Assembly (NCBI GenBank): GCA_023150835.1
Contig: JAKLKB010000035.1
Span: 1 to 64,000, forward strand
DNA: 64,000 nt
Direction: 5' to 3'
Source: Myxococcota bacterium
Lineage (GTDB): Bacteria; Myxococcota_C; UBA6777
Shown here: one piece after another, positions 1-64,000 of the stretch
How the letters are laid out: each line of letters begins with the position of its first letter
How positions within the stretch are numbered: the first letter of the stretch is position 1
Made by a program: the position numbers and the translations under genes
Notes under the pieces: generated by a model
The model's input: only the letters and a program-made list of their open reading frames with translations
The model's database searches: none
Told to the model about the DNA's origin: nothing

Positions 1-111
1 GGCTTTTTTTGGAAAAGAAGGCGATGTACAAAACCAACAACGGCTTTTTTTGGAAAAGAAGGCGATGTACAAAACCAACAACGGCTTTTTTTGGAAAAGA
101 AGACGATACAG
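1..111. repeat. 41-bp direct tandem repeat at the window edge
   Basis: A 41-bp unit beginning GGCTTTTTTTGGAAAAGAAG is present at 1-41 and again, identical, at 42-82. A third copy starts at 83 and decays after about 29 bases. The array may continue to the left of the window. It lies downstream of the minus-strand S26-type peptidase gene. No protein is credible across it. It could be a small intergenic array or part of a 3' untranslated region. Confidence 0.85.
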
Positions 112-131
112 GCCGAGGGGTGGGAGATCGC

Positions 132-821
132 TTAGGGTTTTGGGATGGAGCGGGTGAGAAGTCGTTTGGTCTCGCGGAGGGCGTTGTGGGTGCGTTGGGT
201 GAAGGTGTCGATGGGGAGGGGTTTGTTGTGGCGCTTGGCTTGTGTGACGAGGCCAAGGATCTGGTGGGCGTGGAGGGGGGCGTCGAGATCGGGGCGATTG
301 TCGCCACGTGTCCAGCAACGCCAGAGGTGCGGGTCGTCAGGCGCGGGGCAAGAGGGAAGGTGGAAGACACCGCTCCATGCGTTGGCGGCTCTATGGAGCA
401 TGGAGGGAGGCTGGGGGGACAGGCTGGTGACGCGATGGATGATCCAGCGGTGTTCGAGGGCAAAGACGATGATCTGGCCGATGCGGATATCGGGCCATCG
501 GAGGGGGACGAGGGCGACTTGATCGCCAGTTTGGAGGAAGGGGCGCATGGAGAGGCCTGTGGTGGAAAGCCAAAGCAGATCGAGACGGAGATCACCCCAA
601 CGAGAGCGCCAAAGTTCGGAGGCGTCGCAAGCGATGACGCTTTGTGAGAGGGAGAGGATGCGGGTTTCGTTGGTTGCGAGGGAGCGCACCAACAGGCCGG
701 AGGGAAGGCGGGTGTGAGCGCAAAAGAGTTCCCATCGGTGTGTGAGGGAAGGGAGGAAGAGGAGGCTATGCGGGGGGAGGTGAAGGGCGAGGGTGGGGAA
801 GAGGCGGGGAGGGGATGTCAT
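132..821 (-). CDS. S24/S26 (signal peptidase I-like) serine peptidase
   Basis: A 229-residue protein whose middle matches the signal peptidase fold. It has LSMRP with the likely nucleophile Ser91, a GQIIVF strand at 115-120, IHRV with His129, and GDN at 173-175 followed by a conserved Asp. A His rather than Lys after the Ser box is the pattern of ER/SipW-type signal peptidases, which use a Ser-His pair. About 85 residues of unknown type precede the domain, and no transmembrane anchor is obvious, so it may be cytoplasmic or loosely attached. The ATG lies 5 nt after the stop of the 60-residue gene at 827-1009. It has no purine-rich ribosome site of its own, so translation is probably coupled. 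Inference: maturation peptidase of the RiPP-like cassette. A housekeeping signal peptidase is less likely given the absent membrane segments. Confidence 0.75.
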   Translation of the reverse strand: MTSPPRLFPTLALHLPPHSLLFLPSLTHRWELFCAHTRLPSGLLVRSLATNETRILSLSQSVIACDASELWRSRWGDLRLDLLWLSTTGLSMRPFLQTGDQVALVPLRWPDIRIGQIIVFALEHRWIIHRVTSLSPQPPSMLHRAANAWSGVFHLPSCPAPDDPHLWRCWTRGDNRPDLDAPLHAHQILGLVTQAKRHNKPLPIDTFTQRTHNALRETKRLLTRSIPKP

Positions 822-826
822 GGGGG

Positions 827-1009
827 TTAGGAGGGTTGAGGGAGGCAGTCCTCGTTGCAGGGATCGTTAAACTCAAAACATCGATCACCGCTTTTTCCCG
901 CGCTTTCGAGGGCGTTATTTTCGAACAATGGCTCGGTTTGGATGGTGGGGGGGTGGTAGGGGCGTTTTGGTGTTGGTTGCGAATGATTTTCTGCGGAAGG
1001 TTCGAACAT
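827..1009 (-). CDS. Small Cys-rich protein, candidate RiPP precursor peptide
   Basis: A 60-residue ORF starting at an ATG preceded by AAGGAG nine bases upstream, a strong ribosome site. The first two thirds are Pro/Glu/Asn-rich without a signal peptide. The last 17 residues hold three cysteines (Cys44, Cys51, Cys55) in CFEFNDPCNEDC, and the chain ends LPQPS with a C-terminal Ser. Its stop is 5 nt from the S26-type peptidase start, and 77 nt separate it from the upstream lipoprotein gene. The same strand further upstream encodes a radical SAM/SPASM enzyme, a PqqD-like chaperone and an HprK-like kinase. Leader-core layout plus this context suggest a modified-peptide precursor. The family is not recognised. 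It could instead be an ordinary small protein. The C-terminal Ser is noted because HprK-like kinases of lasso clusters phosphorylate such a residue. Confidence 0.6.
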   Translation of the reverse strand: MFEPSAENHSQPTPKRPYHPPTIQTEPLFENNALESAGKSGDRCFEFNDPCNEDCLPQPS

Positions 1010-1086
1010 CTTGGAAGTCTCCTTGTTTTTGGGGGACGGTAGATGGGATGCGAAGAAGTGCTGCGTTGGAGAAGGGCACGAGACAG

Positions 1087-4000
1087 TTAATAAACAACGT
1101 AGAGGTTGCCTTTGGCAGAGGTGCCCGTTTCAACGAGGACGAGATCAGGGAAGCCATCACCGTTGAGATCGAGGCCACCGAGCAGGCTATTGTAGCCCAA
1201 GCCAACGTTCGCAGCACTTCCAAACCAATGGATATCGGCTTTGGCGTTGAGATCGCCGCCGGTTAGGTTGTTGAAAGAGTTACCAAAAAAGAAATGGGCG
1301 GAGCCGGCGTTGCTTTGGGGGTTATCAGAAAGCCCGTTGCCGATCATGAAGTCGGCGTAGCCATCGTTGTCGACGTCGCCTGCAGCGCTTGCGGTGGAGA
1401 TTTGAGAGCCGGAGGGGCCGTAATAAATCAATTCGGCGTCGCTTTCGAGGAGATCTTTGCGTTGGTTGAGTTTTTGGCCGGAGAAAAGGAAAGCAGCGCC
1501 ACCCGTGTGGCCTTGGGGGGCGACGCGGGTGGTGTCGATGATCACGAGTTCAGGGGAACCATCTTTGTTCACGTCGCCCACAACGGAGACGAAGTTTCCG
1601 AATCGGGAGCCGGAGGTGCCTTGGATGGTGAGGGTGGCTTGGCTGCTTTTGATTTCCTTGGTGGTGGGTGTGGCAAGGAGGGGTCCATAAAAGATCATAA
1701 CGCGAGAGCTTGCGAAAGAAGGCACGATGAGATCAGCGTGGCTGTCGCCGTTGAGATCCGCCAAACGCGGGACGGTGGCGAAGGAGGTCGCGGTGGGGAG
1801 CGAATCGTTGTAGATGCGGATATCTTCGAATGTTGCGTCGCCTTTGTTTAAGACGAGTTTGTTGGGTGCTGCGGGGTAGGTAGAGCGACCAAAAAAGATA
1901 TAGATTTGGCCTTTTGCGGTGGTGTTTGGGATAGGTTCGGTGGGAGCGGATACGACAAGATCGGCGCGTGTATCGGAGTTGAGATCGGGGATTCCTCGGC
2001 GGCCTGCGGCTGCGAGTCCAAATCCAAAAAGTCCGTCGCCGTTGAGGACGACTCGCGAGGGTGTGGCGATGCTGCCGGTGGTGATGCTGTTTCGTGGGCC
2101 GCCGAAGACGATATAGACGCGGCCTTTGCTGCTGTTGGTGTAGGGGGCACCGACGGCAAAGTCATCGAAGCCATCGTTGTTGAGGTCGCCCATTCCGACA
2201 AGGCTTTGGCCGATGCGCTGGCTGCTGTCTTCGCCGTAGAGGGTGACGTCGGGGGCTGAGGGGAAAAGAGAGCCAGAGGAGGCAGGGCGGCCATAGTAGA
2301 TGTAGACCGCACCTGTACGTGTTTTGTTGGGTTCGGTGTCTGAAGGGTTAGAGACGACGAGATCGAGGAGACCATCTTTGTCGATGTCACCGACGATGGC
2401 GGTGGCGGCTCCGTAAAGGCCCGCGTCAGGCCCAATCGCGGCGAGGGTTTGTTGTTTGAATTGGGCCGTTACGGAGACGTTGTTGGAGATAGCCGAGAGA
2501 TTTCCAGCGCGGTCGATGGCACGGAGGGCGAGGGTGTATTTTTGTCCGATGCGGAATTGATCGATGACGAGAGTTGCGGTTTGTCCGGGTGTTCCGACGA
2601 TGTTACTTTGTTGGACGTTTGTTATGCCGGCCCAATTGGCATCGTTGATAGGGCCATCGCCTTTGAGCCAGCGGGCTTCGTAACGAAGCAGGCCGGAGGG
2701 GCTAGGACCCGTATCTTGGGAGTGTGCCCATGTAAGTTTGAAAGAGGCTTTGCGGTGATCGACGACTTCGACTTTGAGGTCGTTGATGGCGTTAGGAGCG
2801 GTGGTATCGATGATGACGGTGTACTGAAGGGTTGTCGATTTCTGGTTTTTTTTGGTCACTTTGACGCTGATTTTGTTTTCACCTTCTTGGAAGGTGATTC
2901 CTTGGAAATCGACGTTGCGGAGTCCAGCGGCAGCATCGACGAGGGTTTTGGTTTGAGATTGTCCGTTGATGGTGAAGTCGGCAGGTTGTCCGACTTCGGC
3001 GTCGCTGGTGCAGGACAGGCCATTTTGGACGCCTTGGGCTTGCGGATCTGTGTCGTCTGCGCTGGAAAGGTTTGCGGAATTGTTGGTGTCGAAAGCAGGG
3101 CCTTTGATGAGCTTGCAAGAAAGGGCGGGAGCGCCTTGTTCTTCGACGGTCACTTTGACGGCGGGGGAGTTGGTTTTGAGATTGCAGGTGGGTTCGAAGG
3201 CGTTGAGTTGGAAGGTGTTGTCTTGATTTTCGACGAGGGTAACGAGGAAGGTGACGACGCTGTTGTTGGCTTTTTGGATGAGTTCTTTTCCGTTGAAGAG
3301 CAGTTTGATATCCGTCCCGTTGGGGGCGCTGGTTGTGGCGCGAACGGTGTACTGAACGCCGGTGGTTTGGGGATCTTCGTCGCGACTGGCGGGGATTTTT
3401 TGTCCTTCAAGGATGTTTGCAAACGAGATGTCGTGGCCGCGAGTGCGGATCTGGACTTTGGATTCGGCGCTTTCACCGAAATTTTGGAGTGGATCTTTGA
3501 CGGTGGTTTTGAGCGTGTGTTGAAGCAGGGCGTTGATGGAAGTGAGTGTGACGCGGAAAGAGACTTTGCCGCTGTTGACTTTGTTGGGTCCAGCGAAGGG
3601 AAGGCCGTCAAGGAGGAGGTTGGCATCACTACCATCGCGAGCGTTGGTGGAGACATCGACTTGGAGTTGAAAGCCATCGGTTTGGGGGTCGAGGTCGTCG
3701 GGTGGGCAGAGGAGCTTGTTGTGGGTGGGGGAGTCGATCACGACGGTCGGTGCGGTGTTGAGGATTTGGAATTTGATTTGATTTTGGCAGCGATTTCCGG
3801 CTTTGTCGGTGATTTTGGCGGTGAGGGTGACGTCTCCGTCGGGGAGGGTGGTTTTGGTAAAGATGGCTTTTCCTGCAAGGACGGGAGCCGAAAGGGTTTG
3901 AGGGCTACCTTTGCCGTTGTCGAGGGTGATTTCAACGTCTTCGCCGGGTGCGGGGGGGGGTTCGACAAGGACTTCGATGGTTTTTTGGAGGCCGGGGGTT

Positions 4001-4491
4001 TCGGTATTTTCGTCATCTTTGGGGCCAAACACATCGCCGGCGATGGGTTTATTGATTTTGATTTGGAAGCATTGAGAGTCGACGGTGACGTTGAGAGCGT
4101 CGGAAAGGTAAGTTTGACCGTTGGCGGCGGTGAGCTTGAGTTGGAGGATGTTGGCCCCTTCGGCGAGAGTATAGCGCTGGAAGGTGAATTCGGTTGTGGT
4201 GAGGTTGATTTCTGCGGGGTTTCCGCCGTTGGTGGTGAGAGTGACTTTGCTGTTTTCGGGGGCGTTTTCGGTTTTTCCTCGGAGGGTGAGTTGAAATCCG
4301 GGGGTTTGTGGATCTTCGTCTTGTTGGGCATTAAAGTTTTTTTGAGAGATGCCGACGAATTGGATGGTTGTGGGGCCGGGCGGAGGGCCGCCACCACAGT
4401 TGCAGGCAGTGGTCGAACCTGTGAGCAGGGCCAAGCACAACCATCCCAACAGGGCGAGGCGTTGGGGTATTTTTTTGCGAGGGATAGACAT
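1087..4491 (-). CDS. FG-GAP repeat lipoprotein with Ig-like and fibronectin III-like modules
   Basis: An 1134-residue surface lipoprotein. The signal peptide ends in a lipobox TGSTTAC with the acylated residue Cys30. Five successive Ig-like modules follow, each opening with a recurring motif of the type DxDPQTxGxQ (for example DEDPQTPGFQ, DDLDPQTDGFQ, DEDPQTTGVQ). A fibronectin III-like segment (around residues 580-700) comes next. The last 450 residues are about seven FG-GAP repeats with calcium-loop patterns such as DIDKDGLLD, DLNNDGFDD and DVNKDGSPE, forming an integrin-alpha-like propeller. Role: probably adhesion or surface binding; no ligand can be named. The start ATG has GGAG eight bases upstream. 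A TATAGT hexamer with a poor -35 lies about 140 nt upstream. It sits inside the minus-strand cassette between the radical SAM gene and the small Cys-rich gene, which may be coincidence or may make it a carrier or substrate. Confidence 0.88.
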   Translation of the reverse strand: MSIPRKKIPQRLALLGWLCLALLTGSTTACNCGGGPPPGPTTIQFVGISQKNFNAQQDEDPQTPGFQLTLRGKTENAPENSKVTLTTNGGNPAEINLTTTEFTFQRYTLAEGANILQLKLTAANGQTYLSDALNVTVDSQCFQIKINKPIAGDVFGPKDDENTETPGLQKTIEVLVEPPPAPGEDVEITLDNGKGSPQTLSAPVLAGKAIFTKTTLPDGDVTLTAKITDKAGNRCQNQIKFQILNTAPTVVIDSPTHNKLLCPPDDLDPQTDGFQLQVDVSTNARDGSDANLLLDGLPFAGPNKVNSGKVSFRVTLTSINALLQHTLKTTVKDPLQNFGESAESKVQIRTRGHDISFANILEGQKIPASRDEDPQTTGVQYTVRATTSAPNGTDIKLLFNGKELIQKANNSVVTFLVTLVENQDNTFQLNAFEPTCNLKTNSPAVKVTVEEQGAPALSCKLIKGPAFDTNNSANLSSADDTDPQAQGVQNGLSCTSDAEVGQPADFTINGQSQTKTLVDAAAGLRNVDFQGITFQEGENKISVKVTKKNQKSTTLQYTVIIDTTAPNAINDLKVEVVDHRKASFKLTWAHSQDTGPSPSGLLRYEARWLKGDGPINDANWAGITNVQQSNIVGTPGQTATLVIDQFRIGQKYTLALRAIDRAGNLSAISNNVSVTAQFKQQTLAAIGPDAGLYGAATAIVGDIDKDGLLDLVVSNPSDTEPNKTRTGAVYIYYGRPASSGSLFPSAPDVTLYGEDSSQRIGQSLVGMGDLNNDGFDDFAVGAPYTNSSKGRVYIVFGGPRNSITTGSIATPSRVVLNGDGLFGFGLAAAGRRGIPDLNSDTRADLVVSAPTEPIPNTTAKGQIYIFFGRSTYPAAPNKLVLNKGDATFEDIRIYNDSLPTATSFATVPRLADLNGDSHADLIVPSFASSRVMIFYGPLLATPTTKEIKSSQATLTIQGTSGSRFGNFVSVVGDVNKDGSPELVIIDTTRVAPQGHTGGAAFLFSGQKLNQRKDLLESDAELIYYGPSGSQISTASAAGDVDNDGYADFMIGNGLSDNPQSNAGSAHFFFGNSFNNLTGGDLNAKADIHWFGSAANVGLGYNSLLGGLDLNGDGFPDLVLVETGTSAKGNLYVVY

Positions 4492-4722
4492 TGATTTTTC
4501 TCCATTAAAGCAAAAACAACCACCAAGGCGACCAAGGTAAGGGTTGCGTCAAACGGCGGGCGCTAGGTGTTTTGGGTTACGCAGGCTTCTTGGAAAGAAG
4601 ACAAGGGTCACATCAAACGGACTATAAAGACTTTTGTTGGTGAAAGAAAGTCTCTTACTCGTAATTTTCTTGTGGAGAAGGCACGATCTTATCCACCTGT
4701 CGGGTGGTTTGGGCAGGTTGGC

Positions 4723-5979
4723 TCACTGGTGCCGTTGTTGGGTGTAGTGGTTTTGTGGGGGAAGGGTTGCGATGTGTTGCAAGAGGTTTTGGAGTCCTTG
4801 GGGGAGCGAGCCACAAGAGGAGCCGCAAGAGGTTTTCTTTGGGGTTGAATGGGTGGTTGAGCCGAGAGGAGGGGTGTGTTGGGCAAGTTGTTGAAGGGCG
4901 GAATGGAGGTGGTCTTTGGAGAACGAGGGAGGGCGTAGACCGTTGCGTTCTTCCCAGACTTGTCGGCGGACACGAGCGAGTGTGCAGAGAGCGGTGCTGG
5001 GCTTGGTAGGGTCGCCTGTATCGAGCAGAGCCGAACTGGGGCAGTAACTACAGTGAGATTGATCGGGGCAGACTTGGCAGATGGGGTCTTGAAAGCGTTG
5101 GAGGCTGCGGATGGATTGGATTTCTTGTCCTTGCCAGATCTCTAGCAGGCTTTGGTTGCGGAGGTTTCCGAGAGAAGGGATCAAATCCATGCAAGAGTAG
5201 ACTTGGCCGTCGCATCCGATGACGACGCGAGTACGTCCGGCGCCGCAGATCGGGCTGTTGGGGATGGCGGGTCGTGGTTCGAGTTGTTTGGCGAAAGAAG
5301 GATCGCGTTCTGCCATGAGATGGTAGAGGTAGGCGAGTTCGTCGGCTTGGACTTGCATGGAGAGAGGGTGGCGTTTGCGGTCGTGGGTAGCGCTGACTTT
5401 GAAGTCGATGACAAAGCGAGCGTCGAGTTGTGCGGCAAGTGTGCGCGTGGGGATGATTTGGCCGAGGTTTTCTTGCATTTGAAGGTATTTGATCTCGGTT
5501 TGTATGCCGACACTTCGGAGGTTTTGGAGTCCTTCGACGGTTTTTTGCCAAGAGCCCGAGATTTGGGTGATGGCGTCGTGGGGCGCGGGTTCAGCGGCAT
5601 AGAGTGTGACGGAGGCGGCGTGAACTCCGGCCTGTTTGAGTTTTTGGGAGCGTTCGAGATTGCAGGGGGTTCCTGAGGTAAAGAGGGTGATGACAAAGCC
5701 GTGTTGGCTGGCGTGGTGGATAATTTCGTAGATATCGGGGCGTAGGAGGGGTTCGCCGCCAGTGAAGGTGATGCTGGTGGAACCAAGGGCTGCAAGTTGA
5801 TCGAGAGCGTCTTTGACTTCGGGGAGTGTGAGCTCTTGGCGAGGGTTTTCAACGAGATAACATTGTTGGCAGTGGAGGTGGCATCGTTCTGTGAGGGTAA
5901 AGAAGACGCTTGCGGGGATATTGTTTCGCAAGATGCGTTCTTTGAGTTTTTGGCTAATGGAAGTGGTGGGGTGGGACAT
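4723..5979 (-). CDS. Radical SAM/SPASM peptide-modifying enzyme with Cys-Gly tail
   Basis: A 418-residue enzyme with the radical SAM cluster motif CHLHCQQC (Cys33, Cys37, Cys40), GGEP at 74-77, and a SPASM-type C-terminal domain with Cys245, 256, 263, 301, 304, 310, 313 and 332, enough for auxiliary iron-sulfur clusters. Such proteins modify ribosomal peptides, often with a PqqD-type leader-binding partner, and a PqqD-like gene ends 129 nt upstream. Odd feature: residues 350-418 form a low-complexity tail containing TSCGSSCGS (Cys385, Cys389), which is not part of the SPASM domain. Translation start: ATG with AAGGAG eight bases upstream. Related family types include PqqE, AlbA-like and GeoRSP-like maturases; the exact reaction cannot be assigned. 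A heme d1/AhbD-like enzyme is the main alternative. Confidence 0.85.
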   Translation of the reverse strand: MSHPTTSISQKLKERILRNNIPASVFFTLTERCHLHCQQCYLVENPRQELTLPEVKDALDQLAALGSTSITFTGGEPLLRPDIYEIIHHASQHGFVITLFTSGTPCNLERSQKLKQAGVHAASVTLYAAEPAPHDAITQISGSWQKTVEGLQNLRSVGIQTEIKYLQMQENLGQIIPTRTLAAQLDARFVIDFKVSATHDRKRHPLSMQVQADELAYLYHLMAERDPSFAKQLEPRPAIPNSPICGAGRTRVVIGCDGQVYSCMDLIPSLGNLRNQSLLEIWQGQEIQSIRSLQRFQDPICQVCPDQSHCSYCPSSALLDTGDPTKPSTALCTLARVRRQVWEERNGLRPPSFSKDHLHSALQQLAQHTPPLGSTTHSTPKKTSCGSSCGSLPQGLQNLLQHIATLPPQNHYTQQRHQ

Positions 5980-6108
5980 TGTGGGCTCCTTGCGAAGCGT
6001 GGGGTGTTGGGCTGAAAAAGCTGCGCGTGGAGAGTGTGAAGGGGAGAAGAGAGCGTTAGATGCGCAGCAAGAAGTGTTGGATGCGGTGTTTTGGCTTTGT
6101 ACGCGGGG

Positions 6109-6390
6109 CTATTTCTCCTCAAAGGAAAGGAGTTCTTTGGATTGGAGGATGGCGACAAAGCGTTGAAGATCAGCCAGAGCATATTCTGGGGAGACATCGA
6201 ACAGGGCGGAGACTTGGTTTGCGATGGTTTGGAGATCGTGTTGTCCGTCGCACAAAGACCAGATGAGAGCGCCTGTGGCGTTGAGTTCGTGGAGCTTGGC
6301 GTGGGATGCGTCAAGCAAAAAGGTGGCGTCGTCAAAGTTGCGGGTGCCGACGGTGGGGTTTCGTTTGGGTCGTATGTGGCGGGCGATCAT
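6109..6390 (-). CDS. PqqD-like peptide chaperone
   Basis: A 93-residue protein typical in length for stand-alone PqqD/RiPP recognition elements. The pattern ATFLLDASHAKLHELNATGA-LIWSLCDG-TIANQV-LFDV matches the PqqD fold: two beta strands, the conserved LN-x-TGA-x-IW helix start, then a winged-helix-like domain. Family role: binds the leader of a precursor peptide and presents it to a radical SAM enzyme. The start chosen is the ATG at 6390, because AAGGAAG lies just upstream and because upstream in-frame sequence is the shadow of the kinase gene. It begins 25 nt after the HprK-like gene stops and is followed by the radical SAM gene, so all three probably form one transcript. Confidence 0.85.
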   Translation of the reverse strand: MIARHIRPKRNPTVGTRNFDDATFLLDASHAKLHELNATGALIWSLCDGQHDLQTIANQVSALFDVSPEYALADLQRFVAILQSKELLSFEEK

Positions 6391-6415
6391 ACAAGATGCT
6401 TCCTTGTGTTGTGTT

Positions 6416-7447
6416 TCAAGCCGACATGGCGGCATTTGAGAGAGTTGGGTGCGGAGTGGTTGGATGAGCGAGAAGTTCCCAATAGGCGTTTGTGGGGGGA
6501 GTTTCGAGCAGGTCGCAAAAAGGGAGCCATTGATCGAGGAGCTCCATGAGTAGTAGTTGTTCGCGTTGGTTGGGGAAACTAAAGCAAATAACGCGAGCGA
6601 GGCGTTGGAAGGATTCGCGGGGAGAGAGGGGGTGTTTGGCGGGAGAGGTGGCGCGTTTGAGAAAGTGGATGCCTGCGAGGGGGGCGGCGATCTCTTCGCC
6701 GGGAGCGCCCCAATCGCCATAGAAGGGAGTGCCATAGGCGTACAAATTGCGGGGATTTTGTGGGTTGGGTCGAAGGGCCACGATCTCGTCGCTGAGGATC
6801 TGTGTGTTGGGAGGGGCGTTGCGGGTGGCGGTGGTTTTGCCGGACCCAGAGGTCCCAGCGAAGAGGTGGGCTTGCCCATCGCGAACGAGGCCCGAAGCAT
6901 GGAGCAAGGCACCGCCAGAAGCGAGGAGTTGGCGGTGGAGTAAGAATTTCCAGAAGGTTTGCACGACAGCACGAGCGGACTTGGGTAAAGGAGAGATCAA
7001 GCGCGCAGGGCCGAATTGTGGGACAAGAGCGGCAAAGCGGGTGTGCAAGACCCACAAGCCATCGGAGGATTCTTCGACGTGAAGCATGAGGGAGTGTTGG
7101 GCGCTGGGCTGGGGGGCGAGTTGTTTTTGTTCGGCGGCTTTTTCGTAGAGAGGTGTCAATTGCTCGAAAAGGGCGAGGATAGAGTGTTCGTATTTTTCTG
7201 TAAGTCCGGCACTACCGATGAAGTGGATGGCCATGTCTGCGGGTTGCGGTTGGGGAGGGGAGAGGAATTTGTGTTGGAAGATATCGTCGAAATGGGCGTA
7301 GATGGTGTCGGCGAGTTCTTGGGCATGGAGGGAACAAGAGGTTCCAGCGACCTGTAGGCGCAAAAACTCGGGGGGGCAAGGGGGAGGTTGGAGCAAGATG
7401 CGTTTGGCATCTTCGATAAAGGGTTGGCAGAGGAAGGTGGTGGGCAT
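6416..7447 (-). CDS. HprK-like P-loop kinase/ATPase
   Basis: A 343-residue protein whose C-terminal half resembles the HPr kinase fold: SGGALLHASGLV strand, Walker A GTSGSGKTT at 198-206, LSDE at 219-222, and a GTPFYGD loop around 239-245. The N-terminal 170 residues are unlike true HprK and unknown. HprK-related proteins lacking the HPr target recur beside PqqD, nucleotidyltransferase-fold and RiPP genes. In lasso peptide clusters one phosphorylates the precursor. Here it opens a run with PqqD and a radical SAM gene. The ribosome site is weak (GAGAACCTC before the ATG). Substrate unknown; the 60-residue small protein is the obvious candidate in the window. Confidence 0.8.
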   Translation of the reverse strand: MPTTFLCQPFIEDAKRILLQPPPCPPEFLRLQVAGTSCSLHAQELADTIYAHFDDIFQHKFLSPPQPQPADMAIHFIGSAGLTEKYEHSILALFEQLTPLYEKAAEQKQLAPQPSAQHSLMLHVEESSDGLWVLHTRFAALVPQFGPARLISPLPKSARAVVQTFWKFLLHRQLLASGGALLHASGLVRDGQAHLFAGTSGSGKTTATRNAPPNTQILSDEIVALRPNPQNPRNLYAYGTPFYGDWGAPGEEIAAPLAGIHFLKRATSPAKHPLSPRESFQRLARVICFSFPNQREQLLLMELLDQWLPFCDLLETPPTNAYWELLAHPTTPHPTLSNAAMSA

Positions 7448-7629
7448 GAGGTTCTCGTTGTGTGGGGTTATAAGGAGCAGTCCACGGAAAGCACGGAAAA
7501 GTGAAAGAGGTCAAAGGCCATCAGAGAGCGAAAACAAGTCGCACCTTGGGAAGGGCTTGCGCAAGCGCTATACCGCGCCACGCGAGAAATCGTACAGGAA
7601 AGAGAGATGAGGGGGGGGCTGTTGTGTCG

Positions 7630-8571
7630 TCAAGAGGCGGTCGTTTGGGAGAGGATCGCTTGGAGTGGGTTGGCGACATACGGTTGAGAGCAAAAGGAGA
7701 GTCCACATTTGGCGAAGTGGTGGGCGTTTTCGGGTTCTTTGCGTCCGAGGCAAGCGCGGGCGAGGGAGAGGTAAAGTTCGGCGAAAAAGGGGTATTGGTG
7801 TTCGTCTTGTTGGCTGTAGGTGAGGGCGGCAAAGAAGGCGCTGGCTTTTCGGGAGATGCGGCGGTGGAGGGGGAGGTCTTTGCGGCCAGCTTCGGAGATA
7901 CGGGCGCTTTCGATGAGCGCATCGAGATTTTCTTGGAGGAGAGTGCTGGCGCGTCGGTATTCGTTGCGAGCGAGGGCGATCTCGCCACGTATGGCGTCGA
8001 GGATGTAGCGGTGGGGGGGGCCGCTGGTGATCTCTTCGGCTTCGCTGAGGGCGAGGTCGGCTTGACGTAGGGCGTCTTGGTTGGAGAAGCAAAGGGCGAA
8101 CAGGCGGGCTTTTTGAGCGAGAAGCCCAGCACGAAGTAGCGAGGGTGGGACGTGTTCGAGGGCTTCATCGAGGATCTCACGGGCGCGTTGGGGATAGCCG
8201 AGGCGGCGTTCGAGATCGGCTTCCATACCCCAAACAAAAGCGGCTTCCATGCCGGTATCACGGGATTTTTGGAGCAGGCTTCGTGCAAGGGTTTCATCGG
8301 CTTCTTCGATGGCGAGTTCGGTTTGCATTCGCAGATACGCTTCATAAGGAAGCAACAGCCGCCAAAACAGCAGGTGTCTTCGAGCGGATCGAAAACGGCC
8401 TTGGCTGCGCAGTTTTCCGATATGCCGATAATGCGCAAACACGGCCATGACCATCGGGAAAAGCAGCAAGATCCCGAGCAAAAGGCCATCAATCGGCAGC
8501 CGCAGACCATAAGAGAGAAAGACGATCCCCAAAAAAGGGAACAAGATAAACAAGAGTACACGAAAGAACAT
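7630..8571 (-). CDS. Membrane protein with TPR-like helical repeats
   Basis: A 313-residue protein. The start is set at the ATG at 8571 because AAGGAAGA precedes it and the N-terminus then opens with two hydrophobic segments (residues about 2-20 and 24-45). After the membrane hairpin the chain is all-helical with paired helices rich in A, L and E, the look of tetratricopeptide repeats, for example ARSLLQKSRDTGMEAAFVWG and AREILDEALEHVPPSLLRAG. No catalytic motif is visible. It lies 182 nt upstream of the HprK-like gene on the same strand and could be a scaffold for that cassette, or an unrelated upstream neighbour. The gap holds two copies of the 9-bp CACGGAAA-type unit that is amplified at 10.5 kb. 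Confidence 0.7.
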   Translation of the reverse strand: MFFRVLLFILFPFLGIVFLSYGLRLPIDGLLLGILLLFPMVMAVFAHYRHIGKLRSQGRFRSARRHLLFWRLLLPYEAYLRMQTELAIEEADETLARSLLQKSRDTGMEAAFVWGMEADLERRLGYPQRAREILDEALEHVPPSLLRAGLLAQKARLFALCFSNQDALRQADLALSEAEEITSGPPHRYILDAIRGEIALARNEYRRASTLLQENLDALIESARISEAGRKDLPLHRRISRKASAFFAALTYSQQDEHQYPFFAELYLSLARACLGRKEPENAHHFAKCGLSFCSQPYVANPLQAILSQTTAS

Positions 8572-8607
8572 GCGATCTTCCTTGTGTGGGGTTTGATGGC
8601 AAGCGGT

Positions 8608-8800
8608 CCCGTTGTTGGGCCACAGGGGGCTTCGGACGACGAAAACGAGAAAGATGCGACTGTAAAATGGCAAGCGGTCCTGTTGTTGGGCAGCCACAGG
8701 GGGCTGCCCCTACATCGGTCGCTCACACAACGACGTTGTTTTTGTGAGTGGGATGGTTGCGGGGCTGTCCCTACGTAGGTCGCTCGCACGATGGGCGGAT
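8608..8800. repeat. Dispersed repeat family A, three partial copies
   Basis: Three degenerate copies of the family A element lie upstream of the TPR-like gene. The best (about 8671-8732) reads, on the minus strand, GTTGTGTGAGCG then GTAGGGGCAGCC-CCCTGT-GGCTGCCC and ACAGGA. A second (about 8757-8800) retains ATCCGCCC and a damaged centre, and a third near 8608-8632 keeps only the central half. The central palindrome GGGCAGCC/GGCTGCCC (8688-8708) could form a hairpin in RNA. Other copies are at 26250, 55257 and 58191. Confidence 0.8.
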
Positions 8801-8806
8801 GTTGTC

Positions 8807-10249
8807 TTATTCTTTTAACAGGCCGATGCGGTCGGCCAGATCGTTGGTGAGGATGCCCGCTGGATCGAGTTGGCTTTTGAGAGAGCGCAACTGTCGTAGG
8901 CGATCCGCAGGAAAAGAGCGTTTGAATTGGTTTTCTGTCAAGAGGCCGTCTTTGGCGAAATAAAATCGCCCGCCGTGTTGGAGGACGACTTCGGTCATCT
9001 CGTGGGCGAGTCGATGGAGTCGGCGTTGGTTGCGTTCGCGGACGGGGTAGTCGAGCGCAAAGCTGTATCCGTCCACGTTGTAGGACATCAAGAAAGGATC
9101 GGGGAGGTGTTTTTTGAGGACGGCCAAAAAAGGCGGGATTCCCGCTTTTTGTGACAAAAGGATCTGTTGCTCGAAGACTTGTCGTGCGGCAGCTTTGGGG
9201 ACAAAGGTTTGGTATTGGATCAGGCCGCCCGGTTGGTAACTTTTTTGCCATCCCGGGACGTAATCCAGCAAGAAGTTGAATCCAGCGTGGCTTTGTCGGT
9301 ACGGTGGGCGCGAGGCTTCGCGGCGGTCTGCGTAAAACTTGGCGGTGTTGACCAACCGCATCCCGGGCCGATGCAAGAACATCCACAGCCCCATCCACAG
9401 CATCGATTTGGGGACAACGCCGAGGAACACTTCGGGGAGTTCTTGGTAAGAGAGTTTGAGCGTGTGGTGAGGGCGCTTGTCTTCGCCTTCTTGGAGGTTG
9501 CGTGCGACGTGCAAGGTTCCTCGCCCCAACTGAAAGCCGGGCGCAAGCGCATCGACCCAGCCCACAAGGTAATCTTGATCGAGGTGTGCTTCCATCACGT
9601 CGATCATCTCTTGGATCGAGCGTGTCGAAAAGGTTTCGACCAAGACTTCGCCGCTGTAGACGCGCTTCATTTGCAATCGAATCCGCGTGATCACCCCCAA
9701 TACTCCGCCTGATCCGATCACTCCATAAAAGACCTCGCGGTGTTGACTCGGCGAACACGTCAACAAGCGCCCATCCCCCGTCAAGACATCGATCTCCAAA
9801 ACATGATCGCCGAGCGTCCCGTATTTGAAGCTGTTCTTTCCGTGTATATTGACGCCCAATCCCCCCCCAAGTGAGGTGCGCATCGTTCCGCTGACCACAG
9901 GCGGCCACCAACCATCTTCGAGCGTGTAGTGCCACAGATCCACAATGCGCACCCCCGGCTCAACATCGATCACTCCGTTGCTCGGATCCCACGCCAAGAC
10001 CCGTCGCATCCGCGTCAAATCCAACAACACACGATCTTGGCCGATACTGGCGTCTCCATAACTTTGTCCGCTTCCGCGCAACGTGATCTTGACCCCTTCT
10101 TCGTGGGCTCGCTCAAGGATCCTCTGCGCTTGCTCCACAGTCGTTGGGCGCGTCGCATACATATCCGCACCATGCGACATCCCCCATCCGCGCACCCGCT
10201 CCATCCGCGATGACAACACCAAACCACCGCTCAATAATGCTTGCTGCAT
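8807..10249 (-). CDS. DprE1-like FAD-linked oxidase
   Basis: A 480-residue flavoenzyme with a PCMH-type FAD domain: [11 protein letters not shown] near residues 58-68, a Gly-rich [14 protein letters not shown] stretch at 126-139, GGLIQYQ in the substrate domain, and a C-terminal [10 protein letters not shown] block. These, and the ending [17 protein letters not shown], closely follow mycobacterial decaprenylphosphoryl-ribose 2'-oxidase DprE1. The residue matching its drug-reactive Cys387 appears to be Ala. Expected reaction: oxidation of polyprenylphosphoryl-ribose at C2' to a keto intermediate. The next gene upstream encodes the matching DprE2-like reductase. The start given is the last of five in-frame ATGs preceded by GGAGGGGAG. 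The reading frame continues upstream through an acidic and ENT-repeat region that is out of frame with its natural start at 10821. Confidence 0.8.
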
Positions 10250-10357
10250 CTCCCCTCCTTCCTCTGGACTCTGCATCTCCCCTCCTTCCTCTGGACTCTG
10301 CATCTCCCCTCCTTCCTCTGAACTCTGCATCTCCCCTTCTTCCGCTGAACTCTGCAT
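10250..10357 (-). repeat. 27-nt coding repeats, each carrying a ribosome site and ATG
   Basis: Four 27-nt units encode MQSPEEGGE-type nonapeptides ahead of the flavoenzyme. On the minus strand every unit contains GGAGG or a close variant a few bases before an in-frame ATG (starts at 10357, 10330, 10303, 10276), and a fifth ATG at 10249 follows the last unit. The effect is a ladder of plausible translation starts in one frame. The first unit is the most diverged (SSAEEGE). Confidence 0.85.
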
Positions 10358-10495
10358 CTGCGCAATTTTCGTCTCTTCGTCTGGCTCGTTTGCCTCCGTA
10401 TGCTCGGAGTGTGTTGTGGGTTCTTTTGGGGCGGTGGGTTGCGAAACGGGAGATTCCTGCGGGTCGTCGTACGAAGTGTGAAACTCGCGCTGGTC

Positions 10496-10668
10496 GTTTT
10501 CCGTGTTTTCCGTGTTTTCCGTGTTTTCCGTGTTTTCCGTGTTTTCCGTGTTTTCCGTGTTTTCCGTGTTTTCCGTGTTTTCCGTGTTTTCCGTGTTTTC
10601 CGTGTTTTCCGTGTTTTCCGTGTTTTCCCCGTGTTTTCCGTGTTTTCCGTGTTTTCCGTGTTTTCCGT
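10496..10668. repeat. 9-bp tandem array (GTTTTCCGT) with one 11-bp unit
   Basis: Nineteen units: fourteen perfect 9-mers from 10496, one 11-mer at 10622-10632 with two extra C, then four perfect 9-mers. On the minus strand it encodes ENT repeats in frame with the flavoenzyme before the anomaly and ENT in frame with the upstream start after it. Gain or loss of a whole unit keeps frame; only an odd-length unit changes it. Two related units (CACGGAAAG, CACGGAAAA) also lie at about 7482-7500. Confidence 0.95.
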
Positions 10669-10866
10669 GGGCTCTTTTGAGGCGGGATGGATGGGGGCGG
10701 AGTGGTTGAGTTGGCGGAGTTGGGCGTCGACTTCTTCGACGGCGCGGGCGAGAAGTTCTTCTTGTGTTTTTTGGGATGGTGGGTTTTTGGGGGGTGATTT
10801 TTTCTTTCGAGAAGCAGCCATGAGGTGATCCTTTTGGGCGAGAGGCGAAGGTGTCGAGGGGGTGGG

Positions 10867-11637
10867 TTAGAAGGACATCTTGCGAAACAGGAAGCTGGGG
10901 ATTTGGCGGATGATCCACATGATCGGTCGCCAGATGCCGGGGACGTAGACGATGTTTCGGCGAGCGTGGATGGATTTGGCGATGCGCATGGCGGCTTGGT
11001 GAGGTTCGAGGATAAAGGGTTGGTTTTTGAGGTGAGCGGTCATGGGAGTACGGACGGGGCCGGGTTTAACGGTGAGGACGTGGACATCGTGAGGGGCGAG
11101 TCGATTGCGGAGGGATTCGAGGTAGGTGTCAAGAGCGGCCTTGGAAGCGGCGTATACGGTGTTTCCGCGTCGTCCACGATCACCTGCGACCGAGCCGATA
11201 CCGACGATGGTTCCGCGTTTGGTTTGGGAAAAGCGTTTGGCGGCTTCGTTGAGCCAAGCGATGGCTCCAAGGAGATTGATCTCGATGATCGATTGATCTT
11301 TGGTGAAGTCGAATTCATCGGGTGCGAGGGTGGGCATGATACCAGCGGCGTAGACGACGAGTTCAAGGCCGGGGGCTTGTTGGGAGATTTGTTGGAAGAG
11401 AGCGGGGATCTCGGCGTAGTGGGTGGTGTCGTGTGGGAAAGGAAAAGCGATGGGATCGGTGTGGCCTTGGTTGATCTCGGCAGCGAGTTTGCGCAACAGC
11501 TCGATGCGACGGGCGACGAGAGCGACGGCGTAGCCTTCTTTGGCGAGGTGACGGGCCAAGGCTTCTCCGATCCCTGAGGAAGCTCCGACAATCAACGCGA
11601 CGGGGCGAGCAGCGCGCAACAGTGTTCCACTTGTCAT
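10867..11637 (-). CDS. DprE2-like short-chain dehydrogenase/reductase
   Basis: A 256-residue SDR enzyme: the NAD(P) motif GASSGIG near residue 17, NAAG-equivalent VYAAG, catalytic Ser in GIGSVAG, and YAASK. The C-terminal end (PGIWRPIMWIIRQIPSFLFR) follows the ending of mycobacterial DprE2, as do the KPGPVRTPMTAHLK and neighbouring blocks. DprE2 reduces the keto product of DprE1 to polyprenylphosphoryl-arabinose, a donor for arabinose-containing envelope glycans. The flavoenzyme gene begins 45 nt downstream, so the two are very likely co-transcribed and act as one epimerase. Start: ATG at 11637 with GGAG upstream; an alternative in-frame ATG at 11691 would add 18 residues. Confidence 0.85.
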   Translation of the reverse strand: MTSGTLLRAARPVALIVGASSGIGEALARHLAKEGYAVALVARRIELLRKLAAEINQGHTDPIAFPFPHDTTHYAEIPALFQQISQQAPGLELVVYAAGIMPTLAPDEFDFTKDQSIIEINLLGAIAWLNEAAKRFSQTKRGTIVGIGSVAGDRGRRGNTVYAASKAALDTYLESLRNRLAPHDVHVLTVKPGPVRTPMTAHLKNQPFILEPHQAAMRIAKSIHARRNIVYVPGIWRPIMWIIRQIPSFLFRKMSF

Positions 11638-11867
11638 CCGAATCTCCGATACGTAGGGGTTGATCAGGGTGATCCTTTGATCAAAAGGCATTGCTTTAAC
11701 ACAAACCGCACAAACAAGGGAGGGGCTTTTTCTTTGCTTGCTACGCAAGTCTTTTCATCTTGACGGCGGTGGTTGATTTTTCTATCATCGCCAGACACGC
11801 ACCAAGAGTTGAAGCGTTTCGGATATTTGTTGATACGAGGGGTCTTCCCAAAACAAAGGAGGGTACG

Positions 11868-12704
11868 ATGTTGCTTCGTTGGTTGGGTGGTTTGGTGATC
11901 GTGATCGGGTTGCTTTTGGGGGGTGGAAGGGTTGCGCACGCGCAAGAGGATTGCGGGATCACGGGGTACACACAACAGGCTTGCCATGCGGAGTTTGTGC
12001 CGACGCGTCAGATGTTGGGTGGGGGAGTGCAGCAGTTGGTGTATCGCTCGAATGATGGGGCGATGGCGATTTATCGGGCGATTCCGCACAGTATGGTGGC
12101 CAATTATGCCGATCCGTTCAAGACATTGATCGATCAGGCGCGGGATACGTTTATGAAAGATTGGCAATCCACGCCGAGAGAGATGTGGGTGAAAACAGTC
12201 GAGGGGATCGACTCTTTTGTGATGGCGTTCCCGGGGCAGCGTTTTGTTGCGGTGACACCTGTTCGTGCGGGATTTTTGATCGGGGCCTTTCAGATCCCGA
12301 GCCAAACAAGCCCGCTGTTTGTGTACCTCAAGCAAGAAAGACTGGCTCCGCGTGCGAATCCCCCGCAAATCAGCCATATCAGGCCGCGTTATCCGATGCA
12401 AGCCTCAGGTGGTTCTCAAGATTCGGGGAGTACGCAAGTCCCGGAAACGGGGGCTTTGTGGCGTTGCGATTCACAAGGGACGTACAAGATCTGCGAGAGA
12501 AGCAGCGGCTCGGCATGGGAGCGGAATTGTCGGAGTCGGACTTCGTCGGCTGTGGGTTTTGGGGCGTCTCGTTTGATGGCGCAGACCAAGGCGAATGGCA
12601 GTTGTTCGCATCACATGACGAAGATGATCTTAATTTCGAATATCGGTGGTGGGGGCTATCGGGTGTCGGGGTGCCGTGCGATCTCTTGTCGGCGCGTGCG
12701 CTAA
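11868..12704 (+). CDS. Secreted protein of unknown function
   Basis: A 278-residue protein starting at an ATG with AAAGGAGG upstream. It has a clear signal peptide: a short basic start, a hydrophobic core of about 18 residues, and a likely signal peptidase site after AHA near residue 24. The mature chain has an early CGITGYTQQAC cysteine pair and a C-terminal third with at least seven cysteines (WRCDSQGTYKICERS and onward), suggesting disulfides and an extracytoplasmic location. No family is recognised. It stands alone on the plus strand, divergent from the DprE2-like gene and convergent with the transporter operon, 16 nt from the ATPase stop. Confidence 0.75.
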   Translation: MLLRWLGGLVIVIGLLLGGGRVAHAQEDCGITGYTQQACHAEFVPTRQMLGGGVQQLVYRSNDGAMAIYRAIPHSMVANYADPFKTLIDQARDTFMKDWQSTPREMWVKTVEGIDSFVMAFPGQRFVAVTPVRAGFLIGAFQIPSQTSPLFVYLKQERLAPRANPPQISHIRPRYPMQASGGSQDSGSTQVPETGALWRCDSQGTYKICERSSGSAWERNCRSRTSSAVGFGASRLMAQTKANGSCSHHMTKMILISNIGGGGYRVSGCRAISCRRVR

Positions 12705-12720
12705 GGTCGGTGTGGGGGGG

Positions 12721-13770
12721 TTAGCGGATGCGGGTATCTTCGACGACGCGGCCATCGACGAGGCGGATCAAGCGGTCTGCGCGTTCGGCAAAGTAAGTGT
12801 CGTGAGTGACCATAAGGAAGGCTTTTTGGGTGGTGAGGTTTAATTCGCGCATCAAGTTGAAGACGATCTCACCGCTCTTGCTGTCAAGGTTTCCCGTCGG
12901 TTCGTCGGCGAGAACCAAGACAGGATCGTTGGCGAGAGCGCGCAAGATCGCGACGCGCTGTTGTTGCCCGCCCGAAAGCTGGCTTGGTCGGTGAGAGATG
13001 CGTTCTTTGAGGCCGATCAATCCGAGTAGTTCGGTCATGCGGTGTCGGTTGGCCTCTTCAAAAGAGCGGCCACGCAAACGGCAGGGGATCAGGACGTTTT
13101 CGAGGACGTTGTATTCGGGGAGGAGGTAGTGAAATTGGAAGATAAAGCCGAGAAAGTCGCGGCGCATGATGGCGCGTTCATCTTCGGAGAGCGAGGCGGC
13201 ATCTTTGCCACCCAAGAACACTTCGCCCGAAGTGGGGGTATCCAAGAGGCCCATGAGGTTGAGCAGGGTGGTTTTGCCAGAGCCCGAAGCACCGACGATA
13301 GCGACGAATTCACCCGGCATGACGCGCAGATTGATATCAAAAAGAACTTGGGTGGTGACTTCGCCAAAAAAGCTCTTGTTGATGCCGCGCAGTTCGAGGA
13401 CAGGCTGGTTGGGATCGAGGCGGTTGCTGGTTTCTTGCCAGAGGGTGGCGAGCTTTTTTTTGACGGCTTCCATGCTCTGATCGCCGTTTGAGACAAAGGG
13501 GCTTAAAGAAGCCTTGGCATCGGGGGATTCGATCGGTTTGCGTGTCCAAAATTGTGGTTTATGGAAAGCCAGTGCATCGGCTTGGATCTCTGGGGTGGAG
13601 GGCGGAGTGGCGTCTTTGGGATCGGGGATCTCGACCTGTTCGAGGAGATCTTCGAGTGAGTCGGCGAGAACGGGGGCAGAAGATGGTGTTGCGGATGAAT
13701 CGGAGTTCGATCGATTGTTTTTGTCGGATGGTCGGGAGTTTTTGGATGGTTTGGATTTGATCTTGCTCAT
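12721..13770 (-). CDS. ABC transporter ATPase (LolD/MacB type) with disordered N-terminal extension
   Basis: A 349-residue ATPase. Walker A GASGSGKTT at 160-168, Q-loop region FQFHYLLPEYNVLENV, signature LSGGQQQR, Walker B VLADEPTG and H-loop VTHD are all present. FQ-x-H-LLPE-x-x-LENV is characteristic of the LolD/MacB/FtsE class, which works with FtsX-like permeases. The first 120 residues are Ser/Pro/Asp-rich, not part of the fold and unusual for the family. A second start at Met100 (13473) would give a normal-length ATPase, but the ATG at 13770 has GAGGAG upstream inside the end of the permease gene. It follows the permease by 4 nt. Role: energises export or outer-membrane transfer through the permease and adaptor. 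Confidence 0.9.
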   Translation of the reverse strand: MSKIKSKPSKNSRPSDKNNRSNSDSSATPSSAPVLADSLEDLLEQVEIPDPKDATPPSTPEIQADALAFHKPQFWTRKPIESPDAKASLSPFVSNGDQSMEAVKKKLATLWQETSNRLDPNQPVLELRGINKSFFGEVTTQVLFDINLRVMPGEFVAIVGASGSGKTTLLNLMGLLDTPTSGEVFLGGKDAASLSEDERAIMRRDFLGFIFQFHYLLPEYNVLENVLIPCRLRGRSFEEANRHRMTELLGLIGLKERISHRPSQLSGGQQQRVAILRALANDPVLVLADEPTGNLDSKSGEIVFNLMRELNLTTQKAFLMVTHDTYFAERADRLIRLVDGRVVEDTRIR

Positions 13771-13774
13771 GGTT

Positions 13775-15031
13775 TTAGGCTCCTCGGATCACTTCGATGG
13801 GGTTGACACGCGAGGCTCGCCAAGCGGGGTACAAGGCCGCAAGGAGTCCCACCACCATCGCGATCAAGAAAGCGGTGAGGATGACGCTGGGTTTGACTTC
13901 GACAGAAAAGACACTGACCAAGCGCCCCAAGGTATCGCGGCGTTTAAAGGAAGTGAGGTAGTTTGCGAGGCCCATGCCGACGGCAGTTCCCATACAAGCG
14001 CCCAAGAAAGAGATGATCACGCCTTGAAGAGTGAAGACGCCGATGATCTGGGCGCGGGTGGCTCCCATGGCTTTGAGGATGCCGAGTTCGCGCATCTTGC
14101 TGACAACAGACATGATCAAGATGCTGGCGATCCCCAGTCCTGCGGCGATGGTGGTCAATAGCAGGATGATGTTGGTGGTGACGTTTTGCGACTGCATGGC
14201 GGTTAAGAAGTTTTCGTTGTCTTCCATCCAAGAACGTACCTCGAAAGGCACACGCTGTCGCAGACGGACGGCCAGTCGTTTGGCATGGTAGATCTCGCCG
14301 ATCTTGATGTAAAAGGCGGATATCGCGGTGGATAGGCCAAATAGCGATTGTGCATCGCGCAGCGGGATGTAGGCGGAGCTACGGTCGCGCATACGTGCGC
14401 CTGTGGCAAAGACCCCCGCTACGGTGAATGTGACGCTTTCGGAGTTGGCGTTGACAAGGCGGACTTTGTCGCCGATCTGTACGGAGAGATCATCCGCGAC
14501 ACCGATCCCGATCACGATCTGCCCTGTGTTGAGGCCAAAGAATTTCCCGCCGATCAGCTTGTCTTGGATCTGGATCACTTTGTCGTACTCTTCGGGGACA
14601 ACGCCTGTGATGCTTACGGCGGTAGGAAGGGCACCACGAAACAAAATGGCCTGTTCAGAAACAACGGGAACAACCGCCCGAACCAACGGATCAAAGGAAG
14701 CAAAGCGTTGCTCCCATGTGTTCCAGTTTTCGAGTTTGCGGATCTGATTGGACATCCTGAAGCTTTTGCCGATGTAGAGGGTGGGTTCGCCCTTTTTTTG
14801 GAGGGCGGGGATCTGCCAAGCGGCTTGGGGGATGCGCTCTTCGGGCAGGATCGTGATGTGTGGCATGGACTCCGTGATGGTGGTGGTAATCCGCGATTGG
14901 ATCCCTTCCATCATCGTACTCAAGCCGATGATCAGGGTTACGCTGATCATGACGATCCCCATCGTCAGTAAAGTTTGACCGATATTATGGCGCAGGCTGC
15001 GCAGCGCCATCGACCAAGCAAATCGATTCAT
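13775..15031 (-). CDS. FtsX/LolC/MacB-type ABC permease
   Basis: A 418-residue permease with one N-terminal transmembrane helix (about residues 20-42, starting after RSLRHNIGQ), a large periplasmic domain (about 43-280) and three C-terminal helices (about 290-400), ending YPAWRASRVNPIEVIRGA, a very common end in this family. It works with the ATPase encoded 4 nt downstream and the adaptor encoded 60 nt upstream. Such complexes extract lipoproteins (LolCDE) or export peptides and siderophore-like compounds (MacAB). The presence of an HlyD-type adaptor favours MacAB-like export. Start: ATG with GAGAGG upstream. Confidence 0.9.
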   Translation of the reverse strand: MNRFAWSMALRSLRHNIGQTLLTMGIVMISVTLIIGLSTMMEGIQSRITTTITESMPHITILPEERIPQAAWQIPALQKKGEPTLYIGKSFRMSNQIRKLENWNTWEQRFASFDPLVRAVVPVVSEQAILFRGALPTAVSITGVVPEEYDKVIQIQDKLIGGKFFGLNTGQIVIGIGVADDLSVQIGDKVRLVNANSESVTFTVAGVFATGARMRDRSSAYIPLRDAQSLFGLSTAISAFYIKIGEIYHAKRLAVRLRQRVPFEVRSWMEDNENFLTAMQSQNVTTNIILLLTTIAAGLGIASILIMSVVSKMRELGILKAMGATRAQIIGVFTLQGVIISFLGACMGTAVGMGLANYLTSFKRRDTLGRLVSVFSVEVKPSVILTAFLIAMVVGLLAALYPAWRASRVNPIEVIRGA

Positions 15032-15091
15032 CGAAGCCCTCTCTTTTGTGCAAAGACATCGGTAGTTTCGGCGATATGGAGATAGGCTCGA

Positions 15092-16381
15092 TTACCACAT
15101 CCCACGTCCACCTCCTGCTTTGCCTGCTTTGGAGGCTTTTCGGTGATCCGTTTCTCCAGCGTTTTTGATGATCGAAAGCCGTAGGGGTTCGCCTTCGGCG
15201 ATCTGTTGGGCGTCGAGCAGGACAGGGATCTTGTCTGAAAAGTTCTCGATCACGATCCAGTCGGGGTTTTGCCCGCGCAACTGGACACTCAAAAGCCGCG
15301 CTCTTCGGCGATCAACGGTCATGACGTAGGGCTTGTTTTCGCGCATGATCAGGGCTTGGATCGGTAGGCTCAGCGATCCCGGCCAGAGCTTGGTTTGGAT
15401 GCTGACGTCGACGGTGAGGTCGATGCGTGCGAAGTCGGGTGGTTTGACCAGCTTTAAGCGCAAGCCGATCACACCGCGTTTGGCGTCGACTTGGGGGCTA
15501 ATGTGTTCAAGCTCGACCTGAAAGGGTTGTTGCTTGTAAGCGGGGGAGATGGCGATGGCGCGTTGTCCGGGTTGAAGCTGGGCAAGAGTGTTTTCGTCAG
15601 CTTCGGCAAAGATCTCTAAGCTCGATGGATCGGAGATCATAAACAAGGGGGTGCCGATCGCGACTTGCTGTCCGAGGTTGACGAGGCGGCTGACGACTAC
15701 GCCGTCGTATGGGGCGTAGATGATCATCTTGCGGGCTTGTTCTTGGAGCAGCTTGAGGGCGGATTCGGCTTCGGCCACGCGGGCGCGGGCGACTTGGACA
15801 TCTTCGGGGCGGGGGATCTCGTGGAGTTGTTCGAGGCGGGCTTGGGCGGAAAGCACCATCGCTTCGGCTTGTTCTTTGGCAAAGGTCGCTTGATCGCGTT
15901 CGGCGGTGGAGATCGAGTTGCTTTTGAACAGCTTGAGGGCTCGTGCAAGGTCGATCTTGGATTGGCGCAAACGGCTCTTGGCTTGGAGGATATCGGCTTG
16001 GGCTTGGTGGATCTGCGAAGGGAGGGCCTTGCGCTGTGTTTGTAGCAAGACTTGGCGGGCGGTCAGCAGGGCGTTTCGGGCTTGGCTCAAACGATACGGC
16101 AGATCCGATTGGTGCAATGTGACCATCTTTTGGCCGCGTTTGACGGTGTCACCTTCTTCAACCCAGAGCTTTCCGACTTGGGCGATGGATTCGGCGCTGA
16201 GCACGCTCTGGTTTCGAGCGCGCATCTTGCCTGTTGCCACGACAATTGACACCACATCTCGGACTTTTGCGTGGGTCGCAGGCCATCGTTGAGGCGGTCG
16301 CAAGGCCCAGTACAACACAGCGACCACAACAGCCGCGATCCATCCATAACGTCGTATAATTCCATTCTTTCTTTCTGACAT
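15092..16381 (-). CDS. HlyD/MacA-type periplasmic adaptor
   Basis: A 429-residue membrane-fusion protein: one N-terminal membrane anchor (residues about 12-28), a first lipoyl half with WVEEGDTVKRGQ, a long alpha-helical hairpin with heptads (about 85-200), the second lipoyl half with APYDGVVVSRLVNLGQQV, then beta-barrel and membrane-proximal domains. It links an inner membrane permease to an outer membrane channel. No TolC-like channel gene is in the window. Start chosen at 16381, since upstream in-frame sequence lacks a signal-like segment. It is the first gene of an operon with the permease and ATPase. Confidence 0.9.
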   Translation of the reverse strand: MSERKNGIIRRYGWIAAVVVAVLYWALRPPQRWPATHAKVRDVVSIVVATGKMRARNQSVLSAESIAQVGKLWVEEGDTVKRGQKMVTLHQSDLPYRLSQARNALLTARQVLLQTQRKALPSQIHQAQADILQAKSRLRQSKIDLARALKLFKSNSISTAERDQATFAKEQAEAMVLSAQARLEQLHEIPRPEDVQVARARVAEAESALKLLQEQARKMIIYAPYDGVVVSRLVNLGQQVAIGTPLFMISDPSSLEIFAEADENTLAQLQPGQRAIAISPAYKQQPFQVELEHISPQVDAKRGVIGLRLKLVKPPDFARIDLTVDVSIQTKLWPGSLSLPIQALIMRENKPYVMTVDRRRARLLSVQLRGQNPDWIVIENFSDKIPVLLDAQQIAEGEPLRLSIIKNAGETDHRKASKAGKAGGGRGMW

Positions 16382-16541
16382 GCTTCGTTCTCTTTTGTGG
16401 TTGTGCCGTGAGCGGGCTTCGTTTTGCGGAGGGTTTGACCTTCCCAACGACGATTTCTGCGGCACAAACTACTGGACATCGCTTTGGGATACAAGACACC
16501 TGTCAAGGAATGTAGTGTTGTTGTTTGTGCAACAGTGAGGA

Positions 16542-19500
16542 TCAAGGAGAGGCGGGAGTTTGTGTGGAGAGGATCTGTACGGCGCGTTGGAGTTGTGGGT
16601 CGCGGTTGTGGCGCTCGTCGTTGGGGGTGAGAGGGACTAGGACATCAGGGACAGCGGGTCCGTTTTCCATATTTTGGAGGGTGGGGAGCGCCCACCATCC
16701 GCGCAGCGGGACGCCAAAGAGCGAGCCATCGCTGAGACGGACGCGGCGGGTGGAGATCACGCCGCCGTAGGTGGGCATACCGACCAAGGTTCCGAGTTTG
16801 AGGTTTTTGAAGGCATGCGAAAAGATCTCGGCGTTGGAGATGCTGCGTTCGTTGCACAACAGGATCACAGGCTTGGACCAGTAGTAAAAAGGCCGACGGA
16901 AGGCGGGATAGCCTTTGCCCGAGCCGCGCCATTGGGTGATCGCGTGTGGTTTGGGTCGGAACATCGTGAGGATGCGATCGGTGGTCCATCCCCCGCCGTT
17001 GTTGCGAACGTCCAAGACAAGGGCGTCTTTGCCGTAGGCATGGGCAAAAAGATCGCGTTCAAATTGATCGAGGCTTGGTAGGCCCATCGAGCGGATGTGG
17101 GCGTAGGCAAAGCGGCCTTTGCTCCATCGTGTGACGCGGCGGCGATTGCGTTCGACCCATGCTTCATAGCGCTGCGTGATCGCTTGGTGAAACGTGCCGC
17201 CGATGAAGGATACGTCGCGTTGTTTGCCGTCTTTTCCTTGCAATGTGAGCAATATCGGGCGATTGGCGCGCCATCGGAGCAGGCGATAGACGTTTTCGCT
17301 GCTGTGAAGGGGATTTCCGTCGATCGCCAACAAGATGTCGCCTTTGTGAAGTCGTTGACGGTGGTGTGTGGCGGGTCCTTTGGGTCGGATGCGAGCGATC
17401 TTGAGTCCTTGTCCTTGGTGGTTGGGGTCGAAAGATACGCCAAGATCGGCGAGCGGCGTTTGTGGGGCTTGAGAGCGCGGAGACAACACGCCCAGATGGC
17501 TCGCAGCGAGTTCTCCGAGCATCATCAAGAGGATGTCATCGATCCCTTCGGAGGTGACGGCGTCGGGGAGCAGTTTTTTGTAGCGTTCGTAGGTTTTTCG
17601 CCAGTCGATGCCGTGAAATCGGGGATCATAGAACCAGCGATCGAGCCAAGCCCACGCTTCTTTGAGTTTTTGGGCATGAAGGGCCGCAAGGTTCCAGCGG
17701 CGTTCGATCTGGAAACGCACAGGTTGGGCTTTTTTCTTTTTGCGATCCAGCGCAAAGAGTTGTCCTTTGGGGGCCAAAAAATAGAGCGTATGGTCTTTGC
17801 CCCACGCCATCGCATACGCAGGGCCTTGATGGATCTGGACAAGCTTTTTGCCGAAGAGATCGACGGTGTAGATGCCCTTGGAGCGGCCTTTTGCGGCGAG
17901 ATAGAAAGTGTCGCCTGTGGGGGAGGCCAAGATCTGATCGGGGCCTTCGGGGCCGGGGAGATCATTGACGGCGCGCAGACGAAAAGGCAGCCGCTTGAAG
18001 TGGAGTTGGATACGCGGTAAGCGTCCTTCTTTCGGGGGGATGGGGCGAGAGGGAGGGCGGGCGGTTTTGGTTTGTATGGTGGGTGTGGCAGTATTGGTTT
18101 GTATGGTGGGTGTGGCAGTATTGGTTTTGGCGGAGGATGGGGAAGTATTGGTTTGTATGGTGGGTGTGGCAGTATTGGTTTTGGCGGTGGGTGTGGCAGT
18201 ATTGGTTTTGGCGGAGGATGGGGAAGTATTGGTTTTGGCGGAGGATGGGGAAGTATTGGTTTGTATGGTGGGTGTGGCAGTATTGGTTTTGGCGGAGGAT
18301 GGGGAAGTATTGGTTTTGGCGGTGGGTGTGGCGGTTTTGGTTTGGGCGGAGGGGTGCGAAGAGGGTTTTGGGTGCCAAGCGTGGAAAGTTGTGGAGGCTT
18401 TGAGATAAGCCGTTTGGGCTTGGAGTTGTTTTTTGTGTTGTTTTTTCCAGCGTTTGAGGGCGCGTTTGAGGGAGGGGTTGTCGCGTTCGTGGTCGTTGCG
18501 GTTGGGGAAAGCGTAGTGGATCTTGAAGCGATCATCGATGCCACGCGAGAGCCACGCCAAGACGCGACCGTTGTCGGACCAGACGGGAGAAAGGTCGATA
18601 TCGGGGTGACGACTGAGATTGAGTGCAGGGCGCGATCCATCGGCCTTGATCAAAAAGACGTCGGTGTTGGACTCGTCGTCATCGCGCAGAAAGAGCAGCC
18701 ACTTGCCGTCAGGAGACCAGAGGAATTCTTGGAGATTCCAGCCTTTGACGAGGGTGCTTTCTTGTCCGTCAAGGGTGCGCAAGACGAGATCGCCTTGACC
18801 GCGCAAGAAGGCGATCTGTTGGCCTGTGGGAGACCAACGGGGGGATTGTTCGTCGACTTGGGTTTGGAGCGGGTTGAGGCGTCGGAAGGGGATCTGGGCG
18901 GGGTGGCAAGCAAAGAACAGCCGAGGTTGGCCTTTTTGGTCTTTGCAAGTCGAAGCGACGAAGATCGCCTTGTATCCGTCACGATCGGAGGTGAACGCCA
19001 GCAAGCGGCCATCGGGAGACCAAGCGAGGTGTTGTTCGTGAGCAGGAGAGGTGGCGAGTGGACGAGCGATCTTGTCGGGATCTTCGGGTTGGATGATGTA
19101 GATATCGCCGCGTGCGACGAGTGCGATCTCTTTTCCGTTCGGAGAGACGGCGTATTCGGAGAGGGGTCCAGAGAGTAGTTCGCGGCGTTCTTGTGTGTGT
19201 CCGTGATCGCCGTCTGCAAGGAAGTGGATGGGCAGCAGCGTTTTTTTCGCGGTGTCGTAGCGCAACAAGCGATCCCAGTAGGCGAGGACGACGTGCTGTT
19301 TGTTGTAGGCTGCATGGACGCTGCGAAGTCCCGTTTGGGTGAAACGTGTCCATTGAGTTTGCTGTTTTGTGCGCAGATCCATGACCCACAGGTCCATGAT
19401 ATCGCGGGTTTCTTTGCGAAAGACGATGCGGTGTTGATCCAACCAACTGGGCGAGTCACTGGTTTGGCCGAAGGTGAGGCGTTGGAATTGCTTTGTGGAA

Positions 19501-20096
19501 AAAGTGTACATCCAAAGGTGCCGATGGTAAGGCATCTTGTAGCGAGCGCGCCACCATCGCGGATCGCCTGAGACAAACAGTAGGCGTTTTCCATCGGGAG
19601 AGATCGCGGCATCGACGGCGTTGACGGAAAGCAGGGGCTTGGGCGTGCCGCCTGCAAGGGGGACTTGGTGCAAGGAAAACTTGCTGTAATAGGCCCAGTC
19701 GCGTTGAGAGCGAAACAAGACGGAGCGCCCGTCGGCACTCCAACCGACGGGGAGATCATCGGCATCGTGGAAGGTGAGTTGGCGGGGTTCTCCGCCTGTT
19801 GAGGGGACAACAAAGACATCGTAAGAGCCGGAACGACGGGAGGCAAAAGCGATCCAGCGTTCATCGGGCGACCAGATCGGGTGGCGATCTTCGGCGGGGT
19901 GGGCGGTCAAGCGGCGGGCGGTTCCACCTTGCGAAGAAGCCACCCAGAGATCGCCACGCCAACCGAAGGCGATCTGTGTACCAGAAGGCGAGAGACTGGG
20001 GTGGTGTACGACACGGACGGGCGTTCCAGCCCATCCTTCCTGAAGGGACAGCATGAACACCAGCCATGCTGTACCGAACCATCGCCATGTTTGCAT
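16542..20096 (-). CDS. Tricorn-like S41 serine protease
   Basis: An 1184-residue protein with an N-terminal signal peptide ending near GWAG. TolB/tricorn-type beta-propeller blades follow, with repeated SPDG or SPDE motifs (HPIWSPDERWIAFASRRSG, AISPDGKRLLFVSGD, LAWSPDGRLLAFTSDRDG). A low-complexity Thr/Pro/Lys linker and a second propeller segment come next. Residues from about 860 hold the C1 helical domain, a PDZ domain and the S41 core. The catalytic region reads VRNNGGGWTTDRI and ERSISNAEIFSHAF, with the nucleophilic Ser near residue 1087, and a Glu in MENGPAVPDV. Role: secreted or periplasmic peptide degradation. Full length for the family apart from the inserted repeat linker. It is followed after 160 nt by the adaptor gene; functional linkage is not implied. 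Start: ATG with GAGGT upstream. Confidence 0.9.
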   Translation of the reverse strand: MQTWRWFGTAWLVFMLSLQEGWAGTPVRVVHHPSLSPSGTQIAFGWRGDLWVASSQGGTARRLTAHPAEDRHPIWSPDERWIAFASRRSGSYDVFVVPSTGGEPRQLTFHDADDLPVGWSADGRSVLFRSQRDWAYYSKFSLHQVPLAGGTPKPLLSVNAVDAAISPDGKRLLFVSGDPRWWRARYKMPYHRHLWMYTFSTKQFQRLTFGQTSDSPSWLDQHRIVFRKETRDIMDLWVMDLRTKQQTQWTRFTQTGLRSVHAAYNKQHVVLAYWDRLLRYDTAKKTLLPIHFLADGDHGHTQERRELLSGPLSEYAVSPNGKEIALVARGDIYIIQPEDPDKIARPLATSPAHEQHLAWSPDGRLLAFTSDRDGYKAIFVASTCKDQKGQPRLFFACHPAQIPFRRLNPLQTQVDEQSPRWSPTGQQIAFLRGQGDLVLRTLDGQESTLVKGWNLQEFLWSPDGKWLLFLRDDDESNTDVFLIKADGSRPALNLSRHPDIDLSPVWSDNGRVLAWLSRGIDDRFKIHYAFPNRNDHERDNPSLKRALKRWKKQHKKQLQAQTAYLKASTTFHAWHPKPSSHPSAQTKTATPTAKTNTSPSSAKTNTATPTIQTNTSPSSAKTNTSPSSAKTNTATPTAKTNTATPTIQTNTSPSSAKTNTATPTIQTNTATPTIQTKTARPPSRPIPPKEGRLPRIQLHFKRLPFRLRAVNDLPGPEGPDQILASPTGDTFYLAAKGRSKGIYTVDLFGKKLVQIHQGPAYAMAWGKDHTLYFLAPKGQLFALDRKKKKAQPVRFQIERRWNLAALHAQKLKEAWAWLDRWFYDPRFHGIDWRKTYERYKKLLPDAVTSEGIDDILLMMLGELAASHLGVLSPRSQAPQTPLADLGVSFDPNHQGQGLKIARIRPKGPATHHRQRLHKGDILLAIDGNPLHSSENVYRLLRWRANRPILLTLQGKDGKQRDVSFIGGTFHQAITQRYEAWVERNRRRVTRWSKGRFAYAHIRSMGLPSLDQFERDLFAHAYGKDALVLDVRNNGGGWTTDRILTMFRPKPHAITQWRGSGKGYPAFRRPFYYWSKPVILLCNERSISNAEIFSHAFKNLKLGTLVGMPTYGGVISTRRVRLSDGSLFGVPLRGWWALPTLQNMENGPAVPDVLVPLTPNDERHNRDPQLQRAVQILSTQTPASP
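18063..18350 (-). repeat. 27-nt coding repeats in the tricorn-like gene
   Basis: About ten units of 27 nt encode nonapeptides of two types, TNTSPSSAK and TNTATPTIQ or TNTATPTAK, arranged in mixed order. They form a linker between the propeller part and the rest of the protease. The two unit types share the TNT start and differ in the second half, implying duplication of larger blocks. The array keeps frame whatever the copy number. Confidence 0.9.
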
Positions 20097-20500
20097 TGTT
20101 GACCTCACGAGGTTTGTGTGTGGTAGTGCGTCCCTTTTTGGGGCGCGCCATCCTACGCGATGATGTGGCTGTTCGCAATCATGGCGCAGCGTGTTGGAGG
20201 CCCGTGCAGCTTTTGGCGGGCATGGGGTGGCGGATGGAGGCGGGGGGAAAGAATCTTTTGGGTGGGCTTGCATCGAAGTCTTTGGTTCGTTAGGTTTGTG
20301 CGTTTCTTGGGTGAGCCTTTGTTTCTCCGTCTAGCCTTGTTGCCGATCGGGCCGCAGGGAGGGATGCTGCGTAAAGCGCGGCACGGTGGATCTCGAACGT
20401 CCCAAGCGCCTGTTTGTGCGGTAGGATGGGGAGATGAGAGACGTGTCGGGAGGGCGGGGGAGATGGTGTGGTGTGTCTTTGCGTGTAGGAGGTTTTGGGG
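20097..20500. other. 404-bp divergent intergenic region
   Basis: It lies between the tricorn-like gene (minus) and the amidase gene (plus). I see no credible small gene, terminator or near-consensus promoter. The frames that stay open across it are rich in Trp, Arg and Gly and lack ribosome sites. The last bases hold the amidase ribosome site AGGAGG at about 20487-20492. Confidence 0.6.
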
Positions 20501-21958
20501 ATGAACCCTTATGTACATTATTCTGCGATGGAACTGGCACGGATGATCCGTGTGGGCGAGGTGACGTCGCGTGATGTGGTGGAGGCGCATATCGCGCACA
20601 TCCAAAAGGTCAATCCGATCTTGAATGCGGTGGTGAAAGAGCGATTTGAGGCTGCGCGTAGCGAAGCAAAGGCAGCGGATCGACAGCGTCAAGAGAGCGA
20701 TCCTGCGGGCTTGCCGCCGTTGCATGGCGTTCCATGCACGATCAAAGAGAGCTTCCAGTTGCGTGGGATGCCGCAAACCAGCGGGCATCATACGCGGCGA
20801 GAATGTTATCCCGAAGAGGACGCGATCACGGTGAAGCGCTTGCGTCAAGCAGGGGCGATCCCGCTTGGTGTGACGAATGTTCCAGAGCTTTGTATGTGGA
20901 TGGAGACCCACAACCAGATCTACGGGCGAACGAACAATCCCTATGATCCGACGCGGATCGTGGGAGGGAGTTCGGGTGGCGAGGGGGCGATCGTGGGAGC
21001 GGGAGCTTCGCCTTTTGGTTTGGGATCGGATGTGGGCGGATCGATACGTGGGCCGGCCTTTTTCAACGGTGTGTGGGGCCACAAAGGAACGGGTGGTTTG
21101 GTGCCGTCCTCGGGCCAATATCCGAGAGCAGAGGGGCGTGCAGGGCGTTTTCTTTCGACGGGGCCGTTGTGTCGGCGAGCGGAAGATCTGATGCCCTTGT
21201 TGCGGATCATGGCGGGTCCAGACGGCGAAGACGAAAGCTGCGAGCCGATGGAGCTTGGCGATCCTGCGGCGGTGGATCTGCGCGGACTGCGGGTCTTGGA
21301 TGTGCGTGGCGATGGCTGGCTCAAGGTGCATCCTGATCTTTTGGAGGCACAGGCGCGGGTGGCGCGTCATCTTGGGGAGCGTGGAGCGACGGTGATCCCC
21401 GCTTCGTTTGAAAAGCTCCGTCAATCGGTGCAGATCTGGTCGTCGATGTTGGGCGGATTTCAAGAACCCGCTTTGTTTCGCAAGCTGATGGGATTTTCAC
21501 GCAAGCGCGATATCCTCCGAGAGTTGGCCATGTTGGGGATTCGGCGCTCTCCGCATACGCTGCCTGCGTTGTTGCTGAGTTTGTTGGACGAGTTGAGTCA
21601 CGCCTTTCCGAAGGCTACACAAAAAGCCATCCAAGCGGGCTTATCGCTTCGTGAAGAGTTGCTTTCGGCGATGCAACCGATGGGGGTGATGTTGTATCCA
21701 ACATACGTGCGCCCTGCACCCCGTCACCGCGTTCCGCTGACGTTGCCGATCCATTGGTCCTACACAGCGATCATCAACGTCCTTGAATTACCCGCCACAC
21801 AAGTTCCTTTGGGATTGAATCAAGCGGGCCTTCCTTTGGGGCTCCAAGTGGTCGGGATGCCGCGTCAAGATCACGTGACGATCGCCGTTGCGTTGGAGTT
21901 GGAGCGCGCCTTTGGCGGTTGGGTGTTTCCCGAATGGCAGCGTCGCCTGTTTGCCTGA
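20501..21958 (+). CDS. Amidase signature family hydrolase
   Basis: A 485-residue protein with the Ser-cisSer-Lys triad of the amidase signature family: Lys82 in CTIKES, GGSSGG at 155-160, and Ser181 in GSDVGGSIRGPA. Length and order match fatty-acid-amide-hydrolase-like and general amidases. It lacks the neighbours (GatB, GatC) expected of a tRNA amidotransferase GatA, and its C-terminal half differs, so it is probably a stand-alone amidase of unknown substrate. Start: ATG at 20501, eight bases after AGGAGG, preferred over an in-frame TTG 6 nt upstream. It is followed by a family B repeat. Confidence 0.88.
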   Translation: MNPYVHYSAMELARMIRVGEVTSRDVVEAHIAHIQKVNPILNAVVKERFEAARSEAKAADRQRQESDPAGLPPLHGVPCTIKESFQLRGMPQTSGHHTRRECYPEEDAITVKRLRQAGAIPLGVTNVPELCMWMETHNQIYGRTNNPYDPTRIVGGSSGGEGAIVGAGASPFGLGSDVGGSIRGPAFFNGVWGHKGTGGLVPSSGQYPRAEGRAGRFLSTGPLCRRAEDLMPLLRIMAGPDGEDESCEPMELGDPAAVDLRGLRVLDVRGDGWLKVHPDLLEAQARVARHLGERGATVIPASFEKLRQSVQIWSSMLGGFQEPALFRKLMGFSRKRDILRELAMLGIRRSPHTLPALLLSLLDELSHAFPKATQKAIQAGLSLREELLSAMQPMGVMLYPTYVRPAPRHRVPLTLPIHWSYTAIINVLELPATQVPLGLNQAGLPLGLQVVGMPRQDHVTIAVALELERAFGGWVFPEWQRRLFA

Positions 21959-22039
21959 ACAAGCTGCGTACTGCGACAAGTCTCGGAGGAAAAGTGGATG
22001 TAAGGTTTAGAGGAAAAGTGGATTTTCGCGGCACGATGG

Positions 22040-22172
22040 TGTTGTGGGGTGCCACCCCACGCCCCGCCATAGGTCGCGGCCCCCTTGACCCCGTGTAGGC
22101 GAAGAGATCGATGGTTTTCCACCGGATGGCTCTGTCGCTCGCAACGGCTGCGAACACGGGTTTTTTTGTCCA
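22040..22172 (+). repeat. Dispersed repeat family B, copy 1
   Basis: About 130 bp beginning GTGGGGTGCCACCCCACGCC, a short palindrome. CCCCCTTGACCCCGTG, GGCGAAGAGATCGATG and GGTTTTCCACCGGATGGCTC follow, ending in CGCTCGCAACGGCTGCGAAC and ACGGG plus a T run. Matching copies lie at 42221 (reverse), 55117 (same direction) and 57079 (reverse). It sits between the amidase and ABC exporter genes. A 14-bp direct repeat GAGGAAAAGTGGAT (about 21986 and 22011) precedes it. Confidence 0.85.
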
Positions 22173-22228
22173 TACGTCACACCTAAAAGGTAGGATGTGC
22201 GCGGTAGAAGCAGGAAGAGAGAAAACCG

Positions 22229-24106
22229 ATGGCGAACGTTTCGTCGGCTCCACAGGAAAAGCCACCCTTGCCCCACGCAGCCGAAAAGGCCGATCCCAAG
22301 GGCCGTCCAGAACATTTAAAGGATACGCTGAAGCGACTTTTGAGTTTAGCGCGTCCCGAGAGCAAGACGTTGTTGATCGGGACGTTGTTTTTGCTGCTTG
22401 GGACGTTGATGGGTTTGGCTTATCCCCAAGCCATCCGCGTGATCATCGACACGGCATTGCATCCCGAAAAAGGGCAGGCTCGGATGATCGATCTGGCGGC
22501 GTTGGCGATGACAGCGATCTTTTTGGTGCAGGGGATCGCGGTAGCCTTTCGGTCGTACCTGTTTACGGTGGCGGGAGAGCGCATCGTCACGCGGCTTCGT
22601 CAGGATCTGTATCTGCGGATTATTCGACAAGAGATCGGGTTTTTTGATCAGCGCCGAACAGGGGAGTTGATCAACCGCCTCGCCTCGGATACGACGGTGC
22701 TCCAGAATACCGTGAGTGTGAATATCTCGATGGCGCTGCGTTTTTTGGCCTCTGCGCTGGGGGCTGTGGCGTTGTTGTTGTACACTTCGCCGATCTTGAC
22801 AGGGCTGATGCTGTTGGTGGTTCCGCCTGTGGCGTTGGGAGCGGTGTTTTTTGGTCGGACGATTCGAAAACTTTCGCGGGAGGCGCAAGATGCGCTTGCC
22901 AAAGCCAGCGAGGTCGCGGAAGAGACGATCGGTGGGATTCGGACAGTGCGGGTGTATTCGCACGAACCCCAAGAGTTCAAGCGCTATAGCGCGTCGGTGG
23001 AAGAATCGTTTTCGATTGCGCGCCAACGTGCGCGTGCGACGGCGATCTTTAGTGGTGCGGCCTCGTTTGCGGCGTACGGTGCGATCGCGGTGGTGCTTTG
23101 GTACGGTGGTCGCTTGGTGATCGCCAAGCAGATGGGTGTGGGAGATCTGACGTCGTTTGTGTTGTACACGTTGTTGTTGGCGGTGTCGTTGGGGGCGTTG
23201 GGGGGATTGTGGGCCGACTTTATGCGTGCGGCGGGGGCGGGGGATCGGGTCTTTGCGTTGATGGATCGGATCCCTGAGATCCCGATGGACGAAGGCAAGG
23301 TACTCGACGAAGTACGCGCAGAGATGCGTTTTTCGGAGGTGCGTTTTGCGTATCCATCGCGTCCGGATGTGGAGGTGTTGAAAGGGATCGACTTGACTTT
23401 GCCGCGAGGTCAGATTATCGCGCTTGTCGGCCCTTCGGGAGGAGGAAAGTCGACCGTCGCGAGCCTGATGACGCGATTGTATGATCCGCTCCAAGGTCGG
23501 GTGCTGTTGGATGGATGTGATCTGCGTGAACTAAACGCCTCGTGGTTGCGCTCGCAGATCGGGGTGGTGGAACAAGAGCCGATGTTGTTTTCTACCACGA
23601 TTGCCGACAACATCCGCTATGGCGATCCCGATGCCACCGACGAAGAGGTCGAAGCTGCGGCCAAAGCCGCCAACGCTCACGATTTTATTCTACGCTTTCC
23701 GGAAGGGTATCGAACAGAAGTCGGAGAGCGTGGCGTGCAGTTGTCGGGTGGACAAAAGCAGCGTGTGGCGATTGCACGGGCAGTACTGAAAGATCCGCGT
23801 TTGTTGATCCTTGACGAAGCCACCAGCGCCCTTGATACAGAGAGCGAAGCTCTTGTCAAAGAAGCCCTTGAGCGCTTGATGAAGGATCGCACGACGTTGG
23901 TGATCGCGCATCGGCTTTCAACGGTCAAAGATGCCCATCGCGTCGTCGTGATCGCAGATGGGCAGATCGTCCAACAAGGCACCCACCAAGAACTGCTCGA
24001 ACAAGAAGGCATCTATCTGCGTTTGGTGCAAAAACAATTTGCCGGTGAAGACCGTCCCCCCACGGCGCTCCGCAAAGCCTCTGCGGATGCCTCGGAGCAA
24101 ACCTGA
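22229..24106 (+). CDS. ABC exporter, fused membrane and ATPase domains (MsbA/ABCB type)
   Basis: A 625-residue half-transporter. Residues about 45-330 form six transmembrane helices with the intracellular loop pattern RQEIGFFDQRRTGELINRLASD. The ATPase domain from about 370 has Walker A GPSGGGKST, signature LSGGQKQR, Walker B LLILDEATSALD and H-loop AHRLST. It would work as a homodimer exporting a lipid, peptide or drug-like substrate. The ABCB-like motif set is also close to mitochondrial and peptide exporters, so the substrate is unknown. Start: ATG with AGGAAGAGAG upstream. The EF-G-like gene starts 74 nt downstream. Confidence 0.92.
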   Translation: MANVSSAPQEKPPLPHAAEKADPKGRPEHLKDTLKRLLSLARPESKTLLIGTLFLLLGTLMGLAYPQAIRVIIDTALHPEKGQARMIDLAALAMTAIFLVQGIAVAFRSYLFTVAGERIVTRLRQDLYLRIIRQEIGFFDQRRTGELINRLASDTTVLQNTVSVNISMALRFLASALGAVALLLYTSPILTGLMLLVVPPVALGAVFFGRTIRKLSREAQDALAKASEVAEETIGGIRTVRVYSHEPQEFKRYSASVEESFSIARQRARATAIFSGAASFAAYGAIAVVLWYGGRLVIAKQMGVGDLTSFVLYTLLLAVSLGALGGLWADFMRAAGAGDRVFALMDRIPEIPMDEGKVLDEVRAEMRFSEVRFAYPSRPDVEVLKGIDLTLPRGQIIALVGPSGGGKSTVASLMTRLYDPLQGRVLLDGCDLRELNASWLRSQIGVVEQEPMLFSTTIADNIRYGDPDATDEEVEAAAKAANAHDFILRFPEGYRTEVGERGVQLSGGQKQRVAIARAVLKDPRLLILDEATSALDTESEALVKEALERLMKDRTTLVIAHRLSTVKDAHRVVVIADGQIVQQGTHQELLEQEGIYLRLVQKQFAGEDRPPTALRKASADASEQT

Positions 24107-24180
24107 TCTGACGGCCCATCGCCTTTTTAATCACTCGCTCGTTCTCCCAAGACGGCTCTTTCTCCGAAGGAATCTGTGTT

Positions 24181-26241
24181 ATGAAGCAAGCTAAACAAGA
24201 ACACGTCCGAAACATCGGGATCATCGCGCATGTCGACGCTGGAAAAACCACGACAACCGAGCGATTTTTGTATTACACAGGAAAGACCCATCGCCTCGGT
24301 ACGGTGGACGAGGGCAACACCACAACGGACTGGATGGATCAAGAGCAAGAACGCGGTATTACGATTACTGCAGCCGTCGCGGACTGCCCTTGGCGTTATG
24401 GCGACACCGAGTACGATATCCATCTGATCGATACACCGGGGCACGTGGACTTTACCATCGAAGTCGAACGGTCGTTGCGGGTCTTGGACGGGGCGATAGT
24501 GGTGCTCGATGCGGTCGAAGGTGTGGAACCTCAGACCGAAACGGTATGGCGTCAAGCAGAACGTTACAAAGTCCCGCGTCTGGTGTTTATTAACAAGATG
24601 GATCGGATGGGTGCGGACTTTGAGGCTGCGGTGGCGACCGTTGGAAAGCAGTTGGAGGCGCGTGCTGTACCGATCCAGATCCCGTGGGGATGTGAAAACG
24701 AATTTGTCGGATGTATCGACTTGATCCGCCAGATCGGACTGTATTGGACAGGCGAAGAGCTTGGGGCCAAGTTCGAGGAACGCCCCATCCCTGCCGAGCT
24801 ACAAGGTGCAGCCGTCGCAGGTCGAGAGGCTCTTTTGGGCGCACTCTCCGACAACGACGACGAGTTGGCCGAGCTTTATTTGATGGAAGCGCCGATCTCC
24901 AACGAGCAGATCTACGCGGCTCTTCGCAAGCAGACCATCGCCAATGTGATCAAGCCCGTCCTTTGTGGGAGTTCCTTGCGCAACAAAGGCGTACAGCCGC
25001 TTTTGGATGCGGTGGCTTTGTACTTGCCATCGCCGTTGGACATCCCACCCGTCGAAGGGATCAACCCCAACACAGGCGAGACCGAGCAGCGGATCAGCCG
25101 TGTCAAAGAACCGACCTGTGCGATCGTTTTTAAGGTGATGATGGATGAAGGCCGTCGCCTGACGTATTTTCGCGTCTATTCGGGGGCGATTAAAGAAGGT
25201 GACAACATCTGGAACGCAACACGTGGCGACTTTGATCGTGCAGCGCGGCTGTACATGATGCTCGGTGGAAAAAAGATCGCGGTGGACGCGATCAAATCGG
25301 GGTTTATCGGTGCTGCGCGTGGGATGCGCATCAGCATGACGGGAGATACGCTTTGCGACAAAGAGCGTCCGATCTTGCTCGAACAGATATCGAGCATGGA
25401 ACCCGTGATCAAGATCGCCCTTGAGACCGAGTCGAGCAAAGATCGCGATCAATTGGTCGACTCTTTGAAAAAGCTTGCCGAAGAAGATCCCACATTCCGT
25501 TTTGAAGAAGACAGCGGCACAGGCCAGATGTTGATCGCGGGGATGGGCGAGCTTCATCTTGATGTCTTGACCACCCGTCTGAAACGCGAGTTCAAGCTCG
25601 AAGGGCTGCGTGTGGGCCACCCGCAAGTCGTCTGCCGTGAAACGGTCACCCGCGAAGTGATCGTCGCAGAGATCTTTCAGCGTGTTCTTGAGGATGTGAA
25701 GCTGTTTGCGGGGGTTCGCTTGCGCATTCGTCCGATGCCAAGGGGCGAAGGCAATCAATACGTCTACGGTCTGCCTGCCGAACGTGAGATATCCCAAACT
25801 TGGAAGGATGCTCTTGCGGAGGGCGTGAACTATGCTCTCGAAGGCGGTGGGCCAAACGGATATCCGTTGGTGGATACGCAAGTGACGTTGTTGGATATCA
25901 CGGCCTCGGAAAACCCCGCAGAATCGACCCCGAGTGCTTGGAAAGCTGCTATCGCACAAGCCATGCAAGAAGCGATGAAGCTCGCTGCACCGATGACGCT
26001 TGAACCCCTGATGATGGCCGAGATCGTGATCCCCAACGAAACGACAGGCGATATCATCGGCGATATCAACGCCAAACGCGCCATGATCCAAGCCATCGAT
26101 CAACGCGGTGACAAGTCCGTGATCCGCGCCCGTGTCGCCTTGCGTGATATGTTCGGATACAGCACAGCTTTACGCTCCATGACCCAAGGCCGAGGCATCT
26201 TTACGATGCAGTTTGATTCTTTTGGCAACTCGAACGAATAA
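24181..26241 (+). CDS. Divergent elongation factor G
   Basis: A 686-residue translational GTPase: G1 AHVDAGKTT at 16-24, RGITI switch II lead, G3 DTPGH, G4 NKMD, domain II, domain III with MGELHLDV, domain IV and the C-terminal domain V ending MFGYSTALRSMTQGRG. Canonical EF-G drives tRNA translocation and ribosome recycling. This copy is not in a str operon (no rpsL, rpsG or tuf nearby). Its domain IV is shortened and altered (AEREISQTWKDALAEGVNYALEGG), so it is probably a second, EF-G2-like paralogue with specialised or stress-related function. Start: ATG with AAGGA ten bases upstream. It is followed by a family A repeat. Confidence 0.92.
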   Translation: MKQAKQEHVRNIGIIAHVDAGKTTTTERFLYYTGKTHRLGTVDEGNTTTDWMDQEQERGITITAAVADCPWRYGDTEYDIHLIDTPGHVDFTIEVERSLRVLDGAIVVLDAVEGVEPQTETVWRQAERYKVPRLVFINKMDRMGADFEAAVATVGKQLEARAVPIQIPWGCENEFVGCIDLIRQIGLYWTGEELGAKFEERPIPAELQGAAVAGREALLGALSDNDDELAELYLMEAPISNEQIYAALRKQTIANVIKPVLCGSSLRNKGVQPLLDAVALYLPSPLDIPPVEGINPNTGETEQRISRVKEPTCAIVFKVMMDEGRRLTYFRVYSGAIKEGDNIWNATRGDFDRAARLYMMLGGKKIAVDAIKSGFIGAARGMRISMTGDTLCDKERPILLEQISSMEPVIKIALETESSKDRDQLVDSLKKLAEEDPTFRFEEDSGTGQMLIAGMGELHLDVLTTRLKREFKLEGLRVGHPQVVCRETVTREVIVAEIFQRVLEDVKLFAGVRLRIRPMPRGEGNQYVYGLPAEREISQTWKDALAEGVNYALEGGGPNGYPLVDTQVTLLDITASENPAESTPSAWKAAIAQAMQEAMKLAAPMTLEPLMMAEIVIPNETTGDIIGDINAKRAMIQAIDQRGDKSVIRARVALRDMFGYSTALRSMTQGRGIFTMQFDSFGNSNE

Positions 26242-26249
26242 TACGAAAT

Positions 26250-26362
26250 CCGCCCGTTGTGTGATCGTCAAGAGGTAGGGGCAGCCCCCTGTGGCTGCCC
26301 AAGAACAGGGCGTCTGTGTACTCTCCTTTGCGTACACATCACTTGGGTATCGTACAAAGGCA
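26250..26362 (+). repeat. Dispersed repeat family A, long copy
   Basis: About 113 bp: ATCCGCCCGTTGTGTGATCG, then GTAGGGGCAGCC-CCCTGT-GGCTGCCC (central palindrome near 26277-26300), ACAGGGCGTCTGTG and a right half ending TGGGTATCGTAC. It matches the reverse strand of 55257-55373 along its whole length. It lies between the EF-G-like stop and the Nudix start, and its open frames generate spurious GAAPCGCP-type peptides. Confidence 0.88.
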
Positions 26363-26400
26363 GTCGGATCGACCACCATCTATCGCAACAGGGTGCCACC

Positions 26401-27006
26401 ATGAGCAAAGATGACGCAAAACTCGAAGCATGGGAGATATTGGAAGAAACAGAACGCCAAGACCACAAGATCTTTCAGATCTACAAGCGCAAGGCCGCTC
26501 ACCCTGATCTCCCCCAGCCGCATGACTTTGTGATCGTCGCTTGCCCCGATTGGGTGAATCTGATCGCTCTCACTCCCACGCAAGAGGCCATCTTGGTTCG
26601 CCAATATCGTCACGGAACTGCCAAGATCTCTCTTGAGATCCCGGGTGGGATGGTCGATCCCGGCGAGGAGCCCTTCGCAACGGCTGTGCGTGAGATGCGC
26701 GAAGAAACAGGATACACCTGCAAACAATGGTATCTGCTCGGTGTGGTTGAACCCAACCCTGCTTTCCAAACCAACCGATGTTGGACTTTTCTGGGCCTTG
26801 ATGCTTGTTTGACGCATCCGCAAGCCCTCGATGGTAGCGAGATGATCGACGTTGAAGTCGCGCCCTTGACGACCCTTCCCCTGCGGATCGCCTCAGGCGA
26901 GATCACGCATTCTCTGGTGATCGCGGCCTTTTTTCACTACATCGAACGTTTCGGGGGATGGTTCCCCCCTTCGCCCCAAGCGCTTGCCGCTCTTTCTGCA
27001 CTCTGA
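26401..27006 (+). CDS. Nudix hydrolase (ADP-ribose pyrophosphatase-like)
   Basis: A 201-residue Nudix protein. The Nudix box is complete: GGMVDPGEEPFATAVREM followed by REETGY, with the metal-binding REEE-type glutamates. A preceding EIPGG and a conserved Pro about 15 residues after the box (VEPNPAF) fit the ADP-sugar pyrophosphatase group, which splits ADP-ribose and related compounds. Start: ATG at 26401; upstream in-frame sequence belongs to the family A repeat. The ribosome site is weak (AGGGTG). Confidence 0.88.
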   Translation: MSKDDAKLEAWEILEETERQDHKIFQIYKRKAAHPDLPQPHDFVIVACPDWVNLIALTPTQEAILVRQYRHGTAKISLEIPGGMVDPGEEPFATAVREMREETGYTCKQWYLLGVVEPNPAFQTNRCWTFLGLDACLTHPQALDGSEMIDVEVAPLTTLPLRIASGEITHSLVIAAFFHYIERFGGWFPPSPQALAALSAL

Positions 27007-27009
27007 GCA

Positions 27010-27197
27010 GAAGCGATCAAGGCGAGTTATCGAGGTGATCGGTGAGGGCAAGGGAGCGGCGTTTGTCAGCGTGACGGAGGCCATCGAAGCGATCAAGGCG
27101 AGTTATCGAGGTGATCGGTGAGGGGGCTGTGGTGGGTGAAGAGGGATGGTGAAGAGGGATGGTGAAGAGGGATGGTGAAGAGGGGTGGTGAAGAAAG
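27010..27197. repeat. 39-bp direct repeat and 13-bp tandem array
   Basis: Two exact 39-bp copies of a sequence starting GAAGCGATCAAGGCGAGTTA lie at 27010-27048 and 27086-27124. They are followed by four to five 13-bp units GGTGAAGAGGGAT from 27135 to about 27197, which run up to the stop codon of the minus-strand gene beginning at 27202. The region lies between two convergent genes. No hairpin with a T run is visible. Confidence 0.9.
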
Positions 27198-27201
27198 CGG
27201 A

Positions 27202-29019
27202 CTATTCTTCGGAAGAAGGGCTGTGTTTGTGGGAGAGGACATCGATGGCGAGGGGCATTTGGTCCCAACCGTTGGGTTTGTGTCGGTGGACTTGGCTGAT
27301 CGCGTGGCGGAAGACAAAGAGTTCGATCTCTTCGTCGCAAGGGGTATCTTCGCAGTGGAGGAGCAGGCCGATCTGATAAGGATCGGACCAAGAGATGGTG
27401 CCACTGATCCAAGAGCCATCGGCAAGGCAGAGATAGACCGAGCCTTGGTCGGCTCGATCCCACGTTTGGTCTTCAAAGGTGGGCCGTTCGTTGGGATCGA
27501 AGGAAGGCAACTGGCGTGTTGCGTAGAGTTCTTCGTCGATGCGAGCGTTAGAGAGGACGGTATCGCGCCACGGTAGGGGGGCGAGGGCTTGCATCTCCAA
27601 CTTGTGAACGCGGCGCTTTTTGCGAGATTTTCCGCGCACAATGCAATGGAAGACGTGGACTTCCATCATGCGGCCTTGGATGCGTGGGTCATTGACGCCC
27701 CAGATCCAAACGAGGTCTTTCGATTGCGTCCAGCTATCGAGGATCTGCGAACCCGGGTAATCGCGGGTGACATCCATGCGGCCTTCGAGGTAGGCTTTGC
27801 GCTTTCTGGATTGCTCGCGGCGTTTGCCTTGTTGGGCTTCGCGCAACTGCTTGAGCGTCCAGCTTTCTTGGTTGAGGCGGTCGGCGGTATTGATATCGAT
27901 ATGCGGATAACGCTCTTGAAGCTTGAGCCACACTTGATAGCGTTGGCGGCGGTTTTCGTAGGCTTCGGCGCTTTCGTTGGGGCGAGGACGAGGGGGTTTG
28001 GGCGCATCTTCGGGCGATTTGGCTTTTTTGGCTTTTTTGCTTTTGCTGCCATCTTCATCATCGCGCTCGCGTTCGCGTTCGCGTTCCCGCTTGCCCCAAC
28101 GCTCCTCTTGGCGGGGCCGCTCGGGTTCGCTAAAAGCCCGTTTTTTGGGGGGCGGCGGCGTGCGTTTGCCGACGCGGTAATTGCGATTGCCGTCGACGTC
28201 GTCTTCGTCTTGGACTTGTTCTGGCTCGTTGGGTTTGAACAAGTTATCGAGGACAGACAAGATCTTTTCGGAGCGACTGAGCGGAACGCCTGCTGAACCC
28301 GGTGCTTTGGGTCCCCAATCAGGGCCGCCAGAGGGGCGACTTGCGCCGTAAGCACCGCGAGATCCGTAGTTTCCATCGGAGCGAAGATCATCTAGCGGGA
28401 CGCGTGCGCCTTGGCGTTCGGTGCGCTCCGCACGCTCGACTATCCGCATAGGTCGATCATTGCGGTCGCCGCGATCGCTTGCACTGCTTCGGTCGTTGCG
28501 ATCGCCGCGATCGTTTGCGCTGCTGCGATCGTTTGCGCTGCTGCGATCGTTTGCGCTGCTGCGATCGTTTGCGCTGCTGCGATCGTTTGCGCTGCTGCGA
28601 TCATTGCGGTCGAAGCGGTCATTGCGGTCGAAGCGGTCATTGCGGTCATTGCGGTCGAAGCGGTCATTGCGGTCGAAGCGATCATTGCGGTCGAAGCGAT
28701 CATTGCGGTCATTGCGGTCGCTTGGACTGCTGCGATCGCTTGGACTGCTGCGATCATTACGGTCGAAGCGTTCGCTGCGTTCGCTGCGTTCGCTGCGTTC
28801 GACGCGAGGAGCGGCAGCTTTGCGGATGACTTTTCCCGAAGTTGCGAAGGTGTAGGGCAGACTGCCCATGACACGCAACTGTTCTTCTGCGACTTGGCGT
28901 TGTTGTGGTGTTGGATTCATGCGCAGTACGTCGCGGTACGCCTCGACGGCGTTGTCCCGATCTCCCTGAGCCAACAATTCATTGGCACGCAACAGACGTT
29001 CGTATGCAGCCTGTGACAC
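27202..29019 (-). CDS. Arg-rich low-complexity protein with an Hfq/Sm-like C-terminal domain
   Basis: A 605-residue protein. Residues 1-50 form a TPR-like helix pair. Residues about 70-200 are tandem hexapeptides such as FDRNDR, SSANDR and SSPSDR. Residues about 200-350 are basic and disordered (RERERERERDDEDGSKSKK). From about 520 the chain reads GSVYLCLADGSWISGTI, SWSDPYQIGLLL, then FVFRHAISQV. This tracks the Hfq Sm1 motif (SIYLVNG-IKLQGQI-FDQFVILL) and the Sm2 YKHAIS motif in order and spacing, with an insertion before Sm2. A less clear similar segment (about 440-480) may be a second copy. Inference: an RNA-binding protein with a charged scaffold. Start is GTG at 29019 with AAAGGAG upstream. 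No catalytic domain is visible. Confidence 0.65.
   Translation of the reverse strand: MSQAAYERLLRANELLAQGDRDNAVEAYRDVLRMNPTPQQRQVAEEQLRVMGSLPYTFATSGKVIRKAAAPRVERSERSERSERFDRNDRSSPSDRSSPSDRNDRNDRFDRNDRFDRNDRFDRNDRNDRFDRNDRFDRNDRSSANDRSSANDRSSANDRSSANDRSSANDRGDRNDRSSASDRGDRNDRPMRIVERAERTERQGARVPLDDLRSDGNYGSRGAYGASRPSGGPDWGPKAPGSAGVPLSRSEKILSVLDNLFKPNEPEQVQDEDDVDGNRNYRVGKRTPPPPKKRAFSEPERPRQEERWGKRERERERERDDEDGSKSKKAKKAKSPEDAPKPPRPRPNESAEAYENRRQRYQVWLKLQERYPHIDINTADRLNQESWTLKQLREAQQGKRREQSRKRKAYLEGRMDVTRDYPGSQILDSWTQSKDLVWIWGVNDPRIQGRMMEVHVFHCIVRGKSRKKRRVHKLEMQALAPLPWRDTVLSNARIDEELYATRQLPSFDPNERPTFEDQTWDRADQGSVYLCLADGSWISGTISWSDPYQIGLLLHCEDTPCDEEIELFVFRHAISQVHRHKPNGWDQMPLAIDVLSHKHSPSSEE
28480..28800 (-). 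repeat. 18-nt coding repeats of the Arg-rich protein
   Basis: In-frame 18-nt units encode SSANDR (five nearly identical copies, about 28506-28605, TTTGCGCTGCTGCGATCG on the plus strand) and FDRNDR (units with GCGGTCGAAGC, about 28606-28715), followed by SSPSDR and ERSERS. The DNA alternates between blocks that are nearly identical, which indicates recent expansion. Confidence 0.9.
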
Positions 29020-29470
29020 TCCCAGACTCCTTTGGTTTGCATGACGAGGACCACCCCAAACCCCCCCCGATAAATGGGGGTGCAGGCGACCTTCTCATGG
29101 ATTGGCTTGTGAAACCCAAGTGCTTCAGTCTTGGACGACTGACGTGGTTGGATAGGTTCTTTGTCGACGGTTCAGATGTTTTTGGAATGTATCACTGTGC
29201 TTTCGCACAGCAACAACCCCTCGCCCTCGGTGATGACTCAATAACGTGCAGAAAACAATGCTCGGGGGCATACATACCAGAGCCTTTGACTTTTGGCAAG
29301 ATAAAATCAATCAAAAAAAGAAGCAAACCTTTTTTGGCTTGACGCAGCGAAAAGGGACGTGCTACTTCCCGACGTCCTTTGTTGGGAATTGCACCCTCAA
29401 GCCGTTTTTGCGGTGTGTTTGTGTTGTGCGTGCAATTGAGATAGCGTGGTTTGTTGGGATGGAGTGTTGG
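29020..29470. other. 450-bp divergent intergenic region
   Basis: It separates the Arg-rich protein gene (minus) from cysteine synthase (plus). A small perfect hairpin CTGTGC-TTTC-GCACAG sits at 29195-29210. A TTGACG hexamer at 29339 has only a poor -10 (CTACTT) after 17 bp, so no promoter is called. No small gene with a good ribosome site was found, and the open frames lack family features. Confidence 0.6.
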
Positions 29471-30397
29471 ATGTCGCGGATAGCCGACTCGCTTTGTGAT
29501 CTTGTGGGCCGAACGCCGTTGGTGCATTTTTCGCGGGTCAGTCCGGGTCTTTCGGTGCGCTTGCTCGGGAAGCTAGAGAACTTGAATCCGGGGGCGAGCT
29601 TGAAAGATCGGATTGGTTTGGGGATGATCGAACAGGCCGAGCGTGCGGGGATCTTGCGAGCGGGCGGGGTGATCATTGAGCCGACATCGGGCAATACAGG
29701 GATCTCGCTTGCGTGGGTGGCGGCAGTCAAAGGTTACCGTTTGCTCTTGACGATGCCGGAGGGGATGAGCAAAGAACGCATCAAGATCCTGAAAGCCTAC
29801 AACGCGGAAGTGATCTTCACTCCCCGTCATTTGGGGATGCAGGGAGCCATTCAAAAGGCAGAAGAACTGGTGCGTGATCTCCCGGGTTCGTATATGCCCG
29901 AGCAGTTTAAAAACCCCGTGAATCCGCAGATTCATCACGACACAACCGCCCAAGAGATCTGGGAAGACACGGATGGACAGGTGGATATCTTTGTGGCGGG
30001 TGTGGGGACAGGCGGAGTGATCTCGGGTGTGGGTTGGGGGTTGAAAGAGCGCAAGCCCTCGGTGCGGGTGGTGGCGGTGGAACCATCGCGCTCTCGGGCT
30101 CTTTCGGGGGGGCCTGTGGGTCCACACGCCATCCAAGGTATCGGCGCGGGGTTTGTGCCGGATGTGTATGATGCGCGTTTTGTAGACGAGGTGATCCCCG
30201 TCCAAGAGGAAGAGGCGACGCAAGGCGCACGGATGCTTGCTACACGGGAGGGGATCTTGAGTGGGCTGTCTTCGGGGGCGGTGTTGTGGGCGGCTTTGCA
30301 GATCGCCAAGCGAACGGAAAACCAAGGAAAGACGATCGTTGTGGTGGTTTGTGACACAGGAGAGCGCTATCTCAGCACCCCGCTTTTTGATGATTGA
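29471..30397 (+). CDS. cysK: Cysteine synthase (O-acetylserine sulfhydrylase family)
   Basis: A 308-residue fold-type II PLP enzyme of normal family length. PLP-binding Lys45 lies in NPGASLKDRIG, the substrate loop TSGNTGIS follows, and GVGTGG is the phosphate-binding loop. The reaction is O-acetylserine plus sulfide to cysteine. CysK and CysM (thiosulfate-using) types are hard to separate by eye; the C-terminal part (GIGAGFVPDVYDARFVDEVI) is CysK-like. Start: ATG at 29471 with GGAG seven bases upstream; an ATG 12 nt earlier is possible. The gene is followed after 71 nt by the aldehyde dehydrogenase. Confidence 0.88.
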   Translation: MSRIADSLCDLVGRTPLVHFSRVSPGLSVRLLGKLENLNPGASLKDRIGLGMIEQAERAGILRAGGVIIEPTSGNTGISLAWVAAVKGYRLLLTMPEGMSKERIKILKAYNAEVIFTPRHLGMQGAIQKAEELVRDLPGSYMPEQFKNPVNPQIHHDTTAQEIWEDTDGQVDIFVAGVGTGGVISGVGWGLKERKPSVRVVAVEPSRSRALSGGPVGPHAIQGIGAGFVPDVYDARFVDEVIPVQEEEATQGARMLATREGILSGLSSGAVLWAALQIAKRTENQGKTIVVVVCDTGERYLSTPLFDD

Positions 30398-30468
30398 CAC
30401 CGCTGCGTCATGGCTCCAAGATGGGCGGCGTTTCTTTCCTCATCTCTTATCCTGTAAGGAGGCCCGCG

Positions 30469-32055
30469 ATGTCCAAAGACGTATTGGCGTTTGCTACGCT
30501 TGATCCCAAAACGCTTTCAGGCGCAAAGCCCACACAGTTGTACAATCTTGTGGGGGGAAAGTGGACTTTACCACGTGAGAACAGCGATATCCCTGACCCG
30601 CTCAATGGTGAGATCTTCCTCAAGATGCCGAACACCCGCAGCGATGAGATCCAACCTTTTCTTGACAGTCTTGCAAGCTGCCCCAAAAGCGGCCTGCACA
30701 ACCCCTTGAAAAATGTGGAACGCTATCGGATGTACGGCGATATCTCGGCCAAAGCAGCGGCAGCGATCCGTCAGCCCGAAGTGGCGGACTTTTTTGCACG
30801 TTGTGTTCAGCGTGTGATGCCCAAAAGTTACGCCCAAGCGATGGGCGAAGTGACGGTGGTGCGTTTGTTTCTGGAAAATTTTTCGGGCGATCAGGTGCGA
30901 TTTTTGGCGCGTGGATTTAGTCATCCCGGCGATCATCTCGGCCAACAGAGCCACGGCTACCGTTGGCCATACGGCCCTGTGATCGTCGTGGCTCCCTTCA
31001 ATTTCCCCCTAGAGATCCCTGCTTTGCAACTGATGGGCGCTTTGTACATGGGCAACAAAGTGTTGATCAAAAATGCTTCGACGACCAGCATGGTGATCGA
31101 ACAGTTCATTCGTTTGTTGCATCAGTGCGGGATGCCGATGGAAGATGTCGATCAGATCCATTGTGGTGGCCGTGTGATGGGCCAGATCATCGAAACGTCC
31201 AAAGCGCGTTCTCTTCAATTTACGGGAAGTGCGCCCGTTGCGGAACAGCTCGCGATCGCGACCAAAGGCAAGATCTTTATCGAAGATGCCGGATTTGACT
31301 GGAAGATCCTTGGCCCGGATTATACGCCCGAGAGGATGGACTACGTGGCTTGGCAGTGCGATCAAGATGCCTATGCCGCGAGCGGGCAAAAGTGCTCGGC
31401 ACAATCGATCTTGTTTGCACACCAGCGTTGGGTTCAGGCTGGTTTGTTCGACCGTTTGCGCGCTCTTGCGGCGCGTCGAAATGTCGAAGATCTCACGATC
31501 GGGCCGATCTTGTCGGTCACCAACCAAGAGATGGACGAACAACGCGACAAGCTGCTCAAGATCCCGGGCGCGCACGTTGTTTTTGGTGGTGAGCATCTTA
31601 CTGGGTATCCATTCCCCTCCATATACGGGGCTTACAAACCCACTGCGATCTTTGTCCCGCTGCCTGAGATCCTCAAAGAACAACACTTTGAAACCGTTTG
31701 CACCGAGATCTTTGCCCCGTTCCAAGTCGTCACCTCTTGGGAAGATCACCAACTGCCCCTTGTTCTCGAAGCTTGCGAGCGTATGCACTTGCACTTGACG
31801 GCTGCCGTCGTCTCCAACGATCCGCACTTTGTCCAACAAGTCCTTGCTCACACCATCAACGGAACAACCTACGCAGGGCTTCGTGCGCGTACTACAGGCG
31901 CACCGCAAAACCATTGGTTTGGTCCCGCTGGAGATCCGCGCAGTGCGGGTATCGGTACCGCAGAAGCCATCAAGCTTGTTTGGTCTTGTCACCGCGAGAT
32001 CATCCAAGACATCGGCCCCCTCCCCAACGGCTGGACGTTGCCCCCCTCCTCTTAG
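30469..32055 (+). CDS. Plant-type (ALDH12-like) 1-pyrroline-5-carboxylate dehydrogenase
   Basis: A 528-residue aldehyde dehydrogenase. Cofactor region GPVIVVAPFNFPLEIP, FTGSAPVAE and catalytic Cys309 in GQKCSAQS are present. Long stretches agree with the plant mitochondrial P5C dehydrogenase family ALDH12 as I remember it: GDQVRFLARGF, QQSHGYRWPYGPV, DAGFDWKILGPD, DYVAWQCDQDAYA, TTGAPQNHWFGPAGDPR. The usual bacterial route uses PutA or RocA, which look different. Reaction: oxidation of glutamate semialdehyde (from proline or ornithine) to glutamate. No proline dehydrogenase gene lies alongside. Start: ATG with AAGGAGG upstream. Recognition of the family is from memory, not from a search. Confidence 0.85.
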   Translation: MSKDVLAFATLDPKTLSGAKPTQLYNLVGGKWTLPRENSDIPDPLNGEIFLKMPNTRSDEIQPFLDSLASCPKSGLHNPLKNVERYRMYGDISAKAAAAIRQPEVADFFARCVQRVMPKSYAQAMGEVTVVRLFLENFSGDQVRFLARGFSHPGDHLGQQSHGYRWPYGPVIVVAPFNFPLEIPALQLMGALYMGNKVLIKNASTTSMVIEQFIRLLHQCGMPMEDVDQIHCGGRVMGQIIETSKARSLQFTGSAPVAEQLAIATKGKIFIEDAGFDWKILGPDYTPERMDYVAWQCDQDAYAASGQKCSAQSILFAHQRWVQAGLFDRLRALAARRNVEDLTIGPILSVTNQEMDEQRDKLLKIPGAHVVFGGEHLTGYPFPSIYGAYKPTAIFVPLPEILKEQHFETVCTEIFAPFQVVTSWEDHQLPLVLEACERMHLHLTAAVVSNDPHFVQQVLAHTINGTTYAGLRARTTGAPQNHWFGPAGDPRSAGIGTAEAIKLVWSCHREIIQDIGPLPNGWTLPPSS

Positions 32056-32477
32056 TGAGATCTGGCCTTCGACGGCGCTCCTCGATCACCAGATCCGGGC
32101 GCCCTCTTCTTCCCATCCTCTTCCCGCTAGGGCGCTATTTTCTTGCCTGCCTTTTTTCAGCTTTGACACAACGCGGCGCAGTTTCGCTCTACAACCCGAT
32201 CTTGCTTCTTGTGCTTTGCCTGTTCTCATGGCATCCTGCCCCCTCGTCACAAGGCAAGGGGTCGCTTCGCACGGGAAAACCATCGAAAAGCCAAGGAGTT
32301 CTCTTGGTCTCGTCGCCCTACGACCCGCTGTTTGGCTTCAAGAGGGCCTTGCCTCCGAAGTCGAACACTTCCCGTCAAAAAGTTCTCTTCAAAGACGCTT
32401 TTTCGCTTCGAGGACGGCCTTGCTTGCGACCTCAACGACTTCTGCTTTTTCAAGCAGCCCTCTCAGGAGTCCCCGAC
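32056..32477. other. 422-bp intergenic region before the coiled-coil gene
   Basis: It begins with GATCTGG and, 23 nt later, its inverted copy CCAGATC (32060-32096), a possible weak hairpin with no T run. A TTGACA at 32163-32168 has no good -10 at normal spacing. CTTCAAGAGGGCC and CTTCGAGGACGGCC are near-repeats. Open frames pass through but lack ribosome sites. I see no gene. Confidence 0.6.
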
Positions 32478-35400
32478 ATGATCTTGACGTGTTACCAATG
32501 CGGTCAAAGCTACGACCTTGCTGGATATCCTGCCGACTACGAATTCGCCTGCGTATGCGGTGCTTATCTTTATCATCCACAACATCCCCAATCTGCCGCC
32601 CAATCCCCCGCTGCTGCGGCCTCTTCTGCTTCGTATGATGGTTACAACGCCGGCCACTACGCTGCCTCGCACGCCTCGCAAACCAGCCTTCCTGCCGATT
32701 CGCCCTTTGCTGCCGAATCGCCCTTTGAAAGCTACAACCTCGATCTCGATGCCAGCGCCGAACAAGGTGATCAAACCAATTTCAGCGAAGGCACCGTCGT
32801 TCGCCAACAACCCACAAACCCCCATCAGTTCGTGGCGACCGAACAAATCTCCGCAGACATCGCCCAAGATCTGCTCAATCTGCGTGCCTCTTCTGGCCCG
32901 ATATCTGGGCTTCCAACGCTTGAAAGCCTACCGTTCGGCCAGCTTGAGTCTCTTGCTTCACCAAGCCCCTCGCAACAAGTGGATCTGGAGAAAAAAGAGC
33001 GCGAACTCCAACAAGCCCGCAACGACCTGCAAAAAGCAAAAGACACCCTCGCTGCTGTACAAAAATCTCAAGACGCTCTGCACAAACAACTCGATGACGC
33101 CAAAAAAGCCCTGCTTGAGGCACAGCAAGCCGCTGCTGTCCATGCAAGCAGCCCACCCCCACAAGATATCCCATCCCAAGCCGAGGCCGAGCAAGTCCGT
33201 AAAGAGCTCGAAGATCTCAAAGCCGTCTCCGAAAAAGATCGCCGCGAAAAAGAACGCGCACTCTTCTCCGAAAACAAACTCAAACGCGAGATCAAAAAGC
33301 TCGAAGAACAGATGGTAGAGCTTCAAAACAAAAGCAACGAAGAAGCCCAACGTACTGAAGCTGCGAACACACTCGAATCCCTCCAACAACAGATCCAAGA
33401 ACGCCAAGCGGATCTCAACGCCCTCCAACAATCCATCCAAGACACCGAAACCCGTCACGTCCAACTCCTCCAAACTCAACAATCCATCCAATCTTCCATC
33501 GACGCCCTCACGCTCGAACAACAACAACACACCCAAACTCGCGACGCTCTCCAAGCCGAGATCGAGCGCCTCCAGATCGCTGTCTCCCAACAGTCCGCCC
33601 TCCAAGAAGAAATCAGCGCCCTCCTCCAACAAAAAGCCGATGCGCTCGCCTCCATCGAACAATCCCGTCTCCTTGAAGCCGAACTCGCACAACAACGCAC
33701 CCAACTCGACGCATCGACCGCCGAGATCACACAGCAACGCAGCGAGATCGCCGAACAACAACAACGCCTAAACGACCAAACCGCCGAAGCTTCCGCACGT
33801 GAGGAGTCGCTCTCCCAACGCGAAGAACAACTCGCCCGATCCGAATCGCAACTCGCCGAGCGCGAACAAACTCTCCTCGCCCAACAATCCAAAACCCAAC
33901 AAACCCTCGAAGAAGCCACTCAAGCCCGCGCCCAAGCCGAAGCCGCGACCCAAGCCCAACGCGCCATCTTGGAAGCCAACAAAGCTGTGGAGCGACAACT
34001 CGAAGAACGCCGCCTCGCCGCCGAACAAGCCGAGACCCAAGCCGAAGAACGTCGCCTCGTCGCCGAACAAGCCGAGGCCCAAGCCCAAGCCATCCTCGAA
34101 TCCGCACAGGCCCAAGCTCAAGCCATCGCCGAAACCGCCCAATCCTCCGCTCAGGCACTCGTTGAATCCGCACAGGCCGAAGCCCAAGCCATCGCCGAAA
34201 CCGCCCAATCCAACGCTCAATCGCTTGTTGAATCCGCACAAGCCGAAGCCCAATCCATCGCCGAAACCGCCCAATCCATCGCCGAAATCGCCCAATCCTC
34301 CGCTCAGGCACTCGTTGAATCCGCACAGGCCGAAGCCCAAGCCATCGTCGAAACCACCCAAGCCAACGCTCAATCGCTGCTTGAATCCGCACAAGCCGAA
34401 GCCCAAACCGTCGCCGAGATCGCACAAGCCCAAGCTGCGGCGGCTCTTTCTTCGGCCCAATCGGAAGCCCAAGCTGCGCTCGATTCAGCCCAAAACCAAG
34501 CCAAAACATCGATCGAATCGGCCCAATCCGAAGCCCACTCCATCCTCGAAACCGCCCGATCCCAAGCTGACACCCTCGTCTCTTCCGCACAGTCCGAGGC
34601 CCAACTTCTGTTCGCTGAAGCACAGCAGATCAACGAAGAAGCCCTTTCTCTCCGAACTGCCGCACAAGTCGCTCACTCCGCTGCTCAACAAGCCACCCTC
34701 GAAGCCCAACAAGCCAAAGACGCCCTTGCTCTCGAACGCAAAAAACACGAAGAGATCCTCGCCTCCATCTCTCAAGAAAATATCCGCCAACAACAGCTTG
34801 TGGCCTCCCTTGAGCAAGAGAACACCGCACTCGTTGCGGAACGTGAGACCCTCGAACAGACTCGTCAACAGCACCTCGCCGCCAAAGCGGCTGCCGAACA
34901 GTCCGAAAACTCTGCAAAACAACGCACCTCCGCTGCGAGCGAAGCCGAACAAAAAGCCTCTGCCCAAAAAGCAGAAGCTGAAAAAGCCCAACAGACCGCG
35001 AAAATCGAACAAGACAACGCTCGAAACCTACTCGAACAAGCCCAAAAAGAACGCCGCACCGTCGAAGAGCGTCTCGCCCAGATCCAAGCCGCTATCCAAA
35101 AAGAAGAAGACACCCGCCAAGCCGCTTTGGCAGCCCAAAAAGAAGCGCAAAAAACCGCAGACCTTGCAGCAAAAGTCGAGGCTCAAAAAGCAGATGCCGA
35201 AAAAGCCCAACAATCGGCTAAGTCCGATCGCGACGCTGCACAACAAGAGCGCCGTGCCGCAGAGTCCGCCCTCGCCGAAGCCAAAGCCCTTCAAAAAGAC
35301 CTTGAACGCCTTGGCGATGAACGCCAAAAACACCAAACAGCCGAAAAAACCCTGCTCAGTACCAAACAAGCCACCGAACAAGCCATCCTTTCCTATCGGC

Positions 35401-35951
35401 GTGTTCGCCAACTTTCTGGTCTGTTTTTCGTCGGTGGCTGCTTGATGAGCCTCGCTGCTTTCTTGCTGTGGGTCTGGAAAGGCTCGACACAAGCCCGTTT
35501 TGATGCGCCGACTCACCGACAACAACACATCGAACCCACTCGCAACGCCCCGCCCACCATCCACGAGAGCTTCCAACGCGATAACCCTCCTCTGCTCAAC
35601 CCCCAAGATCCCGATGAATCACGCGAGATCACTCCGCCTCAGCTTCGCCTTCGCACCACTCCGCCCCCACAGCGTGATGCTTCCGCTCCTTCGCGTGTTG
35701 TGCCTTCTCTAAAACGCGATGCTTCCGCTCCTTCGCGTGTTGTGCCTTCTCTAAAACGCGATGCTTCCGCCCCTTCGCGTGTTGTGCCTCCAACGCCTGC
35801 CAAAACCACACCTTTACGCCCGACACCACGCCTTTTCTTGCCCCGTGTCCCCGCAGATCGACCGCTCGCGCCGACGATCCGAGCGCTACCTACTTCCAAG
35901 CCTACAAGCCAAAGCGCGCCTTCGCCGCGCCCCCCCGTCCCTCATCCATAA
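32478..35951 (+). CDS. Zinc-ribbon, long coiled-coil, single-pass membrane protein
   Basis: A 1157-residue protein. Residues 5-28 form a CxxC...CxCG zinc-ribbon-like start (Cys5, Cys8, Cys25, Cys27). A flexible Ala/Ser/Pro region to about 170 follows. A very long Gln/Glu/Ala/Lys coiled coil runs from about 170 to 970, and within it residues about 500-720 repeat AQAEAQAIAETAQS-type blocks. One transmembrane helix (LFFVGGCLMSLAAFLLWVW, about 980-1000) comes next. The tail is Pro-rich with two and a half copies of a 14-residue unit, RDASAPSRVVPSLK. Architecture suggests a structural or tethering protein spanning long distances, with the zinc ribbon in the cytoplasm. No family is recognised. Start: ATG at 32478 with AGGAG upstream. 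A strong terminator follows. Confidence 0.8.
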   Translation: MILTCYQCGQSYDLAGYPADYEFACVCGAYLYHPQHPQSAAQSPAAAASSASYDGYNAGHYAASHASQTSLPADSPFAAESPFESYNLDLDASAEQGDQTNFSEGTVVRQQPTNPHQFVATEQISADIAQDLLNLRASSGPISGLPTLESLPFGQLESLASPSPSQQVDLEKKERELQQARNDLQKAKDTLAAVQKSQDALHKQLDDAKKALLEAQQAAAVHASSPPPQDIPSQAEAEQVRKELEDLKAVSEKDRREKERALFSENKLKREIKKLEEQMVELQNKSNEEAQRTEAANTLESLQQQIQERQADLNALQQSIQDTETRHVQLLQTQQSIQSSIDALTLEQQQHTQTRDALQAEIERLQIAVSQQSALQEEISALLQQKADALASIEQSRLLEAELAQQRTQLDASTAEITQQRSEIAEQQQRLNDQTAEASAREESLSQREEQLARSESQLAEREQTLLAQQSKTQQTLEEATQARAQAEAATQAQRAILEANKAVERQLEERRLAAEQAETQAEERRLVAEQAEAQAQAILESAQAQAQAIAETAQSSAQALVESAQAEAQAIAETAQSNAQSLVESAQAEAQSIAETAQSIAEIAQSSAQALVESAQAEAQAIVETTQANAQSLLESAQAEAQTVAEIAQAQAAAALSSAQSEAQAALDSAQNQAKTSIESAQSEAHSILETARSQADTLVSSAQSEAQLLFAEAQQINEEALSLRTAAQVAHSAAQQATLEAQQAKDALALERKKHEEILASISQENIRQQQLVASLEQENTALVAERETLEQTRQQHLAAKAAAEQSENSAKQRTSAASEAEQKASAQKAEAEKAQQTAKIEQDNARNLLEQAQKERRTVEERLAQIQAAIQKEEDTRQAALAAQKEAQKTADLAAKVEAQKADAEKAQQSAKSDRDAAQQERRAAESALAEAKALQKDLERLGDERQKHQTAEKTLLSTKQATEQAILSYRRVRQLSGLFFVGGCLMSLAAFLLWVWKGSTQARFDAPTHRQQHIEPTRNAPPTIHESFQRDNPPLLNPQDPDESREITPPQLRLRTTPPPQRDASAPSRVVPSLKRDASAPSRVVPSLKRDASAPSRVVPPTPAKTTPLRPTPRLFLPRVPADRPLAPTIRALPTSKPTSQSAPSPRPPVPHP

Positions 35952-35964
35952 ATACCCATCAACA

Positions 35965-36000
35965 GACGGCCAGACTCGGATCGCTCTGGCTGTTTTTTTG
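35965..36000 (+). terminator. Rho-independent terminator
   Basis: A stem of nine to ten pairs (about 35965-35974 with 35985-35994, core GGCCAGA/TCTGGCT), a ten-base loop and a run of seven T at 35993-35999. It follows the coiled-coil gene stop by about 15 nt. The next plus-strand gene starts only about 20 nt later without a visible ribosome site, so some readthrough or an internal promoter must serve it. Confidence 0.85.
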
Positions 36001-36020
36001 AGCAACATACCGAATTTCTG

Positions 36021-36881
36021 ATGAAAAAACTCGAAGACCTCTACAGCCTCCCCCTTCGCCAAATCCCCATCGCTGTCTTCGATCTGGAAACGACAGGACT
36101 CCGCCCCCAAGTCGATGCCGTCTGTGAGATCGGCGCGGTGCGCGTGGAGGCTGGGGCTTTGACGGAAACCTACTCCACCTTCGTTCAGCCCCAACGCGAT
36201 ATCCCCCAAGAAGTGATCGATATCCACAACATCACTCCTGAGATGTTGACCGATGCTCCTTTGCTCGCGGAGGTCATGCCTCATTTTCTCGGATTCATCG
36301 GATCTTCGGTGATCGCAGGGCACAACATCGGCTTCGATCTGAGCTTTCTCCACGCGGCTTCTTTGCCTTGGGGTGTCGATCTTTACCAACGCCCCATCCT
36401 CGACACCGCTCACCTCGCCCGCAGACTTCTTCCCAAACAAAAAAGCTACGCTCTTGTCGCCCTCGCCCAACATCTCTCCCTCCCCTCGGGCTCTTTTCAT
36501 CGTGCTCTTGATGATGCCCAAACCACCGCCCACTTGCTCTTACTTCTTCTTCATGAAGCCGAAAAGCAAAAGATCGATACCCTCGCTCAGCTCGAAAAAA
36601 CCCATCCCTTCCCCGGAACTCCTCCCCCCATCCATCAACAATCTCCCCCCCTCGAAAAAGACCTTTGGCTCGCCATCCAACACCAACAACAAGTCCTGAT
36701 CCGCTACAGAAACGCACGCAACGAAGCGGTCGAACGCCAGATCTCCCCCGAACGCTTGATCTCCCCGTACCTCTATGCCTATTGCCATCTCCGACAAGAA
36801 CACCGTTCTTTCCGCCTTGATCGCATCGAATCCTATAAACTCCTTGAACCGACCACCTCCACCGATACCACCGAGCTTTAA
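36021..36881 (+). CDS. DnaQ-like 3'-5' exonuclease fused to a WYL domain
   Basis: A 286-residue two-domain protein. Residues 15-180 carry the DEDDh exonuclease set: Asp21 and Glu23 (FDLETTG), Asp106 (HNIGFD), His160 and Asp165 (HRALDDA), as in DNA polymerase III epsilon. After a Pro-rich linker, residues about 215-280 match the WYL domain: QVLIRYRNARNEAVERQISP, then LISPYLYAYCHLRQEHRSFR and a closing LDRIESY. WYL domains bind nucleic acid or nucleotides and usually control transcription factors or defence proteins, so an exonuclease gated by a ligand is an attractive inference. No ribosome site precedes the ATG, and the gene follows a terminator by 20 nt. It overlaps the stop of the convergent anti-sigma gene by 4 nt. 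Confidence 0.85.
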   Translation: MKKLEDLYSLPLRQIPIAVFDLETTGLRPQVDAVCEIGAVRVEAGALTETYSTFVQPQRDIPQEVIDIHNITPEMLTDAPLLAEVMPHFLGFIGSSVIAGHNIGFDLSFLHAASLPWGVDLYQRPILDTAHLARRLLPKQKSYALVALAQHLSLPSGSFHRALDDAQTTAHLLLLLLHEAEKQKIDTLAQLEKTHPFPGTPPPIHQQSPPLEKDLWLAIQHQQQVLIRYRNARNEAVERQISPERLISPYLYAYCHLRQEHRSFRLDRIESYKLLEPTTSTDTTEL

Positions 36882-37381
36882 GGCGAAGAGGGCGAAGACA
36901 AGGGCTTGGATGTTGGGACGATCGTATTTGTCTTGGGGGCGACGTGATCGCGGGAGGCGGCAGGGGCAGGGCTGCGTGGTGGGAGGGAAGTGCGTGATCG
37001 AGGCGCGGGGTTTTTGGACGAAGAGGTGTCGTGTTGTTGGACCAGAAGATAGAGAACGAGCATCAAGATCACGACGATGATTCCGAGGATCTCGTAGGGC
37101 ATACGAAATTGGGGTTGTTGGTCGATGCGGGTGCGTTTTTGTCGGCGCACCTTTCGCTTGACTTTTTGCACGAAGTCTGAGGGGGCTTCGAGGGAAGGCA
37201 GGCGTTGCATAAGCGAGAGCGTCTGGCGCAAGCTTTCGAGTTCTGCGCGGATATCAGGTCTCTCTTGAAGAAGCGTCTCGACGACAGCGCGTTCGTCGTG
37301 GTCGAGATCTTCTTCGAGATAGCGGCTCAGCATCTCTTCGGTTTCCATGTCGGGGGGGAGGGTTGTTCGAACCACCGTCAT
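36878..37381 (-). CDS. Membrane anti-sigma factor, partner of the adjacent ECF sigma
   Basis: A 167-residue protein: an N-terminal helical region (about residues 15-60, MLSRYLEEDLDHDERAVVET) of the anti-sigma type, a basic stretch (VKRKVRRQKRTR), one transmembrane helix (about 97-115, ILGIIVVILMLVLYLLV) and a Ser/Pro-rich periplasmic tail. The N-terminal helix pattern is that of ZAS/RseA-like anti-sigmas, though the HxxxCxxC zinc motif is absent. Its ATG overlaps the sigma stop (ATGA), so synthesis is coupled to the sigma factor. It would hold the sigma at the membrane until a signal triggers release. Confidence 0.82.
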   Translation of the reverse strand: MTVVRTTLPPDMETEEMLSRYLEEDLDHDERAVVETLLQERPDIRAELESLRQTLSLMQRLPSLEAPSDFVQKVKRKVRRQKRTRIDQQPQFRMPYEILGIIVVILMLVLYLLVQQHDTSSSKNPAPRSRTSLPPRSPAPAASRDHVAPKTNTIVPTSKPLSSPSSP

Positions 37382-38028
37382 CGATCATCTCCAAAGCGGC
37401 GACCTTGCTGGGGGCGGATGGAGGCTCCTGTGGCAAGGTAAGGTTGCATTTGTTGGCGCAAGGCGCTGCGTGCGCGGTGGAGCCGCGACTTGACGGTTCC
37501 GAGGGCCAAGCCCGTGATCTCGGCGATGTGTTCGTAAGGCAGGTGCTCGATATCCCGCAATACGAGGATAATTCGGTGTTCTTCGTCGAGCGCCAGCAAC
37601 TCGCGTTGGATCAAGGTCTCCAGTTCGCGTCCCAAGAGTTGTTGTTCGGGGTTGGCGAGGGCCATCGAGACATGGGCTTGGATATCGGTCTCGGCAGTCT
37701 CGCTGATCTCTTGGGCTTTGTGAAAGTTTCGGCGGAACAGATACTTGAGGCGGTTTTTGCAGAGGTTGACGGTGATGCGGTACAGCCACGTTGAAAAAGC
37801 ACAATCTCCGCGAAACTGTTCCAAAGATCGATGCAGCGTGACAAAGACCTCTTGTGCAAGGTCTTCGGTCTCTTCTGGAATGCCCAAGATGCGATGCACC
37901 AAGTTAAAGACGCGGTTTTGGTAACGCCGCACCAGCAAAGAAAAAGCGAAGTCTTCGCCTTTTTTGACACGACGAACCAACTCGTCATCCGAAAAGGCCG
38001 CTTGTTCTTCCACATTCGATGTCTGCAT
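37378..38028 (-). CDS. ECF sigma factor (RpoE-like)
   Basis: A 216-residue sigma factor. Region 2 reads FAFSLLVRRYQNRVFNLVHRI and continues EETEDLAQEVFVTLHRSLEQF with a GDCAFSTWLYRITVN block. Region 4 reads LALDEEHRIILVLRDIEHLPY and ends GTVKSRLHRARSALR. It lacks the sigma-1 and sigma-3 domains, as expected. Start: ATG at 38028 with AGAGGA upstream, chosen over an in-frame TTG 33 nt earlier. It forms a two-gene unit with the anti-sigma gene, with a 4-nt overlap. Confidence 0.92.
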   Translation of the reverse strand: MQTSNVEEQAAFSDDELVRRVKKGEDFAFSLLVRRYQNRVFNLVHRILGIPEETEDLAQEVFVTLHRSLEQFRGDCAFSTWLYRITVNLCKNRLKYLFRRNFHKAQEISETAETDIQAHVSMALANPEQQLLGRELETLIQRELLALDEEHRIILVLRDIEHLPYEHIAEITGLALGTVKSRLHRARSALRQQMQPYLATGASIRPQQGRRFGDDR

Positions 38029-38142
38029 CCGATCCTCTCGTGGTTTCGCCTCGATTTGCAAAGAATCTCAAACTGTTTCGCATCTTGGAGGGGATGGACA
38101 CGACCGACTGAAAAAAGTTCCTCTCCAGAAGGCACGCCGCGA

Positions 38143-39648
38143 TCAAACTTTGGTGGCGAGTCGAATGTATTCGAGCAGCGTTGCGATGCCGAAGCCCGTT
38201 CCGCCACGGCGCAAGATCCCAAAGTCACGTTCGACATGCGCGGGTCCAGCGATATCCAAGTGCGCCCAGTTCACGCCTTCTTTGACAAACTCGCGCAAGA
38301 ACAAGCCTCCCGCGATCGCTCCTCCCCAACGCTCCCCAACGTTCGAGAGATCGGCGATGTTGCTTTTGAGTCCTTCGCGCACGTCTTCCAACAACGGAAG
38401 CGGCCAAAACGATTCGCCCACCTTTTCGCCTGCGGATTTGAGTTCATCGGCCATCGTTGGCGTGTTGCTCATCACGCCGGCGGTGTAGCGCCCCAGAGCG
38501 ACCATACAAGCCCCCGTCAAGGTCGCCAAGTCGATCACATGGGTGGCTCCTTGATCACAAGCGTAGCTCAAGGTGTCACCAAGCACCAAACGCCCTTCGG
38601 CGTCGGTATTGAGGATCTCGACGGTTTTTTTGTTGTAGGCCGTCACCACGTCGTTGACGCGAAATGCCGCAGCACCCGTCATATTTTCGGCGGCTGCGAT
38701 GTAGCCGTGTATCTCGAAGGGAGGCTTGAGTTGAGCGATCGCTTGCATCGCACCAAAAACAGCGGCTCCACCGGCCATATCCGCTTGCATCCCGTTCATG
38801 CTGGCAGCGGGTTTGATGCACAAGCCGCCCGAATCAAAAGTCAATCCTTTGCCGACGAGAGCGAGGACCATCGAACCTTTTTTGGGTTTTTTGGTGGGTT
38901 TGTAGACCAAGCGGATCAGGCGGCAAGGCTGAGCGCTACCCGCCCCAACAGCCAAAAACATGTGCATACCAAGTTCGCGCATCTGCGTGTCGTCTAGCAC
39001 TTCGCAAACCAAGTGGTAGGCGTTGGCCATCTCTTGGGCGCGCTTGGCAAATTCGGGGGGATGCAAGACACAAGGAGGTTCGTTGACGAGATCGCGAGCC
39101 GCAAAGATCGCGTCGAGGTAGATCTTGGCGTCATGAAAGGCATCTTTGAGGGCTTTGTTTTGGGCCGCGTTGGGTTTTTGTGGGCATTGCAGCCACAAGG
39201 ATTTCAGACTGGCGGCTTGGGCATCTTTGGTTTTGTACGTCAAGAAGCGGTACGAGACCAAACCCGCCCCCATCGCGGCTGCAAAGGCTTGGGCCGCCCA
39301 TGCCTCGGGTTCGTCTCCCAAGGTGATCGCAAGGCTGGTGGCTTTTTGTTGGTTGGCGGTTTCGGCGAGACTGGCGGCAAGGCTTTGCCATTCGGCGGGC
39401 TGGTTGGGCTTTTTGTTGCCCAATCCCACAACCAAGACTTGCCGTGCAGCCAAACGGCCCATCGGCGTCAACAGTAGCCGTTGGCCTGCTTTTCCTTCGA
39501 ATCCTTGGGCTTCTGCGAGATCTTGTAAGGGACCGCCCAGCGCGGTATCCAAGGCTGAAAAGCTATCATCTTTGTCTGTTCCGCCTACACACACCGCCAA
39601 CATATCAACTTTGGCTTGGAGATCCTGCTCTGCGATCTTGAAATCCAT
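38143..39648 (-). CDS. pepA: Leucyl aminopeptidase (M17)
   Basis: A 501-residue M17 aminopeptidase. The catalytic region is clear: LVGKGLTFDSGGLCIKPAA with metal ligands Lys and Asp, DMAGGAAV, and the family signature NTDAEGRLVLGD with Asp and Glu ligands and Arg. It removes N-terminal residues from peptides as a hexamer with two metal ions per site. PepA can also bind DNA; the regions for that are not assessed. Start: ATG at 39648 with AAAGGA upstream. The gene is divergent from the nucleotidyltransferase-fold gene, with under 70 bp between them. Confidence 0.92.
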   Translation of the reverse strand: MDFKIAEQDLQAKVDMLAVCVGGTDKDDSFSALDTALGGPLQDLAEAQGFEGKAGQRLLLTPMGRLAARQVLVVGLGNKKPNQPAEWQSLAASLAETANQQKATSLAITLGDEPEAWAAQAFAAAMGAGLVSYRFLTYKTKDAQAASLKSLWLQCPQKPNAAQNKALKDAFHDAKIYLDAIFAARDLVNEPPCVLHPPEFAKRAQEMANAYHLVCEVLDDTQMRELGMHMFLAVGAGSAQPCRLIRLVYKPTKKPKKGSMVLALVGKGLTFDSGGLCIKPAASMNGMQADMAGGAAVFGAMQAIAQLKPPFEIHGYIAAAENMTGAAAFRVNDVVTAYNKKTVEILNTDAEGRLVLGDTLSYACDQGATHVIDLATLTGACMVALGRYTAGVMSNTPTMADELKSAGEKVGESFWPLPLLEDVREGLKSNIADLSNVGERWGGAIAGGLFLREFVKEGVNWAHLDIAGPAHVERDFGILRRGGTGFGIATLLEYIRLATKV

Positions 39649-39717
39649 TTCTGTTCCTTTCTTCCTGTATTTCTCGAACGGTGCTGTTTCGCTGTGCTTT
39701 GACAACGGGTGACTGTT

Positions 39718-40950
39718 ATGCTTTTTATACGTGCGCTGAAACCTTGTCTATCGGAAAGATTGTTTTGCGCGATCAAACGAGGGAGCTTTTGCTTGGCGAC
39801 AGGTCTGTCTTCTTCTTTGTTTTTGGCGGACGAGATGTGGTTGATGGCGTTGTGCTTTCCTGTGCGGCCCGATGCGCCGTCACCCTTCGATCTCGAAGCG
39901 ATGGTCCGCCATCTGCCTTTGCCCGATCTTGCGCAGCTTTTTGAGCGTGCGCAACACGAACGCTTGTTGCCACTGTTGTCATGGAAGCTACAACATCCCG
40001 ATGGATGGCCTTTTTCGATCCGAACGCAGATACCACACCTCCCTGACGAGATCCGTCAACGCGCTCGCAGCGCCCTTCGCCAACAGCGAAAATCTGCGAT
40101 GCTCCGAGAGGCTCTGCTACAGGATGTGGCCCATCACCTTCAAGTACTCGATACCCACGCGATCCTCTACAAAGGCTCGGCGTACGAACGCTCGTTGTAC
40201 TCGGAACTTGGCCTGCGACCGATGGTTGATACCGATATCATCGTACCGTCCTCCGCTTACGAGTCGTTATGCCATCGCCTCGAACAACACGGATATCACA
40301 GGCTGATCAAGCATTCTCACGAACAAAGTTTTCACCACCCGCCCACGGCAACCCTTCTTGATGTTCATCGGGCGCTTTCGCCCGAACAAGAGGGGCTTTT
40401 TGATGTCTCGGCGCTTTTTCCTTTGGGGGTGCCGCTGGGGGCGGCCCCTGCTTATTTGGTATTGCCTCCCGCGATGTTGCTGTTGTTGCATCTGTTTCAT
40501 CTGCGCGGCAACGGTATGAATCCAATCGAGGCTCCGTTGTTGTCGGTTGTGGATCTGTTGTTGCTTGCCCAACGGGCGATAGAAGAACGCGAGAGATTGT
40601 GGGGGGATGCGCAGCGTTGGCGATGTGTGGGGCTGTTGCGTCTTGCCGATGCGTTGCTCCAAGGGCTTTTCTTGACGCCGCCGCTACCGCTTGCACCGAC
40701 GTCTCGGTCACCTTGGGAAGCCTTGCAACGTGTTGCCTTGCCCCGATTGTTGGCCTGTATCCGACAGGCCAAGCATCACGCTGAGGTGCCCCGCTCTAGT
40801 TTCCAAAGCCCGCAAGATCAAGCCTTACGGTCGTTGCTGCGTTTCTTTTGCTACGACACTCTTCCCGATCTGCTGCGCAGTCAAACCGCCAAGGCCATGC
40901 GGCTGCTCGCACGAACCCTCAAGGAGCGCGCAGCTCGTCGCGGTGGGTGA
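39718..40950 (+). CDS. Nucleotidyltransferase-fold protein (NTP_transf_5-like)
   Basis: About 410 residues. The core reads HAILYKGSAYERSLYSELGL then RPMVDTDIIVPSSAYE, matching the G[ST]...R...D-x-D pattern of the NTP_transf_5 family of uncharacterised nucleotidyltransferases. Members often occur with HprK-like kinases, PqqD proteins and RiPP or capsule genes. Such genes occur here too, but 31 kb away at 4.7-7.4 kb. The start is uncertain: ATG 39718 has no ribosome site and overlaps a TTGACA-18-TTTTAT promoter-like pair (39699-39728), so the ATG at 39835 is a real alternative (about 371 residues). Its 3' end overlaps the convergent Ppx/GppA gene by 32 nt. Confidence 0.78.
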   Translation: MLFIRALKPCLSERLFCAIKRGSFCLATGLSSSLFLADEMWLMALCFPVRPDAPSPFDLEAMVRHLPLPDLAQLFERAQHERLLPLLSWKLQHPDGWPFSIRTQIPHLPDEIRQRARSALRQQRKSAMLREALLQDVAHHLQVLDTHAILYKGSAYERSLYSELGLRPMVDTDIIVPSSAYESLCHRLEQHGYHRLIKHSHEQSFHHPPTATLLDVHRALSPEQEGLFDVSALFPLGVPLGAAPAYLVLPPAMLLLLHLFHLRGNGMNPIEAPLLSVVDLLLLAQRAIEERERLWGDAQRWRCVGLLRLADALLQGLFLTPPLPLAPTSRSPWEALQRVALPRLLACIRQAKHHAEVPRSSFQSPQDQALRSLLRFFCYDTLPDLLRSQTAKAMRLLARTLKERAARRGG

Positions 40951-41935
40951 GCCGAAAATGAAAGTCGCGCTCACAGATGCCCGGCAACGCAAGGTAGATA
41001 AACACGCCATAACGCAAACCGTACCCGCAAACCGTCAAACGGTTGAGGTGATAGGTGCGCAAAAGGCTCTGGTATACGGGCAATCCGTACAACATCAACA
41101 GATCGTTTTCAAAGTCTTCTTGGCGTTCTTGATCTTCGGCGAGTTGGAGAAAGTGCTCGACAGTCATGTGGTTCGATTCGTAAAAATCGATCCGCGTGTT
41201 GATCAGGTATTGCATACGCTCCACAGTAATCACTCGCCCGTGTTGGCGGCGGTTTCCGCGTACGCCTGTGATGTTGGTGATGGCCGACCCCATACCAAAC
41301 GCCCGAGTCGGCGGTCGGTCGCGCAGTTCGGGAAAGAAGCTGTGTTGCGCGACTTCGCGTTCGATGTAACTCATGGCGCGACGATAGCTTTCGCCGACGC
41401 TGATGCGTGGGTTTTCCAAAAACAGGTTTTTGAGCAACACGCTTCCAAGTTCAAGGCTCCCAAGGCCCCAAAAGTGGAACCGTTCTTGGTTTAATTCTCC
41501 GCAAGATACTTCGGTGGAGCCTCCGCCTTGGTCGATCAACAAGACAGGTTGGCGCTTTTCGATCTCATGTTGAAAATGAAAAAAAGCCGAAAGCAGCGAA
41601 AGGTACGCCTCTTCTTCTTCTTCGAGGATCGTCATCTGGATGCCCAGCACATCCTTGATCAGATCCAACAAACGCGAGCGGTTTCGGGCTTTGCGAAAGA
41701 CGGCGGTTCCCACCAATACATACTGTTCGACGTCAAAAGGCTCGGCTTCCCGAAGAAACCCTCGCAACACATCCAACGTGCGTTGGATGCCTTCTTCTCG
41801 CAGCTCGCCCTGCTCGTCGAAGTACTCGCCAACTTGTGTGAGTTGTCCAAAGTTTTTCCGAAAGCCCAGATCTGCGTCGTCGCCGATCAATAAGCGGGCT
41901 GCTCTTGTCCCTAGGTCAAAGACCCCGATCCGCAT
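40919..41935 (-). CDS. Ppx/GppA-family phosphatase
   Basis: A 338-residue protein of the actin/HSP70-fold exopolyphosphatase family: GVFDLGTRAARLLIGD at the N-terminus (phosphate-1 loop), EEEEAYLSL with the catalytic Glu, and LLIDQGGGSTEVS (phosphate-2 loop). It lacks the C-terminal HD-like domain of long Ppx proteins and resembles short GppA/Ppx1 types. Family activity: hydrolysis of polyphosphate or guanosine pentaphosphate. Start: ATG at 41935 with AAAGGAG upstream; the longer frame begins 57 nt earlier without a better site. Confidence 0.88.
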   Translation of the reverse strand: MRIGVFDLGTRAARLLIGDDADLGFRKNFGQLTQVGEYFDEQGELREEGIQRTLDVLRGFLREAEPFDVEQYVLVGTAVFRKARNRSRLLDLIKDVLGIQMTILEEEEEAYLSLLSAFFHFQHEIEKRQPVLLIDQGGGSTEVSCGELNQERFHFWGLGSLELGSVLLKNLFLENPRISVGESYRRAMSYIEREVAQHSFFPELRDRPPTRAFGMGSAITNITGVRGNRRQHGRVITVERMQYLINTRIDFYESNHMTVEHFLQLAEDQERQEDFENDLLMLYGLPVYQSLLRTYHLNRLTVCGYGLRYGVFIYLALPGICERDFHFRLTHRDELRAP

Positions 41936-42391
41936 GGGTGACTGCTCCTTTGCGCTACGAGAAGCCAAATCTTGCGAGTGCGAGGGAGACACACCTCCGC
42001 CTCACCTTTCGCGTCGGACACGCAAACACGCGCCCGATCGCGCCCCACAAGCAAGGTTCATCGAAATAGCACAACGTCCCAAGAAAGGGAACCCCAAACG
42101 CAAGGCGTCGTAAAGTTGACAGCGCAAGGCGAGCGTGGCAGCGTCTTGCGTGAAACGTGTTTTCTTTCCTTTTCGGAGCAACGCAGTGGACAAAAAACCC
42201 CGTGATCTGGTCATTTCTCGCGACAGAGTCGTTGGTTTGAAAAACGATGATCTCTTCGCCAACATGGGGTCAAGGGGCGACAGTCTATGGCGGGGTTTGG
42301 GGCCGTGCCCCATCCAACCAACCCACTGCGTCCTCGAACCTTTGTGTCGGTCAAACGGCAGTCGAACATCCTGTTTTGGGAGGCAACGTTG
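41936..42391. other. 456-bp divergent intergenic region
   Basis: It lies between the Ppx/GppA gene (minus) and the FGE-like gene (plus). Its right half is family B repeat copy 2 (42221-42345). The left half shows no terminator, near-consensus promoter or credible small gene. Long frames pass through, but their predicted proteins are unrelated to any family and lack ribosome sites. Confidence 0.6.
42221..42345 (-). repeat. Dispersed repeat family B, copy 2
   Basis: Read on the minus strand it matches copies at 22040 and 55117: GGGGCACGGCCCCAAACCCC start, CATAGACTGTCGCCCCTTGA, CCCCATGTTGGCGAAGAGAT and an end near CAACGACTCTGTCGCG. It is the most diverged of the four copies. It lies just upstream of the FGE-like gene. 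Confidence 0.8.
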
Positions 42392-43201
42392 ATGCAAAAA
42401 CCCCGCGTGAGGCTTTTGGGGCGACGGTGGTTGGGATGGATGGGTTTGGTGTGGTTGGGGGCAGTATGGGGGCTGATGCAACAGGCCGATGGTGCGCCTT
42501 CTCCGTGCCCAAAGGAGATGAGCGAGATCCCTGCGGGGGCCTATATGCGCGGATCTCGGCAAGGTCGGCTCGATGAACAGCCTGTGCGCAAGATCCGCCT
42601 CCGTCGTTTTTGCCTCGATCGCACAGAAGTCAGTATGTCCGCCTATCGAAAGTGCGTACAGTCTGGACGTTGCAGCCCTACAGGAAAACCGCTCAACGAT
42701 TATGCGGCGCTTCGCCCCGCCGTCTATGTGCATTGGCATCAAGCAGAAGCCTATTGCAAGGCCATCGGCAAACGCCTTCCGACAGAAGCCGAGTGGGAAC
42801 GCGCTGCTCGTGCTGATCGTGTGGGGGCTTTGTATCCCCTCGACGGTCGGATATCTTGCGAACGCGCAAACTACGGTGCGCTTCCGACTTACCCTTGCGA
42901 GCGCGGGCACAGCAAAGTCCCCCAACCTGTCACCCGCTACGAAGCTGGACCCTTTGGTTTGCACAATATGGCGGGCAATGTCGCAGAGTGGGTTGCTGAT
43001 TGTTACGTGCCAGATTATTATCGCGAAAGTCCGAGCCAAGATCCTGTGGCACGTTCCTGCTCACAAGATGCTGCGCGTGTGATCCGTGGTGGGTCTTTTT
43101 CTTCGCCCCTTCAAGATCTCCGCATCTCCGCACGAAAAGCTGCATGGGCATACGGGATCTTTTTCGATGTCGGATTCCGCTGCGCGAAAGATCTCCCCTA
43201 G
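42392..43201 (+). CDS. FGE/SUMF-like protein with N-terminal membrane anchor
   Basis: A 269-residue protein. A hydrophobic segment (residues about 11-30) ends near ADGAPS and could be a signal peptide or anchor. Residues about 38-265 are a formylglycine-generating-enzyme domain: EIPAGAYMRGS, CLDRTEVSMSAYRKCV, RLPTEAEWERAARA, NVAEWVADCY, RVIRGGSF and GFRCA. Many members of this family are not sulfatase-activating enzymes but binding or ergothioneine-type enzymes, so the reaction is open. No sulfatase gene is adjacent. Start: ATG with GGGAGG eight bases upstream. Confidence 0.85.
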   Translation: MQKPRVRLLGRRWLGWMGLVWLGAVWGLMQQADGAPSPCPKEMSEIPAGAYMRGSRQGRLDEQPVRKIRLRRFCLDRTEVSMSAYRKCVQSGRCSPTGKPLNDYAALRPAVYVHWHQAEAYCKAIGKRLPTEAEWERAARADRVGALYPLDGRISCERANYGALPTYPCERGHSKVPQPVTRYEAGPFGLHNMAGNVAEWVADCYVPDYYRESPSQDPVARSCSQDAARVIRGGSFSSPLQDLRISARKAAWAYGIFFDVGFRCAKDLP

Positions 43202-43275
43202 ACTTTGCACCTGCTTGTGTTCTCCTTCCCACCAGATCCTCCGCGCTCACTCTTTCCTTTTCGGAGACGTTCTTC

Positions 43276-46266
43276 ATGAGTCAGGATCAAGATCCAAAGG
43301 CCAAGCCTACTTCCCCCCCAAAACAAGACAACAGCGCGATCTCTGCACTTGCGACGCTTGACTTTGGCGATATCTCCAAAGACCTCGACGATCTCTTCGG
43401 CAAGGCGGATGACCCGCTGTTCGGCGGAACCTCCACCCAAGGCTCCTCTCTGTTGGATGATCTCTTCTTCTCTTCCACCAAAAAACAACAACCCCTTCCC
43501 TCCCCCCTCCCTGCTGATCTTTCTCCAACTCCTCCTTCAAAAATCGATGCCTCTAAAGCCACTGATGTTGCGGCCTTTCCGCAAACATCACAAACCGCCG
43601 AAACTTCGGCCTTTCCGCAAACACCACAAATCGCCGAAAATGCGGCTTTTCCGCAGGCATCACAAACCGCCGATACTTCGGCCTTCCCGCAAACACCACA
43701 AACCGCCGATACTTCGGCCTTTCCGCAAACATCACAAACCGCCGAAACTTCGGCTTTTCCGCAGGCATCACAAACCGCCGAAACTTCGGCCTTTCCGCAG
43801 GCATCACAAACCGCCGAAACTTCGGCCTTTCCGCAAACATCACAAACCACCGATACTTCAGCTTTTCCGCAGGCATCACAAACCGCCGAAAATGCGGCCT
43901 TTGTACCTACCTCCGCAATCCCCACAGAGTCCGTCAGCGATACCTTCAAAACAACGGCTGCTGTAGCCTTCACCCCACACGCCAAAGATCCACAGTCCTT
44001 GTTTTTTGAAGACGCCTCGAAAACGACCGATGCGATGGCTTTTGTGGACTTTGCACCGACACTTCAGCCACCGCCTGCGGCTTTTTCCAAGCCCGCGACA
44101 CCGCCACCACCGCCTGTCGCTTTTTCCAAACCCGTGACACCACCGCCTCCGTTTTCAGCGCCGCCATCGTCTCCGTCTTCTTTGTCTGCCATGTTCCCTC
44201 CCCCGTCGTCCGCCGCTTCGATCTTGCCGAACCTACCGCCCAAAGCAGCCGTTGCCTCGCCTACATTCAACTCACCTCCGCCCGCCCTAGAGCCTGTTGC
44301 GGAACCCTCCAAAAAACGCAGCATGGCCCAAACTATTGCTTTTGGCCCCGAAGATCTCGCCTCGTTGCGTTCGATTGCCATCGCTTCGGATACGGCGGCC
44401 CCTGCGCAGAGACTCTTTGAAGAGCAAGATCACGCCGAAACGACGGCTCAGTCGGTGGTTTCTTCGGATAGTTCAGGGACACCGCCCTTTGGAAGCCTCA
44501 CGGGAGGCCACGAAGCGAATGTTTCGATGCCCCCACCTATGCAGATGACGGGAACACCGGCTTTTGGTACACCATCGCCTGTTGAGCCGTCCGAACCGTC
44601 GTCTGCTGTTCGGCCTGAACCATCGCCACCGATGCAAACGGCGGGAACACCGGCTTTTGGTACACCATCGTTTCCCGCTTCATCGGCTGTTCCTCCACCT
44701 GCGCAGATGACGGGAACACCGGCTTTTGGTACACCATCGTTTCCCGCTTCATCGGCTGTTCCTCCACCTGCGCAGATGACGGGAACACCGCCGTTTGGAA
44801 CATTTGTAGGCGAACACGCCCACCGCGAAGCTACTGCCTCTCCTACGCAAACGACGCAATCGCCCGCCTTGGATGCCTCGACATTCTCCACATCGCCCGC
44901 CTTGGATGCCTCGCTTGCTGTGGCCCCAACGACCGCCTCAGAAGTGACCAAAAAGCCCGAACGAGCGATGGCACAGACGTTGATGTTTGGTTTTGATGTC
45001 TCCCAAATCGAAGGGTTCCAAAAAGCCCAAGCTGCGATGACAAACGACAAAGAGGCTTCCAATGAGGCCACGTCGGCCATGCTTGCGATGTCTTCGGATG
45101 CGTCGGACGAAGTGCCTTTCGAGGTGGGCGACTTTGATTCGACGTCTTTTGGGGGGGCTTCTCCTTTTCGGCGAGAACCTTCGGAGGCTACGGATGCTGT
45201 GCTTGCGCCAATTCCGTCAGTTCCAACCTCTTCATTCCAAACACCACCCATGTCTTCTGCAAAACCTGAGATGAACAAGACGATGGCTTTTGGGATCCAG
45301 ATCGGCGACTTGATGGGCAGCGGGTTTCCCGAGTCGACCCTCGAAGATATCCCAATGCAAGCCGTTCAGGCCGCTGTTCGCGAACGTGAGGCCCAGATCG
45401 CCAACCAAGAAGCCGCTGCAAGAGCGGCCTCTTCGGTCCCAAACGCTGTGTCTGTTTCAAGCAGCGATCCTCCGATGCCGCCGCAGCCTGCCGCCGCGCA
45501 TCAAACCATCGCTTTTGGTGCGGAAGAGATCGCCGAAGCCTTCAAAGCGCGAGCAGCGCGCATGAGCGAGCGCGAGGCCCAACAAACCGCCAAGCCTTCG
45601 CAACCACCGCCTGTTATGGAAAAGAAGCCAGCCGCCTCGCAAACCTTGATGTTCGGCGCAGATGACGTCCAAGCCGCCCTTCAACAACGCAATGTTTCGG
45701 AAAAGAAACCAGCCGCGTCACAGACGTTGATGTTTGGTGCAGAAGATGTTCAAGCCGCCCTCCAACAACGCAACGCTCCTGCTCAAAAAGCCGAAGAACG
45801 GCCCGTTTTTGCTGTCACATTGGATCCCAACGCCCCTGCGGCTCGATCTCTCCAAGACGGAGCGCCCATCGACTCGTTCTTTGATGCGCTCTTGCCTGCC
45901 CAAGCCATCGAACAAGCCGTGCAAGAACGCCTTGCTGCCCAACAAGCCGAACAAGCTGCTGCCGCTCGGCCTCCATCGCCCCCACCTCATCCCGGTGTTG
46001 CGGGTCCGATGGGCGGAGGCGCACCCACAAAGCCTGTTCATCCCGGTGTTGCCGGACCGACGGGCGGGGCCGCACCCATGCCTGCACCAGCGCCCAAACC
46101 ATCGGCGCAGAAGCCACCCCCCCAATCCACCATGCCGATGCGTCAACCCTCTGCCGCCCCCTCCGCCCCCACATCGAGCAAGATCCCCTTTGTCTTGGGA
46201 GCGGCGGCTGTGGTGTTGTTGTTGTTGTATGTGTTGGGCTTTGTGTGGCCGGGCTTCTTCAAATAG
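43276..46266 (+). CDS. Low-complexity repeat protein with C-terminal membrane anchor
   Basis: A 996-residue protein of unknown family, rich in Ala, Pro, Ser, Thr and Gln. Residues 100-207 are nine 12-residue units such as AFPQTSQTAETS. Residues around 410-500 hold repeated QMTGTPAFGTP blocks. A short motif recurs six times: MAQTIAFG, MAQTLMFG, NKTMAFG, HQTIAFG and ASQTLMFG twice, each followed by an acidic or amphipathic segment such as ADDVQAALQQRN. One C-terminal transmembrane helix (about 970-990, FVLGAAAVVLLLLYVLGFVW) anchors it with a long cytoplasmic part. The recurring motif could be a docking or phosphorylation site. Start: ATG at 43276 with GGAG upstream. No enzyme domain was seen. 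Confidence 0.75.
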   Translation: MSQDQDPKAKPTSPPKQDNSAISALATLDFGDISKDLDDLFGKADDPLFGGTSTQGSSLLDDLFFSSTKKQQPLPSPLPADLSPTPPSKIDASKATDVAAFPQTSQTAETSAFPQTPQIAENAAFPQASQTADTSAFPQTPQTADTSAFPQTSQTAETSAFPQASQTAETSAFPQASQTAETSAFPQTSQTTDTSAFPQASQTAENAAFVPTSAIPTESVSDTFKTTAAVAFTPHAKDPQSLFFEDASKTTDAMAFVDFAPTLQPPPAAFSKPATPPPPPVAFSKPVTPPPPFSAPPSSPSSLSAMFPPPSSAASILPNLPPKAAVASPTFNSPPPALEPVAEPSKKRSMAQTIAFGPEDLASLRSIAIASDTAAPAQRLFEEQDHAETTAQSVVSSDSSGTPPFGSLTGGHEANVSMPPPMQMTGTPAFGTPSPVEPSEPSSAVRPEPSPPMQTAGTPAFGTPSFPASSAVPPPAQMTGTPAFGTPSFPASSAVPPPAQMTGTPPFGTFVGEHAHREATASPTQTTQSPALDASTFSTSPALDASLAVAPTTASEVTKKPERAMAQTLMFGFDVSQIEGFQKAQAAMTNDKEASNEATSAMLAMSSDASDEVPFEVGDFDSTSFGGASPFRREPSEATDAVLAPIPSVPTSSFQTPPMSSAKPEMNKTMAFGIQIGDLMGSGFPESTLEDIPMQAVQAAVREREAQIANQEAAARAASSVPNAVSVSSSDPPMPPQPAAAHQTIAFGAEEIAEAFKARAARMSEREAQQTAKPSQPPPVMEKKPAASQTLMFGADDVQAALQQRNVSEKKPAASQTLMFGAEDVQAALQQRNAPAQKAEERPVFAVTLDPNAPAARSLQDGAPIDSFFDALLPAQAIEQAVQERLAAQQAEQAAAARPPSPPPHPGVAGPMGGGAPTKPVHPGVAGPTGGAAPMPAPAPKPSAQKPPPQSTMPMRQPSAAPSAPTSSKIPFVLGAAAVVLLLLYVLGFVWPGFFK
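43573..43896 (+). repeat. 36-nt coding repeats
   Basis: Nine units of 36 nt encode AFPQ[TA][SP]Q[TI][AT][ED][TN][SA]. Nucleotide identity between units is high (most differ at two to five positions), so the array is young or kept alike by recombination. Copy-number change would not break the frame. Confidence 0.95.
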
Positions 46267-46277
46267 GGTTGGGATGG

Positions 46278-47738
46278 TTAGGGGGGATCAAGGCGGGTGC
46301 GGTGGGTGATGGGGTCGTCTTCCCAGTCGGGATCGTTGCCGACGAAGTAGTGAGCGGCGTATTGACGGCAGTTGAGGCGGGCGTCCATCTGAGCAAGCAG
46401 CGAAACCATCCCAAAGCCGATGCGGTTCAAAAAGACCGAGTCAGCGGGCATATTGAGCTTAAAGAGGTTGGGGTTTTCGGTGAACATCTTGCGGAAGGTG
46501 GTTTCGGGGCTGTGATCGGCAAAGATGAAGGGTTCATCGATCAGATAAGGCTCGTAGAGATAGCGCATCAGGTCGCGGAATGCCGAAGGATCGAACTTGA
46601 CGCCTTGTTTGAAAAAGCCGATCTGGTAGGCCAATTGTTCCATCTCTTCGTATCGGTCGAGGTAAACAGCGCGACACATCTGAATCCAGAGTTTGCGCCG
46701 ATCGTCGGGGAAATGCCGTGTGCATCCGTAGTCAAGGAAGACCACGCGGCCATCTTCGAGAAATAGGTAGTTTCCCGGGTGTGGATCGCAGTTAAAAAGC
46801 CCGTCAAGGTAAAAGGAACCCAGATAAAAGCGATAGAACAGGCGGGTGACGCGGTCTCTTTCGGTCTCGCTCGGTTGGGTGGCCAGCCACTCGTAAAAGC
46901 CCTTGCCTTGGTAAAAGGTGGTGGTGAGGATGCGGCGGGTTGAATAGGCCTCGTGGACATGGGGGACGACGATCCAAGGGTGTGTTGCAAAGACTTCGGC
47001 AAAGCGGCGTTGATACGCGGCTTCTTTGCGGTAGTCGCATTCATCAAGGAAGCGTTCTTCGAGTTCTTGCATGATGGCCTTGGTATCGGTGCGAAAGAAA
47101 AGCATCTGTTGAAAGAGGCCGAGAAATTGGCCATTACGGAGATCAGCTTGCATGGCGTCTTCGATCCCGGGGTATTGGATCTTGACAGCGACGGGGGTTC
47201 CGTCGTGGAGGGTGGCGCGGTGGACTTGGCCGATGGAGGCGGCTGCAAGGGGCTTTCGTTCGAAGGAAGCGAAGAGGGCTTCGGGATCTTTTCCGAGTTC
47301 GTCGAAGAATTGGTCTTGGATCTGTTCCCAAGGCATGGGGGGAGCGTCGCGTTGGAGGACGGCAAGGGTTTTGCGGGCTTCGGGGGGCAAGACATCGCCG
47401 AGATAACTCAGCATCTGCCCAAGTTTCATCGCGGCTCCGCGCATCTTGGAAAAAGTCTGTACCATTTGAAGTGCAAGGGCTTGTGCGGATTCTTGTTTGC
47501 GTTTTTCGTTTTCTTCGTCCGAAGCGAAGGCGCTTTTGGCTTTGTCGGAGAGCCAACGACTGCTGCTTGAGAGCGCGAATCGCGAGATCTGAAGGGCGCG
47601 TCCAAGGCGGCCTGTGCGCAGCTTTTCGCCTTCGGAATCAAGGGCGGCTTCCAAGGCCGCTCGGGTCTTTTCGTCGCTTTCCTCCAACAAGGGCCGAAGA
47701 TGCTCGGGGATATCTTTGGGAGGGCGTTCTTTGGGCAT
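46278..47738 (-). CDS. ABC1/UbiB-family atypical kinase
   Basis: A 486-residue protein of the UbiB/ADCK family. Diagnostic motifs are present: the KxGQ extension AMKLGQMLSYL, the Ala-rich nucleotide loop PLAAASIGQVHRA, VAVKIQYPG with the ATP-binding Lys, and CDPHPGNYLF with FLDYGC as catalytic and metal motifs. Family members support ubiquinone synthesis or lipid homeostasis through ATPase activity. No ubi genes are adjacent. Start at 47738: ATG with GGAG upstream. It is convergent with the repeat protein gene (12 nt apart) and divergent from the polytopic membrane protein gene. Confidence 0.9.
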   Translation of the reverse strand: MPKERPPKDIPEHLRPLLEESDEKTRAALEAALDSEGEKLRTGRLGRALQISRFALSSSSRWLSDKAKSAFASDEENEKRKQESAQALALQMVQTFSKMRGAAMKLGQMLSYLGDVLPPEARKTLAVLQRDAPPMPWEQIQDQFFDELGKDPEALFASFERKPLAAASIGQVHRATLHDGTPVAVKIQYPGIEDAMQADLRNGQFLGLFQQMLFFRTDTKAIMQELEERFLDECDYRKEAAYQRRFAEVFATHPWIVVPHVHEAYSTRRILTTTFYQGKGFYEWLATQPSETERDRVTRLFYRFYLGSFYLDGLFNCDPHPGNYLFLEDGRVVFLDYGCTRHFPDDRRKLWIQMCRAVYLDRYEEMEQLAYQIGFFKQGVKFDPSAFRDLMRYLYEPYLIDEPFIFADHSPETTFRKMFTENPNLFKLNMPADSVFLNRIGFGMVSLLAQMDARLNCRQYAAHYFVGNDPDWEDDPITHRTRLDPP

Positions 47739-48018
47739 GATCAAGTCTCCATGTCGGTGTGGACGCAATCGATGGGATGAGGCTGATCCCCCACATCGTC
47801 GGTTTTTTGCGTGGAGAAGCAAGGTTTGTTCGGAAAGCAGTGGTTGTGGATCATCTGCGTTGTTGTCAAGCCCCGAGCCGTTTACGCTGTTGTCCAGCCC
47901 CAAATGGATGCTTCGTGCGGAAGGGCGTTTGTGAAGGAGGCACTCGAAGCGGGGGTTGGATCGTGATAGGTTGCGGCTTTTCGCGTGGTGTGTCGGTGTG
48001 GAGGAAGAGGAGGGCAAA

Positions 48019-49902
48019 TTGAGCAAGCAGAAACCGAAGTGGGCGTTTTGGCGCAAAGAGTCTGATCCGAAAAAGACGCCGTCGAAGGCGGCAGAGCAAG
48101 GGGGGCAAGGAGAGTTTTTGGAAGAGACGGTGGATCTGCGTCCAAAGTCAAAAGCAGGGGTGAAGCGCAAGTGGTGGCGGTTTTGGGTCAAAGATGAAGA
48201 TCGCCTCTTGACGGGGAGTTTCCCAGCTTTTCGCGGGGATCAAGAGACGGAGCCGCTGGAGCAGCAGATGACGCAAAAGCTGCCCGCACTACCGCAGGAC
48301 GCGAAGTCTGCGCAGACGATGCCAAAGGCCAAGAAAGCGTTTGATCCAAGCCAGCCGTTTCCGACGCCACCGAAGGCCGATCCAGCCGTCTTGTCGAAGG
48401 TTGAGGCGACAGAGGATCGCTCGGTGGCTGCGCAGGGATCGTCTGCGGACCCTGATGGCTGGTTTGCTTTGGCGTTGTTTTTGTTGATGGCGGCTTACTC
48501 TGTGCCGTTGTGGTTGGCGGGATGGTTGCCGATGGAGGACGCCCCGTTGCGGATGGGGGGGGCGGCGATCTTGCGCTTTTCGGAAGCGGGGACGTGGTTT
48601 GCGAAGCTGTTTGGGATCGAGGTGTTGTTTTATCTCAACGGTGCAACAGAAGGTTTGTTGGCGTTGTTGAGTGCGATCTTGCCTGCGCGGGTGGCGTTGT
48701 TGGTGTTGTTGCAGGGGTATGTGGTGGCGCTGCCGCTGGCGTTGGTGTCGTTGATGTCACGGGCGGGGTTGTCGCGTTGGAATGCGTTGTGGGGGTTCTT
48801 TTTCTTGTATCATGGGGCTTTTTTGTATGGTTCGTTGGGGGCGGTGTTGGCGATGCCGATCTTGTTGTGGGGAGTGGGGGGGATTTATGCTTGGATGGCG
48901 CGGGGTGAAGGCAGCGGTGGGCTGGTGCTTTTTGTGGCCTCTTTTTTGTTGATCCCGTTGGATCTGGGGATGTGGCTGATCTTTGTTGTGTTGGCCTTGA
49001 TGTCGGCCTTTTTGTTGGGGGAGAGTTTTTTTGAGGGGATCAGTCATGTGGTGTTGGTGTTGATCTCGTCGGTGTTTTTGGCTCCTTGTGTGTTGGGGCT
49101 GTTGACAGCAGAAGTGCCGTTGTTGGGGTGGGATCGTGCCTCGGAGTGGTTTACGTTGGCCTCGATGTCGGAGCGTTTGGGATTTTTGCAGCAACAATCT
49201 TTTTTGTTGTTTCCGCCACCGTATGGCGGAGTGGTGGTGGGGGCGTTGGTGCTGTGGCTGTTGGGCGCGGTGTGGGGTGGATTGCGTCGGGGGCAGGAAG
49301 GATGGCGGCGACGGTGGTTTTTTCCGATGCTGACGGTGGGATATGGGGTGCTGTTGGTGTTGGCTCCGAAGGAGATCCGAGGCGTACCGTTGGAGCTTCA
49401 TGCGGGTGTTGCGGTGTTTTTGTTGTTGCTTTCGACGTGGATGTCGTTCAAGCCGTATGGTGTGGGAGCGCTTTTGATCGTGCTGTGTGTGTTGTTGTCT
49501 CTTGGTGGGGCGGTGGTGGTGGCCGAAGCTTTTTGGCGTCATGGCCAAGAAGCCGATGCGGTGGCTTCTTTGGCGCAGCGAGTCCCCGCAAAAAAGCGAT
49601 TGCTGTTGTGGCGGGTGGGAAGCGGTAGCCATCTTTCCGTGTCTTACGCGGCGATCGGTGGTTTGCATATGCTTGAAAACCAAGGTGGGGCGAATCTTCC
49701 GCAGCGTTCGATGCACTGGGGGCCGATCTACCTGCGTCCCAAGCGATCTCTTCCGCACCCTGAGCGATCTTCGTTGCCTTCGCTACAAGGATGGGATTAT
49801 CTGCTCACCCGAGTCCCAGATCCCGAAGTATCCGCAGGGATCAAGCTTGTGTTGATCGAAAAAAAGCAGCGCTTTCGGCTGTATCTTCTGCATCGCAACT
49901 GA
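48019..49902 (+). CDS. Polytopic membrane protein of unknown function
   Basis: A 627-residue protein read from a TTG start (48019) because AGGAGG sits six to eight bases before it; no ATG is well placed. About 140 residues are charged, Pro/Lys-rich and cytoplasmic, then about ten hydrophobic segments run from residue 150 to 530, then a soluble C-terminal part with RVGSGSHLSVSYAAIGGLHM. The layout resembles membrane glycosyltransferases or other polyprenyl-sugar-dependent enzymes, but no catalytic motif (such as an early DE pair) is certain. Codon use is strongly G/T-rich, as expected for Leu/Val-rich membrane segments. Confidence 0.72.
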   Translation: MSKQKPKWAFWRKESDPKKTPSKAAEQGGQGEFLEETVDLRPKSKAGVKRKWWRFWVKDEDRLLTGSFPAFRGDQETEPLEQQMTQKLPALPQDAKSAQTMPKAKKAFDPSQPFPTPPKADPAVLSKVEATEDRSVAAQGSSADPDGWFALALFLLMAAYSVPLWLAGWLPMEDAPLRMGGAAILRFSEAGTWFAKLFGIEVLFYLNGATEGLLALLSAILPARVALLVLLQGYVVALPLALVSLMSRAGLSRWNALWGFFFLYHGAFLYGSLGAVLAMPILLWGVGGIYAWMARGEGSGGLVLFVASFLLIPLDLGMWLIFVVLALMSAFLLGESFFEGISHVVLVLISSVFLAPCVLGLLTAEVPLLGWDRASEWFTLASMSERLGFLQQQSFLLFPPPYGGVVVGALVLWLLGAVWGGLRRGQEGWRRRWFFPMLTVGYGVLLVLAPKEIRGVPLELHAGVAVFLLLLSTWMSFKPYGVGALLIVLCVLLSLGGAVVVAEAFWRHGQEADAVASLAQRVPAKKRLLLWRVGSGSHLSVSYAAIGGLHMLENQGGANLPQRSMHWGPIYLRPKRSLPHPERSSLPSLQGWDYLLTRVPDPEVSAGIKLVLIEKKQRFRLYLLHRN

Positions 49903-49977
49903 TCGCGGTGGTTGGTGAACGAGAGGGGGGGGGCTGTCCGAAAGCGCCATCTCGATCGCAACGGAGCGCGGTGATCG

Positions 49978-51702
49978 CTAACCCGTGAAGGTATCGTTGG
50001 CGTTGGCTTTGGCGTGGATGTTGTCGACGTTGATCCCGGCTTCGTGGAACATATCGAGGAGGTTGAGTTTGTCGATGGCTTTGGAGTAGGCTTCGCGGAC
50101 TTCGACGATACCGCGTTTGACGTAATCAAGAAGCACGTCGTTGAGGCACTGCATCCCAAGGGCGCGGCTGGTTTGCATGACAGTGGGGAGTTGGTGGATC
50201 TTGCGTTCGCGGATCAAGTTGGCGGCCCCGTGAGTGATCAAGAGGAATTCCATCGCGGCGATCCGTCCGCCTGCAACGCGACGAAGGAGTGTTTGTGAGA
50301 TCACGGCTTTGAGGGAGTTCGAGAGCATCATGCGGATCTGGTTTTGTCGGTCGCCTTCGAACTGGTCGATCATCCGGTCCACGGTACTCATGGCCGAGGA
50401 GGTGTGAAGCGTCCCAAAGACCAAGTGGCCTGTTTCGGCAGTTTCGATGGCGATGGCGATGGTTTCGAGGTCTCGAAGCTCGCCGACGAGGATGATATCG
50501 GGGTCTTCGCGCAAAGAGGCCCGTAGTGCGGCCTTAAAGGACTTGGTATGGACACCGACTTCGCGTTGGTTGACGAGGCAGCGCTTGTTGGGGTGGACGA
50601 ATTCGATCGGATCTTCGATGGTGATGATATGGTCGTCACGGACGCGGTTGATCAAGTCCACAAGAGCGCAAAGGGTGGTGGATTTCCCCGAACCTGTAGG
50701 CCCGGTGACGAGGACGAGGCCCTTGGAAAGGTGGCACAGATCGGTGATCGCCTTAGAGAGACCGAGTTGTTCGGCGGTGACGATCTCGGAGGGGATCAAG
50801 CGAAAGACAGCGCCAATGCCTTTGCGATCCATAAAGATATTGCAGCGGAAACGGCCTGTGGCTTCGAGTTCATACGCAAAGTCTGTGTCCCATCGCTCGG
50901 TAAATTCTTTGAGGTTGCGAGGGGGCATGATCGGAGCAAGCAATTGAGAGACTTGTTCGCCTTGGAGGATGGGGATGTGATCGATGCGGCGCATCCGACC
51001 ATCGACGCGGATCATGGGTTTTTCGCCGCTGGAGATATGAAGGTCGGACGCACGTTCGCGAACCATCAGTTTAAACAGGCGATCGATCTCACGGGGGGCG
51101 GAGTGATCGACGCTTCGCAGGGCGCTGATGATGGTGCGTTCGCCTGTGCTCATCAGGTCTTTGTCTTCGCCGACAGCATGGCGAGGCGCGGTCGCAGGGG
51201 CTGGTTGCGCGAGTGTGTGGGCTTCGGAGCCTTGGGCCGCGAGGGCGGGTTTGAGCAGGCTTTCGCCGTTGGGGGGGAGGGCGGTGGTGGCGCTGAGGCT
51301 TCCCGAAGAACCTTGTGCGGGGATCGGTGAGTGGATGCCGGGCGTGCTGATGGGAGCGTGAAGGGCCGCGCTGTTGGCGGTGTTGCTTTCAGGGAGAAAG
51401 CTTTGGTGCAAGGTGAAGCGCGTACGGATCTCGCCTTCGCTGAATCGGATCTGGCAGCGAAAGATCCCAAGGTTGGTTTGGTAGTCGACACGGATTCGCC
51501 CCGTTTCTTCGAGGGTTTGGCGTTCTGCGTCGGAGGCGATCTCGCGCAAGACGACCTGTAGCTCTTCGTTGGTGAAGACTTTGTCGAGCGTCTTGACTGT
51601 CTTTTGCTCTTGGAGGTAGGTCGGCGGAACGCCTGCGTAGATATGAAGTTCTTCTGCGCGCTTTTCGGCGAGCGGCTTGAGGAAACGGTCTATCGTCGCC
51701 AC
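49978..51702 (-). CDS. PilT/PilU-like motor ATPase with duplicated N-terminal domain
   Basis: A 574-residue secretion ATPase. The C-terminal 370 residues are PilT-like: ASDLHISSGEKPMIRVDGRM, Walker A GPTGSGKST near residue 336, ITIEDPIEFVH (Asp box), GELRDLET (Walker B) and HTSSAMSTVDRMID (His box). Residues 1-105 (AEELHIYAGVPPTYL, VDYQTNLGIFRCQIRF) look like a second, degenerate copy of the N-terminal PAS-like domain, joined by a Pro/Ser/Ala-rich linker of about 100 residues. Normal PilT is about 345 residues. It would drive pilus retraction or a related process. Start is GTG at 51702 with GGAG upstream. Confidence 0.88.
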   Translation of the reverse strand: MATIDRFLKPLAEKRAEELHIYAGVPPTYLQEQKTVKTLDKVFTNEELQVVLREIASDAERQTLEETGRIRVDYQTNLGIFRCQIRFSEGEIRTRFTLHQSFLPESNTANSAALHAPISTPGIHSPIPAQGSSGSLSATTALPPNGESLLKPALAAQGSEAHTLAQPAPATAPRHAVGEDKDLMSTGERTIISALRSVDHSAPREIDRLFKLMVRERASDLHISSGEKPMIRVDGRMRRIDHIPILQGEQVSQLLAPIMPPRNLKEFTERWDTDFAYELEATGRFRCNIFMDRKGIGAVFRLIPSEIVTAEQLGLSKAITDLCHLSKGLVLVTGPTGSGKSTTLCALVDLINRVRDDHIITIEDPIEFVHPNKRCLVNQREVGVHTKSFKAALRASLREDPDIILVGELRDLETIAIAIETAETGHLVFGTLHTSSAMSTVDRMIDQFEGDRQNQIRMMLSNSLKAVISQTLLRRVAGGRIAAMEFLLITHGAANLIRERKIHQLPTVMQTSRALGMQCLNDVLLDYVKRGIVEVREAYSKAIDKLNLLDMFHEAGINVDNIHAKANANDTFTG

Positions 51703-51759
51703 GTTGCTTTCTCTCCATGTCGTGTGCTAGGTTGCAAACCCGCGTGGAAGTTGCTTTTG

Positions 51760-51788
51760 TTGACGGCACTCTGGGGGCCGAGTATAGT
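51760..51788 (+). promoter_or_regulatory. Sigma-70-type promoter for the receiver-like gene
   Basis: TTGACG at 51760-51765, a 17-bp spacer, and TATAGT at 51783-51788, each one base from consensus. It points to the gene starting at 51872, leaving a leader of about 75 nt. It lies in the divergent space with the PilT-like gene. Confidence 0.7.
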
Positions 51789-51871
51789 CCCGAGAGGCTT
51801 CGTTGTGCAAGAGTCCCAAGCTGCGTCCTTCGCTTTCGTGTCGAAAAGAATCAGGCATCAAGGATGGTTTC

Positions 51872-52516
51872 ATGTCTAGCGAAAAACGCCGTGGTTGGAG
51901 TTGGTTATGGGGGAAGAAGTCCGAAGCACCCCCTGCCTCTTTGGAAGACGTAAAAACTCCCCCTGCATCGGCTTCTCCTGCGCGTCCTGCCTCTGTTCAA
52001 GCCATCACCACACGCTCCGAGACACGGCCTCTTTCGATCGCTGGGGCAAACGAAGAGTCCCTCAAGACCAGCGAGCTTGCACAACTCCAACTTAAGCGGG
52101 TGGTGCGAGCTTCGAGTGGAGAGTTGGTGGCGGTGGACCCTTCGTCGATTCGGATCTTGTTGGCGCACATGAACACGATCACGCAGATCTTGTTGCGCGG
52201 ACAACTCGAAGACATCGGGTTTTTGGTCGAATCGTGCGATGAATTGCAACAACTCCCATTGTACCTTGCGCGCTTTGGACCCCCTCGCCTTGTGATCTTT
52301 GAAGCGGCACAGATCCGCGCATCGCTCAAGTTCTTTCGTGAGCAGACTTATCCGCTTTTGCAAAGTGCGTCGCTGCCGAGCTTGTTGGTTGGGACGGGAA
52401 AACTGCCCGAGCAAGATGCCGCATGGCGTGGCTGGTTTCGCGGGGGATTCACGCTCGAACAAGATATCGACGATATCTTAAAGCAAGTGCGCAAGATGAC
52501 CAACGCCAAGCTCTAG
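51872..52516 (+). CDS. Degenerate receiver-like protein
   Basis: A 214-residue protein. The first 90 residues are disordered and basic to polar. From about 98 the chain follows the receiver-domain order: SSIRILLAHMNTITQIL (beta1-alpha1), GFLVESCDELQQLPLYLARF, PRLVIFEA in place of the phosphoacceptor strand, SLLVGTG with a following Lys, and GGFTLEQDIDDILKQVRKM for the last helix. The acidic pair and phosphoacceptor Asp are missing, so it is unlikely to be phosphorylated. It is divergent from the PilT-like gene and has a near-consensus promoter; a role in regulating pili is possible but unproven. Start: ATG with AAGGA upstream. Confidence 0.6.
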   Translation: MSSEKRRGWSWLWGKKSEAPPASLEDVKTPPASASPARPASVQAITTRSETRPLSIAGANEESLKTSELAQLQLKRVVRASSGELVAVDPSSIRILLAHMNTITQILLRGQLEDIGFLVESCDELQQLPLYLARFGPPRLVIFEAAQIRASLKFFREQTYPLLQSASLPSLLVGTGKLPEQDAAWRGWFRGGFTLEQDIDDILKQVRKMTNAKL

Positions 52517-52528
52517 TCGGGCCTTGCG

Positions 52529-53665
52529 CTATTGTTTTCCGAGGATTGTATGGGGAGCGGTTGGGGCGGTAGGAGCGGGGGTTGGGCGAGGCTTGGGCAG
52601 GGAGCGGGCATCGGCGACTTGGTTGGGATCGAGTTTGAGTTTGTCGACGAGGTTTTTGTTGTAGATGCGCGCCCCTTCGAGATAATCGTTATGTTGGCTG
52701 ACGATCAATGGAATGGCGGCGGCAAAGAACACCAGTCCTCCTCCTGCGATGCTGAGGGGGATGTATTCTTGTTTGCGGAAGTCATCGCGGTTGACAAGGA
52801 AGAGATAGCCGCCAACGCCGATGGCAAGGGAGCCGAGGATCTGAAAGACGAGAGCGGTGGCTTGTTTGGCGGGGGCCGCGCTGATGGCTTTTTTGCTTTC
52901 GGGATCGCTGTTGAGTAGGTCTTCCATCTCTTTTTCACCGTAGCGACGGCGATTGATGCCGATGGTAAAGTATCGACCCGTCAGCGAGCTACCAAGCCAA
53001 GAGATGCGGTAGTCGAGATTGGCGGCGAGGTTGGGTTCGGGGATGCGGAGTTCGTAAGAGGCACCGCGCAGATCCGCAGGGAGTTTTTCAGCGATCTTGT
53101 AGCCGATGCGCTGTTGTCTCATGGTCTCTGTTTTGACAACCGTGTTCTCTTCGATGGTATAAGTTTGTGTACCGATCGCGATCTGTGTTCCTTTCGGAAC
53201 TTCGGGCGGAAATGAACTGTCGTCTGTGAAGATGTTGTTGGGGGCCGCCATCCCACCGTTGCCTGAGTGAATGGTTTTCCATGCAACAGGGAAGGATCCT
53301 CGGATCTTGACGAAGACTTGGGGCTTGTTGCCCACGCGCAAACGAACCACCCGCGCAACGGTGTAGGCTCCACGATAGGGGCCTGAGTTGATATAGAGCG
53401 TGTCGCGGCCTCGCACGCCGGGGATCGGCAGCCTTCGATCGCGAAAGTATTGCGCCCCCGTGATCTCGCCATCTTTGCTGCCATGTTCCCATTTGAGGCG
53501 GCGCAAGGAGAACTCTTGTTTGCGTTCCGTCTCGTTACCTGCCATAAAGATCGTTGGGACGGGCGCTTTGGAGAGAGAACCCGTCACAGCACAACCTGTC
53601 TGGAGGAGGCCGAAAAGGGCAACGGCGAAAAGGGGCAACAGGTTTACACGTTCGCTACGGATCAT
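52529..53665 (-). CDS. Lipoprotein of unknown function
   Basis: A 378-residue protein. The signal peptide ends with lipobox LLQTGC, Cys at about residue 25. A mainly beta-sheet region (about 40-250) includes a PFAM-unassigned block YINSGPYRGAYTVARVVRLR. Two hydrophobic segments (about 275-295 and 310-330) and a Pro-rich tail ending HTILGKQ follow. Membrane segments after a lipobox are unusual; the protein may anchor at both ends. No family is recognised. Start: ATG at 53665 with AAGGAG upstream. Confidence 0.75.
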   Translation of the reverse strand: MIRSERVNLLPLFAVALFGLLQTGCAVTGSLSKAPVPTIFMAGNETERKQEFSLRRLKWEHGSKDGEITGAQYFRDRRLPIPGVRGRDTLYINSGPYRGAYTVARVVRLRVGNKPQVFVKIRGSFPVAWKTIHSGNGGMAAPNNIFTDDSSFPPEVPKGTQIAIGTQTYTIEENTVVKTETMRQQRIGYKIAEKLPADLRGASYELRIPEPNLAANLDYRISWLGSSLTGRYFTIGINRRRYGEKEMEDLLNSDPESKKAISAAPAKQATALVFQILGSLAIGVGGYLFLVNRDDFRKQEYIPLSIAGGGLVFFAAAIPLIVSQHNDYLEGARIYNKNLVDKLKLDPNQVADARSLPKPRPTPAPTAPTAPHTILGKQ

Positions 53666-53746
53666 GAACAGACGACTCCTTCCACAAACCAAAAACATCT
53701 TCGCCTTATCTCGTAGGATCCGAGCCTTTGGAGACCAAAAAGGGTC

Positions 53747-54499
53747 TTAAAGCGGCTCGTTCTTGAAAAGTTGCGCTTTGTTGTCGCTATTTTGGAGGGG
53801 ATTGTCAAGAAGGATGTCGCGGATCACATGATAAACTTTGGCCGAGGTCGCAAGGGCAGCGTGTCCACAGGGGATCTCGACATTGTGGGCTCCGTCAAGG
53901 CGGCTGCGCTCGGCAGGGCAAACGGCATCATAGGTGCCTGCGATGGCGTGATAATTTGGGCCGATCGGAAGGGGGTCCGCTTGGAGTTCTTTGAGGAAAA
54001 AGTTGTCGGGGACCATCTGCCACACAGAGGGGGCCAACAAACCCATGACCGCGATCCCAAGCATCGTGATCCATGTGCCTTGGTGCGGTGTGCCGAGGGT
54101 GATCATCTTGCGTACAAATTGATGCCCGCTCAGCTTCTTGATGTAGTACATCCCGATCAATCCGCCCATGCTGTGGCCCACGACATCGATCTTTTCGAGA
54201 TCCACCTCACGCAAGATCCGCTGGATCTTTTGGTGGATACGCAACGCAGAGCGTCGGATATCTCCGATGTTAAACACACCCAAGTCGATCGAAAACACCA
54301 CAAAACCATCGCGCTTGAGCCGCAACTCCATCGGCAACATCGCGCCGCGTGTTCCAAGAAAACCGTGAATCAACAAAACGGGCGGTGTATCGGGCGAAAC
54401 ACGATCATAAAAATCTCGCGACTGCAATGCGTTCCCGCGCTGGTACGTGTAGCGCAGATAAGTGATGATCTCGTTGATCTCTTCCAGAGAGATGTTCAT
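53747..54499 (-). CDS. Alpha/beta-hydrolase, lipase-like
   Basis: A 250-residue lipase-like hydrolase. The oxyanion motif is in LLIHGFLGTRG (near residue 42), the nucleophile in VGHSMGG (Ser near 105), a likely acid Asp in GTYDAVCP, and the catalytic His in IPCGHAAL. The layout and GTPHQGT block after the nucleophile fit triacylglycerol lipase or PGAP1-type hydrolases. No signal peptide is visible, so it may be cytoplasmic. Start: ATG at 54499 with AAGGAGG upstream. Confidence 0.85.
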   Translation of the reverse strand: MNISLEEINEIITYLRYTYQRGNALQSRDFYDRVSPDTPPVLLIHGFLGTRGAMLPMELRLKRDGFVVFSIDLGVFNIGDIRRSALRIHQKIQRILREVDLEKIDVVGHSMGGLIGMYYIKKLSGHQFVRKMITLGTPHQGTWITMLGIAVMGLLAPSVWQMVPDNFFLKELQADPLPIGPNYHAIAGTYDAVCPAERSRLDGAHNVEIPCGHAALATSAKVYHVIRDILLDNPLQNSDNKAQLFKNEPL

Positions 54500-54610
54500 T
54501 CTCGCCTCCTTGACGACGCTGTCTTTGGCGTCCTTGCCTTCGTTTCTCAATACGCTGTGGGGTCTTTTGTCTGCTTTGTCCTCGGTGGTTCGGTGCAGAT
54601 CGTTTGCTTT

Positions 54611-55066
54611 TTACGGACGAGGAGGCTCGTTTTCTAACCAGATCGTCACAGGACCATCATTGCAAAGAGACACCTTCATGTCGGCCCCAAAGATCCCTGC
54701 CTCAATACGCACTCCCTCGATCTGACGGGCGATCTCGACCAATCGCGAAAAAAGCACACGCGCTTCTTCGGGCGGCATCGCTTCTCCAAAAGAAGGGCGC
54801 CGACCCTTGCGACAATCTGCGTACAACGTGAACTGGCTAACCAACAGCAACCCACCCCCTACCTCCAAAAGGGAACGGTTCATCTTGCCCGCTTCGTCTT
54901 CAAAGATTCGCAATTGCATGGCTTTTTGCAAGAGCGCTTGGCCGATCTCTTCTTGATCGCCCTGACCTAGCCCCACCAAGATCAACAAGCCGTGCTCGAT
55001 CTCTCCAACGATCTTTCCTTCCACACGCACGGATGCACTCGACACCCGCTGCAACAACATCCGCAT
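54611..55066 (-). CDS. dtd: D-aminoacyl-tRNA deacylase
   Basis: A 151-residue protein of the usual Dtd length. It starts MRMLLQRVSSASVRVEGK, as in the family, and has the SQFTLYAD motif and the cross-subunit NDGPVT motif in the active site. It removes D-amino acids (and glycine misattached to tRNA-Ala) from tRNA. Start: the ATG at 55066, nine to ten bases after AGGAG. The longer open frame (to 55360) is produced by the repeat copies immediately upstream. Confidence 0.93.
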   Translation of the reverse strand: MRMLLQRVSSASVRVEGKIVGEIEHGLLILVGLGQGDQEEIGQALLQKAMQLRIFEDEAGKMNRSLLEVGGGLLLVSQFTLYADCRKGRRPSFGEAMPPEEARVLFSRLVEIARQIEGVRIEAGIFGADMKVSLCNDGPVTIWLENEPPRP

Positions 55067-55116
55067 CCGCTCTTGGCTCCTTTTCTTTTTGAGAAGACTT
55101 CCGCATCTCAATGGTT

Positions 55117-55256
55117 TCGAGTGGCTGTGGGGTTGGAACCCCACGCCCCGCAAGGGAGCAAAGCCCCCTTGGCCCCGTGTTGGCGAACAGATCACTGTTT
55201 TTCCACTCCAACGGCTCTCGCTCGAACGGGTGCGAACACGGGGAGTTTTGGCAACA
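55117..55256 (+). repeat. Dispersed repeat family B, copy 3
   Basis: Closest to copy 1: GGGGTTGGAACCCCACGCCC start, CCCCCTTGGCCCCGTGTTGG, GGCGAACAGATCACTGTTTT, GGCTCTCGCTCGAACGGGTG, GCGAACACGGGG end. It adjoins a family A copy with no spacer at 55257. Confidence 0.88.
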
Positions 55257-55373
55257 AGCCACACGATATCCAAACGATGTCTACACAAAAGCATCGTGCG
55301 TAGACGTCCTGTAATAGGGCAGCCACAGGGGGCTGCCCCTACGTCTTTACGATCACACAACGGGCGGATACCG
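55257..55373 (-). repeat. Dispersed repeat family A, long copy (reverse)
   Basis: The reverse complement matches 26250-26362 along about 113 bp, with the same central palindrome (GGGCAGCC-ACAGGG-GGCTGCCC at about 55317-55338) and the same right half ending GGATATCGTGT. A family B element abuts it. The Dtd gene lies downstream. Confidence 0.88.
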
Positions 55374-55808
55374 CATCATACCTCTTTGATTGGGGGGCGC
55401 ATCCTTGGCTTTAGAACGCACTGCTTTTCTTGCCTTCCCCAATCTACCCTGTTCTTCGTATCCGCTCCACCTGTTTTTCTTCCGCCACGCCCATCGCAAA
55501 CCCACCCCTCCTTCTTTTTTGATCGCCATTCGGTTAAAAAACGTTCTTTTTTATTGTTTGGTCGATTGATGCTAGGGGACCGATCGATAAGTGCAATCTT
55601 TCCCGACTCTCCGATATTTTGATCCTTGTGCGTCCAATCCGCCAAAAAACGCTCACGGCGCGGGAAACATTTTGGTACAACGATCTGTTCTCTATAAAAA
55701 AACTAGGTAATGCCGCTGCTCTTGGTGATCTCCTTGCTGTCTGTTTGGATCTTGCTAAGTCTAGTTTTTTTGTAGTGTTTATGGATTGTTTTAAAAAATG
55801 GAACAAGG

Positions 55809-55928
55809 TGAACCAAAATAAAAAGTTCAAAAGGTCTTGAACTTTTTGAGCGCGTAGAGTATATACGTCAAGTAAGAAAGAAATTGGTTCATGTTTGAAC
55901 GAATGAACGATTTGATAAGATGTTGAAC
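55809..55928. promoter_or_regulatory. Cluster of seven TGAAC/GTTCA half-sites
   Basis: TGAAC at 55809, 55838, 55896, 55904 and 55924, and GTTCA at 55825 and 55887. Two inverted pairs stand out: AAAAAGTTCAA-6 nt-TTGAACTTTTT, a perfect 11-bp inverted repeat (55820-55847), and GTTCA-4 nt-TGAAC (55887-55900). The first covers the -35 of the promoter at 55837. This layout suits a dimeric repressor or activator of the sigma gene; no protein can be named. Confidence 0.65.
55837..55865 (+). promoter_or_regulatory. Sigma-70-like promoter for the ECF sigma gene
   Basis: TTGAAC at 55837-55842, 17-bp spacer, TATATA at 55860-55865, giving a leader of about 80 nt before the ATG at 55952. The -35 is the right arm of an 11-bp inverted repeat. 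Confidence 0.5.
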
Positions 55929-55951
55929 CAAGCAAAAGGGGAGAGCAAGCG

Positions 55952-56740
55952 ATGAATACAGCACTTTTGGCATACAATGAGGCACAAACGGTCGGGATTA
56001 CGGACTTGAAAGCGTTGTTGCGCCCTCACATGAGTGGCCGAGGTGCAGTCGGTCGCGAATTGGATCGGATGCGCCGACATGATGTGTATGAAACGCTAAC
56101 AGACACAGAGTTGGTTTCGTTGGTGACGGGCGGTCAGCGCGAGGCATTTGGCGAGCTGGTGTCGCGTTATCGCAGCAAAGTGGGTCGTTTGGCACTCAAG
56201 ATCACCAAAAATGAGATCGACGCACAAGAAGTTGTGCAAGAAGTGTTTTTGAGCGCTTTTTCAAAGCTGGATTCGTTCAAGGGCACGGCAGCTTTTTCAA
56301 GTTGGTTGTATCGAGTGGCCGCAAACGGGGCGTTGATGTTGTTGCGATCGCGTCGTCGAGAAAACCATGAATCGTGGGATGATCTGCAACCGCGTTACGA
56401 AGCGGCTCCACAGGTGGCGTTGTCAACGTCGGCAGATTGGGCGACACAGGCCGATCGTGTTTGCGAGCGCAAAGAGATCATCCGTGTGTTGGGCGATGAG
56501 TTCGAGCAGATCCCGGAGCGTTATCGAACGATCTTGATCTTGCGCGAGTTGGATGGTCTATCGAACCGCGAGATCTCGGATGTTTTAGGGATATCGGTGG
56601 CAGCGGTGAAGAGTCGCTTGCATCGTGCGCGGATCGCGTTGCGCAAGCGCTTGGTTCAGTATTGGCCGGAAGTTGCGGAGTTTGGTCTCGCGCACAACGA
56701 CGAAGACGACAGCGAAGAGTGCGAGATGGATCTGGATTGA
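55952..56740 (+). CDS. ECF sigma factor, no adjacent anti-sigma
   Basis: A 262-residue sigma factor: region 2 with LVSRYRSKVGRLALKITKN, AQEVVQEVFLSAFSKLDSFK and FSSWLYRVAAN; region 4 with IPERYRTILILRELDGLSNR and VAAVKSRLHRARIALRKR. A 48-residue N-terminal extension is not typical. The C-terminus is acidic (DEDDSEECEMDLD). No anti-sigma gene lies beside it; the next plus-strand gene, about 600 nt on, is pspA. Start: ATG with AAAAGGGGAGAG upstream. Regulation is probably through the TGAAC/GTTCA cluster. Confidence 0.9.
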   Translation: MNTALLAYNEAQTVGITDLKALLRPHMSGRGAVGRELDRMRRHDVYETLTDTELVSLVTGGQREAFGELVSRYRSKVGRLALKITKNEIDAQEVVQEVFLSAFSKLDSFKGTAAFSSWLYRVAANGALMLLRSRRRENHESWDDLQPRYEAAPQVALSTSADWATQADRVCERKEIIRVLGDEFEQIPERYRTILILRELDGLSNREISDVLGISVAAVKSRLHRARIALRKRLVQYWPEVAEFGLAHNDEDDSEECEMDLD

Positions 56741-56795
56741 GCGACGAGCGTTGCGTGCGTTTTGTCAGTGTTGTGATCGTTGTGGTGTTGTGAGC

Positions 56796-56955
56796 GCTGC
56801 GGTGGGTTGGGCATCGCTGCGGTGGGTTGGGCATCGCTGCGGTGGGTTGGGCATCGCTGCGGTGGGTTGGGCATCGCTGCGGTGGGTTGGGCATCGCTGC
56901 GGTGGGCTGGGCATCGCTGCGGTGGGCTGGGCATCGCTGCGGTGGGTTGGGCATC
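56796..56955. repeat. 20-bp tandem array
   Basis: Eight units of 20 bp, GCTGCGGTGGGTTGGGCATC, with T/C variation in two. It lies about 55 bp after the ECF sigma stop, between it and the pspA promoter. The unit length is not a multiple of three. No gene is encoded. Confidence 0.97.
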
Positions 56956-57036
56956 GTGTGGCGAACGTTGATCGATCGGCTGATGTATTTGGTGCGGTGG
57001 GGTGGGTGATTTGGAGGGGGAGTTTGCGCGAAGGTC

Positions 57037-57065
57037 TTGGAATGACGATGCGTCGTTTCTATAGT
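57037..57065 (+). promoter_or_regulatory. Sigma-70-type promoter upstream of pspA
   Basis: TTGGAA at 57037-57042, 17-bp spacer, TATAGT at 57060-57065. The likely transcript would begin near 57072, pass through family B repeat copy 4 and reach the PspA start at 57336. A sigma-54 GG-N10-GC element, as at E. coli pspA, was not found. Confidence 0.6.
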
Positions 57066-57078
57066 GGGTTGAGTTTCG

Positions 57079-57211
57079 CGGTGGGCAAAAAACCGTGTTC
57101 GCGCTCGTTCAAGCGGCAGAGTCGTTGGTGTGAAAAACGGCTGTTCGCTCCGTCGGTACGGGGTCAAGGGGGCAAAGCTCCCTTGTGGGGCGTGGGGTGA
57201 AACCCCACCAA
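57079..57211 (-). repeat. Dispersed repeat family B, copy 4 (reverse)
   Basis: On the minus strand: GGTGGGGTTTCACCCCACGC, GGGAGCTTTGCCCCCTTGAC, GTACCGACGGAGCGAACAGC and an end with CGAACACGGTTTTTTGCC. It lies inside the presumed 5' leader of pspA, and its palindromes could fold there. Confidence 0.85.
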
Positions 57212-57335
57212 GCCTTACCGCGAAACAGTCCACGTGCGACGGCGCATACGAGGCGGAAGGGTCAAAGAACAAGAACAGCGATTTGTGCCGTGGGTTCGAG
57301 TCAAAGCGGCACCGCGCAGACCGAGGGAGACAGCG

Positions 57336-58103
57336 ATGGGTTTTTGGAAGCGGTTGGTTCGGGTGGTGAAGGCGAATCTCGGTAGTCTCTTGTCCAAGGC
57401 AGAAGAGCCAGAAAAGATGTTGGAGCAGTTGGTGGAAGAGATGCGCGAACAGCTCCAAGAAGCCAAGCGTCAAGTCGCGTTGGCGATCGGGGATGAGAAA
57501 CGCTTGCACAAGCAATGGATGGAAGAAGACAAGCAAGCCGAAACGCGGGAAAGCCAAGCGATGCGCGCTTTGCAAGTGGGCGACGAAGAGCTGGCAAAAG
57601 CGGCGCTATTGCGGAAAAAACAGCACGAAGAGTTAGCGCGTGAGTATCAAAAGCAGTGGGAGATCCAAAAAGAGGCGGTCGAAAAGCTCAAGACCGCGCT
57701 GCATGCGCTCAATCAGAAGATCGAAGAAGCCGCTCGCAAAAAAACGCTGTTGCTTGCACGCAAACAGCGGGCGGAAGCCCAACAAACCGTTCAACAAACG
57801 GTGACGGGTTTGAGCGATCAATCGGCGTTTGAGACCTTCGATCGGATGGCCGAAAAGATCGATGTGCTGGAGGCGCAAGTTGAAGCCAACCACGAATTGA
57901 GCATGGAGATCCAATCGCAAGATCTGGATGCGCGTTTTCGCAAGTTGGAAAGCCAACATCCCGATGTCGACGATGCGTTGGCTGCATTGAAAGCCAAGAT
58001 GGCTGCAAGCCCCAAAGCGGCCGCAAAAGAGCCTGTCCAAGAAACCGCCAAAGAGGCGGTCAAAGAAAAAGAGCGGGTAATGCGGGACGAAGAACGCTGG
58101 TGA
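57336..58103 (+). CDS. pspA: PspA/IM30 family membrane-stress protein
   Basis: A 255-residue protein. The N-terminal amphipathic helix (MGFWKRLVRVVKANLGSLLS) and a long coiled coil (residues about 25-180) with EDPEKML-type EEPEKMLEQLVEEM match PspA/Vipp1. It forms ESCRT-III-like polymers on the inner membrane under envelope stress. It has an unusual C-terminal extension (KEPVQETAKEAVKEKERVM) ending RDEERW within a 28-bp tandem array. Start: ATG with GGGAGA upstream. Nearby ECF sigma gene suggests shared envelope-stress control. Confidence 0.93.
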   Translation: MGFWKRLVRVVKANLGSLLSKAEEPEKMLEQLVEEMREQLQEAKRQVALAIGDEKRLHKQWMEEDKQAETRESQAMRALQVGDEELAKAALLRKKQHEELAREYQKQWEIQKEAVEKLKTALHALNQKIEEAARKKTLLLARKQRAEAQQTVQQTVTGLSDQSAFETFDRMAEKIDVLEAQVEANHELSMEIQSQDLDARFRKLESQHPDVDDALAALKAKMAASPKAAAKEPVQETAKEAVKEKERVMRDEERW

Positions 58104-58185
58104 GGTGATACGGGGCGAAGAACGCTGGTGAGGTGATACGGGGCGAAGAACGCTGGTGAGGTGATACGGGGCGAAGAACGCTGAT
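58083..58185. repeat. 28-bp tandem array overlapping the pspA stop
   Basis: About 3.7 units of 28 bp (CGGGGCGAAGAACGCTGGTG plus AGGTGATA). The pspA stop lies in the first unit, so the last codons RDEERW and the stop are part of the repeat, and the same string is reproduced out of frame downstream. Any unit change leaves the coding end intact. Confidence 0.95.
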
Positions 58186-58190
58186 GGTAC

Positions 58191-58256
58191 GAGATCCGCC
58201 CGTTGTGTGAGCGCAAAACGTAGAGGCAGCCCCCTGTGGCGGCCCAAATACAGGGC
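58191..58256 (+). repeat. Dispersed repeat family A, short copy
   Basis: ATCCGCCCGTTGTGTGAGCG, GTAGAGGCAGCC-CCCTGT-GGCGGCCC and ACAGGG, about 65 bp; the right half of the long copies is missing. It follows the 28-bp array in the space between pspA and lon. Confidence 0.85.
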
Positions 58257-58367
58257 TGCTACAGCAAATCGTGCCGACGTTTGGGGATGTTGTGAAGAGG
58301 CAGGGGGGAGTGCGGAGGAAGCGTTGATCGACCTGTTGAATCGGGGTTATTTGTACGCCGTCCAAAG

Positions 58368-60749
58368 TTAGGCTTCTGCGGAGGAAGCGTTGATCTCGTC
58401 GTTGTTGTTGGTGGTGGATTCCGAAGAGATATCGCGTTCGAGGACTTCTTCGAGGGCGAGCTGCATGTCGTCGACGAAGCTGAACTCCATTTCATCGCGG
58501 GCTTCGGCGGGGACTTCTTCGAGATCTTTTTGGTTCTTTTTGGGGAGGACGACTTTGCGGATGCCGGCGCGGTGGGCAGCGAGGACTTTTTCTTTGATCC
58601 CGCCGACAGGAAGGACGCGACCGCGCAGAGTGATCTCGCCCGTCATGGCGACATCTCCGCGCACACGGCGGCCTGTGATCAGAGAGATGATCGCGGAAAG
58701 CATCGCAACACCGGCGCTAGGGCCTTCTTTGGGGATGGCACCAGCGGGGACGTGGATATGGATATCCCACGCTTTGTGGAAGTCGGCGGGGACACCGAGT
58801 TCTTTGGTGTTGGAGCGGATGTAAGCGAGTGCGGCTTCCGCAGATTCTTTCATGACTTCGCCGAGTTTGCCTGTGAGCGAGAGCTTGCCTGAACCGGGCA
58901 TACGGGTGGCTTCGATGAAGAGGAGATCGCCCCCTGTGGGGGTCCATGCGAGGCCGGTGGCGACACCGGGCATACGGGTGAGTTCGGCGGCTTCGGGGAA
59001 GAACTTGACTTGGCCGAGGTAGTCGCCGACTTGTTCGGTATCGATCTGATGGCCGGAATCATCGCCTTTTGCGACTTCGACAGCGATCTTGCGACAAACG
59101 GAGCGGATCTCTCGTTCGAGTTGACGGACGCCTGCTTCGCGGGTGTAGCTTTCGACGATGTGCTTGATGGCTTCGTCGGTGATCTCGGCGTGTTTTTCTT
59201 TGAGTCCGTGATCTTTGACTTGTTTGGGGACAAGGTGATCGGTGGCGATGTGGAGTTTTTCTTGCCACGTGTAACCAGAGAGTTCGATGATCTCCATCCG
59301 ATCGCGCAAAGCGGGCTGGATGGGGTCGAGTTGGTTGGCGGTACAGATAAAGAACACGTTCGAGAGATCGTAGGAGACTTCAAGATAGTGATCGGAGAAA
59401 GCGTTGTTTTGCTCGGGGTCAAGGACTTCGAGCAGGGCGGAGGATGGGTCGCCTCGGTAGCTGGTGCCGAGTTTATCGATCTCGTCGAGGATAAAGACGG
59501 GATTGATGGTTCCGGCCTTGCGCATACCTTGGACGATACGTCCGGGTAGAGCGCCGACATAGGTGCGGCGGTGTCCTCGGATCTCGGCTTCATCGCGCAC
59601 ACCTCCGAGGGAGATGCGGATGAATTCGCGTCCGAGGGCGCGGGCGATCGAGCGACCAAGGGAGGTTTTTCCGACGCCGGGGGGGCCTGAGAAGCAAAGG
59701 ATGGGGCCTTTTTTCTCTGGGTTGAGTTTGCGGACGGCGAGGTGTTCGATGATGCGTTGTTTGATCTTGTCGAGTCCGTAGTGATCTTCGTTGAGGATCT
59801 CGTTGACGCGATCGAGGTTGAGGTTGTCTTCGGTGGCTTTGGTCCAAGGGAGGTTGGAGAGCCATTCGAGGTAGGTCTTGGCGACCATGTATTCGGCTTG
59901 TGCGGGGTTCATGGCGCGCAAGCGGTTGAGTTCACGATCGGCCATCTCACGGGCTTCTTCGGGGAGTTCGGCATCTTTGAGTTTTTTCTCAAGGGTTTCG
60001 ATATCAGCGGTCTTGTAATCGTCTTCGCCGAGTTCTTTTTGGATGGCTTTGAGTTGTTGGCGAAGAATGGTTTCGCGCTGGCTTTTGGCGACATCATCGC
60101 GCAGATGGTTTTCGATCTCTTTGCGCACCGACAGGACTTCTTTGATGCGACTGAGCATCTCGAGTGTGGTATCGAGGCGTTCTTTGAGATCGAAGGTGCT
60201 GAGGATCTTCATCTTGTCATCGAGAGAGATGTCGAGCGTCGAAGCGATCATATCGGCGAGTTGGCCGGGTTCTTTGATCTCGGAGAGCATTTTTTCTGCG
60301 CCGCGTGGAAGTTCGGGCGTCAGTTTGATCACTTCGCGGGCGACTTTGCGCAGCGTTTGATCGAGGGCGCTGAGTTGGAGGTCTTCTTTATCGCTTTGAT
60401 CGTTGATGGTGGTGACTTCGGAGATCCAGTAGGGGTCATCGGTGAGGATGCGTTCCAAGACGATGCGTTGGATACCTTGGACCATCAAGCTGTAGGTGTT
60501 GCGGCCCGTTTTTTGGATCTTGAGGATGCGGGCAAGGGTCCCGATGCGGTAGAGATCTTCTTCGCTGGGGTCTTCGATCTCTGGGTCTTTTTGGGTGACG
60601 ATCGCAAGCAGTGTCTCGGTGGGATCGGCTGCTTTAATCAAGGCGATCGACTTGGGACGCCCGACATTCAGGGTAATCACACCGCCGGGGAAAAAGACTC
60701 CGTTGCGTAAGGGGAGCAGCGGTAGTGATTGCTGGCTTTCTATGGACAT
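58368..60749 (-). CDS. lon: ATP-dependent protease Lon
   Basis: A 793-residue Lon protease of normal length. The N-terminal substrate-binding domain (LPLLPLRNGVFFPGG) comes first, then the AAA+ module with Walker A GPPGVGKTS and Walker B FILDEIDK, sensor and arginine-finger regions. The C-terminal protease domain has catalytic Ser in PKEGPSAGVAM and Lys in GGIKEKVLAA. It degrades misfolded and regulatory proteins. The tail has a short Ser/Asn/Asp-rich extension. Start: ATG with AGAAGGAG upstream. Confidence 0.97.
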   Translation of the reverse strand: MSIESQQSLPLLPLRNGVFFPGGVITLNVGRPKSIALIKAADPTETLLAIVTQKDPEIEDPSEEDLYRIGTLARILKIQKTGRNTYSLMVQGIQRIVLERILTDDPYWISEVTTINDQSDKEDLQLSALDQTLRKVAREVIKLTPELPRGAEKMLSEIKEPGQLADMIASTLDISLDDKMKILSTFDLKERLDTTLEMLSRIKEVLSVRKEIENHLRDDVAKSQRETILRQQLKAIQKELGEDDYKTADIETLEKKLKDAELPEEAREMADRELNRLRAMNPAQAEYMVAKTYLEWLSNLPWTKATEDNLNLDRVNEILNEDHYGLDKIKQRIIEHLAVRKLNPEKKGPILCFSGPPGVGKTSLGRSIARALGREFIRISLGGVRDEAEIRGHRRTYVGALPGRIVQGMRKAGTINPVFILDEIDKLGTSYRGDPSSALLEVLDPEQNNAFSDHYLEVSYDLSNVFFICTANQLDPIQPALRDRMEIIELSGYTWQEKLHIATDHLVPKQVKDHGLKEKHAEITDEAIKHIVESYTREAGVRQLEREIRSVCRKIAVEVAKGDDSGHQIDTEQVGDYLGQVKFFPEAAELTRMPGVATGLAWTPTGGDLLFIEATRMPGSGKLSLTGKLGEVMKESAEAALAYIRSNTKELGVPADFHKAWDIHIHVPAGAIPKEGPSAGVAMLSAIISLITGRRVRGDVAMTGEITLRGRVLPVGGIKEKVLAAHRAGIRKVVLPKKNQKDLEEVPAEARDEMEFSFVDDMQLALEEVLERDISSESTTNNNDEINASSAEA

Positions 60750-60797
60750 GCGATGGACTCCTTCTTGGACGATGATGTATCGCAGCTCAGGTACCGT

Positions 60798-60813
60798 ATG
60801 ATTCCATAATCAT
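60798..60813. promoter_or_regulatory. Palindrome in the lon leader
   Basis: ATGATT-CCAT-AATCAT, a perfect 6-bp inverted repeat with a 4-nt centre, about 50 nt upstream of the lon start codon. Size and symmetry suit a small dimeric regulator, or a short RNA hairpin. No T run follows. Confidence 0.45.
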
Positions 60814-60990
60814 GGCTGTACGGGCCAAATGAGAGACTTTGTTTGGGTGGTGGTTTTGTGGTGGTTCGTTCTTTCGGTGTTTTGTTTGCGAAGCGGGGTG
60901 GCGCTTCGTTGGGTTGTGTGGCTCCGTGAGGAGCCTAAGATCGGGCGCAAACACAACATCACCAAAAAAACAGCCCTTGTATCGGCTAGA

Positions 60991-61019
60991 AGCATAGTAC
61001 CGAGGGAGGGGGGTGTCAA
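60991..61019 (-). promoter_or_regulatory. Sigma-70-type promoter for lon
   Basis: On the minus strand: TTGACA (61019-61014), 17-bp spacer, TATGCT (60996-60991). Perfect -35, four of six bases in the -10. Transcription from about 60984 would give a lon leader of about 235 nt containing the palindrome at 60798. No heat-shock (sigma-32) pattern was recognised. Confidence 0.6.
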
Positions 61020-61215
61020 GAAAAGCAATCCGACCATCATAGAAGGCTTCGCGACGCGCTGCAAGCCTTTTTTTTGGGCAGGTTGTCTCTGCGCTTGCCT
61101 AGGATGCCGAGGGAGAGCTTTTGGTTGCGTTTTTGGGTGTCAAGGGAGCCGCGCTAAGGTTGTGTGTGGGCAGCGCCCCACAAAAGCCGAGAGAGGCAGA
61201 AGTTCTAAACAAGAT

Positions 61216-61329
61216 AGGAGTTACGCAGTTGAAGAGGGAAAGCGTGAAGAATCAACCCGTTGTAGGGGCAGTTCGCGAACCGCCCGCGCCCTGACATGGG
61301 CCTTTTTCGTATCGAACTGCGTAAGTTCC
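61216..61329. mobile_element. MITE-like element with 9-bp target duplication
   Basis: A 114-bp element. Imperfect terminal inverted repeats AGGAGTTACGCAGTT (left) and AACTGCGTAAGTTCC (right, reverse GGAACTTACGCAGTT) match at 12 of 15 positions. It is flanked by the direct repeat AAACAAGAT at 61207-61215 and 61330-61338, a 9-bp target-site duplication. The interior carries GTAGGGGCAG-TTCGC-GAACCGCCC, similar in style to family A repeats. It encodes no transposase. The right duplication runs into the stop codon of the helicase gene, so insertion occurred precisely at that gene's end. Confidence 0.82.
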
Positions 61330-61337
61330 AAACAAGA

Positions 61338-63917
61338 TCAAGGAGGCAAGAACGCGGATGGCGTTTGATGAAAATGTCGGAGTGCGCGCATGACTTCGTT
61401 TGTGGGGGCGATCAGACGGGGGCTTTCGGGGGGGAGTGCATCGAGAAAGACACTGCCATAACTTTTTTCGACGACGCGATTGTCGAGGATCAAGACGGTC
61501 CCTCGGTCTTGTTTACTTCGGATCAGTCGGCCAAAACCTTGTTTGAATTTGATGGTGGCGGAGGGTACGGTGTAGCGCAAGAAAGAGTTTTCACCTCGGC
61601 TTTCAAGGGCTTCGACACGCGCTTCGATCAGAGGATCGGAGGGGACGCGAAAGGGCAGGCGTGTGAGGATCACGTTGCACAGGGCGCGGCCTTGGACGTC
61701 GACGCCTTCCCAAAAAGAGTCTGTGCCGAACAACACGCTGCGTTCTTCTTCGATCTTGCGTTGAAGCAAGATGTGACGGGGCATTTGGCCTTGACACAGC
61801 GAGCGGATATCGAGGCGTTCGAGGCGGGGAGCAAGGCGTTCGTAGAGAAAGCGCAAGAGTCCGAAAGATGTACAAAGCACAAATGCCCGACCATCCGAGA
61901 TCTCAAGTGATCGAAAGATGATCTCGCAGATCGCGTCTCGGAATTGTGGTGCATTGGGGCCGGGCAGATCGGTGGGTATCCCGATCAGGCTTTGCGTGGC
62001 GTAGTCAAAGGGAGACGGAAACATATCGCTAAACACCCGACTATCGGGAAGGTCTTGCATACCGAGGCGCTGTTGGAGGAAAGAAAAGTCTTTTTGTCCG
62101 GTGGTGAGCGTGGCCGAAGTGAGGGCGATCGTGCCAAAGTGATCGTAAAGCATCTTGCTGAGGGGGGCTGCGACTTCGAGGGGGGCTGCTTGGAGGCGCA
62201 AGCGCCCATCGGCTTGGGTTTGGGCTTCAAACCATCGCACCAAGACGGCCTCGTCTTCGGCGTTTGGGTTGCTTTCGTCGGTCTCATCCTCCGAAAAAAA
62301 CAGATCGAGCGAGGCGGCTGCGTTGCCGAGGCGATTGACCGCAGCGCCGATCTCCATCAAGGGGCTGCTCAGGTCTTTTTCGATGACCTTGGCTTGGTCT
62401 TCGACGTCGGCGGCAAACTTCATCAACCACTGCAACAGATCGCGGATCTGTTGGCCCCAACCAAGCCCCATCTCGCGGATATCTTGCCACGGGCCTTGTT
62501 TGCGAAACGACGGAGTGACGCGGACTTTGATCAGTTGTGGCGTGTTATTTTCTGCATCCACCAACAGGCTGCGGATGCGTTGCTCGATGCGAAGGGTGTT
62601 TTCGCGCAGTCGACGAACTTCGGGGATCAGCTTTTCAAACAGCGTCTGTTGGAGGGGGCCGACGCCTTTGATCTTGTGATGGTGTTCTTGAAGCAGGCCC
62701 CCGATCTGCCTCAACAGGCCGGTCTCTTCTTGTTTTTTGGTGCGCAGAAGTTTTCCGAGGCTTTGAAGCACACCAAAGGGGGTGATCTGAAAGCCCAAAA
62801 AGGCGCTTGCTGCGTCTTCGATATTGTGCGCTTCGTCCAGTACGATGCGGTGGTAAGGGGGCAACAGGGCGGGTGTATGGAAGTTTCCGCTGCTTTCGCG
62901 CAGGGCCAGATCCGCAAACAAGACGTGGTGGTTGGTCACGAGGATATCGGCGTCCGCTTGTTGGCGGCGAGCGATGTAGTAAAAGCAGCTTTTGTAATGT
63001 TCGCAGCGCATACGCTGACAAGCGTCACCGTCGGCTTGAAGGCGCGACCACAGCGCATCATCGGGCAAAAAGGATAGAGAGGACTTGTCGCCTGTGGTGG
63101 TGTTTTGCGCCCATTCATGGAGGCGATGGAGTTGCTTGCGTTGTTCTTCGTCTTGTTCGATCTGGAGTTCTGCGCCGACTTGGTGGACGCGACGGATGCA
63201 AAGGTAGTTGTTTCGGCCTTTGACGAGCGAGGCTGTGAAGGGGATATCGAGGACTTCTTGGAGGAAGGGGATGTCTTTGTAGAAGATCTGTTCTTGGAGG
63301 TTGATGGTTTTGGTGGAGACCACGACGCGCTCACGGTTGCGATGTGCCCAATAGACCGAGGGGATCAGATACGCGAGAGACTTTCCTGTGCCTGTACCTG
63401 CTTCGACCATGTAGAGGTGATCGTGGTTAAAGGCGCGCACCATCCCGCGCAACATGGCGATCTGTTCGTCGCGTTGCTCGTAGCGCGGAAGTTTTCGGGC
63501 CATCGGCCCTTTTGGACCAAGCAGTGCGGTGATCTCTTTTTCGTCGAGCGGAACGAGGCTTTCCGCTTCTTGCACGCCTTCAACGATCTGATGGGCGTGT
63601 TCTACTTGGTTATCGATCAGCAGATAGCCGATGCCCTTTTCGTCGAAGCGACGGGCGTATTCTTCGTCTTGTTGGGTAGGAAGCAGTTGAGCGTCTGCGT
63701 GGTTGTGAAGGACCACTTCGCCCGTTTTGGGCGTGGAAAACAGCAGCATCGGTGCGCGTGGGCCTTCCTTGCATACGGCCTTGACACGAGCGATCTTGCC
63801 GTTTTGGTCGAGCTGACCGACGAAATACGCCCCCGCTCCTTCGTTCTTTCGCAAGGCAGCCCGAAGTTTGGCGACCACTTCGTGGGTCATGTATTGATCG
63901 AGGGTCGGCAAGGCCAT
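61338..63917 (-). CDS. DinG/XPD-type helicase with JAMM-like N-terminal domain
   Basis: An 859-residue protein. From residue about 150: Walker A EAGTGTGKS (172-180), STKTINLQEQ (motif Ia), four cysteines for an Fe-S cluster (NYLC, then CQRMRCEHYKSC), LVTNHHVL, DEAH (VLDEAHNIED), and C-terminal motifs LTSATLT and FGRLIRS with an Arg finger. This is the DinG/XPD group that unwinds DNA 5'-3' and R- or D-loops. Residues 10-115 fit a JAB/JAMM fold: Glu26, VVLHNHADAQLLPTQQD with His71, His73 and Asp84, then GIGYLLID. Start: ATG at 63917 next to AAGGAG, too close for an ideal site; a GTG 24 nt upstream is an alternative. It is immediately followed by a MITE-like element. Confidence 0.88.
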   Translation of the reverse strand: MALPTLDQYMTHEVVAKLRAALRKNEGAGAYFVGQLDQNGKIARVKAVCKEGPRAPMLLFSTPKTGEVVLHNHADAQLLPTQQDEEYARRFDEKGIGYLLIDNQVEHAHQIVEGVQEAESLVPLDEKEITALLGPKGPMARKLPRYEQRDEQIAMLRGMVRAFNHDHLYMVEAGTGTGKSLAYLIPSVYWAHRNRERVVVSTKTINLQEQIFYKDIPFLQEVLDIPFTASLVKGRNNYLCIRRVHQVGAELQIEQDEEQRKQLHRLHEWAQNTTTGDKSSLSFLPDDALWSRLQADGDACQRMRCEHYKSCFYYIARRQQADADILVTNHHVLFADLALRESSGNFHTPALLPPYHRIVLDEAHNIEDAASAFLGFQITPFGVLQSLGKLLRTKKQEETGLLRQIGGLLQEHHHKIKGVGPLQQTLFEKLIPEVRRLRENTLRIEQRIRSLLVDAENNTPQLIKVRVTPSFRKQGPWQDIREMGLGWGQQIRDLLQWLMKFAADVEDQAKVIEKDLSSPLMEIGAAVNRLGNAAASLDLFFSEDETDESNPNAEDEAVLVRWFEAQTQADGRLRLQAAPLEVAAPLSKMLYDHFGTIALTSATLTTGQKDFSFLQQRLGMQDLPDSRVFSDMFPSPFDYATQSLIGIPTDLPGPNAPQFRDAICEIIFRSLEISDGRAFVLCTSFGLLRFLYERLAPRLERLDIRSLCQGQMPRHILLQRKIEEERSVLFGTDSFWEGVDVQGRALCNVILTRLPFRVPSDPLIEARVEALESRGENSFLRYTVPSATIKFKQGFGRLIRSKQDRGTVLILDNRVVEKSYGSVFLDALPPESPRLIAPTNEVMRALRHFHQTPSAFLPP

Positions 63918-64000
63918 CTCCTTCGTCTGCTGTGGGGACACTTCGTGGGCGTTGTAGCAAAGGCTTGGGTTCTAGCGTGACAGCAGCGGCCATCTTGTGA

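Follow-up and report, generated by a model that had tools for sequence, protein, structure and literature searches.

Seven open reading frames (ORFs) lie on the minus strand at the start of the window, by which we mean the whole 64-kb stretch of DNA analysed here. The source assembly (7.56 Mb in 239 contigs) is of the metagenome type, and the first position of the window is the end of contig C190, so that sequence past the last gene of the set, which encodes an S26-type peptidase, is missing here. An earlier note on this DNA, made from the sequence alone, had listed these seven ORFs, and all of them are present at about the places it gave. In order of transcription, the genes are as follows.

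7630..8571, minus strand: TPR-like membrane protein with an N-terminal membrane segment and weak TPR; a neighbour, outside the cassette count
6416..7447, minus strand: HprK-like kinase of the PEPCK/HprK type, 343 aa, with H183, P-loop GTSGSGKT (K204) and LSDE (D220/E221)
6109..6390, minus strand: PqqD-type RiPP recognition element (RRE), 93 aa (PF05402, 57.6 bits, cut-off 23.4)
4723..5979, minus strand: radical SAM/SPASM enzyme, 418 aa (PF04055, 6e-20; PF13186, 2e-12), with CxxxCxxC at C33/C37/C40 and the SPASM cysteines present
1087..4491, minus strand: lipoprotein, 1134 aa, with a lipobox Cys signal, Ig-like modules, a fibronectin-like stretch and C-terminal FG-GAP repeats (propeller-like)
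827..1009, minus strand: predicted RiPP precursor, 60 aa, with the leader motif KRPYHPPTIQTEPLFENNAL and a C-terminal Ser; ribosome-binding site aaggag
132..821, minus strand: putative leader peptidase of the archaeal S26 type, signal-peptidase-like, 229 aa (TIGR02228, 2.5e-9, below cut-off)

Intergenic gaps within the block range from 5 bp, between the 60-mer and peptidase genes, up to 231 bp, and an Rfam search gave no match. The genome has no PqqD match other than that of the cassette. In the lipoprotein, Pfam recognises PF01839 (FG-GAP) in seven stretches as well as PF19077. The S26 residues S91, H129 and D174 are invariant in an alignment of four orthologues, the profile of which matches SEC11 (3e-5), and no clear transmembrane helix is seen in the S26 sequence. 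For the kinase, the best NCBIfam matches are ScmC (7e-6) and HprK_rel_A (0.0018), all under cut-off, and the second catalytic Asp is replaced by Glu (SDE) in the kinases of all four cassettes. Structures predicted by AlphaFold from alignments of three rows were of low quality (pLDDT 47 and 56); Foldseek, run with the kinase model only, retrieved PEPCK and HprK from this low-confidence structure (pLDDT 47), which is weak support. Weak matches and a low-confidence model are what the kinase assignment draws on, and this counts against the best explanation given below.

Conservation of the cassette within and beyond the phylum

Five genomes of the source phylum, including the source, were compared, each of which appears fragmented. 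Two genomes of a sister genus, G002 (SBHC01000010) and G003 (JALTMC010000671), carry six of the genes in the same order as the window, and a third genus (G004) keeps five of the six in that order, with the radical SAM gene missing at the locus. In all three genomes the block occupies one slot, from a leucine aminopeptidase gene to MoxR/DUF58-type genes (named from sequence). The remaining genome, G001, of the same genus as the window, offers a short contig that carries the TPR gene and breaks off 476 bp into the kinase gene. We therefore do not take G001 to lack the cassette, which probably starts at this kinase piece and is otherwise lost to assembly. Between the G001 and window kinase pieces, dN is 0.07 and dS is 0.29, and little conservation is seen in the spacer that precedes the gene. 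All or part of the cassette is thus visible in 5/5 genomes of the phylum. No exporter or immunity gene was seen in the cassettes, and the three complete loci contain no ORF for a transporter.

The earlier proposal that all seven genes act together holds for six of them, which form a conserved block. The TPR gene was rejected as a cassette member: it exists in 5/5 phylum genomes, but in three of them (G002, G003 and G004) it lies apart from the cassette. A check for co-occurrence of the seven families gave the same picture, with six genes in one order in the two sister-genus genomes and the TPR gene not belonging to the set. The 3.4-kb lipoprotein gene had been thought to separate the cluster into two halves; it sits inside the conserved block and immediately precedes the precursor gene in 4/4 cassettes (three genera), its products being about 40% identical. 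Kinase orthologues occur in G002, G003 and G004. Radical SAM orthologues, 44–48% identical, were found in G002 and G003, and in G004 about 75 bp lie between the PqqD and lipoprotein genes. The dispensable cassette member is therefore the radical SAM enzyme rather than the kinase. A profile search of the genome contigs with the radical SAM alignment returned the two sister-genus orthologues, together with distant radical SAM proteins only. Elsewhere in G004, a 30%-identical radical SAM gene adjoins a transposon-type gene.

A kinase profile built from the four orthologues was searched against 395 Desulfobacterota and 294 Planctomycetota genomes, of which 48 and 29, respectively, gave matches. 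Kinase, PqqD, radical SAM and S26 genes stand together in at least 24 of 40 Desulfobacterota loci read and in at least 9 of 20 Planctomycetota loci read, both counts being minima because several contigs end within loci. The enzyme kit is thus found in at least three phyla, and in a midpoint-rooted, approximate kinase tree the source phylum groups with Desulfobacterota cassettes of the precursor class A described below. Nucleotidyltransferases of PF14907 are common near the Desulfobacterota and Planctomycetota loci, as in LPP and paeninodin clusters. No FG-GAP lipoprotein was encountered at the 40 and 20 loci read. Both the kinase and the lipoprotein had been called unusual additions; it is the lipoprotein, with its gene directly before the precursor, that is the lineage-specific, unusual part of the cassette.

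Precursor leader and C-terminal serine

Orthologues of the 60-mer occupy the equivalent place in G002, G003 and G004. The four peptides have in common K..Y..P.I..E.LFE..A, one Cys and the C-terminal Ser, and the remaining core varies. RiPP precursors typically combine a fixed leader with a variable core, and it is this pattern that makes the 60-mer convincing as a RiPP precursor. The peptide is not consistently Cys-rich, as had been supposed, the four cores having 3, 1, 1 and 2 cysteines with one shared column. The leader motif is found in one ORF of the 64-kb window and occurred once over 40 shuffled copies of it. None of the precursors matched an NCBIfam model.

Ten precursors from three phyla (the window precursor, L014, L015, L035, L072, L073, L074, L186, L187 and L188) align without gaps over the leader K[KR]xYxxPx[IFVM]xxEx[LVI]F[EQ]xx[AV][LIV], which defines class A. 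Its Y, P, E and F are invariant (10/10), and Glu follows the F in 9/10. Beside the same kinases, class-B precursors carry YEKP...EEAVLxxCK, and a third class is multi-Cys and lacks both the FE motif and the C-terminal Ser.

The last residue is Ser in 6/7 class-A precursors (binomial p 7e-7), or 9/10 counting Planctomycetota, and in 15/16 class-B precursors (binomial p 5e-17; the remaining one ends in Thr), against a background of 35/512 (6.8%) longer ORFs from the same loci, these p-values being optimistic in that the sequences are related and not independent. In the window phylum the count is 4/4; the class-A exception, L074, comes from a locus without radical SAM and ends in Arg. The C-terminal Ser is retained across wide divergence, in tails that are otherwise variable. 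In lasso precursors, the C-terminal Ser is the residue that the kinases PadeK, ThcoK, SyanK and PsmK phosphorylate, and it is described as extremely conserved wherever the kinase is present (PMC9266682). From this precedent, together with the conservation seen here, we predict that Ser60 of the window peptide would be phosphorylated by the HprK-like kinase.

The site of leader removal can be approached in a similar manner. In linear polyphosphorylated peptides (LPP; lppAKBSDN, Bacillota), LppS is an archaeal-type signal peptidase whose RRE-aided cut falls after FET in the precursors, with F-3, E-2 and T-1 being important for cleavage (Popov et al. 2026, PMC13381572). The orthologous precursors carry FE[TNSV] where the cut is expected. 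By analogy, the window precursor would be cut after FEN, giving a predicted 29-residue core, NALESAGKSGDRCFEFNDPCNEDCLPQPS, with an unmodified monoisotopic mass of 3142.31.

As regards core chemistry, the radical SAM enzyme has intact motifs but reached no cut-off among the curated maturase models of NCBIfam, and the single conserved Cys column is also present in G004, which has no such enzyme at the locus; an assignment as sactipeptide or ranthipeptide is accordingly not supported. Cysteine crosslinking as the defining chemistry was ruled out as well, because the peptide cysteines are not conserved.

Comparison with known systems

LPP clusters resemble the cassette in several respects, including a discrete PqqD-type RRE (57.6 bits to PF05402 here), an HprK-like kinase (LppK in LPP, PMC13381572; P-loop and SDE here, with weak HprK/PEPCK matches), an archaeal-type signal peptidase with Ser, His and Asp (S91, H129, D174 and the SEC11 match here), and a short precursor whose leader contains YxxP and which carries FE(T) ahead of the predicted cut. 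However, the LPP leader YxxPxVLxHQxIxFETxxS is not matched, since Y, P, F and E are kept but HQ and the +3 Ser are absent. The Y-to-F distance is 11 here and 13 in LPP, and the Ser that LPP has at core position 3 is replaced by L or V, the C-terminal Ser being conserved instead. A radical SAM enzyme, an FG-GAP lipoprotein and other phyla further distinguish the present cassettes. Of the other LPP cluster genes, the PF14907 nucleotidyltransferase lies about 32 kb from the cassette in the source genome, and the MsbA-like transporter has no counterpart in the three complete loci of the phylum. With the leader and phosphosite tests failed, membership of LPP proper was rejected. The pathway had been put forward as undescribed, which is correct in part: LPP, published in 2026, already combines an RRE, a kinase and an archaeal-type signal peptidase in this way, but LPP lacks the radical SAM enzyme and was described as restricted to Bacillota (PMC13381572).

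Paeninodin-type lasso systems (PadeK, ThcoK, SyanK, PsmK) share the HprK-like kinase, the conserved C-terminal Ser, a [Y/W]xxP-type leader and an RRE. Their lasso cyclase and B2 cysteine peptidase are not among the cassette ORFs, which encode a signal-peptidase-like protease and a radical SAM enzyme instead. The SynChlorMet system (TIGR04248–TIGR04251), for which no paper was found in the open-access literature, combines a kinase-like protein with PqqD and radical SAM/SPASM proteins and supplies the best NCBIfam matches for our kinase and PqqD, but it has two radical SAM enzymes and the cassette has one, and no cut-off is reached (bits versus cut-off: ScmC 25.5/125, ScmD 39.8/100, ScmE 56.4/400, ScmF 84.8/400). 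The HPr-rel-A system (TIGR04352/TIGR04353) likewise pairs an HprK-related kinase with a PqqD-like protein, and again neither cut-off is reached (kinase 17.4/200, PqqD 13.4/35). No description of the kinase, PqqD, radical SAM and signal peptidase combination was found in the open-access literature searched.

Proposed pathway and competing explanations

We read the locus as a phospho-RiPP system of a variant type, in which an LPP-like kit is joined by a radical SAM enzyme, and the leader spacing and the phosphosite are different. A six-gene RiPP cassette combining PqqD leader binding, C-terminal Ser phosphorylation, a radical SAM change and S26 cleavage is, judging from the sequences, the probable account. 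The PqqD protein would bind the 60-mer leader K[KR]xYxxPx[IFVM]xxEx[LVI]FE and hand the peptide to the enzymes, of which the HprK-like kinase would place a phosphate on the C-terminal Ser and the radical SAM/SPASM enzyme may introduce a further core modification, and the archaeal-type S26 peptidase would cleave right after the FEx triplet. The set of genes, their order, the leader motif and the C-terminal Ser are seen directly in the sequences; for RRE binding, phosphorylation and the cleavage site we infer from the studied systems above, and the product, chemistry and function of the cassette are proposed in the same conditional sense. Besides the weak kinase assignment, several points weigh against this account: the cassettes show no exporter or immunity gene, the kinases have Glu for the second catalytic Asp, G004 keeps the other genes but not radical SAM, L074 ends in Arg, the +3 Ser that is phosphorylated in LPP is missing, and the assemblies of the phylum appear fragmented. 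The earlier assignment to a RiPP pathway is supported, in that PqqD and the kinase are accompanied by the 60-mer and the S26 peptidase in relatives too, the opposite of the pattern named beforehand as its refutation (a PqqD, radical SAM and HprK-like set with these two missing or far away). The product probably works at the cell surface with the co-encoded FG-GAP/Ig lipoprotein, whose role is the weakest step; its gene always stands ahead of the precursor gene, which hints at a common function, perhaps product binding.

That position can also be turned around. The cassette could serve to mature the FG-GAP lipoprotein, in which case the processed peptide would be a small cofactor, ligand or covalent decoration of that protein and not a free natural product. 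The presence of the lipoprotein in 4/4 cassettes, always directly before the precursor, fits this view, and the single chromosomal slot in G002, G003 and G004 points to vertical inheritance, in contrast to antibiotic clusters that move between genomes. Other exported-protein genes also adjoin the precursor in four class-A cassettes elsewhere, encoding secreted proteins at L072/L073 and small membrane-anchored ones at L186/L188. However, these neighbours are unrelated to the lipoprotein by the profile used and may be a coincidence, no obvious exported neighbour is seen in, for example, L074 and L187, and no crosslink or binding motif was recognised. We consider this explanation unlikely. It is distinctly improbable that we are dealing with an LPP proper, in which the phosphate sits near the core start and the radical SAM enzyme is an unrelated neighbour: the RRE, kinase and archaeal-type signal peptidase in common, FE[TNSV] at the expected cut and the G004 locus without radical SAM speak for it, but the leader is two residues shorter and without HQ, L or V replaces Ser at core position 3, and three genomes, as well as most relatives, have the radical SAM gene within the block. 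That these are ordinary neighbours with no common pathway, the 60-mer being a chance ORF, is scarcely credible; a metagenome-type assembly and a window starting at a contig end leave some room for it, yet the conserved order, the three-phylum leader, the ribosome-binding site and a motif expected far below once per window all oppose it.

Returning to the six-gene phospho-RiPP cassette, a bolder version of it would describe a RiPP family that spans phyla and whose single RRE serves both a radical SAM enzyme and a kinase that makes a C-terminal phosphoserine, the leader being removed by a signal-peptidase-type protease. In this phylum, the product would then reside on a propeller/Ig surface lipoprotein as its ligand or decoration, a vertically inherited part of the cell surface and no weapon, a proposal that we offer as speculative and rather doubtful in its entirety. 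Under the phospho-RiPP reading, signal-peptidase-processed, phosphate-carrying RiPPs would no longer be confined to Bacillota but would occur in at least three further phyla, coupled to radical SAM chemistry. The reading also provides a clear biochemical prediction and a simple search rule for more members, namely a class-A leader combined with Ser as the final residue in a peptide encoded next to an HprK-like kinase. The function of LPP and paeninodin was called unknown in the 2026 paper (PMC13381572), and for such peptides the fixed lipoprotein partnership provides a starting point for studying what they do.

Further precursor types beside HprK-like kinases

Class B precursors, encoded beside HprK-like kinases in Desulfobacterota (loci L076–L110), share the pattern YEKP...EEAVLxxCK...S and are accompanied by the kinase, a PqqD, a radical SAM enzyme and an S26 peptidase. 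Of the precursors of class A (the class of the window's 60-mer) and class B that were scanned against NCBIfam, none matched above any cut-off. Class B is apparently a precursor family that has no existing name. Seven other kinase loci (L097, L099, L100, L103, L105, L107 and L108) carry Gly-rich, multi-Cys precursors near a kinase and a PqqD of these same types. These precursors lack a C-terminal Ser, and the kinase would therefore need a different target at those loci.

PF14907 nucleotidyltransferases away from the cassette

The only PF14907 gene of the window genome, of the type found in LPP and paeninodin clusters (LppN/PadeN), lies on the cassette's contig, about 32 kb distant:

39928–40662, plus strand, PF14907 nucleotidyltransferase, LppN/PadeN type

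In G002, a genome of the sister genus, a second PqqD adjoins a PF14907 protein at 7538–12583 of locus L173 (contig C19), which is a separate RiPP-like locus.

Repeats around the cassette

The following ORF has a low-complexity N-terminal part:

8807–10918, minus strand, DprE1-like FAD oxidase

It contains a 9-bp unit repeated 19 times, encoding ENT repeats (10496–10669), as well as a 27-bp repeat (10244–10359). This array region is unaligned in the comparison with the same-genus genome G001, where it seems to be largely missing. Upstream of the neighbouring TPR gene lies a 25-bp direct repeat with 96% identical copies (8596–8620 and 8667–8691). At the extreme contig end, a tandem repeat with a 41-bp unit occupies positions 1–107 and probably caused the assembly break there.
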